64,000 nt of DNA from Lichenostomus cassidix (lineage: Eukaryota > Chordata > Aves > Passeriformes > Meliphagidae): the NCBI GenBank assembly GCA_008360975.2, contig CM039210.1:11782293-11846292 (forward strand), read 5' to 3'. A program made the position numbers and the translations under genes. The notes under the pieces were generated by a model. It was given only the letters and a program-made list of their open reading frames with translations, searched no databases and was not told the DNA's origin. Shown here piece after piece: positions 1 through 64,000 of the stretch; positions within the stretch are counted from its first letter, which is position 1; each line of letters begins with the position of its first letter.

Positions 1-1481
1 AATAAAAGGTTTTACAAAGTGATTAATAACACAAAAATATCTTTGTTAGAGACTTCCTTCAGGAAGGAGTTCTCAATTCTCTTGACGATTCCTGTAACAT
101 AAAGAGAATCACAAACAATATTAATAGGTTGCTCTGAGAAGAGATTAAATGCCTCTACTATGGCTGCCAGCTCGACCAGCTGGGTGGATCCGGGTTGAAA
201 GGTTATAGAATGTTCCCATTGTCCCGTGCTGTTTTTCCACAGGGTCACTGCTTTGTGTGTTTTTCTTGACCCATCAGGAAAAATAGTTTTTGCATCAGGG
301 ATAGGCGTCTTTGATTGAAGCTTCCGTGGTTGAAAGGAGAGTTCCTTGAAGGGCTGTAGCAGAATATGATGGGGCACTGAATGAGCAAATTTTCCATTAT
401 AATCAGCCAATGCAATTTGAAATGACGGTGAGTCCCCGAATAGGTTTTCTAATTCTGTAGCAGTAATAGGAAGATGTATGATTGCTGGATCACGTCCTGA
501 CAGTCTGGCATCGAAGCCATCCCGTTGACAGCAGTCAAATAGCCATCTCAAGTTGAGTGGTTATAGTTTTTGTGAAGGTGTATCTTAGAAAAATCCATTT
601 TAATAGCCAGAGATGATATTCATCGCATTGACCAATGAGAGCACAGGGTTGAAAAGACTGCAGAATTAGGAATAGCCGCAAAGGCAAATTCAGGTTCTGA
701 CACGTGACAAAGGATTTATTGATTTTGTCACTTACATGTGCCAAAGCCTCTTGGGCAGTCTGTTAACTGCCTAGGGGAGGAAAGATCTGGGTCACCTTTT
801 AGCAATTGAAACAAGGGGGATAATTCCTCTGTGGTGACTCCCAGGAAAGGGCAAATCCAATTAATAGTGCCCAGTAACATTTGTAAATCATTCAATGTGC
901 GTATGTCAGTTTTTAAAGTTACTGGTTGTGGGATGGCTGTTGTTTCCAGCAATTTAAAGCCCAGATATTTCCAAGGAGGTTCTGTTTGGATTTTTTCTGT
1001 GGCTACACATTAACCTCTGTTGGAGAGAGGTATTTTTAAAGCAGCAAGACAATCCTTCAACAGTAAAGAAGTCAGAAGTGATTAAAATATCATCCATGTA
1101 GTGATGCAGCAAAACAGATGGATATTTATGCTGTACTGGTTGTATTGCTGAGTGAACAATGAATTGACAGATAGTAAGACTGTTTGTCATACCTTGAGGT
1201 AGCACGATCTACTGGTATCGTTCCATGGCAGCCTCATGATTGACAGATGGTAGAGAAAAGGCAAACTTAGGTGCATCATCTGGATGTAAAAGAATTGTGA
1301 AAAAGCAGTCTTTTAAATCAATTATTGCTAATTCCCAATATTCTGTAATCATTGTAGGGTTAGGTGTTCCCGGTTGTAATGGTCCCATAGATGACATTAC
1401 CTCATTAACTGCTCTGAGATCTTGTAAAAGCCTTCATTTTCCCAATTTCTTAGGGATAACAAAAATAGGTATATTCCATGG
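1..1481 (-). pseudogene. pol: ERV-A pol, RT to RNase H part (class II, broken)
   Basis: Minus-strand retroviral polymerase relic of the betaretrovirus-like (class II) type. Reading leftward from 1481 it shows RT fingers/palm (about 1397-1209), the LPQGM motif and a YMDD active site (1205-954), the thumb (952-728), then the connection and RNase H domain (551-12). RNase H keeps an FPDGS version of the usual FTDGS motif and a downstream catalytic-type Asp in CDSLY. The frame changes several times and has stops, so it cannot make one protein. It is the same provirus as 4796-6282 and 13956-14801; the ERVL-0 insertion separates this part from its protease. The integrase would lie beyond the window start. 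The layout closely resembles the ERV-K2 pol nearby, but the two are clearly diverged. Confidence 0.9.
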
Positions 1482-2075
1482 TGTCTTGGACTGATGTTAT
1501 GATAATCCTTTATCCCCTATCGTTGGCTTATATGCCCAAGAAAGAAAAAATGTGTAAAAAAATGTGTGGTCCTGTCTCTTTAACTACACCCAGCCGAAGA
1601 GAGAAACACGGGTTGTTTTGAAAACATTTTCCCCAAGCCTCGCTCCGGGGGAGGATTCGTCGCTCGGCAGAGACTGCGTGCTGGACGGCAGTCGGAGTGA
1701 GCTCTGTTCCCGTGTTTTTTTCCATTTATTCTTTTTCCTCGTTTGGACCCCTTCTCTTCGATCTGCTTTGCCACCCGGAGACCCAGGAGGGCCAGAGGAC
1801 AGCAGAGCTCTCCAGGGAGCTCCACCCGGCCCCAGGGGGGGCGCGAGGAGGAGAGGGGCTGCGTCTGAGGAAAAGGACTTTTTAATCAGGTTGAATAACT
1901 CCTTTTCACCTTGGTTTTCCCCTTCCCCTGTGCCTTGCAGGGCACTCTGCATAGTTTTGTCAAATAAATAGTTTTTTCTTCACTTCTATCTAAGAGGTTC
2001 TGTTGTGGGTGGGGGAGGGGGTGTCGAGGCCCTTCGCTCTCGGAGGAGGGAGAGTTTTATCATTAACCCGGGACA
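1482..2075 (+). repeat. LTR B1, 5' LTR of ERVL-0
   Basis: 594 bp, beginning TGTCTTGG and ending CGGGACA. A second copy of the same LTR is solo at 34560-35146 with a clean 5-bp duplication, which fixes both ends. AATAAA lies near 1964. The U5 side is G-rich. It directly precedes the primer site at 2081. Confidence 0.92.
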
Positions 2076-2080
2076 GTATT

Positions 2081-2136
2081 TGGCGCCCAATGTGAGGCTC
2101 GAACCCACGACCCTGAGATTAAGAGTCTCATGCTCT
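2081..2136 (+). promoter_or_regulatory. Primer-binding site extended into antisense tRNA-Lys(CUU)
   Basis: The usual 18-nt primer site (TGGCGCCCAATGTGAGGC) continues without a break into sequence complementary to the T arm, variable loop, anticodon arm (loop CTCTTAA) and the start of the D-stem side of a tRNA-Lys with anticodon CUU. This is about 56 nt in all, against a usual 18. Similarity stops at 2136. It is not a tRNA gene because only the 3' two-thirds is present. The tRNA match is from memory of the tRNA-Lys(CUU) sequence; the anticodon stem differences pair with each other, as in a real tRNA isodecoder. Confidence 0.85.
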
Positions 2137-2269
2137 GTTAGTTTCCTCCTCTAGTTTTAGTAACCTGTTTTGGAGTTTTGTTAGTAATATTACCCAACCT
2201 GTTAGAGAAGTAGAGGGTGAAGCTTCATGGCTCCTCACCCATCTCTTTCCCTTTAAATCTGGTATATCA

Positions 2270-3713
2270 TCTTTTGAGAATATTCAGTTTCCCCTGGATG
2301 TTAAAGAGACCATTAACTTGGTTGTACAGGTGCTTTACCTAGGAGGTTCCATGTATATGATGTTCAGTTTTACCAGAATGAGGGTTGAGAAGTCCAGAGG
2401 GGCTGAGCAGGAGCAGGCACCTAATCCAGATGTGAGGAAATTTGAATGGTGTGGAGTATGGGAGGACATAGGTAAAACTTTAAAGAAATTCTCTGACCCA
2501 ATAGACAGGGAATTTCCCCCCTGAACAAATCCCGAGACCAGCTGAGGTGGGGAAGTATCTGAAAGAGAAATGCAGAGACAACTGCAGTGCAATATGTTGG
2601 GCCCTGGCATATGCTTATCGTACACTGTCGGATATTATAGAATAGGAAGTAAGGGAGCCTAAGCCAGTGGCAGTTGCTCCTGTTACAAGGAGCAGGAAAG
2701 CCCAAGTTAAGACTGATCGCCCAGATGACAGTGGGGAGGGACCCTCAAGGTCAGCAACTGAGTCAGAGGTCATTGTTGAATCCATGAATGTGAGAGACCT
2801 TCACAGCCTAAGAAAAGATTATGTCCAACGAGATGATGAATCTGTGATTAGTTGGTTAGTCCGTCTTTGGGATGCTGCAGGAGATGTTACACTTCAAGAT
2901 CCTACTGAGGCAAGGCATTTAGGGACTGTGTCACATGACCCAGATATCAACCAAACTATACGAGATGGGCCTGACTGCTGCAGCCTCTGGAGACGAACTA
3001 TCAGAGCTGCGAGGGAAAGATACCTACATCCCGACGATCTCTATTCGCAACAAACCCAGTGGAGAACCATAGAACAAGGGATTCAACGCTTGAGAGAAAT
3101 GGCGGTGGTAGAAATTGTCTTCTCAGAGGACATAGCAAACCCAGATCCGATTATAGACCCAGATGGGATAGAATGTACACCTGTGATGTGGCGGAAACTC
3201 CTAAAGCTTGGGCCATCAGGGTATGCTTCTGCTTTAGCCATTATGAAGCAAGATGACGGGCATGAGACTGTGCGTGATATGACAAGGAAATTCCGAGCGT
3301 ATGCAGATGTCGTGCATAGCCCAATGAATGCAAGAATCTCAGCTGTGGAAACAAATCTGCAGAAACTAGAAAATAAGATAGAGAAGAATCATGAGAAACT
3401 CAGTAAAGAGATTAAAGACAGCCTTCTCCAAATCTCAGCAGTACAGATCAGAGGTTCTGTTACCCCACGCAGATGCTCCTCAGCTATGAGAACTGGATAT
3501 ATCCCTCGACGTGAGTTGTGGTATTTCCTGTGTGACAGTGGAGAAAACATGAAGAGGTGGGATGGACAACCCACTACTGTCCTGGCACGACGAGTGCGTG
3601 AATTGAAGGAGGGCAAGACTCAGAGAGGGACCTCCACCAGAAGAGAAGTAGCTCTACTCAACATGTCTGATTCCCTTGAAGGAACCTCTAACATGAATGC
3701 CCACCATGGTTAG
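2270..3713 (+). pseudogene. gag: ERVL-0 gag
   Basis: ERVL-type Gag. The open stretch 2667-3713 (348 codons) carries the Gag core: an RDL..LRKD segment, a conserved SLWRR-type motif, and a predicted coiled coil near 3330-3420. The C-terminal block (RRELWYFL...) is shared with the intact copies at 18429 and 37950. Upstream, 2270-2524 aligns with the third hydrophobic segment of those Gags, but a stop and frame changes separate it from the core. No CCHC zinc knuckle is visible, as in ERVL and unlike class II ERVs. Gag ends in TAG at 3711-3713, in the same frame as pol. Confidence 0.85.
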
Positions 3714-4795
3714 AGGGGCCCTGCCTCTAGCCAGGTAGAGGCCAGGGAAAACTGAATTTTTTGGACAGTGTGGATTCGGTGGCCTGGCACATCAGAGCCA
3801 CAAGAATACAAGGCTTTAGTTGACACTGGTGCACAATGCACGATAATCCCATCGCGACATGTGGGGACAGAACCTATTTCTATTTCTGGCGTTACAGGAG
3901 GATCACAAGACTTGACCCTGGTGAAAGCTGAGGTGAGCCTGACTGAAAAAGAGTGGAAAGAACATTCCATTGTGACTGGCCCAGAGGCCCCATGTATTCT
4001 GGGTATAGACTTCCTCCGAAATGGATATTTCAAAGACCCAAAGGGACTCAAGTGGGCATTTGGGATAGCTGCTGTAGAGACAGAGGGCATAAAACAATTG
4101 AACACCTTGCCTGGACTGTCAGAGAACCCATCTGCAGTAGGACTCCTGAAAGGGGAAGAGCAACAAGTACCTATTGCAACCTCGATTGTGCACCGCCGAC
4201 AGTACCGGACAACTCATGATGCCATGATTCCCATTCACAAACTAATCCGTGAGCTGGAGAGCCAAGAGGTGGTCAGCAGGACCCATTCATCCTTTAACAG
4301 CCCCATCTGGCCTGTGCAAAAATCTGAAGGAGAATGGAGATTGACTGTGGGCTATCGTGCCTTGAATGAGGTGACTCCGCCTCTGAGTGCTGCTGTGCCA
4401 GACATGCTGGAGCTCCAATATGAGCTAGAGTCCAAAGCAGCAAAGTGGTATGCCACTATTGACATTGCAAATGCATTTTTCTCCATTCCTCTGGCTGCAG
4501 AGTGCAGACCTCAGTTTGCTTTCACCTGGAGGGGCGTGCAGTACACGTGGAACCGATTGCCCCAGGGGTGGAAACACAGTCCCACCATTTGTCATGGACT
4601 GATCCAGGCTGCATTGGAAAAGGGTGGGGCTCCAGAACATTTGCAATACATTGATGACATCATTGTGTGGGGGAACACAGCAGAAGAAGTATTTGAGAAA
4701 GGAAAGGAAATCATCCAGATTCTCCTGGAAGCTGGTTTCACTATAAAAAAGAGCAAAGTCAAAGGGCCTGCCAAAGAGATCCAGTTCCTGGGAGT
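3714..4795 (+). pseudogene. pol: ERVL-0 pol: protease and N-terminal RT, truncated
   Basis: In frame with gag after its UAG, but with a further TGA a few codons on. The protease has the DTGA active site (near 3823). It is followed by RT fingers and palm with the YIDD form of the active site (near 4650). The protein match to ERVL-1 and ERVL-2 pol is high until 4795, where the element is cut at the RT thumb. RNase H and integrase are absent. Non-functional. Confidence 0.9.
3719..3747 (+). promoter_or_regulatory. Hairpin after the gag UAG of ERVL-0
   Basis: CCTCTA (3724-3729) pairs with TAGAGG (3736-3741) around a 6-nt loop, and outer CCCT/AGGG can extend the stem. The same element follows the gag stop of ERVL-1, ERVL-2 and ERVL-3. 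It may promote UAG readthrough into pol; that role is inferred from position. Confidence 0.55.
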
Positions 4796-5599
4796 GGTGG
4801 AAGGGACTATGTGGCCCAAATTTATTTGCTCTTGTATGAGAATCCAGGCCTGGTGAGGCCTCTCTTGTGAAAGGGCCCACTGGCTGACTAAAACAGGTTT
4901 ACTTGTGAGCCAAGTGAGTTCGAGGAGTGGCTTTTCATCCGTGGCCCCTATTAAAAATGTGTTGAAATGACCAAACCCCATTGTGCCATCAGATCTCGTC
5001 CCCAGAGTGCCCAGGATCAGGAGTACAAACGGCCGCAAGGTGGCAATTTTGCTCTCTGGACTGATGACTTGTAGTTCTTTTGCTGACTGCCAAGGTACTT
5101 GCTGTCCTCCGACTCCCATCACCACCACTGTAGAGGGTACCAGAGGCCACTCGGGGGGCCATTCCTTTTCTGGTATGATAGATACTTCAGCCCCGGTATC
5201 GACCAGTCCTGTAAAAGACTTAGAATCTATTTGACAAGTGAGTAATGGCTGTTGTACCCCTGTGATTTTTGACAAAAAGATTTGCAGGGTACGTGTGCTC
5301 CCAAATCTTCCTGCATTTTGTTGCTGTTGCAGAATCAGTGCTGAGCAGGGAATTGCTGGCAGTGGTATTAATTGTGCCACTATACAGGGAGGATTGGGTG
5401 TCCAAGCCATGATTTTGATTTCCCCTTTATAATCTGCACCAATGATTTCTGGTAATATAAACAGTCCTGTTCTGGTGGTTGAAGAGCAACCTAATAATAA
5501 AAGGTGAGTTTGAAATGGTAGTGGACTGAAAACAGCAGTGGGTAATAGATGAACAGAGGTATCATTTAGGACTGCCGCAGTGCTGATGGCCAAGTCCAA
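4796..5599 (-). pseudogene. pro: ERV-A dUTPase-like domain and protease
   Basis: Minus-strand open stretch that starts at 5599. It first shows a betaretrovirus-type dUTPase segment (GLFILPEIIGADYKGEIKIM region), then a protease with DTGA and a downstream glycine-rich flap. It then enters the start of RT and stops at the ERVL-0 junction. A dUTPase-protease fusion upstream of RT is characteristic of betaretroviruses. The same arrangement occurs in ERV-K2. The frame beyond 4795 is antisense ERVL sequence, not protein of this element. Confidence 0.82.
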
Positions 5600-6282
5600 G
5601 CTGGCATTCCTGGGGCTGCCCCTTGCAGGATTTGTGCTTGTATTGGCACCTGATTGAGTGGGGCCCCGTTGGACTGGGGGTCACAGGACCTTTCAAGCTT
5701 CCCTGCTTTGGGGGGGGGTTCTTGTCCTTATCAAACTTTGATCTGCACTGGTTTCCCCAGTGAAACACCTTTTTGCAGCAAGGGCAAGGTGTATTGGGTT
5801 TTTTATTGTCCTTTGGTCTTTTGGGCACTGTTTTCTAATGTGGCCCTCTTCTCCATATTCAAAACACTTAACAGCTGCTCTGGCCACTTGCAGCTGTTGG
5901 GCTAAGGCAGTAGCAATAAGTTCTTCTTTGAATTGTTCCAAACTGATATTAGCTCATGTCTTGATATAATCAGAAATTTCAACGTCAGTGCGATTACATA
6001 TCAGGTCCAGGGCTTTTTTACAGTCATTGTTAGCATTTTCATAAGCAAGGGATTGTAAGACAGCATCAGCTGCTGCCTGTATCTCAATTTGCTGCTTAAA
6101 TGCTCATTGCAATGGGTCAATAAAGGTAATATATGGTTCATGAGGGCCTTGTCTGATGGCAGCAAAACCAGGTTCTAATTTTGTTGTATCGGGTACTTTT
6201 CTCAGTGCATGGAGGGCAATAACAGTAGCTTGATCCCATGCCTGGGGGACCAGTTGCAATTGGGCCTGAGCTGTGGTATACA
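5600..6282 (-). pseudogene. gag: ERV-A gag: C-terminal capsid and nucleocapsid
   Basis: Reading leftward from 6282: capsid C-terminal domain with a major-homology-region-like IRQGPHEPY segment (about 6160) interrupted by a stop, then nucleocapsid. Two CCHC knuckles are recognisable. The first (CFEYGEEGHIRKQC, near 5860) has its second Cys replaced by Tyr. The second (CPCCKKVFHWGNQC, near 5780) is intact. The capsid frame is interrupted at 6282 by LTR A1 and continues at 13956. Confidence 0.85.
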
Positions 6283-6393
6283 TGTCACCGAATCTGCGGG
6301 AAAAAAATACAAAAACCCTCTAACAACATTTCAATGTTAGAGAGTCAAGGCATTACTTTATTATCTGGCCAGGATGTTGTTCTGGCCAGGATG
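6283..6393 (-). repeat. LTR A1, 3' end segment (solo LTR in ERV-A gag)
   Basis: This is the end of a 649-bp LTR in minus orientation, whose other part is 13414-13951. The 4-bp repeat TGTA (plus-strand TACA at 6279-6282 and 13952-13955) flanks the LTR, and the ERV-A gag frame resumes on each side. It includes an AATAAA signal near the right part. It is interrupted at AGGATG by ERV-K2. A second copy (LTR A2, 34108-35349) lacks ERV-K2 and shows the empty site. Confidence 0.92.
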
Positions 6394-6656
6394 TGTGGCT
6401 AGCACAGGTCTTTCTCATGAGAATTTTTCTTCTGTGTTTTATAAACAAAGATAAAGTTTGGATGTTATTAAAAACAGTGTCTTGAGATTTGGACAGTTCA
6501 GGCCTGGCCAATCAGGCCTAGGGGGAGGTTTCTGACTGACCAATCCGGGTGACCTCTGAAAAGTCTATATAAGTTGGAATCAAAATAATAAAGCTCTCTT
6601 TTCTTGCCACGCTGAGAATCTGGGTCTTTTTCTCTGCTAGCGGCTCAACAGCGACA
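6394..6656 (+). repeat. ERV-K2 5' LTR
   Basis: Begins TGTGGCTAGC and ends CAACAGCGACA. It contains a TATA-like TCTATATAAG (near 6564) and AATAAA (near 6586). Short U3-R-U5 of 263 bp. Confidence 0.95.
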
Positions 6657-6658
6657 TC

Positions 6659-6676
6659 TGGTGACCACCGAAGTGT
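6659..6676 (+). promoter_or_regulatory. ERV-K2 primer-binding site (tRNA-Trp-like)
   Basis: Two bases after the LTR. TGGTGACCACCGAAGTG resembles the tRNA-Trp site used by alpharetroviruses, with one extra A and one substitution. The primer identity is a judgement from memory. Confidence 0.5.
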
Positions 6677-6748
6677 ACTGCGTGCAACTGCAGGTACGCG
6701 GCAGTCTTGCCCCCGGGCCCGGACCCCCCCCCCCGCCTGCCCTGAGGC

Positions 6749-7114
6749 ATGGCTGATTCTGATACGGACATGGACTCCCCCCTTCCTGCAGATGGGCTCT
6801 TGTGGGCTTTTCTGGAGGTCTCTAAAGATGACCCTGCGTCCGATCAGACGCCACGGGTCGCTTGGGCCTTGTTGGAATGGGTCGCGGGCCATATGTCCCG
6901 GGCCGTTTGGGATGTGGCGCTGGACTGTGATTTTTGGTTCGTGGTCAGCCGTGCTCTGGCCATGGAGTGGATGCGGGGAGACAGGTCTATGGTCCACTTC
7001 CATGGGGTTTGGAGAGACATTTGGACGCTTTGGAAGGACAGGCATTCTATGACTCGCAGCTATCGGCTTGCACGGGTGTGGAACCCCTGTTCTCGGCCGT
7101 GGGGCGGAGTGTGA
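6749..7114 (+). pseudogene. gag: ERV-K2 gag, matrix region
   Basis: First ATG after the leader, in the same frame as the capsid at 8078. It encodes an acidic start (MADSDTDMD) and a tryptophan-rich helical matrix-like region, without the N-terminal Gly expected for myristoylation. The frame stops at 7114, but matrix-like sequence continues in the neighbouring frame from about 7020, so a frameshift has occurred near 7000-7030. Matrix assignment is by position; no specific motif proves it. Confidence 0.65.
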
Positions 7115-8077
7115 AGGACGTGCCAACCCAGACGGATTCTGAAGTCCTGTCCCTGGCGGCGGATGCAGCCACGAGGCCTCAGTATGTTTCTCCAGCTGAC
7201 CTACCTAAGCGCACTTATGTCCACCCGACAGAGCAGCTAGCCGGGTTGCTGAAGAATGGAGGACCGCAGGTCAGCTCTGACGTGGCCACCGCGAAGGTCC
7301 CCCCTCCTTTGCCACTGCGAAGTGCGCAGCCTCAGAACCCCCCCATCCCCTGCGGAATGGTGCCGGGATGCCCCTCCCCCACGGGCAGCCGGGATGTGCG
7401 GCGGGGGCTGGTGGGGTGGGGGTGGGGAGTGCTGCGGAGGACCGGGAGTCGCAGCTGCTTGCTCTGGCTGCCTGCCAGCCACTTGCGGCTGCGGAGGTTC
7501 CGGTTCTGGATCTGCCGGTGGTTTCAGCCGGCGCGGGGGTTTCCGCGCAGGCGGCGGCTGGCTTGGGAGAAGCCGGCGTTTTGCCGAGCACGGCCGGCGC
7601 AGGGCCGGCGCAGCCCCAGTTCCGTGGCGTCTGGGCCGTGCTGGCTGCGGCTGGTGTCTCGCGGTCGGGGTCGCTCCCCAGGGCGGTCGTGGGGCCGGAA
7701 GGGAAGCCACTGGCGGGGTGGTGCTTCCGCTGCAGGGGCTTTGATTGGCGTTCATGCAGGTGCGGGGCCGTCCCGGCTCCCCTGCAGCTTGGCGGACGCT
7801 GCGTCCGTGCCGGCCCGGCGGTCTTTCCTCCGCTTTCGTTTTTCCATGATTTATTGGCCGAGGTGGCTGAAATTCGGCAGTGGATGGAGGTCTGTTCCTG
7901 TAGGCCCCATGGTCCGTGTGGGGCTGGCCAGGAGGTCCAACCCCCGGGTCCCCGGATGGGGTCTGGACTTCTGGGCGGCCTAGCGGCCGGCTTGGTGCCG
8001 GCGGCAAGGGGACGCTTTGGCCCCAGGCAGGTGCCGGTTCCCCTGCCGGGTTCTTTTGAAAATGAAGCCCTGGCGCC
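7030..8077 (+). pseudogene. gag: ERV-K2 gag, middle (phosphoprotein-like, GC-rich, frameshifted)
   Basis: The region between matrix and capsid is unusually GC-rich and encodes Pro/Ala/Gly-rich sequence. The plausible coding path moves from frame 1 (about 7030-7400) to frame 0 (7400-8050), then back to the capsid frame, implying at least two indels or assembly errors in homopolymer-rich DNA. Long antisense open frames here result from the high GC content. Confidence 0.5.
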
Positions 8078-9603
8078 GTGCCGACGGGCTTGGCAAACAC
8101 GCCTGGCGGTGCACTGGTGTCGCTGCTGTCTCCCTGCCCCTCCCCCATCCCAGTCGCAGCGCAGTTTCTTAGCGCGGACGCTGCCGCTGGCCAGTCGCCA
8201 TCCTTTGTGATGGGCAGTGCTGGTTGCAAGCCCTGCTCGGATGACTCAGACAGTGATGAGGAAGGCATTCTTCCTCCTGGGCGGAGGCTCGTGAGGGCGA
8301 CGAAAAAGAAAGGGCATTGTGTCCTGGCTAATCCTTGGAGACGCCGCAATGGCGTGGGGATTTTTCGCCCACGTGACTCCATGCAGTTCTGGGAGACAGT
8401 CAAGCAGGGTGCACTGGAGGCAAGGGACTGGGAACTTATAGGAAAGATTGGATTGCCCAAACAGAGGGAGGGGTGCGAATCTGCTGTGGCAGGTTCGGAT
8501 GGTGGTGGCTTCCCACAAGGGGGCGTTCAGGCTTTTCCTGTGTATGTGCCTGGCCCAGATGCTATGGACACAAGGAACAGCCACTCCACCATTGCATGGC
8601 GTGTCACAAACAATTTGGCAATCAAAGTGGCGACATTTGTCTTGTCTTCTCCTGTGGTGATGCAACTTCTTAGAGTGATAAATAGTGATTTGCTTGCTCC
8701 TTTTGATATTATGTATCTGGCTCAGGTGCTGTTTCACCCCATGCAGTACAGTGCCTTTGAGGACAATTGGAAAGCGATGGTTGAGGATCAGGTGAGGAAA
8801 AATGCATCCTTGCCTGCCGAGGACCCTAGGCGCTTGATTGGGGCTGAGGTCCTCATGGGTAAGGGACCTTATACTAACCCCAACGTTCAGGCTGCCCGGG
8901 ATCCTCGGATCCTGGAGCAAGCCCAACAGCTCGGTATGGGAGCCATTTTGAAAACTATTGAGATAGTTGCCCCGCAAACACGGTATACACAGATACGGCA
9001 GGGACAATCTGAACTTTACATGTCATTTCTTGAAAAGCTGGCAGCAGCTTTGGAAAAGCAGGTTGATGATCCATCCACGAGACAGATCCTAATGAAACAC
9101 TTGGCAAGAGACAATGCCAATGATGAATGTAGAAGGATCATCAATGCCCTACAAGGGGATCCTTCTGTGCAGGAGATGATGCGAGCTTGCACCAGGGTGC
9201 AGTCAGAAAATCAGGGAAAAGTCGCCTTGGCTGCATTTTTGTCTTCAGATCAGGGACCCACTGATCAGGATAAAAAACATCCCAAATCTGGGAACAAACG
9301 GAAGTGGGTCAAATCTAAACAGAAAGATAATTAAGAGAAGAAGGGAAATTCAGGGACCGAGACTCCTCAGTGTAAGAGGTGTGGCAGGCCAGGTCACACT
9401 TCAGACTACTGCAGGTCGCAGTACCATGCAGATGGTCGACCCCTGTTGGGAAACATGAAGAGGGGTGCAAAAAGGGGGATTTGCCCCCCATCACATCAGT
9501 TCCCCCAGAACAGGGTGATGGCCCAAGCTTACCCAGTCAATGTGGAGGAGGCACCAAAGGCTCAGCCCGAGTCAACGCCTGCACCGCAGCAACAGTCGTC
9601 TTA
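8078..9603 (+). pseudogene. gag: ERV-K2 gag, capsid and nucleocapsid
   Basis: An open frame of 418 codons (8078-9334) contains an acidic linker (SDDSDSDEEG), then capsid beginning near PVYV (about 8535), and the major homology region IRQGQSELYMSFLEK (about 8993). An in-frame TAA at 9332-9334 interrupts it. The same frame then continues with one CCHC knuckle (CKRCGRPGHTSDYC, from 9371) and ends at 9603. Betaretroviral Gags usually carry two knuckles; I see one. The slippery site for protease expression lies inside the nucleocapsid at 9448. Confidence 0.85.
9448..9454 (+). promoter_or_regulatory. gag-pro -1 frameshift heptamer GGGAAAC
   Basis: It reads G GGA AAC in the gag frame, a canonical X XXY YYZ heptamer, and slipping back one base enters the protease frame. 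Downstream, a G-run/C-run hairpin (GGGGG near 9475, CCCCCC near 9484, more C near 9504) could act as the stimulator. Confidence 0.75.
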
Positions 9604-10254
9604 GAATCCGATGATGCCCACAGGGTTCCCTTGGAGGCGGACGGTCCCCTGGATCAGGGGACCGGTGCACTGCTCATGGCAGGGCCTGAGGCCACTAGCC
9701 AAGGGATCCTGGTTTTTCCAGAGTTCATAAATGCTGGTTTTGAGGGCCAAATTTACGCTACGGTTTCCACTCCTGATCCTCCTGTCACCATTCCTGCACA
9801 CACTTGCCTTGCTCACTTGTTGCCTTGTGAGTCTTCTGTTCCCAGGGTAGACCAGCAAGCTGGCGGAGATGATGGCACTGAACTGCCAGGACTTCCGCAG
9901 GTCTACTGGGCTGCATCTATCTCCAATGAGTCACCACAGATGACATGTACCATCATCATGCCGAAAGCACGTCCACATCGAGTTCGAGTCCGAGGTTTGA
10001 TCGATACAGGTGCTGATGCAACGATCCTTTCCGCCGCTTCGTGGCCTCCTACGTGGCCTTTGTGCCCAGTGGGACTGAATATCGCGGGGTTGGGGGGAAC
10101 AACGCAGAGTCGATTGAGTAAGCGACCTGTGTTGGTGAAGGATCCAGAGGGACACACGGCCTCCATTCGGCCTTATGTCACTCCAGCTCCAGTGAACCTC
10201 TGGGGACGGGACGTGTTGGCAGCTTGTGGGGTGCGGATCACGACAAATTTTTGA
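9455..10254 (+). CDS. pro: ERV-K2 dUTPase-like domain plus aspartic protease
   Basis: Frame 1, open from 9379 and entered from gag by -1 frameshift at 9448. The N-terminal half has a dUTPase-type segment (GILVFPEFINAGFEG region, then a PPVTIPAH stretch). The C-terminal half is the protease with DTGAD (near 10012) and a flap ending in NIAGLGG. The frame is open for its full length and ends at TGA 10252-10254, overlapping pol. The dUTPase lacks some motifs I would expect, so it may be inactive. The product would cleave Gag-Pro-Pol; this is known for the family and inferred here. Confidence 0.8.
10245..10251 (+). promoter_or_regulatory. pro-pol -1 frameshift heptamer AAATTTT
   Basis: It reads A AAT TTT in the protease frame immediately before the TGA stop (10252-10254). 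A -1 slip leads into the RT frame. Confidence 0.72.
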
Positions 10255-11375
10255 TAGGGGTCACTGTGTGCAAGGGCGCACCATATTCCACGCTGTCTTT
10301 ACAATGGCTGACCAAAACACCGATATGGGAACAACAGTGGCCCTTGCCAAAAAACAAATTAGTCGCCCTTTGTCAGCTGGTTCAGGAGCAACTGAAACAG
10401 GGACACATTGAGCCTTCTGCCAGTCCCTGGAAGACCCCAGTTTTCGTGATTAAGAAAAAATCGGGGAAATGGAGACTGTTGCAAGATCTCCGGAAAGTCA
10501 ATGCAGTGATGGAAAGTATGGGGAGCATACAGCCAGGCATGACTTCACCCATGATGATTCCCACAGAGTGGGAAATCTTGATCATTGATTTGAAGGATTG
10601 CTTTTTTACAATCCCTTTGCACCCCAATGACAGGCTGAAATTTGCCTTTACTGTGCCTGCAATTAACAATGCGGAGCCTGTAAAGCGATTTCAATGGAAA
10701 GTGTTACCTCAGGGCATGAAGAATAGCCCGACTACCTGTCAATGGTATGTCGCGCAGGCCTTGTCCGGAATCCGCGAGCAGTTTCCTGAGGCACTCTGCT
10801 ACCATTATATGGATGATATCCTGGTGGCAGCAGCCACCCAGGATGAGTTGCAGAGGTTACAGCCTCGACTGCTCAATGCCTTGCATTCCTATGGGTTGCA
10901 AGTTGCTCTGGAAAAGGTCCAACAACAGCCTCCTTGGAAATATTTGGGAGTCAAAATTTTGGATCGAACCATACAGCATCAAGAGGTGCAGTTCTCAGAC
11001 ACTATTAAGACTCAGAATGATGCCCAAAAGTTTCTAGGCATCATCAACTGGTTAAGTCCATATTTGGGACTGACCAATGCACAACTTTCCCTGCTTTTTA
11101 ATATTTTAAAAGGGGACTCTGACTTAAACTCACCTCGGAAATTGACTCCCGAGGCGCGACGAGTGCTGAATGAAGTGCAGCAAGCTGTTTCTGCTCATCA
11201 GGTTTATCGAGTAGATCCCTCTACTGATATCACTGTTTTCATTACTGCTCCAGACCTCCAACCTACGGGTATCATTGGCCAGTGGAACAAACAATGGGAT
11301 GATCCTTTGCACATCCTGGAATGGGTCTTTTTGCCCCATCAGCCAATAAGACAACACCCACATTGTTCGAATTGA
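10252..11375 (+). pseudogene. pol: ERV-K2 pol, reverse transcriptase
   Basis: Frame 0. RT fingers with a conserved TPVFVIKKKSGKWR block, LPQGMKNSP, and the active site YMDD (near 10807), then the thumb up to about 11340. The frame stops at 11375 after about ten out-of-frame codons; the connection/RNase H continues in another frame from about 11340, marking a one-base indel near 11340-11360. All RT catalytic motifs visible to me are intact. Confidence 0.9.
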
Positions 11376-11923
11376 TAGCCTGCTTGATAACTAAATGCCA
11401 ATTTCAGTGTTTACAATTGATGGCAGCTGATCCTGCAATGATTGTTGTTCCGGTATCATGGGACAGCTTTGAATGGAGCCTTGCTAATAGCTCTCCTTTG
11501 CAAAGTGCACTGCAAAATTTATCAGGGCAGATTGCTTATCATCTGCCCAGTCACAAATTGCTGCAGCTGGCAAATTCAGTCAATCTCATGTCGCGGCCAA
11601 AGAACAGCCGGGTGCCAGTTCATGGACCCACCGTCTTCACGGATGGTTCTGGGAAAACAGGAAAGGCCATTGTTACCTGGAAGGAAGGATCTGAGTGGCA
11701 GGTGCTGAAAGGCCACGAGACAGGCTCTGCTCAACTGGTTGAATTGAAGGCAGTTGCCATGGCTTTTCAGCGGTTCTCTCAGGTGCCTTTGAATCTGGTC
11801 ACTGATTCTGCTTATGTAGCAGACATAACCAAACGTTTGGATTGTTCACTTCTAAAAGAAGTCAATAATGCGACTGTTTTCACTATTGCTAGCCAACCCT
11901 GCATGGGTGGCACCTCAGCCTGA
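11341..11923 (+). pseudogene. pol: ERV-K2 pol, connection and RNase H
   Basis: Frame 2. The connection domain is followed by RNase H with VFTDGSG (near 11633), a QLVELKA helix containing the catalytic Glu, and a VTDSAYV Asp motif. It stops at 11923. The integrase resumes in a different frame near 11880, so a second indel lies at about 11870-11900. Confidence 0.88.
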
Positions 11924-12845
11924 CAAAATTGCGCAAGCCAAGGCATCGCACAATTTCTTTCATCAAAGTGCACATACCCTGCAGAAGCAGTTTCAATTGA
12001 CGCCAACTGAGGCTCGTGACATTGTCAGTTCTTGTGCTGACTGCCACGGGCTCACTGCTCCTCTGCCATCGGGGGTGAACCCCAGAGGTCTAAAGGCCTT
12101 ACAGTTGTGGCAGACAGATGTGACACACATCCCTGAATTTGGCCGAGTCAAGTATGTGCATGTGTCTATTGACACTTTCTCCTCAGCCATGTGGGCAACT
12201 GCTCATACTGGAGAAAAAAGTTGTGATGCCATTGCCCATTGGAAATTGGCTTTCTCGGTCCTGGGGGTGCCAGCCACTGTGAAAACCGACAATGGTCCTA
12301 CCTACACCTCGCAGAAGACGTGGCAGTTTTTACACCTGTGGGGTGTAGACCACACATTCAGTATTCCGCATTCTCCTACTGGCCAAGCCATTGTGGAACG
12401 CGCTCACAGTACTCTGAAGCGTGTCTTGGAAAGGCAAAGAGGGGGAATGCATGGGGAAACTCCACAGAGTCGATTGGAAAAAGCTTTGTACACAATCAAT
12501 CACCTTACAGTGCCACCAAATTCGAATAATCCTGTGATTTTGAACCATTTTCTCTCATTGCAGTCGTCAGGCGAGTTGCGTTTGCCCCGGGCGAAGGTAT
12601 GGGTATGGAACCTACTTACTAACACCTGGGAAGGCCCCCATGAGCTTATTGCTTGGGGTCGTGGGTATGCTTGCGTCTCCACAGATACTGGGGTACGATG
12701 GCTGCCTGCAAAATGTGTCCGCCCTGGCCTGTGGCTCCAGAGACAGAACCAGCAACCTCAAAATGACAACCAGAATGCCGAACACCAACCAAGTGATCCT
12801 TCTGATGACAACCAAGAAGCCGGTCCATCCACAAGCAGAGACTGA
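11880..12845 (+). pseudogene. pol: ERV-K2 pol, integrase
   Basis: Frame 0, open to 12845. An HHCC zinc domain (HNFFHQSAH ... CADC), then the catalytic core with Asp in WQTDVTHIP, Asp in KTDNGPTY and Glu in GQAIVERAH, then a basic C-terminal domain and a Gln/Asn-rich tail. The integrase itself looks complete, but it is separated from RT by two frameshifts. Confidence 0.9.
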
Positions 12846-13144
12846 AATGTATTTATGGAGTCAGAAAGCAAGGACTTTGAATGCATGTTTTGTTGAATTA
12901 CAGATTTATATGTAGAATTAGGTTTTATATATGCTCTGTCTAGGGTATTGCAAGGGGCCTCTTTGACCATCTTAATCAGCATCTCGTTCGGGCTCTGTTC
13001 GGTGGCTGGCCACCTCCGGACAGACCCCTTCTTGAGTTTTGACCAGGCTCTGTTTGGTAACTGGCCATTACCAAGCAGATCCTTCATGCTGATCCACTGG
13101 GGCTCACAAGCAATGCCTTCTGTTCTTAAACAGAAAGGGGGAGC
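12846..13144 (+). other. ERV-K2 env-less 3' spacer with polypurine tract
   Basis: About 300 bp between the integrase stop and the 3' LTR, without an env-like frame. It ends in the polypurine tract ACAGAAAGGGGGAGC (about 13129-13143) that primes plus-strand synthesis. Confidence 0.8.
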
Positions 13145-13407
13145 TGTGGCTAGCACAGGTCTTTCCCATGAGAATTTTTCTCCTGTGTTTTATAAACAAA
13201 GATAAAGTTTGGATGTTATTAAAAACAGTGTCTCGAGATTTGGACAGTTCAGGCCTGGCCAATCAGGCCTAGGGGGAGGTTTCTGACTGACCAATCCAGG
13301 TGACCTCTGAAAAGTCTATATAAGTTGGAATCAAAATAATAAAGCTCTCTTTTCTTGCCATGCTGAGAATCCGGGTCTTTTTCTCTGCTAATGGCTCAAC
13401 AGCGACA
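13145..13407 (+). repeat. ERV-K2 3' LTR
   Basis: 263 bp, colinear with 6394-6656 without indels. About 8 substitutions distinguish them. Followed by the AGGATG duplication (13408-13413). Confidence 0.95.
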
Positions 13408-13413
13408 AGGATG

Positions 13414-13951
13414 TACCACAGAAATCATCTCATCCACACATAGCCCGTGTGTGCAGAGAGAATCATTCCATGATACACACTTTTACCCGATTCTTCAGAT
13501 ATTTTATACAGTAAAAATACATAGGAAAGCATTGGGTCAGTGTTCATTGGTCTAAAGTTGAGCAAACTCCCAGTATTCAGTTTCCTATTGGATCTGAATC
13601 TCTTCGCTTCTGATGCTAATTAGATTCTTCATTCTTCAGTTTTTCTTATCAGTCTTTTTTCTGGGCCAGGATGTCTTCAGCCCTGCTGGAGGTGGTCTGG
13701 GGTAGCCGTTTGTGATATCCATCATGTCTTCTTGATAACCACAAGGTCCTGGCGGATGTTCTGTTAATAGTCTTTATCTTTCTGGTTATCTTCGGGGTCA
13801 CTCCCAACCTGTTGGTATGCTGAGTTCACCAGACCTCATCTGGTGGAGCAATGCCCTGGAAGAAACCTAAAATTCCTTTTCCCAGGGTAAAGACAAACAA
13901 AACCTTTGACTAAAGTTATACAAAATTTTTAACCTGATATATTTTCTAACA
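13414..13951 (-). repeat. LTR A1, 5' segment
   Basis: The remainder of the solo LTR A1, starting (minus strand) TGTTAGAAAAT at 13951. It aligns along its length with 34108-34559 plus 35152-35248 of LTR A2. The 4-bp TACA (13952-13955) is the second duplication copy. Confidence 0.9.
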
Positions 13952-13955
13952 TACA

Positions 13956-14801
13956 TACCCGTGCCTGGGAGTTGAGGGGCAGGTATAGTGATTGGGGGAT
14001 GATGCTTGGCATTATTCAATGCCTGAATTTGAGCCATATCTACAAATTCTGTCCACCAGAGTATTGTCCCCCTGTCAAAACTTTTAAAGAGAGATTTCTA
14101 GTCCAGGGGTAGCATTGTATGAGATTAGGCTATGGCATTTACTAAATTCATAGTAAGGAGTGTAAACCATTTTCCTTCACCAATTTCCTCAGTTCCTTTA
14201 CCATTTCATGTAACAATTGTTTGTGATGTGGATTCTGATTCCAGTACACAACCGGCATAGCTTGATAGAATTCAACGTCACCTTCTTTTAAAGCCCGTCT
14301 TCAGCATTCCTGTATAAACCTTTCTGGTTCAGGCCCTACGGGTGGCAGTGTGTCTTCATCATAGTCAGTAAAGAAATACGAGGGGGCATACAGCAGTGGT
14401 CGGTTTGCTATAGCCTTTCTCCGTGCAATTTGTCAAATTTCTTCTGTGCTAGGACCAGTTGCTGCCATAGCACATACTGGAGCTAGGGGAGGATACAAGT
14501 CAGATCCCTGTTCAGGATCAATAGGACCAGGATCAAGAGGATCCTCTCTTTCTGGATTGTCCTCCTCAGGTGAAGTCTCATTAAAAATAACAAGATCATC
14601 TGATGGGGGTGCAGGCGGGGTGTCTGCAAGAATGCAGTCTGCTTCCTTAAATTGTTGCAGAGCAGTATATACCATACGCCAAGTAATTATATCATCGGGG
14701 TGGATATTATGATGAGTAACATGATGCATTTGTAGGTAGTCCCACACCTTTTGCCAATGAGCAAGGTCATAAAATCATCAGGTGGATACCAGGGACAAAA
14801 T
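13956..14801 (-). pseudogene. gag: ERV-A gag: matrix, phosphoprotein and N-terminal capsid part
   Basis: The clearest stretch is 14747-14433 (104 codons): matrix C-terminus with WQKVWDYLQ near 14750, then an acidic, proline-rich linker (SPEEDNPEREDPLDPGPIDPE), as in betaretroviral Gags. A CPWYPPDDF matrix-like motif lies just upstream (14800-14770) in another frame. The frame breaks before the capsid, which runs into LTR A1 at 13955. The matrix N-terminus is cut off by LTR C1. Confidence 0.75.
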
Positions 14802-15870
14802 TGTTTGACCCATATGTTACGAATGGAGACAGGAGCTTAGATAAATCTCTGCCTTTTGCCTAGGCCTTTGGCAGCAGGCAGTAGCTCTTATTGGGGTGGC
14901 CAGCACCCCAAGACCCGGTCTCATTTGAAAGTTCTTTAATAATGGCTGATTAGGTCTAATATGACATAAATTATCATTTATTAGACACAGAAAATAACAG
15001 ACATAAGACTTGGGACAAAACTACATACTGCACAGGAATAAAATAAAAGAAACTACTAGTAGAGAGAATTCAGGGCACAAAAATGTGGATATTGAAGGGC
15101 TGCAAGCAGAAGCTTTCCCTGGGAGCCTCTCCTTTCCCATGCAAACTATGAAAAACAATGAAATGATAACTAAACACCTGCTGTTTTCCCTGATCTGTTT
15201 TGGGTTTAAGGCAGAGAGTGTTTGGAATTGGGTGTTGTAGGACTTCAGCCAATCACCCCGGGGGGTGGGTGACCACTGACCAATCACCCATGGTATTTAG
15301 CACATATAAGCAGAGTTGTAACAATAAGCTTGCTCTCGGCAACTGGAATCGTGTGTGTTTGTGTGTGCCTGCTGCGTTCTCTCTGGGTATTACAGCGACA
15401 CAAAAAGGTACCTGTTATTACAACTAGCAAGAAATAATATAACTTAGGAACCAATGTATCTTACCAACGCCAATTTGGTGGTGAAGTATACCTCGGAATC
15501 CTTTCACTCAATTCCCAGGAAAGTAACCAGCAGAGTCTGGGTCCAGACTCCGGGGAGAAGCCTTTGCACATTTCCAGAGTGTGTGTAGGAGACTTCTGCC
15601 TCTGTGATATTTTGTGTGTCTTTTATAGTATAAAAGTGTGCCTTTTGGTCATGTACTTATTCTTTTCATCTCTATCCACATCTGCTCTCCATAGCAAGAT
15701 GTGGATTCTTGGTTGTGTGTTCCAGACTCTCCATAGCAAGATGTGGATTCTTGGAGGCCCCAGACTTTCGGGCACCAAGAGATAACCCCTTGCTGGGATT
15801 TTGGCCCAGCCTGAGTTATCATATGCACCAGCCATGTGGTAGATGGAAAGGGGGAGGATGTCCTGGCACA
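14802..15870 (-). repeat. LTR C1 (split by LTR D)
   Basis: Matches LTR C2 (57173-57907) over its length once LTR D is removed, giving about 746 bp. Orientation is a guess from TG...CA ends. A clean target duplication is not visible, and the left boundary could be about a dozen bases further in, so an imprecise or rearranged insertion is possible. It terminates the ERV-A gag relic. Confidence 0.65.
15084..15400 (+). mobile_element. LTR D, solo class II LTR inside LTR C1
   Basis: 317 bp, TGTGGATATT to TTACAGCGACA, flanked by perfect 6-bp CAAAAA (15078-15083 and 15401-15406). It has a TATA-like CACATATAAG near 15299. Its last bases (ACAGCGACA) match those of the ERV-K2 LTR, in line with class II origin. 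Confidence 0.9.
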
Positions 15871-16385
15871 CTGTGTAAGTAGCTGTATAAGTCTTTGGGG
15901 TCAGATTTTATATCCTTGTTCCTTGGTACCACTTATATGTTGGTTTTGCTTAGCCCAGAACATCAGCAAATTATTTTGAGCATCTGAGAGAAATTTAAAC
16001 CCTTCAAAAACTGTTGCAGTACAACATGTCACCTGCGAATTCCAGCAGCTGGGGAAGTCTTTTGTTATCAGTAAATGTGGCAGTTTGGATGGAAGCAATC
16101 TGAGGGTTGCTGCCATCGAGATCTTTAGACATCAGTTAATGGGAGACAATTAATGGGAAGTTAAGCTGAACCGCCCCTAGCAAGGGCAGAAACTGATAGT
16201 ATTCATGGGTGATTAGCAGGGGTGATTGGGAATGATGAAAGGCTATCATCTCTGACATTAAGAAAGCAAAACATGTAATGGCTAAAGTTATACTTTGTAA
16301 CTGTATAAAATAATGAAGTTTCTGTTCAATAAACGGAACTTTGCATGAACCAGGCTGAGTCCCCAAATACAATGCTAACAAAAAG
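15871..16385. other. LTR-like remnant, unassigned
   Basis: Contains GTATAAAATAAT (about 16302) followed by CAATAAACGG (about 16327), and ends near GCTAACA (16380), which looks like the R-U5 end of a plus-strand LTR. No second copy in the window and no convincing duplication. No coding signal. Confidence 0.35.
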
Positions 16386-16840
16386 CTGTTGTGGTTGAAG
16401 GGTTGGGAGAAAACATACCCCTGTGTTCATGAGTTAGTTTTGTTTAGTCCAGTTTTGCTAGTGAGTGGGGTGGGGTACAAAGATGGCTCCTGTGTGTTCT
16501 GTGTGAAGGTTCTGAAAGTTTTTCACCATGTCCAGCAGAGCCAATCTCTGATGGCTCTGAAGATGATGGGCATGCTGCTGGCCAAGCCGGGGCCAATTAG
16601 AAATGTTAGTTATGCCTCTGTGAAAACATATTTAAGGAGATATCAAAACAAAGTAGTCACACACTTCTTTTTAGCTAGAGGAGGAAGAGTAGTTGAGAAG
16701 ATGTGACTGAAAACAACATGGAGACACCAAGGTCAGTGGAGAAGTTGGGGGATGAGGTGCTCCAGGCACTGGAGCTGAAAACTCTCTGCCAGCTGTGGTG
16801 AAGACCATGGGGGTAGCAGGTGGTCCTGATTTAGGGGGGG
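16386..16840 (+). repeat. LTR J1, 5' fragment of an LTR
   Basis: Aligns with the beginning of LTR J3 (46691 on) and the reverse of LTR J2: GATGGCTCCTGTG, TCCAGCAGAGCCAAT, AACATATTTAAG and GACACCAAGGTCAGTG blocks. Its 3' repeat-rich part is missing. Confidence 0.75.
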
Positions 16841-16877
16841 CTAGAATTTATTAATTTAAGAAAACTAGAAGCTGGAT

Positions 16878-16907
16878 GATAATAATAATAATAATAATAA
16901 TAATAAT
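16878..16907. repeat. (AAT)n microsatellite
   Basis: About ten perfect AAT/ATA units in an A/T-rich stretch. Confidence 0.95.
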
Positions 16908-16938
16908 TTTTTGAACTGATTTAGAAGGACAGAGATTG

Positions 16939-17420
16939 TGATGCCTGATGGGTTTTTTGTCCTTTTTCATTATACTTTTATACTCTTTTTATATACTCTT
17001 TACCCTTTCCCATTCCTGTACTTTTTACTCCCTGTATTTTAGCCCCACATGTTTATAACCCTTGTACTCTAGCCTTGTTCAGAATTCTTTGGAGAAGACA
17101 AAACAATCTCCACAATCTCAAGAACGTGAGGCACCAACCTTGAAAGAGCCCCATCACTGGGACATGTTTTTGTAAACTAAGTTGTAACCTTTTTGGGGGA
17201 AGGTAATTTGAATAAGGGGGCAATTACTTCATTTGTTAGGTTTCTTATTGGGGAATTTTAGATAGGTATGCTAATCTATGAAGTCCATAAATTGTATTCG
17301 TGGGATACCGTCGCTCCTTTTTCGTCGTGGTGTACCTGGGATCCTATTAAACCAAGGTAATACCCTTTTTCCTATACTGCGGTGTCTGCGTCTCAATTTT
17401 TACCAGCATTTTAGGCATCA
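16939..17420 (+). mobile_element. LTR F1, solo class I-type LTR
   Basis: 482 bp with perfect 8-bp inverted ends TGATGCCT...AGGCATCA and a 4-bp duplication ATTG (16935-16938 and 17421-17424). The first third matches LTR F2 (36404-36901), which sits next to an env relic and a polypurine tract. Confidence 0.9.
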
Positions 17421-17424
17421 ATTG

Positions 17425-18372
17425 GATAATGATTTACTAAGATTTGCTTGCTGAAGACAATGTATTATTCGCTTAATGATTTTGTGCCTACCTAGTATCA
17501 GGGAAGATATAGAGAAGAAAGCCAAATAAATGAGAAAAACTACTGAGTGTGACTGAACATCCTGCTCTCGGACCCCGGAACTGGTACAAGTTAATTCTAA
17601 GGCTTGGACTTGGACCAAGAACCAAGGGAGCATGTGCAAGGGAACAGGGTGAAGAGTTCATCTGAGAAAGAAATGGTCAAATAGAAAACCCAAATCTATT
17701 TGCACTCCAATCATCCTTGTTTCTTTGAACTTTTGCCCCCTTCCACCAGCACGGCACCTGTCCAGGGCTGAAGGCTGAACTCTTAATTCAAATTCAAATT
17801 GTAGGTAACAGCTCTGGCCTGATGGCCTATCAGCTAAGATGTACTAGCATGCATTTGAAACCAGCACAGAAACCGCTGAATCATCCCATGAAGGACCTTC
17901 ACCCTGGAGGGGCCTTTGGGGGTCTCCAAAGACCACCAGGACATACAGAGCATGCATGGTGCACATGCTAATGATATTAATGACTTTCAAGAAATTATTT
18001 GGGTAACCACTCCTATCCTGGGAAATGTAATTAATATTCATGAATTTTACCTATAACACTGTGTCTTTGGGGGTACTGAGGTGTGTGTTTGGTGGAAACA
18101 ATTCCCCCACACCCGGTGCATCGAATAAAGCAAATACCCACTTCTCTGACTTGGTCTCTGAAGTGTCTCTGGACTTGATTGGGGCGAATCACATCCTGAG
18201 GAAGACTACTAACTTCATCTTCGGGACCTTCGCCCACAATTAATCTGCGACACTGTGCTTGTGCGAACATATTTAAATGAAGTTTGAACTCATTATAATA
18301 CGAAGCGGGGATAGGTAATGAATACGTATAGGAGCATTGTGTAACTTTATGCATATGTCACAAACCAATACA
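17425..18372 (+). repeat. LTR N, 5' LTR preceding ERVL-1 (split by LTR H1)
   Basis: Sequence on both sides of LTR H1 (17425-17658 and 18196-18372) joins to a unit that ends CAAACCAATACA directly before the ERVL-1 primer site, the position of a 5' LTR. Apart from the last dozen bases it does not match the LTR of ERVL-2 and ERVL-3. Its start was not resolved and may lie left of LTR F1. Confidence 0.55.
17663..18191 (+). mobile_element. LTR H1, solo class I LTR
   Basis: 529 bp, TGAGAAAG to GGGGCGAATCA, flanked by 4-bp CATC (17659-17662 and 18192-18195). Same family as LTR H2 and the 3' LTR of ERV-H. AATAAAG lies near 18125. The U3 start is longer than in the other copies. Confidence 0.92.
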
Positions 18373-18377
18373 TATTT

Positions 18378-18399
18378 TGGCGCCCAACGTGGGGCTCGA
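18378..18399 (+). promoter_or_regulatory. ERVL-1 primer-binding site (tRNA-Lys type)
   Basis: TGGCGCCCAACGTGGGGC, the perfect complement of the tRNA-Lys(1,2) 3' end, six bases after LTR N. The match continues only a few bases (TCGA). ERVL is named for a Leu primer in mammals; this avian lineage uses Lys. Confidence 0.88.
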
Positions 18400-18428
18400 C
18401 CTGGGGAAACTCAGAAAATCCTATCACC

Positions 18429-20096
18429 ATGATGATCAGCCTGTCTATGTGGGTAATGTATCTTACCCTTTATATTTTCCCTCAAATGGGAAACTATCTA
18501 CCCGTTGCATTGCTCCTGTTGCGACCAGGGAATGGCATGAGAATTACTGTATTGGTTTATTATGCCTATTGCATGGTAACGTGTGAGGCGATGAATACCA
18601 TTCGGAATATATACTCGACTTTGTCTGCCTGGCCTAACCTGAGCTGCTTCGTCTGGGACCTCCTCAGCAATCGCACCCACCCTCTGGGGCTAGGAGGAGA
18701 GAGCGGTTTCTTCCAGCATTTCAGGCCAGGCACAGCCATCTTTGACAACATTGAGTTCTCTCTGGATGCTAAGGATGGCATAATCTTCCTGTTAGTTCTG
18801 TTTTCTTTCTTCTCTGCGACCAGCACAGTGTACCTCATGCTGAGAAACAGAACAATACCTGGTGTTGTACAGCGTCTTCTCAAAGAGGAGGAGAAAAGAA
18901 ACAAGTCAGCAGGCAAGAGGAAAAGAACCAAAGGAGCAGTCAATGTCTCAACACAGACCATTGCCGAATCAGAACAGCCAAAGCCAGTAGCGGTTGCCCC
19001 CGTCCAGAAAAAGAAATCCAAGAGCAAATCAGTCCGCACAGCGACTGATGAGGATGCGGCAGGACCATCTCACCCAGCAGAAGAGACAGAGCCGGAGATC
19101 ATCACTCGCTCTCTATCCCTGGGGGAGCTGCGTGACCTACGGAGGGAATTCACCCGGCAGGCGAATGAGTCCATCTTGACCTGGCTGCTCCGTATCTGGG
19201 ACGCCGCAGCTAATGACACTATTCTGGATGGAAGTGAGGCCAGACAACTGGGATCCCTGTCTCAGGATGTGGTCATTGACCAGGGGATTGGGAAAACCCA
19301 GGAAACTCTCAGCCTCTGGCGGCGATTGCTGCTGAGTGTACGGGACAGATACCTGTGCAAAGAAGACCTCCAGATGCACCAAAGGAAATGGAACACAATA
19401 GAACAAGGTATCCGATGCCTGAGGGAATTGGCTGTGCTAGAGATCATTTTCTCAGACAACGAGAGATTCCCCAAGAGCCCAGATAATGTCCGGTGCACTT
19501 CACAAATGTGGCTAAGATTCGTGCGGCTCGGACCAGAGATATACTCTCGTTACCTGGCAACACTGCAGTGGAGGGAAGGCGAAGACCAGGTGGGCGTGTT
19601 AACAAACAAACTGAGAATTTATGAGGACACTGTCACCGCTCCACTACGCACCCAGGTCTCATCGGTAGAAACAAACCTGGCCGAGCAAGTCCGGAGATTG
19701 ATTGAAGAGAGCCATCAGAAACTAAGGAAAGAGCTCACAGAAAGATTTTTCCATGCCACACCAAAACCAACCCGAGTCTCTGCCATCAGGAGCAGACGAA
19801 CTCCAGTCAGGGAAAGAAAACAAACTCCACGACGTGACCTCTGGTTTTTCCTTCAAGAGCATGGGGAAGACATGAGGAAGTGGGATAGGAAACCCACCTC
19901 CACCTTAGCAGCCCGGGTACGTGAACTGAAAAAGGAAACATCCACTTCAGGAGGCTCATCTAGGTACAACACTGCCCCAGTCTCTTGTGGACAGAACTCC
20001 AGACAGAATGGAAGTGATAATATGACTGATCCGCTTGAAGGGACCTCAGGAACACATTTACAGGAGAAGAACATCGTGCACCAAAAACAGGATTAG
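18429..20096 (+). CDS. gag: ERVL-1 Gag with hydrophobic N-terminal domain
   Basis: 555 codons, open. Start chosen at ATGATG in ACCATGATG, the first ATG after the primer site and conserved in ERVL-2 and ERVL-3. Residues 3-17, about 23-52 and 117-137 are strongly hydrophobic, like signal-anchor/transmembrane segments. They are followed by a Lys/Arg-rich linker (about 150-170). The ERVL Gag core (about 225-440) has LRDLRREFT and LSLWRRLL blocks and a coiled-coil-like heptad stretch near 415-445. The C-terminal block RRDLWFFLQEHGEDM is conserved. No zinc knuckle. It ends at UAG (20094-20096) in frame with pol. Family knowledge: mouse ERVL Gag forms particles at the ER, which would suit a membrane-inserted N-terminus. 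That link is inference. Confidence 0.88.
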   Translation: MMISLSMWVMYLTLYIFPQMGNYLPVALLLLRPGNGMRITVLVYYAYCMVTCEAMNTIRNIYSTLSAWPNLSCFVWDLLSNRTHPLGLGGESGFFQHFRPGTAIFDNIEFSLDAKDGIIFLLVLFSFFSATSTVYLMLRNRTIPGVVQRLLKEEEKRNKSAGKRKRTKGAVNVSTQTIAESEQPKPVAVAPVQKKKSKSKSVRTATDEDAAGPSHPAEETEPEIITRSLSLGELRDLRREFTRQANESILTWLLRIWDAAANDTILDGSEARQLGSLSQDVVIDQGIGKTQETLSLWRRLLLSVRDRYLCKEDLQMHQRKWNTIEQGIRCLRELAVLEIIFSDNERFPKSPDNVRCTSQMWLRFVRLGPEIYSRYLATLQWREGEDQVGVLTNKLRIYEDTVTAPLRTQVSSVETNLAEQVRRLIEESHQKLRKELTERFFHATPKPTRVSAIRSRRTPVRERKQTPRRDLWFFLQEHGEDMRKWDRKPTSTLAARVRELKKETSTSGGSSRYNTAPVSCGQNSRQNGSDNMTDPLEGTSGTHLQEKNIVHQKQD

Positions 20097-23000
20097 AGGA
20101 GCCCTGCCTCTAGCCAGGTAGAGGAAAGGGACAATCGGATCTATTGGACTGTGTGGATCCGATGGCCTGGCACGTCTGACCCACAAAGATACACGGCTTT
20201 GGTTGACACCGGCGCTCAGTGCACCCTGATGCCATCTAGGTATGTGGGGACCGAATCCATTTCCATTTCTGGGGTGACAGGAGGATCCCAGCAGCTGACT
20301 GTACTGGAAGCTGAAGTGAGTTTAACTGGGAATGAGTGGCAGAAACACCCCATTGGGACTGGTCCAGACGCCCCATGCATCCTCGGCATAGATTATCTCA
20401 GGAGTGGATATTTCAAGGACCCGAAGGGACATCGCTGGGCTTTTGGGATAGCAGCCGTAGAGACAGAAGACATAAGACAACTGAATAGCCTGCCTGGTCT
20501 CTCAGATAACCCGTCTGCTGTAGGACTACTGAGAATTGAAGAACAGCGGGTACCAATTGCTACAGCAACAGTGCATCGCCGGCAATACCGCACTGACAGA
20601 GACTCTGTGGCCCCCATCCATAAGATGATTCGGGAACTGGAGAGCCAAGGGGTGGTCAGCAAGGCTCATTCACCCTTTAACAGCCCTATATGGCCGGTGC
20701 GTAAGTCCAGTGAAGAATGGAGACTGACAGTGGATTACCGTGGCCTGAATGAAGTCACACCACCACTGAGTGCTGCTGTACCGGACATGTTGGAACTTCA
20801 GTATGAGCTGGAATCCAAAGCAGCAAAGTGGTATGCGACCATTGATATTGCCAATGCCTTTTTCTCCATTCCTCTGGCAGCAGAGTGCAGGCCTCAGTTT
20901 GCTTTCACCTGGAGAGGTGTGCAGTACACGTGGAACCGACTGCCCCAGGGGTGGAAGCACAGTCCCACCATCTGCCATGGACTGATCCAGGCTGCTCTGG
21001 AAAAGGGTGAGGCTCCAGACCATTTGCAGTATATTGATGACATCATTGTGTGGGGGGACACAGCAATGGAAGTATTTGGGAAAGGAGAGAAAATCATCAG
21101 AATTCTCCTGGAAGCTGGTTTCGCCATCAAGAAGAGTAAAGTCAAGGGACCTGCCCGAGAGATCCAGTTCCTGGGAGTAAAGTGGCAAGATGGACGGCGT
21201 CAGATTCCTTCTGAGGTCATCAATAAGATCACCGCGATGTCTCCACCAACCAACAAGAAGGAGACGCAAGCCTTCCTAGGTGCCATAGGCTTTTGGAGAA
21301 TGCACATCCCTGAGTATAGCCAGATCGTGAGTCCTCTCTACCTCATAACCCGCAAGAAGAACGATTTCCACTGGGGCCCTGAACAGCAGCAAGCCTTCAC
21401 CCAGATCAAACAGGAGATTGCTCATGCGGTAGCCCTTGGACCAGTCAGGACAGGACCAGAGGTAAAGAATGTGCTTTACTCTGCAGCCGGGAGCCATGGT
21501 CTGTCCTGGAGCCTTTGGCAGAAGGTGCCCGGTGAGACCCGAGGTCGACCACTGGGATTCTGGAGTCGAAGTTACAGAGGGTCTGAAGTCAACTACACTC
21601 CCACCGAGAAAGAAATCTTGGCAGCGTACGAAGGAGTCCAAGCCGCCTCAGAGGTGATCGGCACAGAAACACAACTTCTCCTTGCACCCCGACTGCCAGT
21701 GCTGGGGTGGATGTTCAAGGGAAGGGTTCCCTCTACCCACCATGCCACTGATGCTACATGGAGCAAATGGATTGCCCTCATCACACAGCGCGCCCGTATT
21801 GGAAACCCGAATCGCCCTGGGATTCTGGAAATCATAACAAACTGGCCTGAAGGTGAGACCTTTAAATTATCTTCAGAAGAAGCAGAGGAGCAAGTAGCAC
21901 GTGCCGAGGAAGCACCCCCGTATAACGAGCTGCCGGAGAGTGAAAGACGCTATGCCCTCTTCACCGATGGGTCCTGCCTAATTGTAGGCGCAGATCGGAA
22001 ATGGAAAGCTGCAGTATGGAGCCCCACACGACAAGCTGTACAGGCTACCGAGGGACAAGGTGGATCGAGTCAGGTTGCAGAGCTTAAAGCCATCCAGCTG
22101 GCTTTGGATATTGCTGAACGAGAGAAATGGCCAAGGCTCTATCTCTACACCGACTCCTGGATGGTAGCCAATGCACTGTGGGGATGGTTAGATCGCTGGA
22201 GAAAGGCTAACTGGCAGCGCAGAGGAAAACCCATCTGGGCCGCTGAGATTTGGCAGGACATCGCCGCCCGGGCAGAAAAGCTGACCGTGAAAGTTCGACA
22301 CGTGGATGCACATGTACCTCAGAGTCGGGCTAATGAAGAGCATCGTAACAACGAGCAGGTGGACCGAGCTGCCAAGGTGGAAGTGTCACAGGTGGATCTG
22401 GACTGGCAGCACAAAGGAGAATTATTTCTAGCTCGTTGGGCCCATGATGCCTCTGGTCATCAAGGGAGAGATGCGACATACAGGTGGGCTCGTGACCGAG
22501 GGGTGGACTTGACCATGGACAACATCTCACAGGTCATCCACAGCTGTGAGACTTGCACTGCAATCAAACAGGCCAAGCGGGTGAAGCCTCTGTGGTATGG
22601 TGGACGATGGTCAAAGTACAGGTATGGGGAAGTATGGCAAGTTGACTACATCACACTTCCCCAAACCCGCCAAGGAAAACGCTACGTGCTGACCATGGTG
22701 GAAGCAACCACGGGATGGTTAGAGACCTACCCTGTGCCTCATGCTACTGCCCGGAACACCATCTTGGGTCTGGAAAAGCAAGTCCTGTGGAGACATGGTA
22801 CCCCTGAGAGAATCGAGTCTGACAATGGAACCCATTTCAATAATGGCCTCATAAGCACCTGGGCTAGAGAACACGGAATTGAATGGATATACCACATCCC
22901 CTATCATGCACCAGCTGCCGGGAAAGTTGAACGGTGCAACGGACTACTTAAGACAACTTTGAAGGCACTTGGCGGGGGAACCTTCAAAAAGTGGGAACTG

Positions 23001-23203
23001 AACTTAGCAAAGGCCACCTGGATGGTTAACACAAGGGGTTCTATCAATCGAGCTGGTCCTGCCGAGTCCGAACCTTTGCACACAGTGGATGGAGATAAAG
23101 TCCCTGTGATACACGTAAGAGGTTTTTTAGGAAAGACTGTTTGGATTAGTCCCACCTCAGGCAAAGGCAAGCCCATCCGTGGGGTTGTTTTTGCCCAAGG
23201 ACC
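20097..23203 (+). CDS. pol: ERVL-1 Pol: protease, RT, RNase H, integrase (runs into gap)
   Basis: Open in the gag frame from the UAG to the assembly gap; the first ATG is at 20151 but readthrough is more likely the real entry. Counting from that ATG: protease DTGA at 19-22, RT active site YIDD at 294-297, LPQGWKHSP upstream of it, and RNase H FTDGS near 605. The integrase HHCC domain (HDASGH ... CETC) is near 765-805. The DDE core has Asp832, Asp891 and Glu927, with exactly 35 residues between the last two. The C-terminal domain is cut by the gap. All catalytic residues seen are intact. No dUTPase was seen. The apparent continuation through N to 23807 is an artefact. Confidence 0.92.
20102..20130 (+). 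promoter_or_regulatory. Hairpin after ERVL-1 gag UAG
   Basis: Five bases after UAG: outer CCCT, bulged G, CCTCTA (20107-20112), loop GCCAGG, TAGAGG (20119-20124), two bases, AGGG. Candidate readthrough stimulator. Confidence 0.6.
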
Positions 23204-23703
23204 NNNNNNNNNNNNNNNNNNNNNNNNNNNNNNNNNNNNNNNNNNNNNNNNNNNNNNNNNNNNNNNNNNNNNNNNNNNNNNNNNNNNNNNNNNNNNNNNN
23301 NNNNNNNNNNNNNNNNNNNNNNNNNNNNNNNNNNNNNNNNNNNNNNNNNNNNNNNNNNNNNNNNNNNNNNNNNNNNNNNNNNNNNNNNNNNNNNNNNNNN
23401 NNNNNNNNNNNNNNNNNNNNNNNNNNNNNNNNNNNNNNNNNNNNNNNNNNNNNNNNNNNNNNNNNNNNNNNNNNNNNNNNNNNNNNNNNNNNNNNNNNNN
23501 NNNNNNNNNNNNNNNNNNNNNNNNNNNNNNNNNNNNNNNNNNNNNNNNNNNNNNNNNNNNNNNNNNNNNNNNNNNNNNNNNNNNNNNNNNNNNNNNNNNN
23601 NNNNNNNNNNNNNNNNNNNNNNNNNNNNNNNNNNNNNNNNNNNNNNNNNNNNNNNNNNNNNNNNNNNNNNNNNNNNNNNNNNNNNNNNNNNNNNNNNNNN
23701 NNN
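23204..23703. other. Assembly gap, 500 N
   Basis: Exactly 500 N, so probably a placeholder of unknown true length. Sequence after it restarts earlier in integrase than sequence before it, so the two sides are not one colinear copy. Confidence 0.99.
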
Positions 23704-24430
23704 TCTGTGGTATGGTAAACGATGATCAAAGTACAGGTATGGGGAAGTATAGCAAGTTGACTACATCACACTTCCCCAAACCCGCCAAAGAAAGCGCTAC
23801 GTGTTGACCATAGTAGAAGCAACCACGGAATAGTTAGAAACCTACCCTGTGCCTCATGCTACTGCCCGGAACACCATCTTGAGTCTAGAAAAGCAAGTCC
23901 TGTGGAGACATGGTACCCCTGAAAAAATCGAGTCTAACAATGAAACCCATTTCAAGAATGGCCTCATAAGCACCTGGGCTAGAGAACACGAAATTAAATA
24001 AATATACCACATCCCCTATCATGCACCAGCTGCCGGGAAAGTTGAACGGTGCAACAGACTACTTAAGACAACTTTGAAGGCACTTGGCGGGGGAACCTTC
24101 AAAAATTAAAAACTAAACTTAGCAAAAGCCACCTAAATGATTAACACAAGGAATTCTATCAATCGAGCCGGTCCTGCCGAGTCCAAACCTTTGCACACAG
24201 TAGATAGAGATAAAGTCCCTGTAATACACGTAAAAAGTTTTTTTTAAGAAACTGTTTAAATTAGTCCCACCTCAAGCAAAAGCAAACCCATCCGTAAAGT
24301 AATTTTTGCCCAAGAACCTAGTTATACTTAGTGGGTAATAAAGGCAGATAAAAAAACCTGTTGTGTACCACAAAAAGACCTTATCTTAAGTAAAAACTAT
24401 GTAAATAGTAATAAAATAAAGAATAGATAA
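23704..24430 (+). pseudogene. pol: ERVL-1b integrase fragment, G-to-A hypermutated
   Basis: Aligns with ERVL-1 from 22592 and with ERVL-2 from 42099 to the end of pol. It is full of G-to-A changes that turn several Trp codons into stops. By hand I count about 20 G-to-A against about three other differences from ERVL-1 in the first 300 bases, mostly where the next base is G or A. It ends at the 3' LTR. Non-functional. Confidence 0.9.
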
Positions 24431-24941
24431 TGTCCTAAGTTGCAATATTAATGTAATTAAATATTCTATTACCACCAGCTGTGGGCCATTAGCTGCTATC
24501 ACCCACTCCGGATGACAGGCAATAAGCCATCCGTTAGCTATTATCACTTGCTAACGACCCACCCCGCATGACAGGCAATGAGCCATCAAAAACCCACCGT
24601 GTGACTCATAGACTTATCTCATCCCATTGTGAGATGCTCTGCCCAGGAGGGAGGAGCCAAGTGTTCCCACGTAAATATAACCTAACCTTAGAACTGCCTG
24701 AGCTAGCCCTGTCTACTGGGTTCCCTGAGAGGACCAGAGCTACCACTGGATCTTCAGCTAGAGACTAGACCTTCACAGAATCACCGCTTCAACTGAACTA
24801 CTTCAGTCGGACTGCTACTACCACCCACAGGGTGTTAGGTTGTATCTGACTTTGTCAGTGCTTTTCCTTGTATTATTTCACTTATTTTTAATTTCAATCT
24901 TGACTTGTGATCTCCCACTGGTTTGTTTTCAAACCAATACA
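24431..24941 (+). repeat. ERVL-1b 3' LTR (family L)
   Basis: 511 bp, TGTCCTAAG to CCAATACA, the same family as the ERVL-2 and ERVL-3 LTRs. It has two tandem units of about 57 bp in U3. Its left half carries the same G-to-A excess as the adjoining integrase. Confidence 0.9.
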
Positions 24942-25110
24942 CACCTGTAACCTAATATAAACCTAGTGAAGTGCTGCTGACGGTGTGCATGCCTTTGGAG
25001 GGGCTACCCCCCATGCACTCCAGCTGGAATAAATGCATACCTACTTCACAACTATTTGAGTTGTGGAGTCAATCCATGCCTCAGTAGGACGTGACCATGA
25101 TGCAAATGGT
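24942..25110 (+). other. LTR-end-like fragment
   Basis: Contains GGAATAAATG (about 25028) and an A/T-rich TATA-like CTAATATAAACC (about 24953), suggesting the R-U5 end of an unassigned LTR. No second copy here; low confidence. Confidence 0.3.
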
Positions 25111-25366
25111 ATGGAAGAAGTGGTGGAGATTATACTGGGTGTGACTGGGATAGAGTTAATTTTCTTTGTAGCAGCCTGCATGGCACTGTATTTTGGATTT
25201 GTGACTAAAACTGTGTTGATAACACATCAGTATTGTGGCTATTGCTGAACAGTGCTTGCCCCATCCATGAGAAGATTCATGAACTGGAGAGCCAGGGAGT
25301 CGTCAGCCAGACTTGTTCACCCTTTTATAGTCCTATATGGCCTATGTGTAGGAGTCTGAAAGGTAG
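25111..25366 (+). pseudogene. ERVL LTR U3 fragment joined to an ERVL RT fragment
   Basis: 25120-25255 matches the start of avian ERVL LTRs (GGGATAGAGTTAATTTTCTT block). From 25256 an RT-like frame follows that aligns with the ERVL-1 IRELESQGVVSKAHSPFNSP region. The U3-to-RT joint implies an internal deletion. LTR P interrupts it at 25367. Confidence 0.65.
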
Positions 25367-25764
25367 TGTTAACATTGGGTTAAAATGTTAGTTAAAAATA
25401 GGCTTTAGGAACGGGACAGGTAGGCACTACGTGTACGGGGCTCAGCGACATGATCACAGAGATTGCTTAGAGAATCGGGATTGTTTTAGTGAAATCATGT
25501 GGATTAGCACCTGTGAAATAAATCAGAAATACTGTGGGAGATGGGGGGCTTAAAGTCATGCTTGGGGGGAAACAATGGAACAATGAAGGGTTGATAATTA
25601 ACATATGATTACATCACTGTTCTGTAAGGGAAGGTATAAAACTGTATTCGCTTCAAATCCATGTTGAAGTCAGATTTGGGTAGATGTTACACCCCGGCTT
25701 CCCGAGCTCGAATAAAGGCACCTGCATATAATCATTCAGTGATTATGTGTTTTCCACGCTAACA
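25367..25764 (+). mobile_element. LTR P, solo class I-type LTR
   Basis: 398 bp, TGTTAACATT to CACGCTAACA, with 4-bp duplication GTAG (25363-25366 and 25765-25768). GGTATAAAACT (about 25634) and GAATAAAGG (about 25711) mark promoter and polyadenylation signals. Confidence 0.88.
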
Positions 25765-25805
25765 GTAGCACCTGAGGTAAGGGTGGGAGAGCAGCACTGA
25801 ACACA

Positions 25806-26085
25806 CATCTCAAATGACCCTCATTGCCCTTGATGTTATCATGTCATAAACTGGTATCCCACAGTACAAGAACAAAGCAATCTTGATCCCTCTCCCTGCT
25901 CTGAAAAAGGGCACTGTGATGGGCACATAGTGCTTATACAGGAACATATACAGGGTTAGGCACCATACCCCCATGAACAGAGCAAGCGACATTGTAATCA
26001 GTGGCTCCATAACTAATACAGCAAATGCTTAGATCAAATTTGTTTCCAATCCACTCTGGGCAGATCTGTTGTTATCTCAACCCGT
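25806..26085 (-). pseudogene. gag: ERVL-5 gag N-terminal fragment
   Basis: The 66-codon frame 26010-25810 is a diverged relative of the hydrophobic N-terminus of the ERVL-1/2/3 Gags (shared VW.LTLY.F, R.G.GIKIAL.. and A-M near its end). It lies directly downstream of a primer site and LTR, where gag starts. Nothing further of this element follows to the left. Confidence 0.72.
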
Positions 26086-26088
26086 CAT

Positions 26089-26106
26089 GCCCCATTTTGG
26101 GCACCA
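26089..26106 (-). promoter_or_regulatory. ERVL-5 primer-binding site
   Basis: Minus-strand TGGTGCCCAAAATGGGGC, three mismatches from the tRNA-Lys site of the other ERVLs, eight bases from the LTR. Confidence 0.7.
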
Positions 26107-26114
26107 AATAAGGC

Positions 26115-26554
26115 TGTTGTGGTTTAGAAATGGTATTCCTCAATTTAGTGTTTCCCCTGAAACACCCCAAACCACATGCTGCTTGCTCACTCTCCCCTCC
26201 CCCTCCTCCTCTCCTTGTGGTAGGCTGGAGCTGAGAATTGGAGGCACAAAATGGAAAGATCACAGGTTGAGATAAGAACAATTTACTGGAAACAGCAATG
26301 AGATAAGAAAACAAACAGTAACAGCAACAATATTAATAACAGAGGGTACAAGAGAGTCAAATGATTCACATGATTACTCACCATGCAGAAACCAGCAATA
26401 CGCAAATCGCCGCCATGCTCGGCCAACACGGAAGGGACCCCTTCCCCCATCCTCGGAAAATGATGTGAGGTATTATAAAATAACCTCTGGGTCCTAGACA
26501 TGCCCCCTCCTGGCTACTGCAAAAATTAGCCCTGTCCTGGCCAGAACCGTGACA
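26115..26554 (-). repeat. ERVL-5 5' LTR (avian ERVL type)
   Basis: Minus orientation, from 26554 (TGTCACGG) to 26115 (CACAACA). It contains the TTACTGGAAACAGCAATGAG block I recognise from common avian ERVL LTRs. Confidence 0.8.
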
Positions 26555-26555
26555 T

Positions 26556-26954
26556 ACAGCATCAAGGTTTTCCTACTCTGTCCCTGGAACATGTAGGCTG
26601 GGGGTAGGCATGAGGTTGGGAAGGGACACAGCTAGGATAGCTGGCTCAAATTGACTAAAGGGATATTCCATACCATATGTCATGCTCAGCACTAACAACA
26701 GATTGGAGGGGGTTTTGGGGTAGACAGCCATTGTCAGACTGGCTGCTGCCTCTGCTTGTGGGAGGTTACAAATGATTACTTTTGCATCACTTTGTTTATT
26801 GGGGGGGGCGTGTTTCTGGTTTTTTTCTTCTTTCCTTTACTTATTGAAACTTTTAACCTTGATGCTTTTGCTCTTCTAATTCTTTTCCTGGTCCAACTGG
26901 GGGGCAGAAGTGAATGAGTGATGCTTAGCTGCTGACCAGGGTCAACCCATCACA
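26556..26954 (+). repeat. Avian ERVL-type LTR, plus, 5' end diverged
   Basis: Carries GGATATTCCATACCATATG, the reverse of a block in the minus copies at 30260 and 43670, and ends GGGTCAACCCATCACA. The start is uncertain. Confidence 0.6.
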
Positions 26955-27780
26955 TTATCTTACGCATTAGGTCACATAATGTTAATGCTTACCAGATGAG
27001 GAACATTTTCCCAGAAACACTGTGTCACAGCAGAAGAGGGCCTGCAGCTCAGAAAATGCCTTCTGGTAAGTAAAGTTGCATGCTACCTGACAGCTGCCCA
27101 ATTCTACAATTTTTGCTGTGGTACTCTATGAGCCAGATAAATCTGACCAGCACTCAACCAACCAGGCCAGCCCGTTGAATCTATGAGGAGTGTTGAGGAG
27201 AGAAATTACTACAGGTTCATGAAACACCATCATGCAAAAAAGGAAATCAAGAAAGAGGCCAGGTGAACAAGCCCTGTATGATATTAGTGTTGCATATCCC
27301 GAAGAAGGAAACATATCCAAGAAATCCCCTAATAACTCTCTAAGACAGACTTAAGATGGCTTACATCTACATAACAGAGTTTACATTTTTGACTGTTCAA
27401 TAGATATTTTAAATAAATTTAAACCTAAATGTTGAGGAGTGTTTTGCAGTCAGCCAGAAGAGAGTCCTTAAAAGTGGTATTTTTTTTCCTATCCATTACT
27501 GATACTGTTCTTCTAGTAAAAATTCATAATGAAAAAAGTACACGATTGCATTGTGTCTATTAATTTTTTAATTCCGCATCTTCTTCCTCAATAAATTTTT
27601 TAATCAGCTAGCAAGTTAAATCAAGTCTATTAAAATGGCAGAGGCTTTAAAAATATAATGCCTGTTGTCAAGAGAGACCTAAATGAATGCCCTACTTAAG
27701 AAAAAGACTATAGCTTGAGCTCAACTGGTATCCAACAAAGCCAAATCAGCCTCCTCCTGCCTTCCTCCCCTTATTACAGC
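26955..27780. other. No recognisable feature
   Basis: A/T-rich DNA without convincing coding, LTR ends or repeats that I can identify. May be ancestral unique sequence or old transposon remains. Confidence 0.5.
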
Positions 27781-28904
27781 TGTAGTGGGTTGATCCTGTC
27801 TGGATACCAGGCACCCACCAAAGCCACTATATCACTCCCCTCCGCCACTGGACAGGGGAGAGAAAATATAACAAAGGGCCCATGAGTTGAAATAAGGACA
27901 GGGAGAGACCACTCACCAAATACCGTCATGGACAAAACAGACTCAAATTAGAGATATTAATTGAATTTATTACTAACAAAATGAGAGCAGGAAAATGAGG
28001 AGTAAAATAAAACCTTAAAAACACTTTCCCCCAGACCACTCCTTCCTTCTCAGCTCTACCTCCTCCCCCAGTGGTGCAGGGAGACAGGGAATGGGGGTTA
28101 CGGTCGGTTCATCACACATTGTTTCTGCCGCTGCTCAGGGAGAGGAGTTGTTACCCTGCTTCACTGTGGGGTCCCACTCACAGGAGATAGTTCTCCATGA
28201 ACTTCTCCAACGTGAGTCTATCCCATGGGCAACAGTCCTCCACAAACTGCTGCAATGTGGGTCACTCTCCACAAGGTGCAGTTGTTCAAGGACAGGCTGC
28301 TCCAACATGGGTCCCCCACAGAATTGCAAGTTCTACCAGGAAACCTGCTCCAGGGTGGGCTCCTCTCTCCATGGGTCTGCAGGTCCCTGCCAGGAGCCTG
28401 CTCCAGCATGGGCCTCCCACAGTTTCCCAGGCTCCTCTCAGGCATCCACCTGCTCCAGCATGGGGCTCCTTCCAAGGCTGCAAGTGGATCTCTGCATCTC
28501 CATGGTCCTCCATAGGCTGCAGGGGCATAGCTGCTTCTCCATGGGCTGCACCATGGGCTGCAGGGGAATCTCAGCTCCTGTGCCTGGAGCACCTCTTCCC
28601 CCTCTTTCTGCACTGACCTTGGTGTCTGCAGAGTTGTTCCTCTCACACCGCTCTTCTCTGGCTGCAATTAAAACTACGCAATAATTTTTTTTCTTCTTCT
28701 CCTTCTTCTTCTTCTTCTTAAATATGTTATCACAGAAGCATTACCACCATTTCTGATTGGCCCAGCCTCAGCCAGTAGCACATCCATCTTGAAGCTAGTT
28801 GTCATTGGCTCTGCTGGACATGGAGGAAGCTTCCAGCAGCTTCTCACAGAAGCCACCCCTGTAGCCCCCGTGCTACCAAAACCTGGCCACACAAACCCAA
28901 TACA
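27781..28904 (-). mobile_element. LTR J2, full-length solo LTR of the songbird ERVL-like type
   Basis: About 1124 bp; the minus strand starts TGTATTGGGTTTG and ends GATCAACCCACTACA. The middle is a series of degenerate units with CTGCTCCAGCATGGG-like cores about 50-65 bp apart (28190-28530). A CTT/AAG tract at 28692-28719 follows AACATATTTAAG. The flanks ACAGC and GTAGC could be a decayed 5-bp duplication. ORFs here are chance products of the repeat units. Confidence 0.8.
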
Positions 28905-29969
28905 GTAGCACATGAGACTTTTTTTCTAGACAGAAGTTAATGGACATGAAAAAGACCTGAGGTGTTGAAGCATGAGTAAAGTCATATGGAACATAGCAAA
29001 GATTGAGCTGGTGGTTTACAGAATGCAAAATTGTAGGGAGAAAGGCCCCATTAGTTGTTCTCAGAACCCCTATTTGTTTTTCTTGTTTTAAGTATTTGGA
29101 GACTTCCGGATACAGTCTGAATCTGCAACAGAGCTAACAAATCCTGCCCTATAAACAAAATAAAGATCTATATAGCTGCTATGGTTATGACTGAATCTGT
29201 CCTTTGGTGATTTTTTTCCTAAAAATAACCAAACAACAATCAAAGCCTGATGGATTTTAAAACCAAAGTGCTGTTTTGAGATAAGATACAGATGTGCAAA
29301 TGCATCAGTAAGGCTCAAAATAAGCTGTATCTTGTTTTGGATGCCGCTACTGAACATATATTCTTTTCTGAATAACTTAAACACTCAGTAAACATCACAA
29401 GAAAGCACAAAATGTTCTAAAGGAGTAAAGGTTTACTCAATTTCCAAATTAAAAGAGCAAGAACTCTTTCTGCTGCTATGTCTAGCCTCTTGACATTTTT
29501 ACATATAAAAGTCATAGACCTTAAATTATCAGGTTACTAATACAGACATGGACTAAGAATACAATTTTTACTAATTACAGTAACAGCTGTAATTGCTGCT
29601 TTATAAGCACAATTATTGATGATCCTAGAAAAGAGTGGGAAGAGTTGAAAGCATAGGCCAAAAATAATTAAATTCAGCATAAACCAGAAACTATTTACAT
29701 TCTATTCATATCAGAATATATCTTTCTGTTTCCAGACATACTAACACTAAAAGGAAAATACATATTGGCAATACCGTCACAGAATGAGGACATCACAGGC
29801 AATTAAGGGAAACCAGTCTATTTCTCTCATTATCCAATTCCAAAACAGAACTGAGCAACAAGAATTCTAAAACTGACTGCAGAGCAAACTAATCTTCCCC
29901 TTAGTAAAGAAATTCATTAATAATTCTTTCATAAGCTATCTAAAATAGATATGAATAGAATTAGTGGGA
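28905..29969. other. No recognisable feature
   Basis: About 1 kb of A/T-rich sequence without supported coding or repeats. Candidate single-copy island among the ERVs. Confidence 0.5.
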
Positions 29970-30475
29970 TGTTGTGGTTTAACCCAGCAGGCAGCTAAAC
30001 ATCACACAGCCATTCACTCACTACTCCCCAGTTGGATGAAGGAGAAAATCAGAAAAAAAGGAAAACTCATGGGTTCACATGAAGACAGTTTAATATGACA
30101 GAAAATGAAGGGAAAATAATATTAAAGATAAAAACAAGTGATGCACAATGCAATTGCTCACCATCTGCTGACTGATGCCCAGTCAGTCCCCAAGCAAAGG
30201 GCCACCATCCCCTTGGCCAACTCCTCCCAGTTTTATTGTTCTGCATGACATCATTTGGTATGGAATATCCCTTTAGCACAGTTTCCTGGCTGTGTCCCCT
30301 CCCAGCTTCTTGTGCATTCCCAGCCTCTTCACTGGAAGGGCAGTATGAAAAGCAGAAAAGCTCTTGACTTAGTGCAAGCACTACTTGGCAACAACTAAAA
30401 CATCAGTGTGTTGTCAACATTTTTATCGTCCTAAATCCAAAACACAGCACTGTACCAGCTACTAGGAGATTAGAA
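29970..30475 (-). repeat. Avian ERVL-type LTR, minus, truncated
   Basis: Starts TGTTGTGGTTTAACCCAGCAGG and carries the CATTTGGTATGGAATATCCC and ACATCAGTGTGTTGTCAACA blocks typical of avian ERVL LTRs. The U3 end is not seen. Confidence 0.8.
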
Positions 30476-30541
30476 CTGGTCTTCAAGAATTTGTTTGTCT
30501 AATAGGAAAAGTACTGAGGTTAGGAAACTACAAGTGAGAAA

Positions 30542-30990
30542 CGATGCCTCACTACTAAAATTTTGAAAGAGTTTATTCACTCTTTTTTTAAAGTACAAAT
30601 AACGATAAGAGGCTTAGAATGGCTCTCTGCTGTTACACAAAGCGAAGTGCAGAGCTGGGTGCTTAGCCACCGATAGGGTAGCCAGAGGCACGCCCTCGGG
30701 CTAGGGGATACAGCTTTTATAACCCCCCAACCCCTCCTCCTTCAGGTGCTCTGATTGGCTCGTTGTCTTCTGATGGATTGGCTGCTTGCATAGCCCTCTT
30801 CTGTCTTAACCATAACACTTAAAAATTAGACATTACACATTAACAAATAACCATAACAAAAACCTCATAACCCTTTACAAAAGCCAACTCTGTGATTTCA
30901 TTTATAACACTACATAACTATATAATAACAGTCTACAGAGCTATGAATATATATGAAGAATGTATAGAAGAAAATATCATTTTGGCATCG
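30542..30990 (-). repeat. LTR G1, 3' LTR of a class I-type ERV
   Basis: About 449 bp with CGATGCC...GGCATCG ends (the family ends are TGATGCC/GGCATCA). On its right are a polypurine tract (minus strand TTAAGGGGGGAA, 30991-31002) and an env tail, so it is a 3' LTR in minus orientation. G2 at 32573 is a related partial copy. Confidence 0.75.
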
Positions 30991-31002
30991 TTCCCCCCTT
31001 AA

Positions 31003-31170
31003 GAGACTTGACAAAAGTCTACCTTGTCTAGTCTCTACTCTTTACATTTGACCACAGCATTGCATCATACAGCTGGCTATTATGCAAACAAAGACTACAG
31101 ATATAAGTAGTATGAAGAGTTCCTTTATCCAGGCCCAGTTCGGTAACCATGAAGTGTTTTGGTTTTAAAG
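31003..31170 (-). pseudogene. env: Env transmembrane subunit C-terminal fragment
   Basis: The minus-strand frame near 31150-31030 encodes SWLPNWAWIKELF followed by a hydrophobic span and IASCMMQCC. It aligns with the longer env relic at 36968-37424. Only the membrane anchor and short tail remain. Confidence 0.7.
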
Positions 31171-31984
31171 AGAGGTGTCTGCTGAGGAAGGCAGGAGCCT
31201 CCCTTGGAATGGAGAATATGACCCCCTTTCCCTCTGAATTATTTTAACTTTGAAATCAAGGGGCTTTCAGGCAAAGATAAGGGGAAAAGAATAATAGTTC
31301 TTTACTAGTATGTATAACAAGGCAAACAAACAGCAACAACCGCGGCAACAACAAACAAAACCAAAAACCCAGTAACAGCGTGCTCTGGGCTGTCAAGCAC
31401 CCTCATGTGGCAATGGCGGGCGGGCTAGATGGTGGAACGGGCTGCAGCAGGAACCTTGGACCGGCTGCTGGGGCCGCAGGGGCTGGCCCGCCTGAGGTAG
31501 CAAGCAAGAGGTGGCAGAAACTCTGCAGCTGTGGCAGGAGCCACATTGTGTCCCGGCAGGCGGTGGGTGCAGGGTTACAGTGTAACAGAAAAAGCCCAAG
31601 GCAGCGGCAGAAGAGGAAAAGCTGGGCAGCAGCAGCCAGGCTCCTCCATAGCAGCTGCCGGACGCAGCCACAGAGACGTGCACTCGGGAGTGGGGAGGGG
31701 ATCGGGATCCTGGGTTTTCCCCTGAGGCACCCGAGTGGATGGTGAAGGTCCTTCCCAGTCAAATTGGGCGTTAATAAGGTCCCAGTTCAACGTGTAATAT
31801 ATGCAGGTATGATTCATGTCAAGAAATAAAACATCTCAAATTAGCCCTAGAAACAATTAGCAACAAAGACTGCTATGAGGAGTAGGGTTGTCCTTATAAG
31901 AAATAAACCGAGACTCAAAGACAGGATTTTCCTTATAGAGCATGGAAAGATACCAGACTGTATTGATGCTTTTTAGAAAATGAA
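31171..31984. other. Unassigned, partly GC-rich, no supported gene
   Basis: 31380-31745 is GC-rich with frames open on both strands, as expected by chance. A run of CAA-rich sequence lies at 31320-31375. Possibly an LTR of unknown family; no paired copy in the window. Confidence 0.4.
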
Positions 31985-32451
31985 GTTTTTGTAGTTGAGT
32001 TATAGAAATTGTGCTGTAACTGCCTTTTAGCCCACCTGAGTTTGACCCCCCTTTTTCCTAGCTTTTGCTTGCTCTGTAGTTTTTTTTTAGAACCCCTGAT
32101 AACAGCAAAGACGCAAGCGCAGAAGGACCATCCCCTTTACAACCCCCAGCAACAGACCCCAGCAACAGCAAGCGCAAGCGCAGAAAGGCAGAGCATGATG
32201 TAAAACTCGGGAATTGAGAGTGGGATTTCTGAGAAACTAAACTAAAAAATGTATAAAAAGGAGGAGTTTTAAACCGAAGGCATGCTTTGTCTGTGGAGCC
32301 AAGAGTCCCAGGCACACCCAGCGCTGCTTTGCTTATTGCCTTCAGCCTTATATTCTAAATTCTGTATTTTAATAATCATTGCTATTTTGTAATCTGCTTT
32401 ATATAAAATTTTTGCTACTAAATTTTCAATTGACTCGTTTTCATTTATAAC
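31985..32451 (+). repeat. Probable LTR (Q)
   Basis: TGTAGTTGAG near 31990, ATGTATAAAAAGG near 32251 and a CA end near 32451 (CATTTATAACA). Contains two copies of a CAGCAA..CGCAAGCGCAGAA motif (32100-32195). No duplication confirmed. Confidence 0.4.
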
Positions 32452-32572
32452 AAACGGCTGCTCTTACGAGCAAAGGCTCACCCACAGTAAGGAAGGAGCA
32501 GTACAGGGCTGGGCTCCAGCAGTGGCAGTGAATTCTGCCTGCAGTAAGCAGCAGCTCTGTGAGAAACGCCCG

Positions 32573-32922
32573 CCTCACTACTTAAATTTTGAAAGAGTTT
32601 ATTCAGTCTTTTTTTAAAGTACAAATAAAGATAAGAGGCTTAGAAGGCGGTCTGCTGTTACACAAAGCGAAGTGCAGAGCTGGATGCTTAGCCACCGATG
32701 TGGGGTAGCCAGAGGCACACCCTCGGGCTAGGGGATACAGTTTTTATAACCCCCCAACACCTCCTCCTTCAGGTGCTCCGATTGGCTCGTTGTCTTCTGA
32801 TGGATTGGCTGCTTGCATAGCCCTCTTCTGTCTTAACCATAACACATAACAGATTAACAAATAACCATAACTAAACCTCATAACCCTTTACAAAAGCCAA
32901 CTCCGTGATTTCATTTATAACA
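32573..32922 (-). repeat. LTR G2, partial
   Basis: Close match to 30550-30900 of LTR G1 (CTCACTAC, AAGCGAAGTGCAGAGCTGG, TGATTGGCTCGTTGTCTTC-like blocks). The first 70-80 bp of U3 are missing. It could be the 5' LTR of the same deleted provirus as G1, since both are minus and the env fragment lies between them. Confidence 0.7.
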
Positions 32923-33189
32923 AGCTCCAACGTCCCCTCCGATACTGAAAGAGCAAGAGAGCTAGGACCTGCACCTAGCCCCTTCCCCTGGCCCAAGTCT
33001 CGTGGGATCTCTGCTCCTCTGAGAGAAAGCCCTCAGATAAGAGAAGTGCAGTCAGGTGCTCTCCTCCTCCCCCTCCCCCATGGGTGCATCTTTTGTCTCT
33101 CTTAAGTAACGATCCTTATTGTCTCTTGGCAACGGATGGGAGAAAATTCCCTAATAGAAAGAAAACAAAAGGAAAATCCTAACCTCTAA
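32923..33189. other. Unassigned spacer between LTR G2 and CR1
   Basis: No coding or LTR ends recognised. Confidence 0.4.
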
Positions 33190-33379
33190 CACCTAGCGAC
33201 ATCCTTAAACATTTCCTGAGTTGCCTGCCCCTATTTCCAAAGGTGATACACCCTCTTTTTTTCCCTTAGTTCCTTCAAAATCTCCCTGTCCATCCAGGCC
33301 AGTTGTATTCGCCATCGACTTATCTTTCAGCACATAGGGACAGCCTCCTCTTGGGCCTTCAAGATTTCTTTCATGAAGT
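33190..33379 (-). repeat. CR1 LINE, segment 3
   Basis: The minus strand matches CR1 ORF2 around the LKAQEE and GRQLRK-like region. The CR1 is continued at 33863-34107 and 35350-35760, and ends here by truncation. Confidence 0.75.
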
Positions 33380-33862
33380 TGAGAAAGATTCTCTGAGCTT
33401 TTGCCCCCCTTCCACCAGCACAGGCGCCTGTCTGTGGCTTCCAGGGCTGAAGGCTGAACTCTTAATTCAAATTCAAATTGTAGGTAACAGCTCTGGCCTG
33501 ATGGCTTATCAGCTAAGCATGCATTTGAAACCAGCACAGAAACCGCTGAATCATCCCATGAAGGACTGTCACCTTGGAGGGGGCTTTGGGGGTCTCCAAA
33601 GACCACCAGGACATACGGAGCATGCATGGTGCACATGCTAATGATATTAATGACTTCCGAGAAATGATTTGTATAACCACTCCTATCCTGAAGAATGTAA
33701 TTAATATTCATGATTTTACCTATAACACCGTGTCTTTGGGGTACTGAGGTATGTGTGTTTGGTGGAAACAATTCCCCACACATCCGGTGCACCGAATAAA
33801 GCAAATACCCACGTCTCTGACTTGGTCTCTGAAGTGTCTCTGGGCTCGATTGGGGCGAATCA
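33380..33862 (+). mobile_element. LTR H2, solo class I LTR inside CR1
   Basis: 483 bp, TGAGAAAGATTC to GGGGCGAATCA, with 4-bp AAGT on both sides (33376-33379, 33863-33866). Removing LTR plus one AAGT restores the CR1 frame across the joint. Confidence 0.93.
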
Positions 33863-34107
33863 AAGTATGTCCATCCTTCCTGGACTCCTTTGTTTTTAAG
33901 GGCTGTTTCCCAAGGTACTCCCTGAATTAGTCTCTTAAATAGGCTGAAGTCAGCCCTCCGGAAGTCCAGAGTGGAAGTTTTGTGCCCCTCCTGGTTTCAC
34001 TGAGTATTGAGAACTCTATTATTTCATGATCACTGTACCCCAGACAGCCTCTGACCACATCTCCCACCAGTCTTTCTCTGTAAAGAGCAGATCTAGCAGA
34101 GCCCCAC
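33863..34107 (-). repeat. CR1 LINE, segment 2
   Basis: The minus strand encodes CR1 ORF2 residues LDLLFTE..VGDVV..CLGYSDHE, the end of the endonuclease domain, with decay. It lies between LTR H2 and LTR A2. Confidence 0.88.
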
Positions 34108-35349
34108 TGTCGGAAAATATATCAGGTTAAAAAAATTGTATAACTTTAGTCAAAAGCTTTGTTTGTCTTTACCCTGGGAAAAGGAATTTTAGGTTTCTTT
34201 CAGGGCATTGTTCTACCAGATGAGGTCTGGTGGACTCAGCATATCAACAGATTGGGAGTGACCCGAAGATAACCAGAAAGATAAAGACTATTAACAGAAC
34301 ATCCGCCGGGACATTGCAGTTATCAACAAGACATGGTGGCTATCACAAATGGCTACCCCAGACCACCTCCAGCAGGGCTGAAGACATCCTGGCCTCAGAA
34401 AAAAGGACTGATAAGAAAAACTGAAGAATGAAGAATCTAATTAGCATCAGAGGCGAGGAGATTCGGATCCAATGGGAAACTGAATACTGGGGTTTTGCTC
34501 AACTTTAGACCAATGAACACTGACCCAATGCTTTCCTATGTATTTTTACTGTATAAAATTGTCTTGGATTGATGATATGATAATCCTTTATCCCCTGTCG
34601 TTGGCTTATATGCCCAAGAAAGAAAAATGTGTGGTCCTGTCTCTTTAACTGCACCCAGCCGCAGAGAGAAACGCGGGTTGTTTTGAAAACATTTTCTCCA
34701 AGCCTTGCTCCGGGGGAGGATTCGTCGCCCGGCAGAGACTGCGTGCTGGACGGGGGTCGGAGTGAGCTCTGTTCCCGTTTTTTTCCATTCTTCTTCTTTT
34801 TCCTCGTTTGGACCCCTTCTCTTCGATCTGCTTTGCCACCCGGAGACCCAGGAGGGCCAGAGGACAGCAGAGCTCTCCAGGGAGCTCCACCCGGCCCCGG
34901 GTGGGGGCGAGGAGGAGAGGGACTGCGTCTGAGAAAAGGACTTTTTTTTTTAATCAGGTTGAATAACTGCCTTTCACCTTGTTTTTTTTCCCCTTCCCCT
35001 GTGCCTTGTAGGGCACTCTGCGTGGTTTTGTTAAATAAATAGTTTTTTCTTCACTTCCATCTAAGAGGTTCTGTTGTGGGTGGGGGAGGGGGTGTCGGGG
35101 CCCTTCGCTCTCGGAGGAGAGAGAGTCTTATCATTAACCCGGGACAAAAATATATGAAAAATCGAGTAAAAGCCATGTATCATGGAATGATTCTCTCTGC
35201 ACACCCGGGCTATGTGTGGATGAGATTATTTCTGTGGTACATCCTGGCCAGAACAACATCCTGGCCAGATAATAAAGTAATGCCTTGACTCTCTAACATT
35301 AAAATGTTTTTGGAGGGTTTTTGTATTTTTTCCCGCAGATTCGGTGACA
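34108..35349 (+). mobile_element. LTR A2, solo LTR inside CR1 (split by LTR B2)
   Basis: TGTCGGAAAAT at 34108 to TTCGGTGACA at 35349, about 650 bp without LTR B2. 4-bp CCAC on both sides (34104-34107, 35350-35353). Same family as LTR A1. It lacks the ERV-K2 insertion and so shows the pre-insertion GTACATCCTGGCC site near 35240. Confidence 0.93.
34560..35146 (+). mobile_element. LTR B2, solo ERVL LTR inside LTR A2
   Basis: 587 bp, TGTCTTGG to CGGGACA, with 5-bp AAAAT on both sides (34555-34559, 35147-35151). LTR A1 has the empty TATAAAATATCTG site at the same place. It contains a G-run cluster (35077-35100) that could form a G-quadruplex. Confidence 0.94.
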
Positions 35350-35760
35350 CCACCCCTGGCAGGTTCCCTAACTAGCTGCAACAAGTAGCTCTCCTCTATA
35401 CACTCTAAGAACCTCCTAGACTACCTCTTCTTTGCTGTGTCAAGTTCCCAGCAGATATCTGGCAGGTTAAAGTCTCCTACAAGAACAAGGGCTGGCGATT
35501 TTGAAACATCCTCCAGCTGCTTATAGAATAATACATCCACCTCTTCATCCTGGTTGGGTGGTCTATAACAGACTCCCACCAGGATGTCAGACTTATTGGC
35601 CTTCCCCCTGATTCTTACCCATAAGCACTCAACCTTATCATCATTAATCTCATGTCAAGAGCCTCCTTAATATACAGAGCTACCCCTCCACCTCTTCTCC
35701 CTCACCTGTCTCATGACTCACTTCTTGTAAATACAAATCTGAAGTCCCTTTATTAAAGCA
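35350..35760 (-). repeat. CR1 LINE, segment 1 (ORF2 endonuclease)
   Basis: The minus strand encodes the CR1 endonuclease blocks YRPPNQDEEVD, LEDVSKSPALVLVGDFNLPD and LVREPARG, with an internal stop. Together with segments 2 and 3 it is one 5'-truncated, decayed CR1. Confidence 0.92.
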
Positions 35761-35816
35761 AAAGTAAGATCAGCCCTTCTATTTTGTCTGGGGAACTGCC
35801 CACTGGAGACTAGAGT

Positions 35817-36274
35817 GATGCCAAAATTATTTTTGCTTTTATATATTCTTCATATATATTTGTAGCTCTGTAGACTATTATTGCATAGTTATATAGTTCC
35901 AAGCTAACTCCAGAATTTTTCCTATCAGACAAAACACATTCCAAAGACCCAATCCTAATCTTCCTTCTTCTGGGAACCAAGGACGAGGTACCCTCCCAAG
36001 ACACTTTCCCATAAACAACTAGCAAAAAGGGGGGCTCAAGAAGAGGGCTGCACCAGAAGGGGGAATTACCTCATTAACTGTGCTTCTAATTGGGGATTCT
36101 TGTCAATTATGCTAATTTACAAAACTTAAAAAACTGTACTTGCCCTATGTCAGGTGGGCATTTTTCCATCTTTACCCCTGGAGGCCTCCAATTAAAGACC
36201 AGCTTTTATATTACTTCTTATATTAATATTGTCTCGAAAGTGTTGTTTTGTTTCTAAATTTTTAAGGCATCAGT
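35817..36274 (+). repeat. LTR G3, class I-type LTR
   Basis: TGATGCCAAAAT to TAAGGCATCA, 458 bp. The first 90 bp match the start of LTR G1, the rest diverges. AATTAAAGACC near 36189. No 4-bp duplication; a TGGAACCAGCAGATGGG a few bases after the end might be a primer site of an otherwise lost provirus. Confidence 0.65.
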
Positions 36275-36403
36275 TCCTGGAACCAGCAGATGGGATGTGT
36301 AGGACCCTGCAGCCTCTCTGGATCGTAACTACATCCTGCGAGGATTCTTTTAGCTGGCAATTTCACAATTTCAAAGAACTTCCCACAGCAATCTCAGAAG
36401 GCT
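36275..36403. other. Short unassigned spacer
   Basis: Between LTR G3 and LTR F2; possible leader of the G3 element. No coding. Confidence 0.3.
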
Positions 36404-36901
36404 TGAGGTCTTAAAAACCCCACGCATAGGGAGGTAACATAAAAGCAGCACTTCTCGTAAATTGTGTATTGTGTAATTCTGTAATTTCAGTAATTGCTAG
36501 CAATTTATCTGTTTGATATCTCCCGTATACAATTTATAGACAGCCTAGATTAGAATACCTATCTAAAAGTCTCCAATAAGAAGTCTAACAAACGAAGTAA
36601 CTGCCCCCTTATTAAAATTGCCCTCCCCCCAAAAGATTGCTACTTAGTTTACAAAAAACATGTCTCAGTGATGGGGGCCCTCTTCAAGGTTGTGCGTCAT
36701 GCTTTTGAGATTGAGGGTTTGTTTCGTCTTCCCAAAGGATTCTGAGCAGGGCAAGGGGTACTAGGGTGATAGAATGCAGGGTTAAGATACAGGAAGTAAA
36801 AAGTACAGGAACGGGGAAGGGTAAAAGGTTACATATAAAGGATATATATATAAAGAGAGTATAAAAGTAAAATAAAAAATCCAAAAACCCATCAGGCATC
36901 A
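36404..36901 (-). repeat. LTR F2, 3' LTR adjoining env relic
   Basis: Minus strand from TGATGCCTGATGG (36901) to about 36404 (AAGACCTCA). It aligns with solo LTR F1 in its U3. A polypurine tract (AAAAAGGGGGGAAA, 36902-36917 on the minus strand) lies immediately upstream. The 72-codon hydrophobic frame at 36684-36902 is U3 sequence. Confidence 0.82.
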
Positions 36902-36967
36902 TTTCCCCCCTTTTTGGAGACTAACAAGCTTTTACCTTGTTTAGTCTCTAACTTACTCTAAACTACT

Positions 36968-37424
36968 CTATCTACAACATCGGTTTATACAACTAGCTAT
37001 GGCAAAAATAATAACTACCATTACAATAATTATAAATGCTTCTTTCACCCAGGCCCAGTCTGGCAACCATGAGGTGAGGGCATGGAAAATTTGGTCAAAT
37101 TTCAAGGTGTAATTTCTTGAACCCACTTCGTGTAGAATTTGAGTTCCCTTCCAAATTTCTTCCAAATCCTCTCTGATTCTCCCATCTTGGTCCACAAAGG
37201 CAACAGCTGCCATTGAAAATATCGCATAACCCTTCATGAGCACCGAGCAAAAATTTGGGAGCTATCCTGTACTGCGTCATTGCCCTTGATATGCCATGGA
37301 CTTCTTCTTGCAAAGCTATAATTGCATCAGCAGTATGTTTTTCAATATTTTCAATAACACTCGATATATTCACAATTGCCCTTTCCAATTCAACTATCCC
37401 ATAAGAGGGAAGGAGGGCTCTCAC
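36968..37424 (-). pseudogene. env: Retroviral Env, transmembrane subunit
   Basis: Two overlapping minus-strand frames (37424-37095 and 37243-36968) join by a frameshift near 37195. In order: a heptad-rich helix (about 37390-37290), then an immunosuppressive-domain-like stretch and the CX6CC motif GLCDIFNGSCC. These are followed by a charged second helix, WLPDWAW, a 20-residue hydrophobic anchor and a short Cys-rich tail. CX6CC is typical of gamma- and alpha-type Env. The surface subunit is gone; ERVL-2 abuts at 37426. Non-functional relic. Confidence 0.85.
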
Positions 37425-37425
37425 T

Positions 37426-37894
37426 TGTCCTAGGTTGCAATATAGATGTAGTTAAGTATTCTATTACCACCAGCTGTGGGCCGTTAGCTGCTATCACCTG
37501 CTAATGACCCACCCCGCATGACAGGCAATGGGCCATCAGGGACCCACCGTGTGACTCATGGACTTATCTCATCCCATTGTGGGATGCTCTGCCCAGGAGG
37601 GAGGAACCAGGTGTTCCCACCTGGATATAACCTGGCCCTGGAACTGCCTGAGCTAGCCCTATCTACTGGGTTCCCAGAGGACGAGAGCTACCACTGGATC
37701 TTCAGCTGGAGACCAGACCTTCACAGGATCACCGCTTCAACTGGACTACTTCAGTTGGACTGCTACTACCACCCTAACAGGGTGTTGGGTTGTATCTGAC
37801 TTTGTCAGTGCTTTTTTTCCTTGTATTATTTCACTTATTTTTAATTTCAATCTTGACTTGTGATCTCCCACTGGTTTGTTTTCAAACCAATACA
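37426..37894 (+). repeat. ERVL-2 5' LTR
   Basis: 469 bp, TGTCCTAGG to CCAATACA. Only one copy of the roughly 57-bp U3 unit, against two in the 3' LTR. TATA-like GGATATAACC near 37622. Confidence 0.92.
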
Positions 37895-37899
37895 TATTT

Positions 37900-37917
37900 T
37901 GGCGCCCAACGTGGGGC
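37900..37917 (+). promoter_or_regulatory. ERVL-2 primer-binding site (tRNA-Lys)
   Basis: TGGCGCCCAACGTGGGGC, five bases after the LTR. Confidence 0.9.
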
Positions 37918-37949
37918 ACGACCTGGGGAAACTCAGAAAGCCTATCACC

Positions 37950-39602
37950 ATGATGCTCAGCTTATCTATATGGGTGCTTTATCTCACTCTCTATATCTTT
38001 CCTCAAATGGGAAACTATCTGCCCGTCGTATTGCTCCTGTTACGATCAGGGCATGGCATGAAAATTGCTCTATTGGTTTATTATGCCTATTGCATAGTAA
38101 CCTGTGAGGCGATGAACACCATTCGTTATATATACTCGACTTTGTCTGCCTGGCCTAACCTGAGCTGCTCCGTCTGGGACCTCCTCAGCAATCGCACCCA
38201 GCCTCTGGGGCTAGGAGGAGAGAGCGGTTTCTTCCAGCATTTCAGGCCGGGCACAGCCGTCTTTGACAATATTGAGTTCTCTCTGGATGCTAAATATGGC
38301 ATAATCTTCCTGTTAGTTCTGTTTTCTTTTTTCTCTGCGACCAGCACCGTGTACCTCATGCTGAAGAACAGAACAATACTTTGTCTTCTTGAGGAGGAGA
38401 AAGGAAGCAAATCAGCAGGCAAGAGGAAAAGAACCAAAGGAGCAGTTGACGTCTCAACACAGACCATCACCAAATCAGAACAGTTGAAGCCGGTAGCAGT
38501 TGCCCCCGTCCAGAAAAAGAAATCCAAGAGCAAATCAGTCCACATAGCGACTGACGTGGATGCGGCAGGACCATCTCACCCAGCAGAAGAGACAGAGCCG
38601 GAGATCATCACTCGCTCTCTATCCCTGGGGGAGCTGCGGGACCTACGGAGGGAATTCACCTGGCAGGCAAACGAGTCCATCTTAACCTGGCTGCTCCGAA
38701 TCTGGGATGCCGCCGCTAATGACACCATTCTGGACGGAACTGAGGCCAGGCAACTGGGATCCCTGTCCCAGGATGTGGTTATTGACCAGGGGATTGGGAA
38801 AACCCAGGAAACTCTCAGCCTCTGGCGGCGATTGCTGGCGAGTGTACGGGACAGATACCTCTGCAAAGAAGACCTCCAGATGCACCAAAGGAAATGGAAC
38901 ACGATAGAACAAGGTATCCGATGCCTGAGGGAATTGGCTGTGCTAGAGATCATTTTCTCGGACAACGAGAGATTCCCCAAGAACCCAGATAATGTCCAGT
39001 GCACTTCACAAATGTGGCTAAGATTCGCGCGGCTCGGACCAGAGATATACTCTCGTTACCTGGCAACACTGCAGTGGAGGGAAGGCGAAGACAAGGTGGG
39101 CGTGTTGACAAACAAACTGAGAATTTATGAGGACACTGTCACCGCTCCACTACGCACCCAGGTCTCATCGGTGGAAACAAACCTGGCCGAGCAAGTCCGG
39201 AGCTTGATTGAAGAGAGCCTCCAGAAACTAAGGAAAGAGCTCAAAGAAGGATTTTTCCATGTCACACCGAAACCAACCAGAGTCTCTGCCATCAGGAGCA
39301 GACGTCCCCCAGCCAGGGAAAGAAGACAAACTCCACGACGTGACCTCTGGTTTTTCCTTCAGGAGCATGGAGAAGACATGAGAAAGTGGGATAGGAAACC
39401 CACCTCCTCCTGAGCAGCCCGGGTACGTGAATTGAAAAAAGAAACATCCATTTCAGGAGGCTCATCTAGGTACAACACTGCCCCAGTCTCTTGTGGACAG
39501 AACTCCAGACAGAATGGAAGTGATAATATGACTGATCCTCTTGAAGGGACCTCAGGAACACATTTACAGGAGAAGAACATCATGCACCAAAAACAGGATT
39601 AG
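37950..39602 (+). pseudogene. gag: ERVL-2 gag, one premature stop
   Basis: Start at the ACCATGATG equivalent to ERVL-1 rather than the longer in-frame ATG at 37860, which lies in the LTR. Same architecture: three hydrophobic segments, basic linker, core and C-terminal RRDLWFFL block. TGA at 39411-39413 interrupts the C-terminus; the frame then continues to the conserved TAG at 39600-39602. It is very similar to ERVL-1 but lacks a few codons after the third hydrophobic segment. Confidence 0.88.
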
Positions 39603-42600
39603 AGGAGCCCTGCCTCTAGCCAGGTAGAGGAAAGGGACAATCGGATCTATTGGACTGTGTGGATCCGATGGCCTGGCACGTCTGACCCACAAAGATACAT
39701 GGCTTTGGTTGACACCGGCGCTCAGTGCACCCTGATGCCATCCAGGTATGTGGGGACCGAATCCATTTCTATTTCTGGGGTGACAGGAGGATCCCAGCAG
39801 CTGACTGTACTGAAAGCTGAAGTGAGTTTAACTGGGAATGAGTGGCAGAAACACCCCATTGTGACTGGTCCAGACGCCCCATGCATCCTCGGCATAGATT
39901 ATCTCAGGAGTGGATATTTCAAGGACCCAAAGGGACATCGCTGGGCTTTTGGGATAGCAGCCGTAGAGACAGAAGACATAAGACAACTAAATACCCTGCC
40001 TGGTCTCTCAGATAACCCGTCTGCTGTAGGACTACTGAGAATTGAAGAACAGCGGGTACCAATTGCTACAGCAACAGTGCACCGCCGGCAATACCGCACT
40101 GATAGAGACTCTGTGGCCCCCATCCATAAGATGATTCGGGAACTGGAGAGCCAAGGGGTGGTCAGCAAGGCTCACTCACCCTTTAACAGCCCTATATGGC
40201 CGGTGCGTAAGTCCAGTGAAGAATGGAGACTGACAGTGGATTACCGTGGCCTGAATGAAGTCACACCACCACTGAGTGCTGCTGTACCGGACATGTTGGA
40301 ACTTCAGTATGAGCTGGAATCCAAGGCAGCAAAGTGGTATGCGACCATTGATATTGCCAATGCCTTTTTCTCCATTCCTCTGGCAGCAGAGTGCAGGCCT
40401 CAATTTGCTTTCACCTGGAGAGGTGTGCAGTACACATGGAACCGACTGCCCCAGGGGTGGAAGCACAGTCCCACCATCTGCCATGGACTGATCCAGGCTG
40501 CTCTGGAAAAGGGTGAGGCTCCAGAACATCTGCAGTATATTGATGACATCATTGTGTGGGGGGACACAGCAACGGAAGTATTTGGGAAAGGAGAGAAAAT
40601 CATCAGAATTCTCCTGGAAGCAGGTTTTGCCATCAAGAAGAGCAAAGTCAAGGGACCTGCCCGAGAGATCCAGTTCCTGGGAGTAAAGTGGCAAGACGGA
40701 CGGCGTCAGATTCCTTCTGAGGTCATCAATAAGATCATCGCGATGTCTCCACCAACCAACAAGAAGGAGACGCAAGCTTTCCTAGGCGCCATAGGCTTTT
40801 GGAGAATGCACATCCCTGAGTACAGCCAGATCGTGAGTCCTCTCTACCTCATAACCCGCAAGAAGAATGATTTCCACTGGGGCCCTGAACAGCAGCAAGC
40901 CTTCACCCAGATCAAACAGGAGATCGCTCATGCGGTAGCCCTTGGACCAGTCAGGACAGGACCAGAGGTAAAGAATGTGCTTTACTCTGCAGCCGGGAGC
41001 CATGGTCTGTCCTGGAGCCTTTGGCAGAAGGTGCCTGGTGAGACCCGAGGTCGACCACTGGGATTCTGGAGTCGAAGTTACAGAGGGTCTGAAGTCAACT
41101 ACACTCCCACTGAGAAAGAAATCTTGGCAGCTTATGAAGGAGTCCAAGCCGCCTCAGAGGTGATCGGCACAGAAACACAACTTCTCCTTGCACCCCGACT
41201 GCCAGTGCTGGGGTGGATGTTCAAGGGAAGGGTTCCCTCTACCCACCATGCCACTGATGCCACGTGGAGCAAATGGATTGCCCTCATCACACAGCGCGCC
41301 CGTATTGGAAACCCAAATCGCCCTGGGATTCTGGAAATCATAACAAACTGGCCTGAAGGTGAGACTTTTAAATTATCTTCAGAAGAAGCAGAGGAGAAAG
41401 TAGCACGTGCCGAGGAAGCACCCCCATATAATGAGCTGCCGGAGAGTGAAAGACGCTATGCCCTCTTCACCGATGGGTCCTGCCGAATTGTAGGCGCAGA
41501 TCGGAAATGGAAAGCTGCAGTATGGAGCCCCACACGACAAGCTGTACAGGCTACCGAGGGACAAGGTGGATCGAGTCAGGTCGCAGAGCTTAAAGCCATC
41601 CAACTGGCTTTGGATATTGCCGAACGAGAGAAATGGCCAAGGCTTTATCTCTACACTGACTCCTGGATGGTAGCCAACGCGCTATGGGGATGGTTAGATC
41701 GCTGGAGAAAGGCTAACTGGCAGCGCAGAGGAAAACCCATCTGGGCCGCTGAGATTTGGCAGGACATCGCCGCCTGGGCAGAAAAGCTGACCGTGAAAGT
41801 TCGACACGTGGATGCCCATGTACCTAAGAGTCGGGCTAATGAAGAGCATCGTAACAACGAGCAGGTGGACCGAGCTGCCAAGGTGAAGGTGTCACAGGTG
41901 GATCTGGACTGGCAGCACAAAGGAGAATTATTTCTAGCTCGTTGGGCCCATGATGCCTCTGGTCATCAAGGGAGAGATGCGACATACAGGTGGGCTCGTG
42001 ACCGAGGGGTGGACTTGACCATGGACAACATCTCACAGGTCATCCACAGCTATGAGACTTGCGCTGCAATCAAACAGGCCAAGCGGGTGAAACCTCTGTG
42101 GTATGGTGGACGATGGTCAAAGTACAGGTATGGGGAAGTATGGCAAGTTGACTACATCACACTTCCCCAAACCCGCCAAGGAAAGCGCTACGTGTTGACC
42201 ATGGTGGAAGCAACCACGGGATGGTTAGAGACCTACCCTGTGCCTCATGCTACTGCCCGGAACACCATCTTGGGTCTGGAAAAGCAAGTCCTGTGGAGAC
42301 ATGGTACTCCTGAGAGAATCGAGTCTGACAATGGAACCCATTTCAAGAATGGCCTCATAAGCACCTGGGCTAGAGAACACGGAATTGAATGGATATACCA
42401 TATCCCCTATCATGCACCAGCTGCCGGGAAAGTTGAACGGTGCAATGGACTACTTAAGACAACTTTGAAGGCACTTGGCGAGGGAACCTTTTAAAATTGG
42501 GAACTGAACTTGGCAAAGGCCACCTGGATGGTTAAAACAAGAGGTTCTATCAATCGAGCCGGTCCTGCCCAGTCCAAACCTTTGCACACAGTGGATGGAG

Positions 42601-42821
42601 ATAAAGTCCCTGTGGTACACATAAGAGATTTTTTAGGAAAGACTGTTTGGATTAGTCCCACCTCAGGCAAAGGCAAGCCCATCCGTGGGGTTGTTTTTGC
42701 CCAAGGACCTGGATATACTTGGTGGGTGATGCAGGCAGATGGGGAAACCCGTTGTGTACCACAAGGAGACCTTATCTTAAGTGAGAACTGTGTAGATGGT
42801 AATAGAATAAGGGGTGGATAA
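39603..42821 (+). pseudogene. pol: ERVL-2 pol, one premature stop in integrase
   Basis: In the gag frame. Protease DTGA, RT YIDD, RNase H FTDGS and integrase HHCC-DDE are all present. In the zinc domain the first Cys of the pair is Tyr (SYETC). TAA at 42492-42494 truncates the protein just after the integrase core. The C-terminal domain then continues in frame to TAA 42819-42821, which directly abuts the 3' LTR, so the end of pol overlaps the polypurine tract. No env and no dUTPase. Confidence 0.92.
39608..39636 (+). promoter_or_regulatory. Hairpin after ERVL-2 gag UAG
   Basis: Same CCTCTA/TAGAGG stem (39613-39618 with 39625-39630), loop GCCAGG, and outer CCCT/AGGG pairs, five bases after the stop. 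Confidence 0.6.
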
Positions 42822-43338
42822 TGTCCTAGGTTGCAATATAGATGTAGTTAAGTATTCTATTACCACCAGCTGTGGGCCGTTAGCTGCTATCACCTGCTAA
42901 TGGCCCACTCCGGATGACAGGCAATGGGCCATCCGTTAGCTGTTACCAGCTGCTAATGACCCACCCCGCATGACAGGCAATGGGCCATCAGGGACCCACC
43001 GTGTGACTCATGGACTTATCCCATTGTGGGATGCTCTGCCCAGGAGGGAGGAGCCAGGTGTTCCCACCTGGATATAACTTGGCCTTGGAACTGCCTGAGC
43101 TAGCCCTGTCTACTGGGTTCCCAGAGGACGAGAGCTACCACTGGATCTTCAGCTGGAGACTAGACCTTCACAGGATCACCGCTTCAACTGGACTACTTCA
43201 GTTGGACTGCTACTACCATCCTAACAGGGTGTTAGGTTGTATCTGACTTTGTCAGTGCTTTTCCTTGTATTATTTCACTTATTTTTAATTTCAATCTTGA
43301 CTTGTGATCTCCCACTGGTTTGTTTTCAAACCAATACA
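42822..43338 (+). repeat. ERVL-2 3' LTR
   Basis: 517 bp, two tandem U3 units (about 42880-42995). It is otherwise very close to the 5' LTR. The sequences outside the two LTRs (TCACT left, CCCTG right) do not form a duplication. Confidence 0.92.
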
Positions 43339-43910
43339 CCCTGGCTGGGTGCCGGGTGGCCACTAAGTTGCTTTATCACTCCCTTTCCCTTTGGAATAGG
43401 GGAGAGAATAAGATGGAGGACAGCCAGCAGATTGAGATAAAGCAGTTTTATTACAATAAAAGAAAAGGAATAAGCAGAGATTGCATACGCAAAAGCTAAA
43501 GGGAGAAAAGGGTCAATCTCTACTTCCCATTAGCAGCGACGTCGGGCCCTTCCCGGGAAGCAGGGCTTCAGCACGGCTGATGGTTGCTCCGGAAGGCAAA
43601 CATTGAAAACTCACGAATTCCCTCCCCTTTCTCCTTCCTCTCCTAGCTTATATATCTGAGGTGATGTCATATGGTATGGAATATCCCTTTGGTTGATTTG
43701 GGTCAGCTGGCCTGGTTGTGTCCCCTCCCAGGTTCTTGCCCACTCCCATCCCTTTGATGGGGGAAGAAATGTCAGAGGGACAGTGCTGCTTAGCAGTAGC
43801 CAAAACACTGGTCTGTTATCAGCACCCTTCCAGCTACTAATGCAAAGAAGAAGCACTGGGAGGGCTGCGAGCTTTACTTCAGTCAGACCCAATACAAGCA
43901 GTCAGCATGC
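43339..43910 (-). repeat. Avian ERVL/J-type LTR, minus, truncated at ERVL-2
   Basis: Begins within CCCTGGCTGGGTGCC, a block near the end of LTR J-type elements, and contains GATGTCATATGGTATGGAATATCCC. Its outermost end is missing at the joint with ERVL-2. Confidence 0.75.
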
Positions 43911-44759
43911 TTCTTCCTTATCACTTAGCCCACAAGGGGCTAAGTCCTTGTCTTGCAGAAAAGGCGGTTAGATGCATTAGCTTGCATTCTTTCCTCTTAT
44001 CATCTTAGCCCCTTCTAGGGCTAGGCCCCTTGTCTTGCGAAAGCAGTTTATCTTGCAGAAGCAGTTGTGGTTAAGCATAGCAGCTAGTACTTAATTTTTA
44101 TTAATCTATACTTTATACTAAGGTACTGGTATATTAAGGTGCTTATGTTAAAGGAGTCCTGTGTTTCATCTACACTGCCAGACTCTGGTTGGAGCAGCCA
44201 CTCCTGCCCCACCGTGTGTGCAGTCTATAGGAATGGGGCTACCCTACCTGCCTCTCTCCTCTCTGCTACCCAAGAGGGAAAGGTGGGGTCCAGCTATGGG
44301 CCATTTGCCTGGTCTATCAGAATCAGTGCCCCTTTTGCAAAACACACCAGGTCCAAAGATGAAGAAGCCACAATTCAGGCTCCCTTGAAATAGGCTATAG
44401 GTAAACAGAGCCCCATTTTAATGAACACTTTAAAAGGGAAACTGAGTCAAGATACTGTAAAAGTGGTTAGATCCACAGGGGTGAAATGAGACCTTTCTTC
44501 CAATCTTTGAATTTTGAATTGGGGAAACACTGGGTGATTCATCAGTTTATCTATTTGCCAAATTCTCCTAAGAAGAATCTATTGAAATTTTCCAAAGGAG
44601 GGAGAATAGCAGATAATTTAAGAGGGTGTTGTCTTGGTTTAGTGAAAAGTTTAGGAGAAAAACGCTCTGGACTGAGTGTTTCCTCTAAAAAAGGTTCCAA
44701 CAATCCCTTTCTGCCAATAAGAGATAAATAGCAGTGGATAAAAGTGAAAAAAACCCCAA
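43911..44759. other. Unassigned, no supported gene
   Basis: Two imperfect copies of a TTAGCCCC...GGGCTA...CTTGTCTTGC motif (43924-43965 and 44005-44050). Short frames at 44139-44393 and 44486-44731 have no recognisable domain. Confidence 0.4.
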
Positions 44760-45430
44760 CCATTTATTGACAAACAAAAGGCCTGCGCGGCACGGGAAAC
44801 AAAAAAAAGAATAAATGCTAGATATAGTGAAAAACGAAGTTCACTCTCCTGTTAGAATTTAAAAAGCGCAATAAAGGACAATAGGGGACAAAGGCAATAA
44901 AGCAAAAGTAACAGCGCTGGGTGCTTGGCCCTTAGCCAGAGGCACACTAACTACAGGAGATGTTCCTTACATACTCTTTGTATTTCATCAGCCAAATACA
45001 TATTCATAGACAATTATAAATATTCAAACATTTCCCCAAACTAGTTTGCATGTTCCAGAAACTTTTTAGCGTGGCCCCTCCGCTGATCCACCTTTTTAGA
45101 GCATGTGCAGTCCTCTTGGTTGTGGTCTTGAGGGTCATTTATCACCCCCACCACGGCCCCCAATTCTGTGGTTTCAGCAGGTGACAGTTGCTGATAGTTG
45201 AAATGTTGGTGGCAGGGGTCCTCATCATGCCCGTTCCTCAGATGTTATCCAACCAAGCAGGTGGTTTAGTTATTGTAAGTTAAATACAAGTATTCTAAAA
45301 TAACCATATCAGCTATTTCACCACTCTGTCTAAGTTAGTTACAAAAATAGTCATTTAGTTTTTATTACACAACTATATCTTTATAAGAACGCTACTTCTG
45401 TAAGAATTAACATTATACACATAGCATACA
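44760..45430 (-). repeat. Probable LTR, distantly like LTR G
   Basis: GCGCTGGGTGCTTGGCCCTTAGCCAGAGGCACAC-type text at 44918-44950 resembles LTR G1/G2 (GCTGGGTGCTTAGCC...CCAGAGGCAC), with a similar A/T-rich tail. Ends not resolved. Confidence 0.45.
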
Positions 45431-46690
45431 TTTTAATATTTGCAAAAAGCCAATACTATAATACGTGTTTATCACAATATTGAATTGTCAGAACCTTACC
45501 CCCCTCCCACACACACCCCCAAACCAAAACAAAAAACCCCCAAAATTCCAGGGAAAGGAAAAAAAACCCAAACCAACGGCCGACCACATGGCAGGGAGGA
45601 GGAAAAGAAAAAAGAAAAATGGCACCAGCTTTTGTCTCAGGGAAGAAAAACCCAAAAGGTTCATGCAGGAGCTTGGGAAAAAAACCAGATGGGAACCTGG
45701 TGAATCTCTGATGTTGGTCTCCACAGCACATGAAGTTGGTGGATTTAGGGTCCTTTCTTTCACTGGGTCAGCTTTTCTGAGGTCTGGGTCTGGGATGGAG
45801 TGGCCCCATCTCCTCTCTGCCAGTCCCTGTTATGATTTGTCTCCCATCAATTGGCCTCTCTGATCTCAGACCAAAACCAAACTGAACAGTTCAAGAAAAA
45901 AACAAAGGCTGCTGAAGGATTGCTGCCACAGTCTCCAAGGCCACAGAAAGGAAAAAACTTCTAGCCTAAGCTAACAAAAAACCAAGCTAGCTAAGCAACA
46001 AAGTAACCACGGTCCACATGGCACCACAGACACCTGAAAAAGCCTGTGCAAGAGCCCCAAGGCTCCCCCCTCCCCCGGACCCACCTTAAAGCTACAGCAA
46101 CCATTTCTGGGCATAGAGCAGAAATCAGGGAATAGAGTATAATCATCAAATCATCCCAAGACAGGTGTACTATATTAAATTTTAAAAATACCTTCTTCTG
46201 CTTTCCTGCGAATAAGAAAGGCCAAGAACTCTTTGCCGCTAAGTGGAAGAATCCTGAAACAAGGAGAAAGAGCCAACTCACCTGGACAATCCTACATCAG
46301 GGTTTCAAGAGCAACCCAACTATATTCAGAAATCAGCTGGCAAAGGAACTGGAGAACTGGAGAAGGCAGCAGCTAAGAATTGCTGCATTCAACCGGCAGC
46401 CAAGAATTGATGCATCCAACAGTTGCAGCCAACTCACTGTAAGTTTGTTCTGAGAACATCGATGGCATGCACATCATGCCATGTTACTGGAACAGGCTAA
46501 TGCTATTCTGAAAACATTTGTTGTCAATCATGGTATGTTTCTGTTCTCGTCACTATCTGATAATATATCAGAGTATGACTGTTTACACACCATAGAAGAG
46601 GCAGACCAGACCTGAAGGACATGCCTTTAGAAGATCCAGGTTGGGAACTGTATACAGACAAGAGCATCTTTGTGCCCCCCCCACTAGAAA
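45431..46690. other. No recognisable feature
   Basis: Includes an A/C-rich tract at 45495-45570 and G/A-rich stretches. Several chance ORFs on both strands, none with a domain I recognise. Confidence 0.4.
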
Positions 46691-47462
46691 AACTGGGCCA
46701 AGAAAATCAACACAGGGGGCCACAAAGATGGCTCCTGTGAGAAGCTTCTGGAAGCTTTCATCATGTCCAGCAGAGCCAATCTCTGATGGTTCTGAAGATG
46801 ATGGACATGCCGCTGGCCAAGCCGAGGCCAATTAGAGATATTGGTTATGCCTCTGTGATAACATATTTAAGAAGTCAAAACAATATGTGCACACAGTTCT
46901 TTTTAGCCACAGAAGGAGGAGGAGGTGAGAACATGTGAGGGAAAACAACATAGAGACACCAAGGTCAGTGGAGAAGGTGTGGGAGGAGGTGGTCCAGGTG
47001 CTGGAGCCGAGAATCCTCTGCTGGCCATGGTGAGGACCATGGGGAAGCAGGTTGTCCCCCTACAGCCCATGGGAGCCACGGGGGATGCCGAGATCCACTT
47101 GCAGACCATGGGGAGGTGCCCACGCCGGAGTGGGTGGATGCCTGGAGGAGGCTGTGATCTGGTGGGAGTCCCAGTGGAGAGAGAGGCCTTGCTCCCAAGA
47201 TGAAACAGCCTGGCCTTGAAGGTCTGCACCCCGTGGATGAGTGACCCCACACCACGGCAGTTTTGGAAGGACTGTCTGCCTGTGGGAGGAGGCTCACATT
47301 GCAGCAGGTTTGGGCGGACTGCTGCTCGTGAGTTGGACCCACGCTGGAGGAGTTCGCAGAGAGCTGCCTCCTGTGGGAGGGACCCCACAGCAACGCAGAG
47401 GAAAGGACTTCTCTCCCTGTGCAGTGGATGAAGATCTCGGTGATGAACTCACCAAACCCCCC
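46691..47462 (+). repeat. LTR J3, left part
   Basis: Same family as J1 and J2; the right part resumes at 53368 after ERVL-3. Shows the same chain of GTGGGAGGGACCCAC..GGAG-like units. The left boundary was not resolved. Confidence 0.78.
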
Positions 47463-47973
47463 TGTCTTGGTTTGAAAACAAACCAGTAGGAGATCACAAG
47501 TCAAGATTGAAATTAAAAATAAGTGAAATAATACAAGGAAAAGCACTGACAAAGTCAGATACAACCTAACACCCTGTTAGGGTGGTAGTAGCAGTCCAAC
47601 TGAAGTAGTCCAGTTGAAGTGGTGATCCTGTGAAGGTCTAGTCTCCAGCTGAAGATCCAGTAGTAGCTCTGGTCTTTTGGGAACCCAGTAGACAGGGCTA
47701 GCTCAGGCAGTTCCAAGGCTAGGTTATATCCAGGTGGGAACACCTGGCTCCTCCCTCCTCCGCAGAGCATCTCACAATGGGATGAGATAAGTTCATGAGT
47801 CACACGGTGGGTCCCTGATGGCCCATTGCCTGTCATACGGGGTGGGTCGTTAGCAAGTGATAATAGCTAACGGATGGCTCATTGCTTGTCATCCGGAGTG
47901 GGTGATAGCAGCTAATGGTCCACAGCTGGTGGTAATAGAATACTTAACTACATCAATATTGCAACCTAGGACA
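47463..47973 (-). repeat. ERVL-3 3' LTR
   Basis: 511 bp, family L, two U3 tandem units. Outside it is CCCCC (47458-47462), matching CCCCC at 53363-53367. Confidence 0.9.
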
Positions 47974-49284
47974 TTATTTACCCCTTATTCTATTATTATC
48001 TACACAGTTCTCACTTAAGATAAGGTCTCTTTGTGGTACACAACAGGTTTCTCTATCTGCTTTCATCACTCACCAAGTATAACCAGGTCTTTGGGCAAAA
48101 ACCACTCCACGGATGGGTTTGCCTTTGCCTGAGGTGGGACTAATCCAAACAGTCTTTTTTAAGAAACTTCTTACATGTATCACAGGGACTTTATTTCCAT
48201 CCACTGTGTGCAAAGGTTCGGACTCGGCAGGACCGGCTCGATTGATAGAACTTCTTGTGTTAACCATCCAGGTGGCCTTTGCTAAGTTCAGTTCTCAATT
48301 TTTGAAGGTTCCCCTGCCAAGTGCTTTCAAAGTTGTCTTAAGTAGTCCGTTGCACCGTTCAACTTTCCCGGCAGCTGGTGCATGATAGGGGATGTGGTAT
48401 ATCCATTTAATTCCGTGTTCTCTAGCCCAGGTGCTTATGAGGCTATTCTTGAAATGGGTTTCATTGTTAGACTCGATTCTCTCAGGGGTACCATGTCTCC
48501 ACAGGACTTGCTTTTCCAAACTTAAGATGGTGTTTCGGGCAGTAGCATGAGGCACAGGGTAGGTCTCTAATCATCTCGTGGTTGCTTCCACCATGGTCAA
48601 CACATAGTGCTTTTCTTGGCGGGTTTGGGGAAGTGTGATGTAGTCAACTTGCCATACTTCCCCATACCTGTACTTTGACCACCGTCCACCATACCACAGA
48701 GGCTTCACCCGCTTGGCCTGTTTGATTGCAGCGCAAGTCTCACAGCTGTGGATGACCTGTGAGATGTTGTCTATGGTCAAGTCCACCTCTTGGTCACGAG
48801 CCCACCTGTATGTCGCATTTCTCTCTTGATGACCAGAGGCATCATGGGCTCAACGAGCTAGAAATAATTCTCTTTTGTGCTGCCAGTCTAGATCTATCTG
48901 TGACACTTCCACCTTGGCAGCTCGGTTTACCTGCTCGTTGTTACGATGCTTTTCATTAGCCCGACTCTTAGGTACATGTGCATCCACGTGTCGAACTTTC
49001 ACAGTCAGCTTTTCTGCCCGGGCGGCGATGTCTTGCCAAATCTCAGCGGCTCAGATGGGTTTTCCTCTGCGCTGCCAGTTAGCTTTTCTCCAGCGGTCTA
49101 ACTATCTTCATAGCGCATTGGCTACCATCTAGGAGTCAGTGTAGAGATAGAGCCTTGGCCATTTCTCTCGTTCAGCAATATCCAAAGCCAGTTGGATGGC
49201 TTTAAGCTCTGCGACTTGGCTCGATTCACCTTGTTTCTCGGTAGCTTGTATAGCTTGTCGTGTGGGGCTCTATACTGCAGCTTT
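47974..49284 (-). pseudogene. pol: ERVL-3 RNase H end and integrase, hypermutated
   Basis: Fragments of the ERVL integrase with many stops. Differences from ERVL-1 are mainly Gly to Arg/Ser/Glu, Asp to Asn, Glu to Lys and Trp to stop, all explained by sense-strand G-to-A. The DDE region reads ESNNETHF, so a catalytic Asp is Asn. Non-functional. Confidence 0.9.
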
Positions 49285-51192
49285 TTATTTCTGATTTGCG
49301 CCTACAATTTGGCAGGACCTATCGGTGAAGAGGGCATAGCGTCTTTTACTCTCCGGCAGCTCGTTATACGGGGGTGCTTCCTCGGCACGTGCTACTTGCT
49401 CCTCTGCTTCTTCTGAAGATAATTTAAAAGTCTCACCTTCAGGCCAGTTTGTTATGATTTCCAGAATCTCAGGGCGATTTGGGTTTCCAATACGGGCGCG
49501 CTGTGTGATGAGGGCAATCCATTTGCTCCACGTGGCATCAGTGGCATGGTGAGTAGAGGGAACCCTTCCCTTGAACATCCACCCCAGCACTGGCAATCGG
49601 GGTGCGAGGAGAAGTTGTGTTTCTGTGCCGATCACCTCTGAGGCGGCTTGGACTCCTTCGTAAGCTGCCAAGATTTCTTTCTCGGTGGGAGTGTAGTTGA
49701 CTTCAGACCCTCTGTAACTTCGACTCCAGAATCCCAGTGGTCGACCTCGGGTCTCACCAGGCACTTTCTGCCAAAGGCTCCAGGACAGACCATGGCTCCC
49801 GGCTGCAGAGTAAAGCACATTCTTTACCTCTGGTCCTGTCCTGACTGGGCCAAGGGCTACCGCATGAGCAATCTCCTGTTTGATCTGGGTGAAGGCTTGC
49901 TGCTGTTCAGGGCCCCAGCGGAAATCGTTCTTCTTGCGGGTTATGAGGTAGAGAGGACTCACGATCTGGCTGTACTCAGGGATGTGCATTCTCCAAAAGC
50001 CTATGGCACCTAGGAAAGCTTGCGTCTCCTTCTTGTTGGTTGGGGGGGACATTGTGATGATTTTATTGATAACCTCAGTAGGAATTTGACGCCGTCCATC
50101 TTGCCACTTCACTCCTAGGAACTGGATCTCTCGGGCAGGCCCTTTGACTTTGCTCTTTTTTATAGCGAAACCGGCTTCCAGGAGAATCTGGATTACTTCC
50201 TTTCCTTTCTCAAATACTTCTTCTGCTGTGTCCCCCCACACAATGATGTCATCAATGTATTGCAAATGTTCTGGAGCCCCACCCTTTTCTAGTGCAGCCT
50301 GGATCAGTCCATGGCAGATGGTGGGACTGTGTTTCCACCCCTGGGGCAGTCGGTTCCACGTGTACTGCACACCTCTCCAGGTGAAAGCAAACTGAGGCCT
50401 GCACTCTGCTGCCAGAGGAATGGAGAAAAAGGCATTGGCAATATCAATGGTCGCATACCACTTTGCTGCTTTGGATTCCAGCTCATACTGAAGTTCCAAC
50501 ATGTCCGGTACAGCAGCACTCAGTGGTGGTGTGACTTCATTCAGGCCACGGTAATCCACCGTCAGTCTCCATTCTTCACTGGACTTACGCACCGGCCATA
50601 TAGGGCTGTTAAAGGGTGAGTGAGCCTTGCTGACCACCCCTTGGCTCTCCAGATCCCGAATCATCTTATGGATGGGGGCCACAGAGTCTCTGTCAGTGCG
50701 GTATTGCCGGCGATGCACTGTTGCTGTAGCAATTGGTACCCGCTGTTCTTCAATTCTCAGTAGTCCTACAGCAGACGGGTTATCCGAGAGACCAGGCAGG
50801 CTATTCAGTTGTCTTATGTCTTCTGTCTCTACGGCTGCTATCCCAAAAGCCCAGCGATGTCCCTTTGGGTCCTTGAAATATCCACTCCTGAGATAATCTA
50901 TGCCGAGGATGCATGGGGCGTCTGGACCAGTCACAATGGGGTGTTTCTGCCACTCATTCCCAGTTAAACTCACTTCAGCTTCCAGTACAGTCAGCTGCTG
51001 GGATCCTCCTGTCACCCCAGAAATAGAAATGAATTCGGTCCCCACATACCTGGATGGCATCAGGGTGCACTGAGCGCCGGTATCAACCAAAGCCGTGTAT
51101 CTTTGTGGGTCAGACGTGCCAGGCCATCGGATCCACACAGTCCAATAGATCCGATTATCCCTTTCCTCTACCTGGCTAGAGGCAGGGCTCCT
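49285..51192 (-). pseudogene. pol: ERVL-3 pol: protease, RT, RNase H start (open)
   Basis: 617 codons open from ATG 51138, in frame with gag through the UAG. Protease DTGA, LPQGWKHSP and YIDD are intact. Only near the end (FTDRS instead of FTDGS) do G-to-A changes appear, and the frame stops just after. The 3' portion is 47974-49284. Confidence 0.9.
51165..51182 (-). promoter_or_regulatory. Hairpin after ERVL-3 gag UAG
   Basis: Minus-strand CCTCTA, GCCAGG loop, TAGAGG; gag UAG at 51195-51193. Confidence 0.6.
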
Positions 51193-52841
51193 CTAATCCT
51201 GTTTTTGGTGCACGATGTTCTTCTGTAAATGTGTTCCTGAGGTTCCTTCAAGAGGATCAGTCATAATATCATTTCCATTCTGTCGGGCGTTCTGTCCACA
51301 AGAGACTGGGGCAGTGTTATACCTAGATGAGCTTCTTCAGGTGGATGTTTCTGTTTTCAATTCACGTACCCGGGCTGCTAAGGTGGAGGTGGGTTTCCTA
51401 TCCCACTTTCTCATGTCTTCCCCATGCTCTTGAAGGAAAAACCAGAGGTCATGTCGTGGAGTTTGTCTTCTTTCCCTGACTGGAGTACGTCTGCTCCTGA
51501 TGGCAGAGACTCGGGTTGGTTTTGGTGTGACATGGAAAAATCTTTCTGTGAGCTCTTTCCTTAGTTTCTGATGGCTCTCTTCAATCAATCTCCGGACTTG
51601 CTCGGCCAGGTTTGTTTCTACCGATGAGACCTGGGTGCGTAGTGGGGCGGTGACAGTGTCCTCATAAATTCTCAGTTTGTTTGTCAACACGCCCACCTGG
51701 TCTTCGCCTTCCCTCCACTGCAATGTTGCCAGGTAACGAGAGTATATCTCTGGTCCGAGCCGCGCGAATCTTAGCCACATTTGTGAAGTGCACCGGACAT
51801 TATCTGGGCTCTTGGGGAATCTCTCGTTGTCTGAGAAAATGATCTCTAGCACGGCCAATTCCCTCAGGCATCGGATACCTTGTTCTATTGTGTTCTATTT
51901 CCTTTGGTGCATCTGGAGGTCTTCTTTGCAGAGGTATCTGTCCCGTACACTCAGCAGCAATCGCCGCCAGAGGCTGAGAGTTTCCTGGGTTTTCCCAATC
52001 CCCTGGTCAATGACCACATCCTGAGACAGGGATCCCAGTTGTCTGGCCTCGCTTCCATCCAGAATAGTGTCATTAGCTGCGGCGTCCCAGATACGGAGCA
52101 GCCAGGTCAAGATGGACTCGTTTGCCTGCCGGGTGAATTCCCTCCGTAGGTCCCGCAGCTCCCCCAGGGATAGAGAGCGAGTGATGATCTCCGGCTCTGT
52201 CTCTTCTGCTGGGTGAGATGGTCCTGCCGCATCCTCATCAGTCGCTGTGCGGACTGATTTGCTCTTTGATTTCTTTTTCTGGACGGGGGCAACTGCTACC
52301 GGCTTCAACTGTTCTGATTTGGCGATGGTCTGTGTTGAGACGTCAACTGCTCCTTTGGTTCTTTTCCTCTTGCCTGCTGATTTGCTTCGTTTCTCCTCCT
52401 CAAGAAGACAAAGTATTGTTCTGTTCTTCAGCATGAGGTACACGGTGCTGGTCGCAGAGAAAAAAGAAAACAGAACTAACAGGAAGATTATGCCATATTT
52501 AGCATCCAGAGAGAACTCAATATTGTCAAGGACGGCTGTGCCTGACCTGAAATGTTGGAAGAAACCGCTCTCTCTTCCTAGCCCCAGAGGCTGGGTGCGA
52601 TTGCTGAGGAGGTCCCAGACGAAGCAGCTCAGGTTAGGCCAGGCAGACAAAGTCGAGTATATATAACGAATGGTGTTCATTGCCTCACAGGTAACCATGC
52701 CATAGGCATAATAAACCAATAGAGCAATTCTCATGCCATTCCCTGGTCGCAACAGGAGCAATATGACGGGCAGATAGTATCCCATTGATGAAAAATATAG
52801 AGAGCGAGATACAGCACCCATATAGATAAGCTGAGCATCAT
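51193..52841 (-). pseudogene. gag: ERVL-3 gag, broken
   Basis: Starts at the conserved ATGATG (52841). The N-terminal three hydrophobic segments and the core are open to 51895, where a Trp codon has become TAG (a G-to-A change). The rest (51858-51337) continues, and a small indel near 51340 shifts the last part. One of the four Gags showing the hydrophobic N-terminus. Confidence 0.88.
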
Positions 52842-52873
52842 GGTGATAGGATTTCTGAGTTTCCCCAGGTCGT

Positions 52874-52891
52874 GCCCCACGTTGGGCGCCA
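52874..52891 (-). promoter_or_regulatory. ERVL-3 primer-binding site (tRNA-Lys)
   Basis: Reverse complement reads TGGCGCCCAACGTGGGGC. Confidence 0.9.
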
Positions 52892-52896
52892 AAATA

Positions 52897-53362
52897 TGTC
52901 TTGGTTTGAAAACAAACCAGTAGGAGATAACAAGTCAAGATTGAAATTAAAAATAAGTGAAATAATACAAGGAAAAGCACTGACAAAGTCAGATACAACC
53001 TAACACCCTGTTAGGGTGGTAGTAGCAGTCCAACTGAAGTAGTCCAGTTGAAGCGGTGATCCTGTGAAGGTCTAGTCTCCAGCTGAAGATCCAGTAGTAG
53101 CTCTCGTCCTCTGGGAAGCCAGTAGACAGGGCTAGCTCAGGCAGTTCCAAGGCCAGGTTATATCCAGGTGGGAACACCTGGCTTCTCCCTCCTGGGCAGA
53201 GCATCCCACAATGGGATGAGATAAGTCCATGAGTCACACGGTGGGTCCCTGATGGCCCATTGCCTGTCATCCGGAGTGGGTCATTAGCAGGTGATAGCAG
53301 CTAACGGCCCACAGCTGGTGGTAATAGAATACTTAACTACATCTATATTGCAACCTAGGACC
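52897..53362 (-). repeat. ERVL-3 5' LTR
   Basis: 466 bp, one U3 unit. The first base of TGTCC is changed to give GGTCC, extending a C-run on the plus strand. Followed outside by CCCCC. Confidence 0.9.
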
Positions 53363-53367
53363 CCCCC

Positions 53368-53666
53368 ATACCCTGTCCCCCTGTGCTGTTGGTGGGAAAG
53401 ATGGAGGGGGGTGAGTGCAGGAACGGTGTCGTAAGGGTTTATTTTAACTCTCGTTATCCTCCTCTGTCTCTGTTAGTAATAAATCACTTTGCAACTTTAA
53501 GAGGAGCCTGTTCTGTCCTTGGAGCATCTCCTGGTCCTTATCTAAACTCAAGAACCCTTTGTGTGTTAATCTTTTTTCCCTCTCCTCTGCCCAGCTGTGG
53601 CAGGGGAGGGCAGAGTGAGTAGATGTTGCGGGTGCCTGGCATTTGGCCAGCGTTCAAACCATGACA
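53368..53666 (+). repeat. LTR J3, right part
   Basis: Continues LTR J3 after ERVL-3: CTGTGCTGTTGGTGGGAAAGATGGAGG, then GTTAGTAATAAATCAC (polyadenylation signal), ending ACCATGACA at 53666, where ERVL-4 integrase begins. Confidence 0.85.
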
Positions 53667-53811
53667 GCTTACCTTGGTGGGTTTGAGGCAGTGTGCTGTA
53701 ATTGATCTGCCAGGCCTCCCCATACTTATATTTAGACCACCGCCCACCATACCACAGGGGTTTCACCAGCTTGGCTTGCTTGATGGCAGCACACGTCTCA
53801 CAGTTATGGAT
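53667..53811 (-). pseudogene. pol: ERVL-4 integrase fragment
   Basis: Minus-strand frame with CETCAAIKQAK, LWYGGRWSKYKYGEAWQ and LPQTHQGK blocks, an older ERVL lineage than ERVL-1/2/3. Interrupted on the right by ERV-M and on the left by LTR J3. Confidence 0.85.
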
Positions 53812-54340
53812 TACTACAATAGAGCATAGCTTTACTTATAGGCTTAACTTGCAAATTTAAAATACTTAAGAAATTAAATAGCATGTTTGCTGCAGCATAG
53901 TTACACTCACACACACAGACACTGTCTTAAGTAACACTTTAGTAAAGAATTTAGCTTTTGTTTAATGCTTTTTAGCAATTAAGGTATTATTACTTATCAG
54001 GACAATTATATTGCTACAATGCTTTTTTATCAGTAAAAGCTGGAAGTAAGTTTTGGTCTCGGCGTCGGTGACAGTCTAGGCGAGTAGGGTGCGCAGCCGG
54101 GCTGAAGGAAGAGCTGATCTGCTCTATTTGCTTGGGCATTTTCAGGGAGCTCTGGTTGCTGAGCTGCGGCAGGAGGCGAAGGTCTGCCAGGACAAGTGCT
54201 TACAGAAGGAGCTAAGCTCGGAGACATTTTCCTGGAACTCTAGAAAAGCTGAAAAGCCATGAAGCTGCACTGGATCAAGTCATAGCAAGACTGTGCTGCT
54301 GGTTAGCTCTGGTTGGTTGTCAGGACTGTCACTCTTTTCT

Positions 54341-55059
54341 TCATCCTTGGGGAGGGGTAGAGTTTAGGACCTTACCACAGACGTAGCAGTTGGGGCGGTG
54401 AAGGAGGCGTGGACAGCTCGTGGCACCGCCTACCGGGGTACCCTCTGCGACTTCCGCCCTCTCTGTTAGTTGAGAGGAAGCAGGGGTTGGAGTAACTTCC
54501 GCTATAGGTCTTGGCGCGCGGACTTCAGGCAGCGTGTGGTGGAGGAGAGGGGCTGCTGCTGTTGTGCAGCAGCTGGCTGCTCTCTGTTTTTTATTCGCCG
54601 GCAGGCTTTTGTGCTGTGAGTACCACTGTCGCAGTGGAAGCACCAAACTTTCTCATTACATTGTTTCCGTATGTGTGTTTTACTGCCACATCTAAAGCAA
54701 CGGCTTGACTTTCTGCTATTTTTTTGCTGTACTGGTATTGCTTTTGTTATTATAATTTGAGTTGCTGCGGGTATCTTTTTCTTTTGTTCTAGTAAAGCTT
54801 CAATGATGGTATTTCCAGATAAGATAATTAAGATATTTTTTGTTGTAGAGTTGCTATTTTCTATAATACACTGACGCAGCAATGTTTTTTTCATCGAATC
54901 GGATACACCAGCGTCTTCAATAGCAGCTGATACTCTTTTTATGAAACTAGCAAATGTTTCAACTTTTTCCTGCTTGATGGACATGTACGAGGGGGACGGT
55001 GGTGCTGTACGGACTTTCTGTACAGCTTTTTGAGCAGTTTGCATTGACTCTAATAACAC
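54341..55059 (-). pseudogene. gag: ERV-M gag: capsid C-terminus and nucleocapsid
   Basis: 185-codon frame 55059-54502. Capsid C-terminal part with a homology-region-like segment (about 54990), then two intact CCHC knuckles, CFRCGSKTHIRKQC and CFHCDSGTHSTKAC (about 54705-54610), and a Gln-rich stretch. An overlapping frame to 54341 has a further Cys-rich end. Two knuckles are usual in alpha- and betaretroviruses. Confidence 0.78.
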
Positions 55060-55580
55060 ATCAGGGCTAGATTTGCATTTTTTAACGCTCTTTTGTCATT
55101 CACGGAAGAGGGGGGCTGAGAGCTGCATTTTTTCAGCTTCTGGCAGTGGCGCGGAGCGCTGCGGTGACTGGAGAGTTAAGGTTCTCCCCCCCAAGCGGGG
55201 GGGGGCTCCCCCCGGCTGTACGGTTTCGAAAGTTTTTTGCATGTCAATGACTGGATAGCAGCCCTCAGGGGGTAAGCTTGTAAAGCTATCACAGTGTGTA
55301 ATCTTTCTTGGAATTCTTTCTCTACTCGCGCCTGCTAGTTTTCTACTCGCGCCTGTCAGTGCTTTTGCTGTTACCTCTGCAATCTCTTCCTCCGCACTAC
55401 ATTGCTGTAAGGAAGTTATAACTTTTTTCCACGCTCTGCTAAGCTTTTTTGCAGTCTTATTACCATTTAGCAGTTCATTAAACAGTCACCAAACTCTAGC
55501 CACTCCCCCTCTTCAAATTGCTTTAAAGCACTTTTGCTCACTCCCCGCTTTTCTAAAAAGCATTGTAATAAGTCCAGGAT
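55060..55580 (-). other. ERV-M gag upstream region, decayed
   Basis: Probably matrix to capsid of ERV-M. I see only short broken frames; a run of CCCCCC/GGGG near 55186-55215 is notable. Not resolved further. Confidence 0.35.
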
Positions 55581-55956
55581 TGTTGGAAAACGCAGTTTTC
55601 CAGCAAAACTTATGCTAACTAAACAGGCTTGAACAAAGCCTCAGCATAGTCAGGCCTCAGTAAGGATCCTAACAAGCTGTTATGAGAAACTAACACCTAG
55701 GAACCACAGCTGTGTTTCTGAGCTGTGGGAAGAATGTCATGAGAAAGAATAGGGAGTCAGAAGTGTTATGAGAAAAGGATAAGGGAGTCAACAGGAGGAT
55801 CCCTGAATGTGTGAGAACAGACTGCAGATACGTGTGTAACTATAATTAGTAACATCTGTAACAGTATATAAGTTTCTCGTTTGGTGAAATAAAATGGAGC
55901 TTACTCTATATCTCATATTGAGACTGCCGTGAGTTCCCTCTCGTCGCGACGTTACA
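55581..55956 (+). mobile_element. LTR M', solo LTR related to the ERV-M LTR, antisense within it
   Basis: 376 bp, TGTTGGAAAACG to GACGTTACA; aligns over its first 80 bp and its promoter/polyadenylation region with the ERV-M LTR but in opposite orientation. GGAT flanks it on both sides (CAGGAT if the terminal CA is counted). TATATAAG near 55866 and AATAAAATGG near 55889. Confidence 0.78.
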
Positions 55957-56201
55957 GGATTACCTCTCTCTCCATTTTTCGTCCAGCTGGTTTTAACTTA
56001 TCCGTGGTCGCCTTGTCCTGGTCGCCGCTGTCAGAGTAGAGCAGAATGTGCGTCTCTCTATTTTGTCCGCAGTCGCCTTGTCCTGGTTGCCGCTGTCAGA
56101 GTGTAATCCTTTCAGTAGCTCATCGGTCGTTGCGCACCGATGCCTCCCCCAGTCTCGCCGCTTTTGGGAACAGGATCGTAAAGTTTGGTAGCAGTGTTCG
56201 T

Positions 56202-56219
56202 GGGTCGTTGGGGTCACCA
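56202..56219 (-). promoter_or_regulatory. ERV-M primer-binding site (tRNA-Trp-like)
   Basis: Minus strand TGGTGACCCCAACGACCC, close to the alpharetroviral tRNA-Trp site in its first ten bases, four bases from the LTR. Confidence 0.6.
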
Positions 56220-56222
56220 AAA

Positions 56223-56582
56223 TGTTGTTTGAAAATCGTGGCAAGAGTGAGCAAGCAGCAGTCTCAATGTGAGATATAAGCAAGCTCCATTTATTTCACG
56301 GCGTGAGCAGGTTATATACTATTACAATGTTTCTAATTATAGCTACACAGATTACAATCTACATTGCATTCTATTTTCACACTCTTAGTGTTCCTCCTTC
56401 ATTCTTTCTTAATCATGAATTCCCTCCTGGTACATTCTTTACGGTACTCCCTTATTTCTCAGAGGCACAGCTGCACTTTCTTGGTACCTTTCTCACGACA
56501 CTTTGCTAGGATTTTTACTGAGGCCTTGTTCAGCTTGTTCGACTAGCATACATTTTGCTGGTACAAACTCTATTTCCCAACA
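56223..56582 (-). repeat. ERV-M 5' LTR
   Basis: 360 bp, TGTTGGGAAATAG to CAAACAACA. AGTATATAACC and GAAATAAATGG mark promoter and polyadenylation signals. Confidence 0.85.
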
Positions 56583-57172
56583 ATGGATTACCTGGGAGAT
56601 ACAGTCCATGGTTAGATCCACCCCTCGGTCCCATGCCCGCTTATAGGTGGCATCTCAGCTCTGATGGCCTGAGGCATCATGGGCCCACTGCGCTAGGAAC
56701 AACTCTCCCTTGTGTTGCCAATCCAAATCTATCTGTGACACCTCTATTTTTGCGGCCTAATGCACCTGTTGTTTCGGTGCTCCTCATTAGCCCGACTTTT
56801 AGGGACATGGGCATCCACATGATGGACTTTCACAGGTACCTTCTCTACCCGAGTGGCAATGTGTTGCCATTCATCAGCAGCCCAGACTGCTCTTCTTCTA
56901 CACTGACAGTTGGCCTTTCTCCACCTTTCTAGCCAACCCCACAGAGCATTGGCTACCATCCATGAATCAGTGTAGACGTAAAGCTTTGGCCACTTCCCTC
57001 TTTCGGCAATGTCCAGGGCTTGCTGAGCGGCTTTGAGTTAAGCAAGTTGGCTCAATCAAACTTCTCCTTCAGTAGCTTCTGCAACCTGTCGTGTGGGGCT
57101 CCATACAGCTGCTTTCTCTTTTTGATTTGTCCCTACAATGCGACAGGAACTGTCAGTGAAAAGAGCATAGCG
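56583..57172 (-). pseudogene. pol: ERVL-4 RNase H and integrase N-terminus
   Basis: Minus strand frames with MVANALWGWLERWRKAN (RNase H end), HVDAHVPKSRANEEH and the start of the zinc domain. Multiple stops and shifts. Bounded by ERV-M and LTR C2. Confidence 0.85.
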
Positions 57173-57907
57173 TGTTTCCCATATGAATGGAGACAGAGGG
57201 TTGATAGATTTCTGCCGATTGCCTAGGCTTGTGACAACTGGCAGTCAACCTATTTAGAGTGACCAGCACCCCCTAAACCCAGTCTCGTTCGCAAGTTCTT
57301 TAATGATGGCAGATTTAGGTCTAATATAAAATGAATTATTGTTTATTAGACACAAGAGATAACAGAACAAGAAGCTAAACAACTTATCTACTACACAATA
57401 TAGGAAAACTACGAATAGCTAAACAAATAATATATTTCCCAAAATGGGAAAACTACGAATAGCTAAAATGCAGCACACAAAAGGTACCTATTATTGTTGT
57501 TATTATTGCTAGCAAAGAAGAATACAATTTAGGAAACCAATGATCTTACCAAAATCCAACTTTGGTGCTGGGATACATGAGAATCCTCCCCCAGTCCTGC
57601 AAAAAGTTACCACAGAGTTGCATCCAGACTCTGGGAAGAGGCTTTCTCACGCTCCAGTGTTTGTGTAGAAAAGCTTCTACCTTTGTGAAAATTCTTGCGT
57701 CTTTTGATAGGATAAAAGTGTGTCTGGTCAGCATGTACAATTTTATTTCTCTTTTCACATCCTCTGTCCATTCCAAAATATGAATTAAGGTTAGAGGTCT
57801 TAGACTTTCGGGCGCTAAGAGATAACCCCTGCCAGGCTGTTGACCCCACCAGAGTTATCTATCTTCTGCCATCGAGCAGAAGGAGGGGGGGGGAACGTCC
57901 TGCTACA
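57173..57907 (-). repeat. LTR C2, solo LTR in ERVL-4
   Basis: 735 bp, uninterrupted copy of LTR C1. The ERVL-4 pol resumes on both sides (QLPQDE then RYALF region), so it is an insertion. The expected duplication is unclear. Confidence 0.75.
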
Positions 57908-59602
57908 GCTTCGTCTTGTGGCAGTTGGTTGTAGGGTGGAGCTTCCTCAGCATGGGTCACTTGTTCCTGCTCTTCTTTGTCACTCAGACCAAAATTTTCA
58001 CCTTCGGGCCAATTTGTAATTATTTCCAAGATCCCAGGGCGATTCGGGTTTCCAATATGGGCACTCTGTGTGATGAGAGCAATCCATTTACTCCATATGG
58101 CGTCAGTGGCGTGGTGGGTAGAGGGAACCTTTCCCTTGAACATCTACCTCAGCATCGGTAGTTGGGGTGCCAGGAGGAGTTGTGCTTCTGTGCCAATAAC
58201 CTCCAAGGCGGCTTGGACACCTTCATAGGCTGCCAGGTTTTCTTTCTCTGTGGGAGCATAGTCTGCTTCGGACCCTCTGTAACTTCGGCTCCAGAATCCC
58301 AGTGGTTGACCCTGAGTCTCACCAGGCACCTTCTGCCAAAGGCTCCAGGACGGACCATTTTTCCCTGCTGCAGAGTAGAGCACACTCTTTGCTTCTGGTC
58401 CTGTCCTTACTGGGCCGAGAGCTACTGCATGAACGATCTCCTGCTTGATCTGGGCGAAGGCTTGTTGCTGTCCCAAGCCCCAGTGGAAATCATTCTTCTT
58501 GCATGTCACCAGGTAAAGAGGGCTCACAATCTGGCTGTACTCAAGGATGTGCATCCTCCAGAAACCTATGGCACCTGGGAAAGCTTGTGTCTCCTTGTTG
58601 GTTGGTGGGGACATCGCTGTCATCTTATTGATGACCTCAGTGGGAATCTGACACCATCCATCTTGCCACTTCACTTCCAGGAACTGGATTTCTCTGGCAG
58701 GTCCCTTGACTTTGCTCTTTTTGATGGCAAAACTGGATTCCAAGAGAATTTGGATGATTTTCTCTCCTTTCTCAAATACTTCCGTTGCCATGTCCACCCA
58801 CACAATGATGTCGTCGATGTACTGCAGCTGTTCCGGAGCCTCACCCTTTTCCAGTGCAGACTAGATTAGTCCATGGCAGATGGTGGAGCTGTGCTTCCAC
58901 CCCTGGGGCAGTTGGTTCCATATGTACTGCATGCCCCTCCAGGTGAAGGCAAATCGAGGCCTGTGCTCTGCTGCCAAAGGGATGGAGAAAAATGCATTCA
59001 CAATGTCAATAGTGGCATACCACATCACTGCCTTGGTCTCCAGCTCGTACTGGAGCTCCAGCATGTCCAGCATAGCAGCACTCAGTGGTGGAGTCAGTTA
59101 ATTCAAGGCACAATCGTATGCAGTCAATCTTCATTCTCCATCAGATTTCCGCACAGTCCAGATTGGGCTGTTGAAGGGTGAGTGGGCCTTGCTGACCACC
59201 CCTTGGCTCTCCAGCTCATGGACCATCTTGTGGATGGGGATCACAGCATCTTGATTGGCCCAGTACTGCTGGCAGTGCACTGTCGAAGTGGCAATTGGTA
59301 CTTGTTGTTCTTCCACCTTCAAGAGTCCGACTGCAGAAGGGTTCTCTGATAGTTCAGGCAAGGTGTTCAATTGCCTCACGCCCTCTGCCTCGACAGCAGC
59401 TATCCCAAAAGCCCACCTGAGTCCTTTTGGGTCTTTGAAATAGCTGTTCCGGAGGAAATCTATGCCCAGAATACACGGGGCATCTGGGCCAGTCACAATA
59501 GGATGTTTCTGCCACTCCTTCCCAGTCAGGCTCACCTTGGCTTCCAACAGGGTCAACTGCTATGATACCCCTGTCACATCGGCAATAGAAATGGGTATGG
59601 CC
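57908..59602 (-). pseudogene. pol: ERVL-4 pol: protease end, RT, connection
   Basis: Minus-strand frames 59556-59131 (protease end and RT start), 59073-58861 and 58803-58144 (palm to connection, YIDD near 58815), and 58143-57908. Aligns with ERVL-1 along its length at clearly lower identity. A TAG near 58863 and shifts near 59100 and 58144 break it. The DTGA half of protease is missing at the right end (about 59602). Confidence 0.88.
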
Positions 59603-60061
59603 CCCTGTCGGGGGTTGAGTACATTTAGAATTTCTTCCCATTCCTGTTACTAAGCAACAAATAGTTGGATGTTTAGAGCTATCAAGTCTTTTGTTAAAGA
59701 CAAAAGCTGGGCTTGGGCAGGGCAGGGTAAGGGAAGAGGCAGCCCTTGGAACGCTCTCTCGTGGTTCGGACGCTGAGAGGAAAGGCTGCTCTTTGCTTTT
59801 CGGCTGCCACCAGAGGAAATCCAACTGTGCCCTGTTTTTTCTCTTCTCCTGGCTGGGTGAGCTTTGATTCAACCTTTTTTTCCCACTGGGAAGGGCACGT
59901 TTCCCTGAGCTGCGTTTTTTCCCGCAGCTGCAGCTGGGAGAGTCCGGCTGCCTCTGCTGCCTGCCCCTGCCCTCTGCCGTACGAGACCGCGGCATCTGCT
60001 GTGACTGCAGAAATCCTTGCTACCTCGCTGGCTAGCCGGGAGGGAGCCGGCGCCTGCCCCT
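59603..60061. other. Unassigned spacer beside ERV-H
   Basis: Moderately GC-rich; the chance frame 59746-60204 runs into LTR H. No family recognised. Confidence 0.35.
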
Positions 60062-60545
60062 TGATTCGCCCCAATCGAGCTCAGAGACACTTCAGAGACC
60101 AAGTCAGAGAAGTGGGTATTTGCTTTATTCGGTGCACCGGATGTGTGGGGAATTGTTTCCACCAAACACACACACCTCAGTACCTCAAAGACACAGAGTT
60201 ATAGGTAAAATCATGAATATTAATTACATTCTTCAGGATAGGAGTGGTTATACAAATCATTTCTCGGAAGTCATTAATATCATTAGCATGTGCACCACGC
60301 ACGCTCCGTATGTCCTGGTGGTCTTTGGAGACCCCCAAAGCCCCCTCCAAGGTGACAGTCCTTCATGGGATGATTCAGCGGTTTCTGTGCTGGTTTCAAA
60401 TGCATGCTTAGCTGATAAGCCATCAGGCCAGAGCTGTTACCTACAATTTGAATTTGAATTAAGAGTTCAGCCTTCAGCCCTGGAGGCCACAGACAGGCGC
60501 CTGTGCTGGTGGAAGGGGGGCAAAAAGCTCAGAGAATCTTTCTCA
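60062..60545 (-). repeat. ERV-H 3' LTR
   Basis: 484 bp, TGAGAAAGATTC (60545) to GGGGCGAATCA (60062), same family as solo LTRs H1 and H2. A polypurine tract AAAAGAAAAGGGGGGAT (60546-60562 on the minus strand) precedes it. Confidence 0.93.
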
Positions 60546-60562
60546 ATCCCCCCTTTTCTTTT

Positions 60563-60944
60563 GTAATTTGTAATTCTTTACAAATCTTGTATGTCATGAA
60601 AGTAAATACCTTTCTCTATTTTATATCTAAGTTTATACTTTTGCCATTGAATATAAGCATCACAGTTCTAAGTACATAATATTATACAACAATAACTACT
60701 AATACAAACAGCAAGTGAAAATGCAAAATACAAATAACTATTACAAACAATTGTTTAACCATGCTATAAGTTTGTCCCATTAAACCTCTTTAAACTCTCA
60801 AGAAGTGTCATCTAAAGTGATCTGATGCAGTATTTGTATTTTGTAACTGCAGCACCTTGTATTTATAACTGTCCATTAATTGAAGGTATGCATTTTGGTC
60901 CCATGCACCTGCCCCAATTACCAGCATCACTAGCATAGTCTAGA
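60563..60944 (-). pseudogene. env: ERV-H env remnant (membrane anchor)
   Basis: Between the pol end and the polypurine tract only about 380 bp remain. A minus-strand frame near 60760-60680 gives a hydrophobic run (MVKQLFVIVICIL...) like an Env membrane anchor. The surface subunit and most of the transmembrane subunit are absent, so env was largely deleted. The Env call is inference. Confidence 0.45.
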
Positions 60945-63900
60945 TCATGTGGTATTGATTTTTCGTATTTGAAGGCGCAGAGGTCCTGTTCTTCTTGTCT
61001 CCCACTCTGGTCTTGGTGCAAGTTTGGTCCTGGTATAATGGATCCAAGTCGATTTTCCCTGTACTTTAATTGCTGTATGAGTCACCAGCAACGTTTGATA
61101 AAGTCCTTCCCACTTTTCCTGGAGTGGATTTCCTGAAAGAGACTTAACATAAACCCAGTCCCCCGGATTCACATTATGAAAGGGTTTATCAGGTGGTGGG
61201 GGTTTACAATTAACAACGGTAGTGTGTATTGATTGTAACTTTTGACCTAAATGTTTTACATAATCTATTAGATAGCTTTGCCCTACCAGAGCCACACTGT
61301 CATTGTGAATCACGTTTGTTCCATAGGGCCTTCCATACAAAATTTCAAAGGGACTCAGTTTTTCCTTGAGCCGTGGTTTTACCCTAATTCTCAGCAAAGC
61401 CATGGGCAGAGCCTGATACCAATATAAGTTGGTTTCTTGACAAATTTTGGCTAATTGTTGCTTTATTAAGTGATTCATCTTTTCGACTTGTCCATTTGCC
61501 TGTGGCCTGTATGGTGTATGTAGTTGCCAGCGTATGCCTAGTAGATTACTTACTCCCTGCACCACCTGAGCTACAAAGTGTGATCCCCTATCAGAATTAA
61601 TCTCCCTGGGTACCCCAAATCGTGGAATTATTTCTTGTACTAGGGCTTTAACAACTTCTCTAGCTTTATTTGTTCTACAAGGGAAGGCTTCCGGCCAACC
61701 GGAGAAAGTGTCTGTGAGGACTAAAAGGTACTTGTATCCCCCTTTTCTAGGTAATTCAGAAAAGTCAATTTGCCATACGTGCCCTGGTAAGGCTCCTTTG
61801 AGGATTGTTCCAGTGTTTTGCCTAACAGTGGTATTAGGGTTGTTTCTAAGACAGATTTCACAAGTGGAAGTTATGTCCTCAATTGTCTCCTTTAACTTTG
61901 TTGCTATCACTTTGCTCTTTAAATAGTTATGTAAGGCATCAACTCCCCAATGTGTTTTGGAATGTTCGCTTTGGATAAATAACAATTTTCTGGGTATGAC
62001 CAGGAGATCTTCTATTCTAGCCCACCCATCTGCTCCTATTTGTCCTTTCTCTTTTTGTATCCAATTCAAATCATCAGTGTCATATGGTGGGGGTTTCTCA
62101 CCCATAAGGATGCTAGAAGGGATTAGAGCTAGGGCTTGTATTTGAACTGTACCAGCCACTGCCTTTGCTGTTTTGTCTGCCATTGCATTTCCCAGTTCAG
62201 GGATGGTGTTCCCCTGGGAGTGCCCTTTGCAATGCATTATAGCCACTTTTGAAGGTTTCAGCACTGCTTCTAGCAATTGTAAGATTTCAGTGGCATGCTT
62301 GACTTCTTTCTTCTGCGAGGTTAATAAACCTCTCTCTTTCCAGATAGCCCCGTGAGCATGTACCACCCCAAAGGCATACCTTGAATCAGTCCAAATGTTG
62401 ACAGGCTTTCCTTTGGCTAATGTCAAGGCTCGAGTTAGAGCTATTATCTCAGCCTTTTGAGCAGATGTCCCCACAGGTAACGGTTTTGCTTCAATGACGG
62501 CATCTGTGGTTGTAACTGCATACCCAGCAAGGCGCTTACCATCTCTGACATAACTGCTTCCATCAGTGAACCAATTTTCCGCGTTTTCCAGCAGAGAGTC
62601 CTTCAGGTCTGGGCGGCTGGAGTAAACTGCCTCCATGGTTTCAATGCAGTCATGTTGTACAGGCTCTTCAGTAGCTCTGCCCTGGAGGTAAGCTGCTGGA
62701 TTTAAAATGTTGGTTACCTGGATACTCACATCCTCCGATTCTGCTAGGACAGCTTGATATTTGAGAAAGCGAGATGGGGTTAACCAGTGATTTCCTTTCT
62801 GCGTGAGCACTGCTGACACTGTATGAGAGACAAAAACAGTTATCTTCTGGCCCATTGTGAACTTGCGGGCTTCTTCTATGTTCAGGATCACAGCTGCCAC
62901 TGCACGCAGGCAGGCGGGCCATCCTTGGCTGACCACATCCAATTGCTTGGAGAAATAAGCCACTGGCCTTTTGTAGGGTCCCAGCTTCTATGCCAAAAGT
63001 CCCAATGCCAGTCCTTGCCTCTCATGTGAGAACAACAGAAAAGGTTTAGTGATATCTGGTATACCCAATGCTGGGGCTTGCATTAGTTCACGTTTCAGGG
63101 TTACAAATGCATTATTAGTCTCTGGTGTCCAGCATAGGTAGGTCCCCTTGGTTTCCTTTAGGAGTAGGTACAAGGGTTTCACAATCAACCCATAACGAGA
63201 GATCCACAATCTACACCATCCTGTCATGCCCAGAAAGGTTTTCAGTTCTTTGATTGTAGTTGGCCGGGGCATTTGACAGATTGCCTCCTTCCTGTTGTTT
63301 CCCAAGGCTCTCTCTCCTCCTGCCAATTCATATCCCAGATATGTAACTTTCTGGAGGACCAACTGAGCCTTCTCAGGAAAGACCCTATATCCATTTAGTC
63401 CCAGAAAATTTAAAAGGCTTACAGTCCAATTCTTGCAGTCTTCACGAGTCCTTGTTGCTATTAGTAGGTCATCAACATACTGCAGAAGTGTACCTTCCCC
63501 AAGGGGCGGCGTCCAGCCTTCCAGTTCTTTAGCTAATTGATCTCCAAATATCGTGGGGCTATTTTTGAATCCTTGTGGCAATACAGTCCATGTAAGTTGG
63601 CTTTTTCTCCCTGTTTTGGGGTTTTCCCACTCAAATGCAAAAATTTCCTGACTGCTTTCAGCTAATGGCAGACAAAAGAAAGCATCTTTTAAATCTAAAA
63701 CTGAAAACCACACCCAGTCACTTTGCAATTTTGTAAGCAAGGTGTAAGGGTTAGACACTACAGGATGTAGTGTTTTTGTTATGGCATTTATTGCCCTCAG
63801 GTCCTGTACTAATCTGTAACTTCCGTTTGGCTTTTGCACTGGTAGAATTGGGGTATTGTAGGCAGACCTACATTCTCTCAGCAACCCTTGATCAATAAAT

Positions 63901-63998
63901 TTAGCAATTATTGGTTCTATTCCTACCCGTGCTTCATGCCTTAGTGGATATTGTTTTACTGATACTGGCTGCACTCCTTCCAGCAGTTCAATAACCAC
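60945..63998 (-). pseudogene. pol: ERV-H pol: RT, RNase H and integrase with one in-frame stop
   Basis: Class I (gammaretrovirus-type) Pol, 5' end beyond the window. 63998-62988: RT with LPQGFKNSP and YVDD. A single TAG at 62990-62988 lies in the RT-RNase H connection, then the same frame runs on for 672 codons. These contain RNase H (FTDGSS, a downstream TDSRY) and integrase with HHCC (CEIC), Asp in WQIDF, Asp in NSDRGSHF, Glu in GQVEK, and a C-terminal WEGLYQ/GPY-like module. Apart from the stop no break is visible over about 1000 codons, suggesting a recent insertion. It ends near 60945, where env would overlap. Confidence 0.93.
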
Positions 63999-64000
63999 TG

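What the first reader, a model, noticed from the sequence alone, without database searches (positions are those of the whole stretch)
18429..18905. ERVL Gag with a conserved multi-span hydrophobic N-terminal domain
The first ~140 residues of ERVL-1, ERVL-2 and ERVL-3 Gag contain three strongly hydrophobic segments followed by a basic linker. The domain also survives in two diverged lineages, ERVL-0 (third segment, 2270-2390) and ERVL-5 (first two segments, 26010-25810). Retroviral Gags normally start with a soluble, often myristoylated matrix. A membrane-inserted Gag would suit the ER-associated particles known for mouse ERVL, but I know of no description of this domain in avian ERVL.
Basis: partly seen in the sequence, partly recalled or inferred. 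Interest (0 to 1): 0.8.

Follow-up and report, generated by a model that had tools for sequence, protein, structure and literature searches.

The report
Membrane-spanning Gag of bird ERVL elements
A group of bird endogenous retroviruses that lack an envelope gene carries, at the front of its capsid protein, a probably membrane-embedded part with a possibly sugar-coated loop, kept by selection in the genome studied and also present in elements of duck, raptors and other songbirds, where most retroviruses carry a soluble matrix.

Summary
The gag ORF at 18429-20096 (555 aa) opens with about 140 residues holding three hydrophobic segments (the third strong, the first two moderate), a 57-residue loop with N-glycosylation sequons and a basic linker. 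The same domain, at 16-26% identity in the most distant cases, heads Gag in three ERVL lineages of this genome and in proteins of manakin, warbler, whydahs, raptors, ibis and duck. Of copies found by their core alone, 14 of 14 fetched carry it (13 of them chosen among long open frames). In the gag1 family, shared variants are depleted in replacements (N/S 32/38) against singletons (53/18, P 6e-4), as in the core. The core resembles retroviral capsids in a modest model, so the domain sits where matrix should be. The one complete element checked has no env.

Best reading: a polytopic signal-anchor inserts Gag into the ER membrane, capsid in the cytosol, and particles bud into the ER. Insertion, glycosylation and budding are inferred. 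No description of the domain turned up in the open papers searched. Mammalian ERVL could not be tested. New variant of a known kind (ER-targeted Gags such as IAP and Ty1).

The parts
18378..18395 (+). primer-binding site, TGGCGCCCAACGTGGGGC
   Evidence: sequence; Lys type recalled, supported by the tRNA extension in ERVL-0
18429..20096 (+). ERVL-1 gag ORF, 555 aa
18429..18521 (+). hydrophobic segment 1 (aa 1-31, no charged residue)
18522..18542 (+). short basic turn (aa 32-38), predicted cytosolic
18543..18602 (+). hydrophobic segment 2 (aa 39-58)
18603..18773 (+). loop (aa 59-115), predicted lumenal; sequons N70-L-S and N81-R-T
18774..18842 (+). hydrophobic segment 3 (aa 116-138), the strongest
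18843..19085 (+). basic, probably disordered linker (aa 139-219)
19086..19637 (+). capsid-like core (aa 220-403)
   Evidence: model; VIA-align matches
19638..19766 (+). long helix, possible coiled coil (aa 404-446)
20151..23203 (+). pol (RT, RNase H), cut by the 500-N gap
37950..38414 (+). ERVL-2 gag N-terminal domain (84% identical)
37427..37894 (+). ERVL-2 5' LTR
42822..43338 (+). ERVL-2 3' LTR, directly after the last pol frame: no room for env
52378..52841 (-). ERVL-3 gag N-terminal domain, frameshifted near codon 20
2123..2401 (+). ERVL-0 remnant of the domain: loop with NIT sequon and segment 3
2538..3689 (+). ERVL-0 gag middle-domain remnant and core (39% identical to gag1)
25765..25992 (-). 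ERVL-5 remnant: segments 1-2 (35% identical)

Best explanation
The Gag of avian ERVL elements starts with a polytopic signal-anchor domain in the place of a soluble matrix. The nascent chain is recognised by SRP and inserted into the ER membrane. Three segments span it, the roughly 57-residue loop between segments 2 and 3 lies in the lumen and is N-glycosylated, and the basic linker, capsid and coiled coil stay in the cytosol with the RNA. Capsid assembly then bends the ER membrane and buds particles into the cisternae, so an env-less element can run an intracellular life cycle. Shown here: the domain is in the main gag frame from the first AUG after the primer-binding site, is found in several bird orders, is under purifying selection in the gag1 family, has sequons and (in most lineages) a basic tail on the fitting sides, and lies upstream of a capsid-like core. 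Inferred: SRP targeting, insertion, topology, glycosylation, budding site.
For: In-frame from the first AUG, 51 nt from the PBS. Hydrophobic peaks at segment 3 and upstream of it in 17 of 17 chosen N-domains; peaks of at most 0.87 in the five cores tested. Loop sequon in 15 of 17; net positive charge after segment 3 in 15 of 17 (12 K/R and 3 D/E of 30 in gag1). 14 of 14 fetched ERVL-0-lineage copies, found by their core, carry the whole domain, 13 without a stop; 13 of the 14 were chosen among copies with a 604-codon open frame. dN/dS 0.26 against core 0.22 (48 copies); shared against singleton variants P 6e-4 (47 copies). In segments 1-3, 3 of 39 replacement states are to D/E/K/R/H/N/Q/P against 10.6 expected (summed). 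Homologues in Manacus, Sylvia, Vidua, Prinia, Buteo, Morphnus, Theristicus, Anas. Capsid-like core at 220-403. No env in ERVL-2. Precedents for ER-directed Gags: PMC3945221 (abstract and passages); mouse ERVL particles in ER (PMC5930517, passages).
Against: No membrane predictor beyond hydropathy scales was available. Segments 1 and 2 are only moderately hydrophobic by Kyte-Doolittle; segment 2 of gag1 is marginal on the octanol scale (-1.0), and by the recalled Hessa-type sum segments 1 and 2 are unfavourable alone (4.6 and 5.9). AlphaFold models of the domain have low confidence (pLDDT 43; 55-66 for the first 60 residues). The duck protein P0127 lacks the loop sequon and is acidic after segment 3 (+1, -7); P0062 lacks the sequon and P0056 has no net charge there. 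Among 14 ERVL-0-lineage copies, shared variants show no depletion of replacements (9 N, 3 S; few data). One pair of window copies gives dN/dS 0.66-0.87 in codons 24-143 (5 syn, 10 nonsyn). The copies were picked mostly by similarity of this domain, which favours low dN; the search that would have picked gag1-family copies by core did not complete (last tried).
Confidence: 0.62

Rival explanations
1. Signal-only reading: the hydrophobic start serves to bring the Gag ribosome and RNA to the ER, and Gag is then cleaved or pulled out into the cytosol, as proposed for yeast Ty1; it is not a lasting anchor.
For: Ty1 Gag is translated with SRP and enters the ER lumen, and IAP Gag is brought to the ER membrane by SRP (PMC3945221); an mRNA-concentration role needs only one signal.
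Against: Three segments, a conserved loop and a sequon in 15 of 17 chosen N-domains are more than a signal needs; I see no A-x-A cleavage motif after segment 1 in gag1 (by eye).
Confidence: 0.15
2. Accessory reading: the domain works like the membrane-bound glycoGag of murine leukaemia virus, acting on host membrane proteins or traffic, perhaps after release from capsid, with assembly driven by the core alone.
For: GlycoGag is a Gag with a membrane anchor (recalled; one search gave listing and abstract starts only). The N-domain diverges more between gag1 and the ten non-passerine or unnamed deep homologues (16-26% identity) than the rest of Gag (43-51% for seven such proteins over about residues 150-555), as in a host-facing part.
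Against: Here it is on the main gag frame, not on an alternative product, and its dN/dS is close to the core's in the gag1 family.
Confidence: 0.15
3. Downstream-start reading: translation really begins at the Met near residue 137, and the domain is not made.
For: Several predicted swallow proteins start at about that Met (e.g. P0004, P0010, P0036).
Against: Purifying selection on codons 1-143; Met137 itself varies to Ile among copies; other birds' models start at the upstream Met (P0001, P0057, P0066, P0121).
Confidence: 0.04

Closest known systems
Mouse IAP Gag (intracisternal A-type particle)
   Same: An endogenous element whose Gag is brought to the ER membrane co-translationally by SRP (as cited in PMC3945221, passage)
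   Different: IAP uses a signal in its matrix region (recalled); here a three-segment domain with a loop precedes the linker. No sequence comparison was made
Ty1 Gag of yeast
   Same: Gag enters the ER by SRP although the element is intracellular (PMC3945221, abstract and passages)
   Different: Ty1 Gag lacks a discernible signal sequence or transmembrane domain (same paper)
Mouse ERV-L (MuERV-L/MERVL)
   Same: Env-less class III; particles accumulate in the ER (PMC5930517, passage)
   Different: Whether its Gag has this domain was not testable; the paper's main text has no hit for 'hydrophobic' or 'transmembrane'
GlycoGag of murine leukaemia virus
   Same: A membrane-anchored, glycosylated Gag (recalled; listing)
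   Different: [quoted passage not shown] here it is the main frame
TguERVL2 of estrildid finches
   Same: Songbird ERVL, recently active; the authors noted an odd weak 'herpesvirus glycoprotein C' hit inside its gag ORF (PMC6523648, section 3.4)
   Different: No membrane domain is described in that section, and 'transmembrane' has no hit in the paper; whether that hit is this domain or the linker was not tested

Membership tests
ERVL / class III endogenous retrovirus | RT closest to foamy viruses | tested here: met
   Best solved-structure match is Pr125Pol 7o0h, E 1.2e-46, 162.7 bits; the next group scores 152 bits. The margin is small; that Pr125Pol is foamy is recalled
ERVL / class III endogenous retrovirus | No env | tested here: met
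   In ERVL-2 the last pol frame ends at 42821 and the 3' LTR starts at 42822; one element examined
ERVL / class III endogenous retrovirus | tRNA-Leu primer-binding site (origin of the L; recalled) | tested here: not met
   PBS is TGGCGCCC type; the extension in ERVL-0 aligns to a tRNA with anticodon CUU, Lys. 'ERVL' is used here for the RT group and for env-lessness only
ERVL / class III endogenous retrovirus | dUTPase after integrase, as in MuERV-L | tested here: inconclusive
   Integrase core and RNase H found, no dUTPase in the three ERVL-2 pol pieces scanned
Retroviral Gag | Capsid fold | tested here: inconclusive
   [not shown]
Retroviral Gag | N-terminal myristoylation (Gly2) | tested here: not met
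   Residue 2 is Met in gag1; none of the 14 N-domains that begin with a Met has Gly2; 3 of the 17 were cut or incomplete at the start
ER-targeted Gag (IAP-like) | SRP-dependent ER insertion | not testable with these tools
   needs in vitro translation with microsomes
ER-targeted Gag (IAP-like) | Intracisternal particles | not testable with these tools
   needs electron microscopy

The most novel reading that the evidence does not exclude
Avian ERVL Gag is a Gag with its own miniature ectodomain. Particles bud into the ER with the glycosylated loop on their outer face. This fused membrane part took over from, or preceded, a separate envelope, and has been kept across bird evolution in elements found from duck to songbirds.
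Probability: 0.22. Interest if true: 0.85.

Novelty: new variant of a known kind. Interest (0 to 1): 0.7.

Why it matters
How an envelope-less retrovirus lives on inside cells is an old question, and particles in the ER are a main clue. A conserved, selected, multi-span hydrophobic domain in place of matrix gives a concrete, testable molecular basis for it in bird retroelements that, in the genome studied, number in the hundreds to over a thousand candidates (897 and 1417 first-look candidates).

Tried and rejected
A protein search with gag1 residues 1-170 found nothing among 2317 candidates; the homologous domains were found through the whole-gag and P0066 searches. Viral contigs gave none. 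Pfam has no family at or above its cut-off for gag1, the domain or five homologues. PDB sequences gave none for the domain (E <= 10) or the A3 profile (E <= 1). Foldseek gave no match at E <= 0.001. The first AlphaFold job (5 window rows) was useless (pLDDT 43). ARAGORN (L055, L058, L060) and Rfam at gathering score (L055, L058) found no full tRNA. Chance hydrophobicity as the whole story was rejected on conservation. No hit is named as a mammal or reptile, but some are unnamed; this is no proof of absence. Rows dropped before the counts: L001 and L031 (duplicates of gag1 and L002), L035 and L036 (cut short by my ranges), L047 (core poorly aligned); one search dropped ERVL-3 too. The ERVL-3 row kept holds some out-of-frame codons near its start, which raises dN.

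Full report
What is there. The gag ORF 18429-20096 (555 aa) starts at the first ATG after the primer-binding site, 51 nt from its start, with no ATG in the 68-nt leader. Residues 1-31 are uncharged and hydrophobic, 32-38 form a basic turn, 39-58 are hydrophobic, 59-115 form a loop with two sequons (N70, N81), and 116-138 are strongly hydrophobic (Kyte-Doolittle 2.13). Then follow 12 basic and 3 acidic residues in 30. Segments 1 and 2 are moderate by Kyte-Doolittle (1.27, 1.15); on the octanol scale segment 1 is clearly favourable (-9.1), segment 2 marginal (-1.0) and segment 3 -13.3 (scale values recalled). The peak exceeds 95% of shuffles of the whole Gag but not of shuffles of the first 140 residues. 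ERVL-2 and ERVL-3 in the window match at 84% and 80%; ERVL-3 is frameshifted near codon 20.

Conservation inside the genome. A search with residues 1-160 gave 897 candidates; 150 were scored and all 150 matched, most without stops. A search with the diverged ERVL-0 core, which knows nothing of the domain, gave 1417 candidates; 116 were scored, about 85 of them (hand count) in open frames of 604 codons. I fetched the 5' part of 14 of these 116, of which 13 had the 604-codon frame, so the choice favours intact copies. All 14 have the full domain upstream, with an NIT sequon; 13 of 14 lack stops and one lacks the ATG. A third, older lineage (ERVL-5) gave 80 matches among 150 scored. I translated seven of the 20 loci fetched (L062 and L063 read alike): six have a loop sequon and four show a peak at segment 3; the others are frameshifted, stopped or unlike it by then.

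Conservation across birds. The whole-gag search listed 120 of 285 proteins; a second search with P0066 residues 1-230 gave 40. From these 146 proteins I picked 16 with a readable N-domain; many others start downstream or are fused gene models. With gag1, 17 of 17 have a hydrophobic peak at segment 3 and at least one upstream. Fifteen of 17 have a loop sequon (exceptions: P0062 and duck P0127), and 15 of 17 have net positive charge after segment 3 (exceptions: P0056 zero, duck +1 against -7). The 17 are not independent: P0121-P0123 are 95-97% alike. Species named by the sources include Manacus, Sylvia, Vidua, Prinia, Buteo, Morphnus, Theristicus and Anas; others are unnamed records. Identity to gag1 is 16-26% in ten non-passerine or unnamed proteins. 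Direct pairwise scores are clear for P0121, P0066 and P0124 (127, 102, 93 against shuffled maxima of 55-60) but not for P0105 and duck P0127 (38 against maxima of 52 and 51). The duck protein is linked to P0066 by 47% identity over 96% of P0066 residues 1-230; P0105 is linked by its core and by the middle stretch in the alignment.

Selection. For 48 copies, Nei-Gojobori dN/dS is 0.26 (codon bootstrap 0.17-0.39) in codons 1-143, 0.45 in the linker, 0.22 in the core and 0.36 in the tail; for the 288 closest pairs it is 0.35 and 0.27 in domain and core, for the 26 most distant pairs 0.25 and 0.25. Apart from the window copies, these were picked by similarity of this domain, a bias towards low dN; a set picked by the gag1 core could not be had. 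Two checks follow. Window copies, not so picked, give 0.36, 0.33 and 0.66 unweighted in codons 24-143 against 0.22, 0.13 and 0.21 in the core: constrained, but less than the core, and in one pair not distinguishable from neutral. In 47 copies, variants seen once have N/S 53/18 in the domain (2.9; the neutral expectation is about 2.4), while shared variants have 32/38 (P 6e-4); the core gives 98/48 and 51/67 (P 1e-4); the linker shows no significant difference. Within the domain, segments 1-2 reach P 0.01, the loop 0.07, and segment 3 alone 0.43. In the 14 ERVL-0-lineage copies the same count is 22/4 and 9/3, too few and not in favour. Replacements inside the segments avoid charged and strongly polar residues: 2 of 15, 0 of 11 and 1 of 13 against 5.0, 2.5 and 3.1 expected, none significant alone; in the core they exceed expectation (120 of 226 against 93.5).

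Mechanism. The basic side after segment 3 and the RNA-handling core should be cytosolic, so the loop would be lumenal, the turn 32-38 cytosolic and the N-terminus lumenal. This fits the sequons. Co-translational insertion, then assembly on the ER and budding inward, is the simplest use. It matches the ER particles of mouse ERVL (PMC5930517, passages) and the SRP dependence of Ty1 and IAP Gag (PMC3945221, abstract and 12 of 27 passages). All steps after 'a selected hydrophobic domain is in the frame' are inferred.

Literature. In searches (open-licence PMC only) no listed title or start of abstract describes the domain. PMC6523648 (passages and section 3.4) reports a recently active finch ERVL with an unexplained weak glycoprotein hit in gag. 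PMC2717909 and PMC8278194 (passages only) describe other class III or related Gags without a myristoylation signal; the passages shown mention no membrane segment in Gag. Subscription papers are mostly not held; the first MuERV-L description was asked for and is not.

Noticed in passing
2081-2136: ERVL-0's leader continues past the primer-binding site into some 38 nt more of a tRNA with anticodon CUU (Lys) and then joins gag inside the loop. Three other loci (L052, L053, L054) carry the same piece to the same end point but do not match ERVL-0 after it, and L055 holds further such pieces: perhaps repeated read-through of the primer tRNA during reverse transcription.
   Followed up: partly
2401-2640 and P0001, P0066, P0121, L088: A second conserved stretch of about 80 aa (W..W..MG..L..F.PP..W.FTPEQ, then CWALA..Y) follows segment 3 in the non-passerine proteins aligned, in Manacus and in the ERVL-0 and ERVL-5 lineages, and is missing in the gag1 family.
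   Followed up: partly
P0072, P0088, P0117, P0046: Isoforms annotated as USP4 in Buteo, Tyto and Accipiter, and as 'macrophage immunometabolism regulator' in zebra finch, contain ERVL Gag sequence: possible exonisation of gag in host genes, or annotation artefact.
   Followed up: no
G000:C32: 44 of the 150 scored gag1-type copies lie on this one 24-Mb contig, which is 2.2% of the assembly (counted by hand): perhaps the W chromosome.
   Followed up: no
23204-23703 and 18361: A 500-N gap splits the ERVL-1 element with overlapping pol sequence on both sides, and similarity of the fetched copies to the window stops at about 18361, so ERVL-1 lacks a matching 5' LTR here.
   Followed up: partly
20094-20151: Gag ends in TAG and pol goes on in the same frame, as in readthrough retroviruses.
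   Followed up: no
P0099: An avian-type ERVL Gag piece is filed under Klebsiella pneumoniae: probably bird DNA contamination.
   Followed up: no
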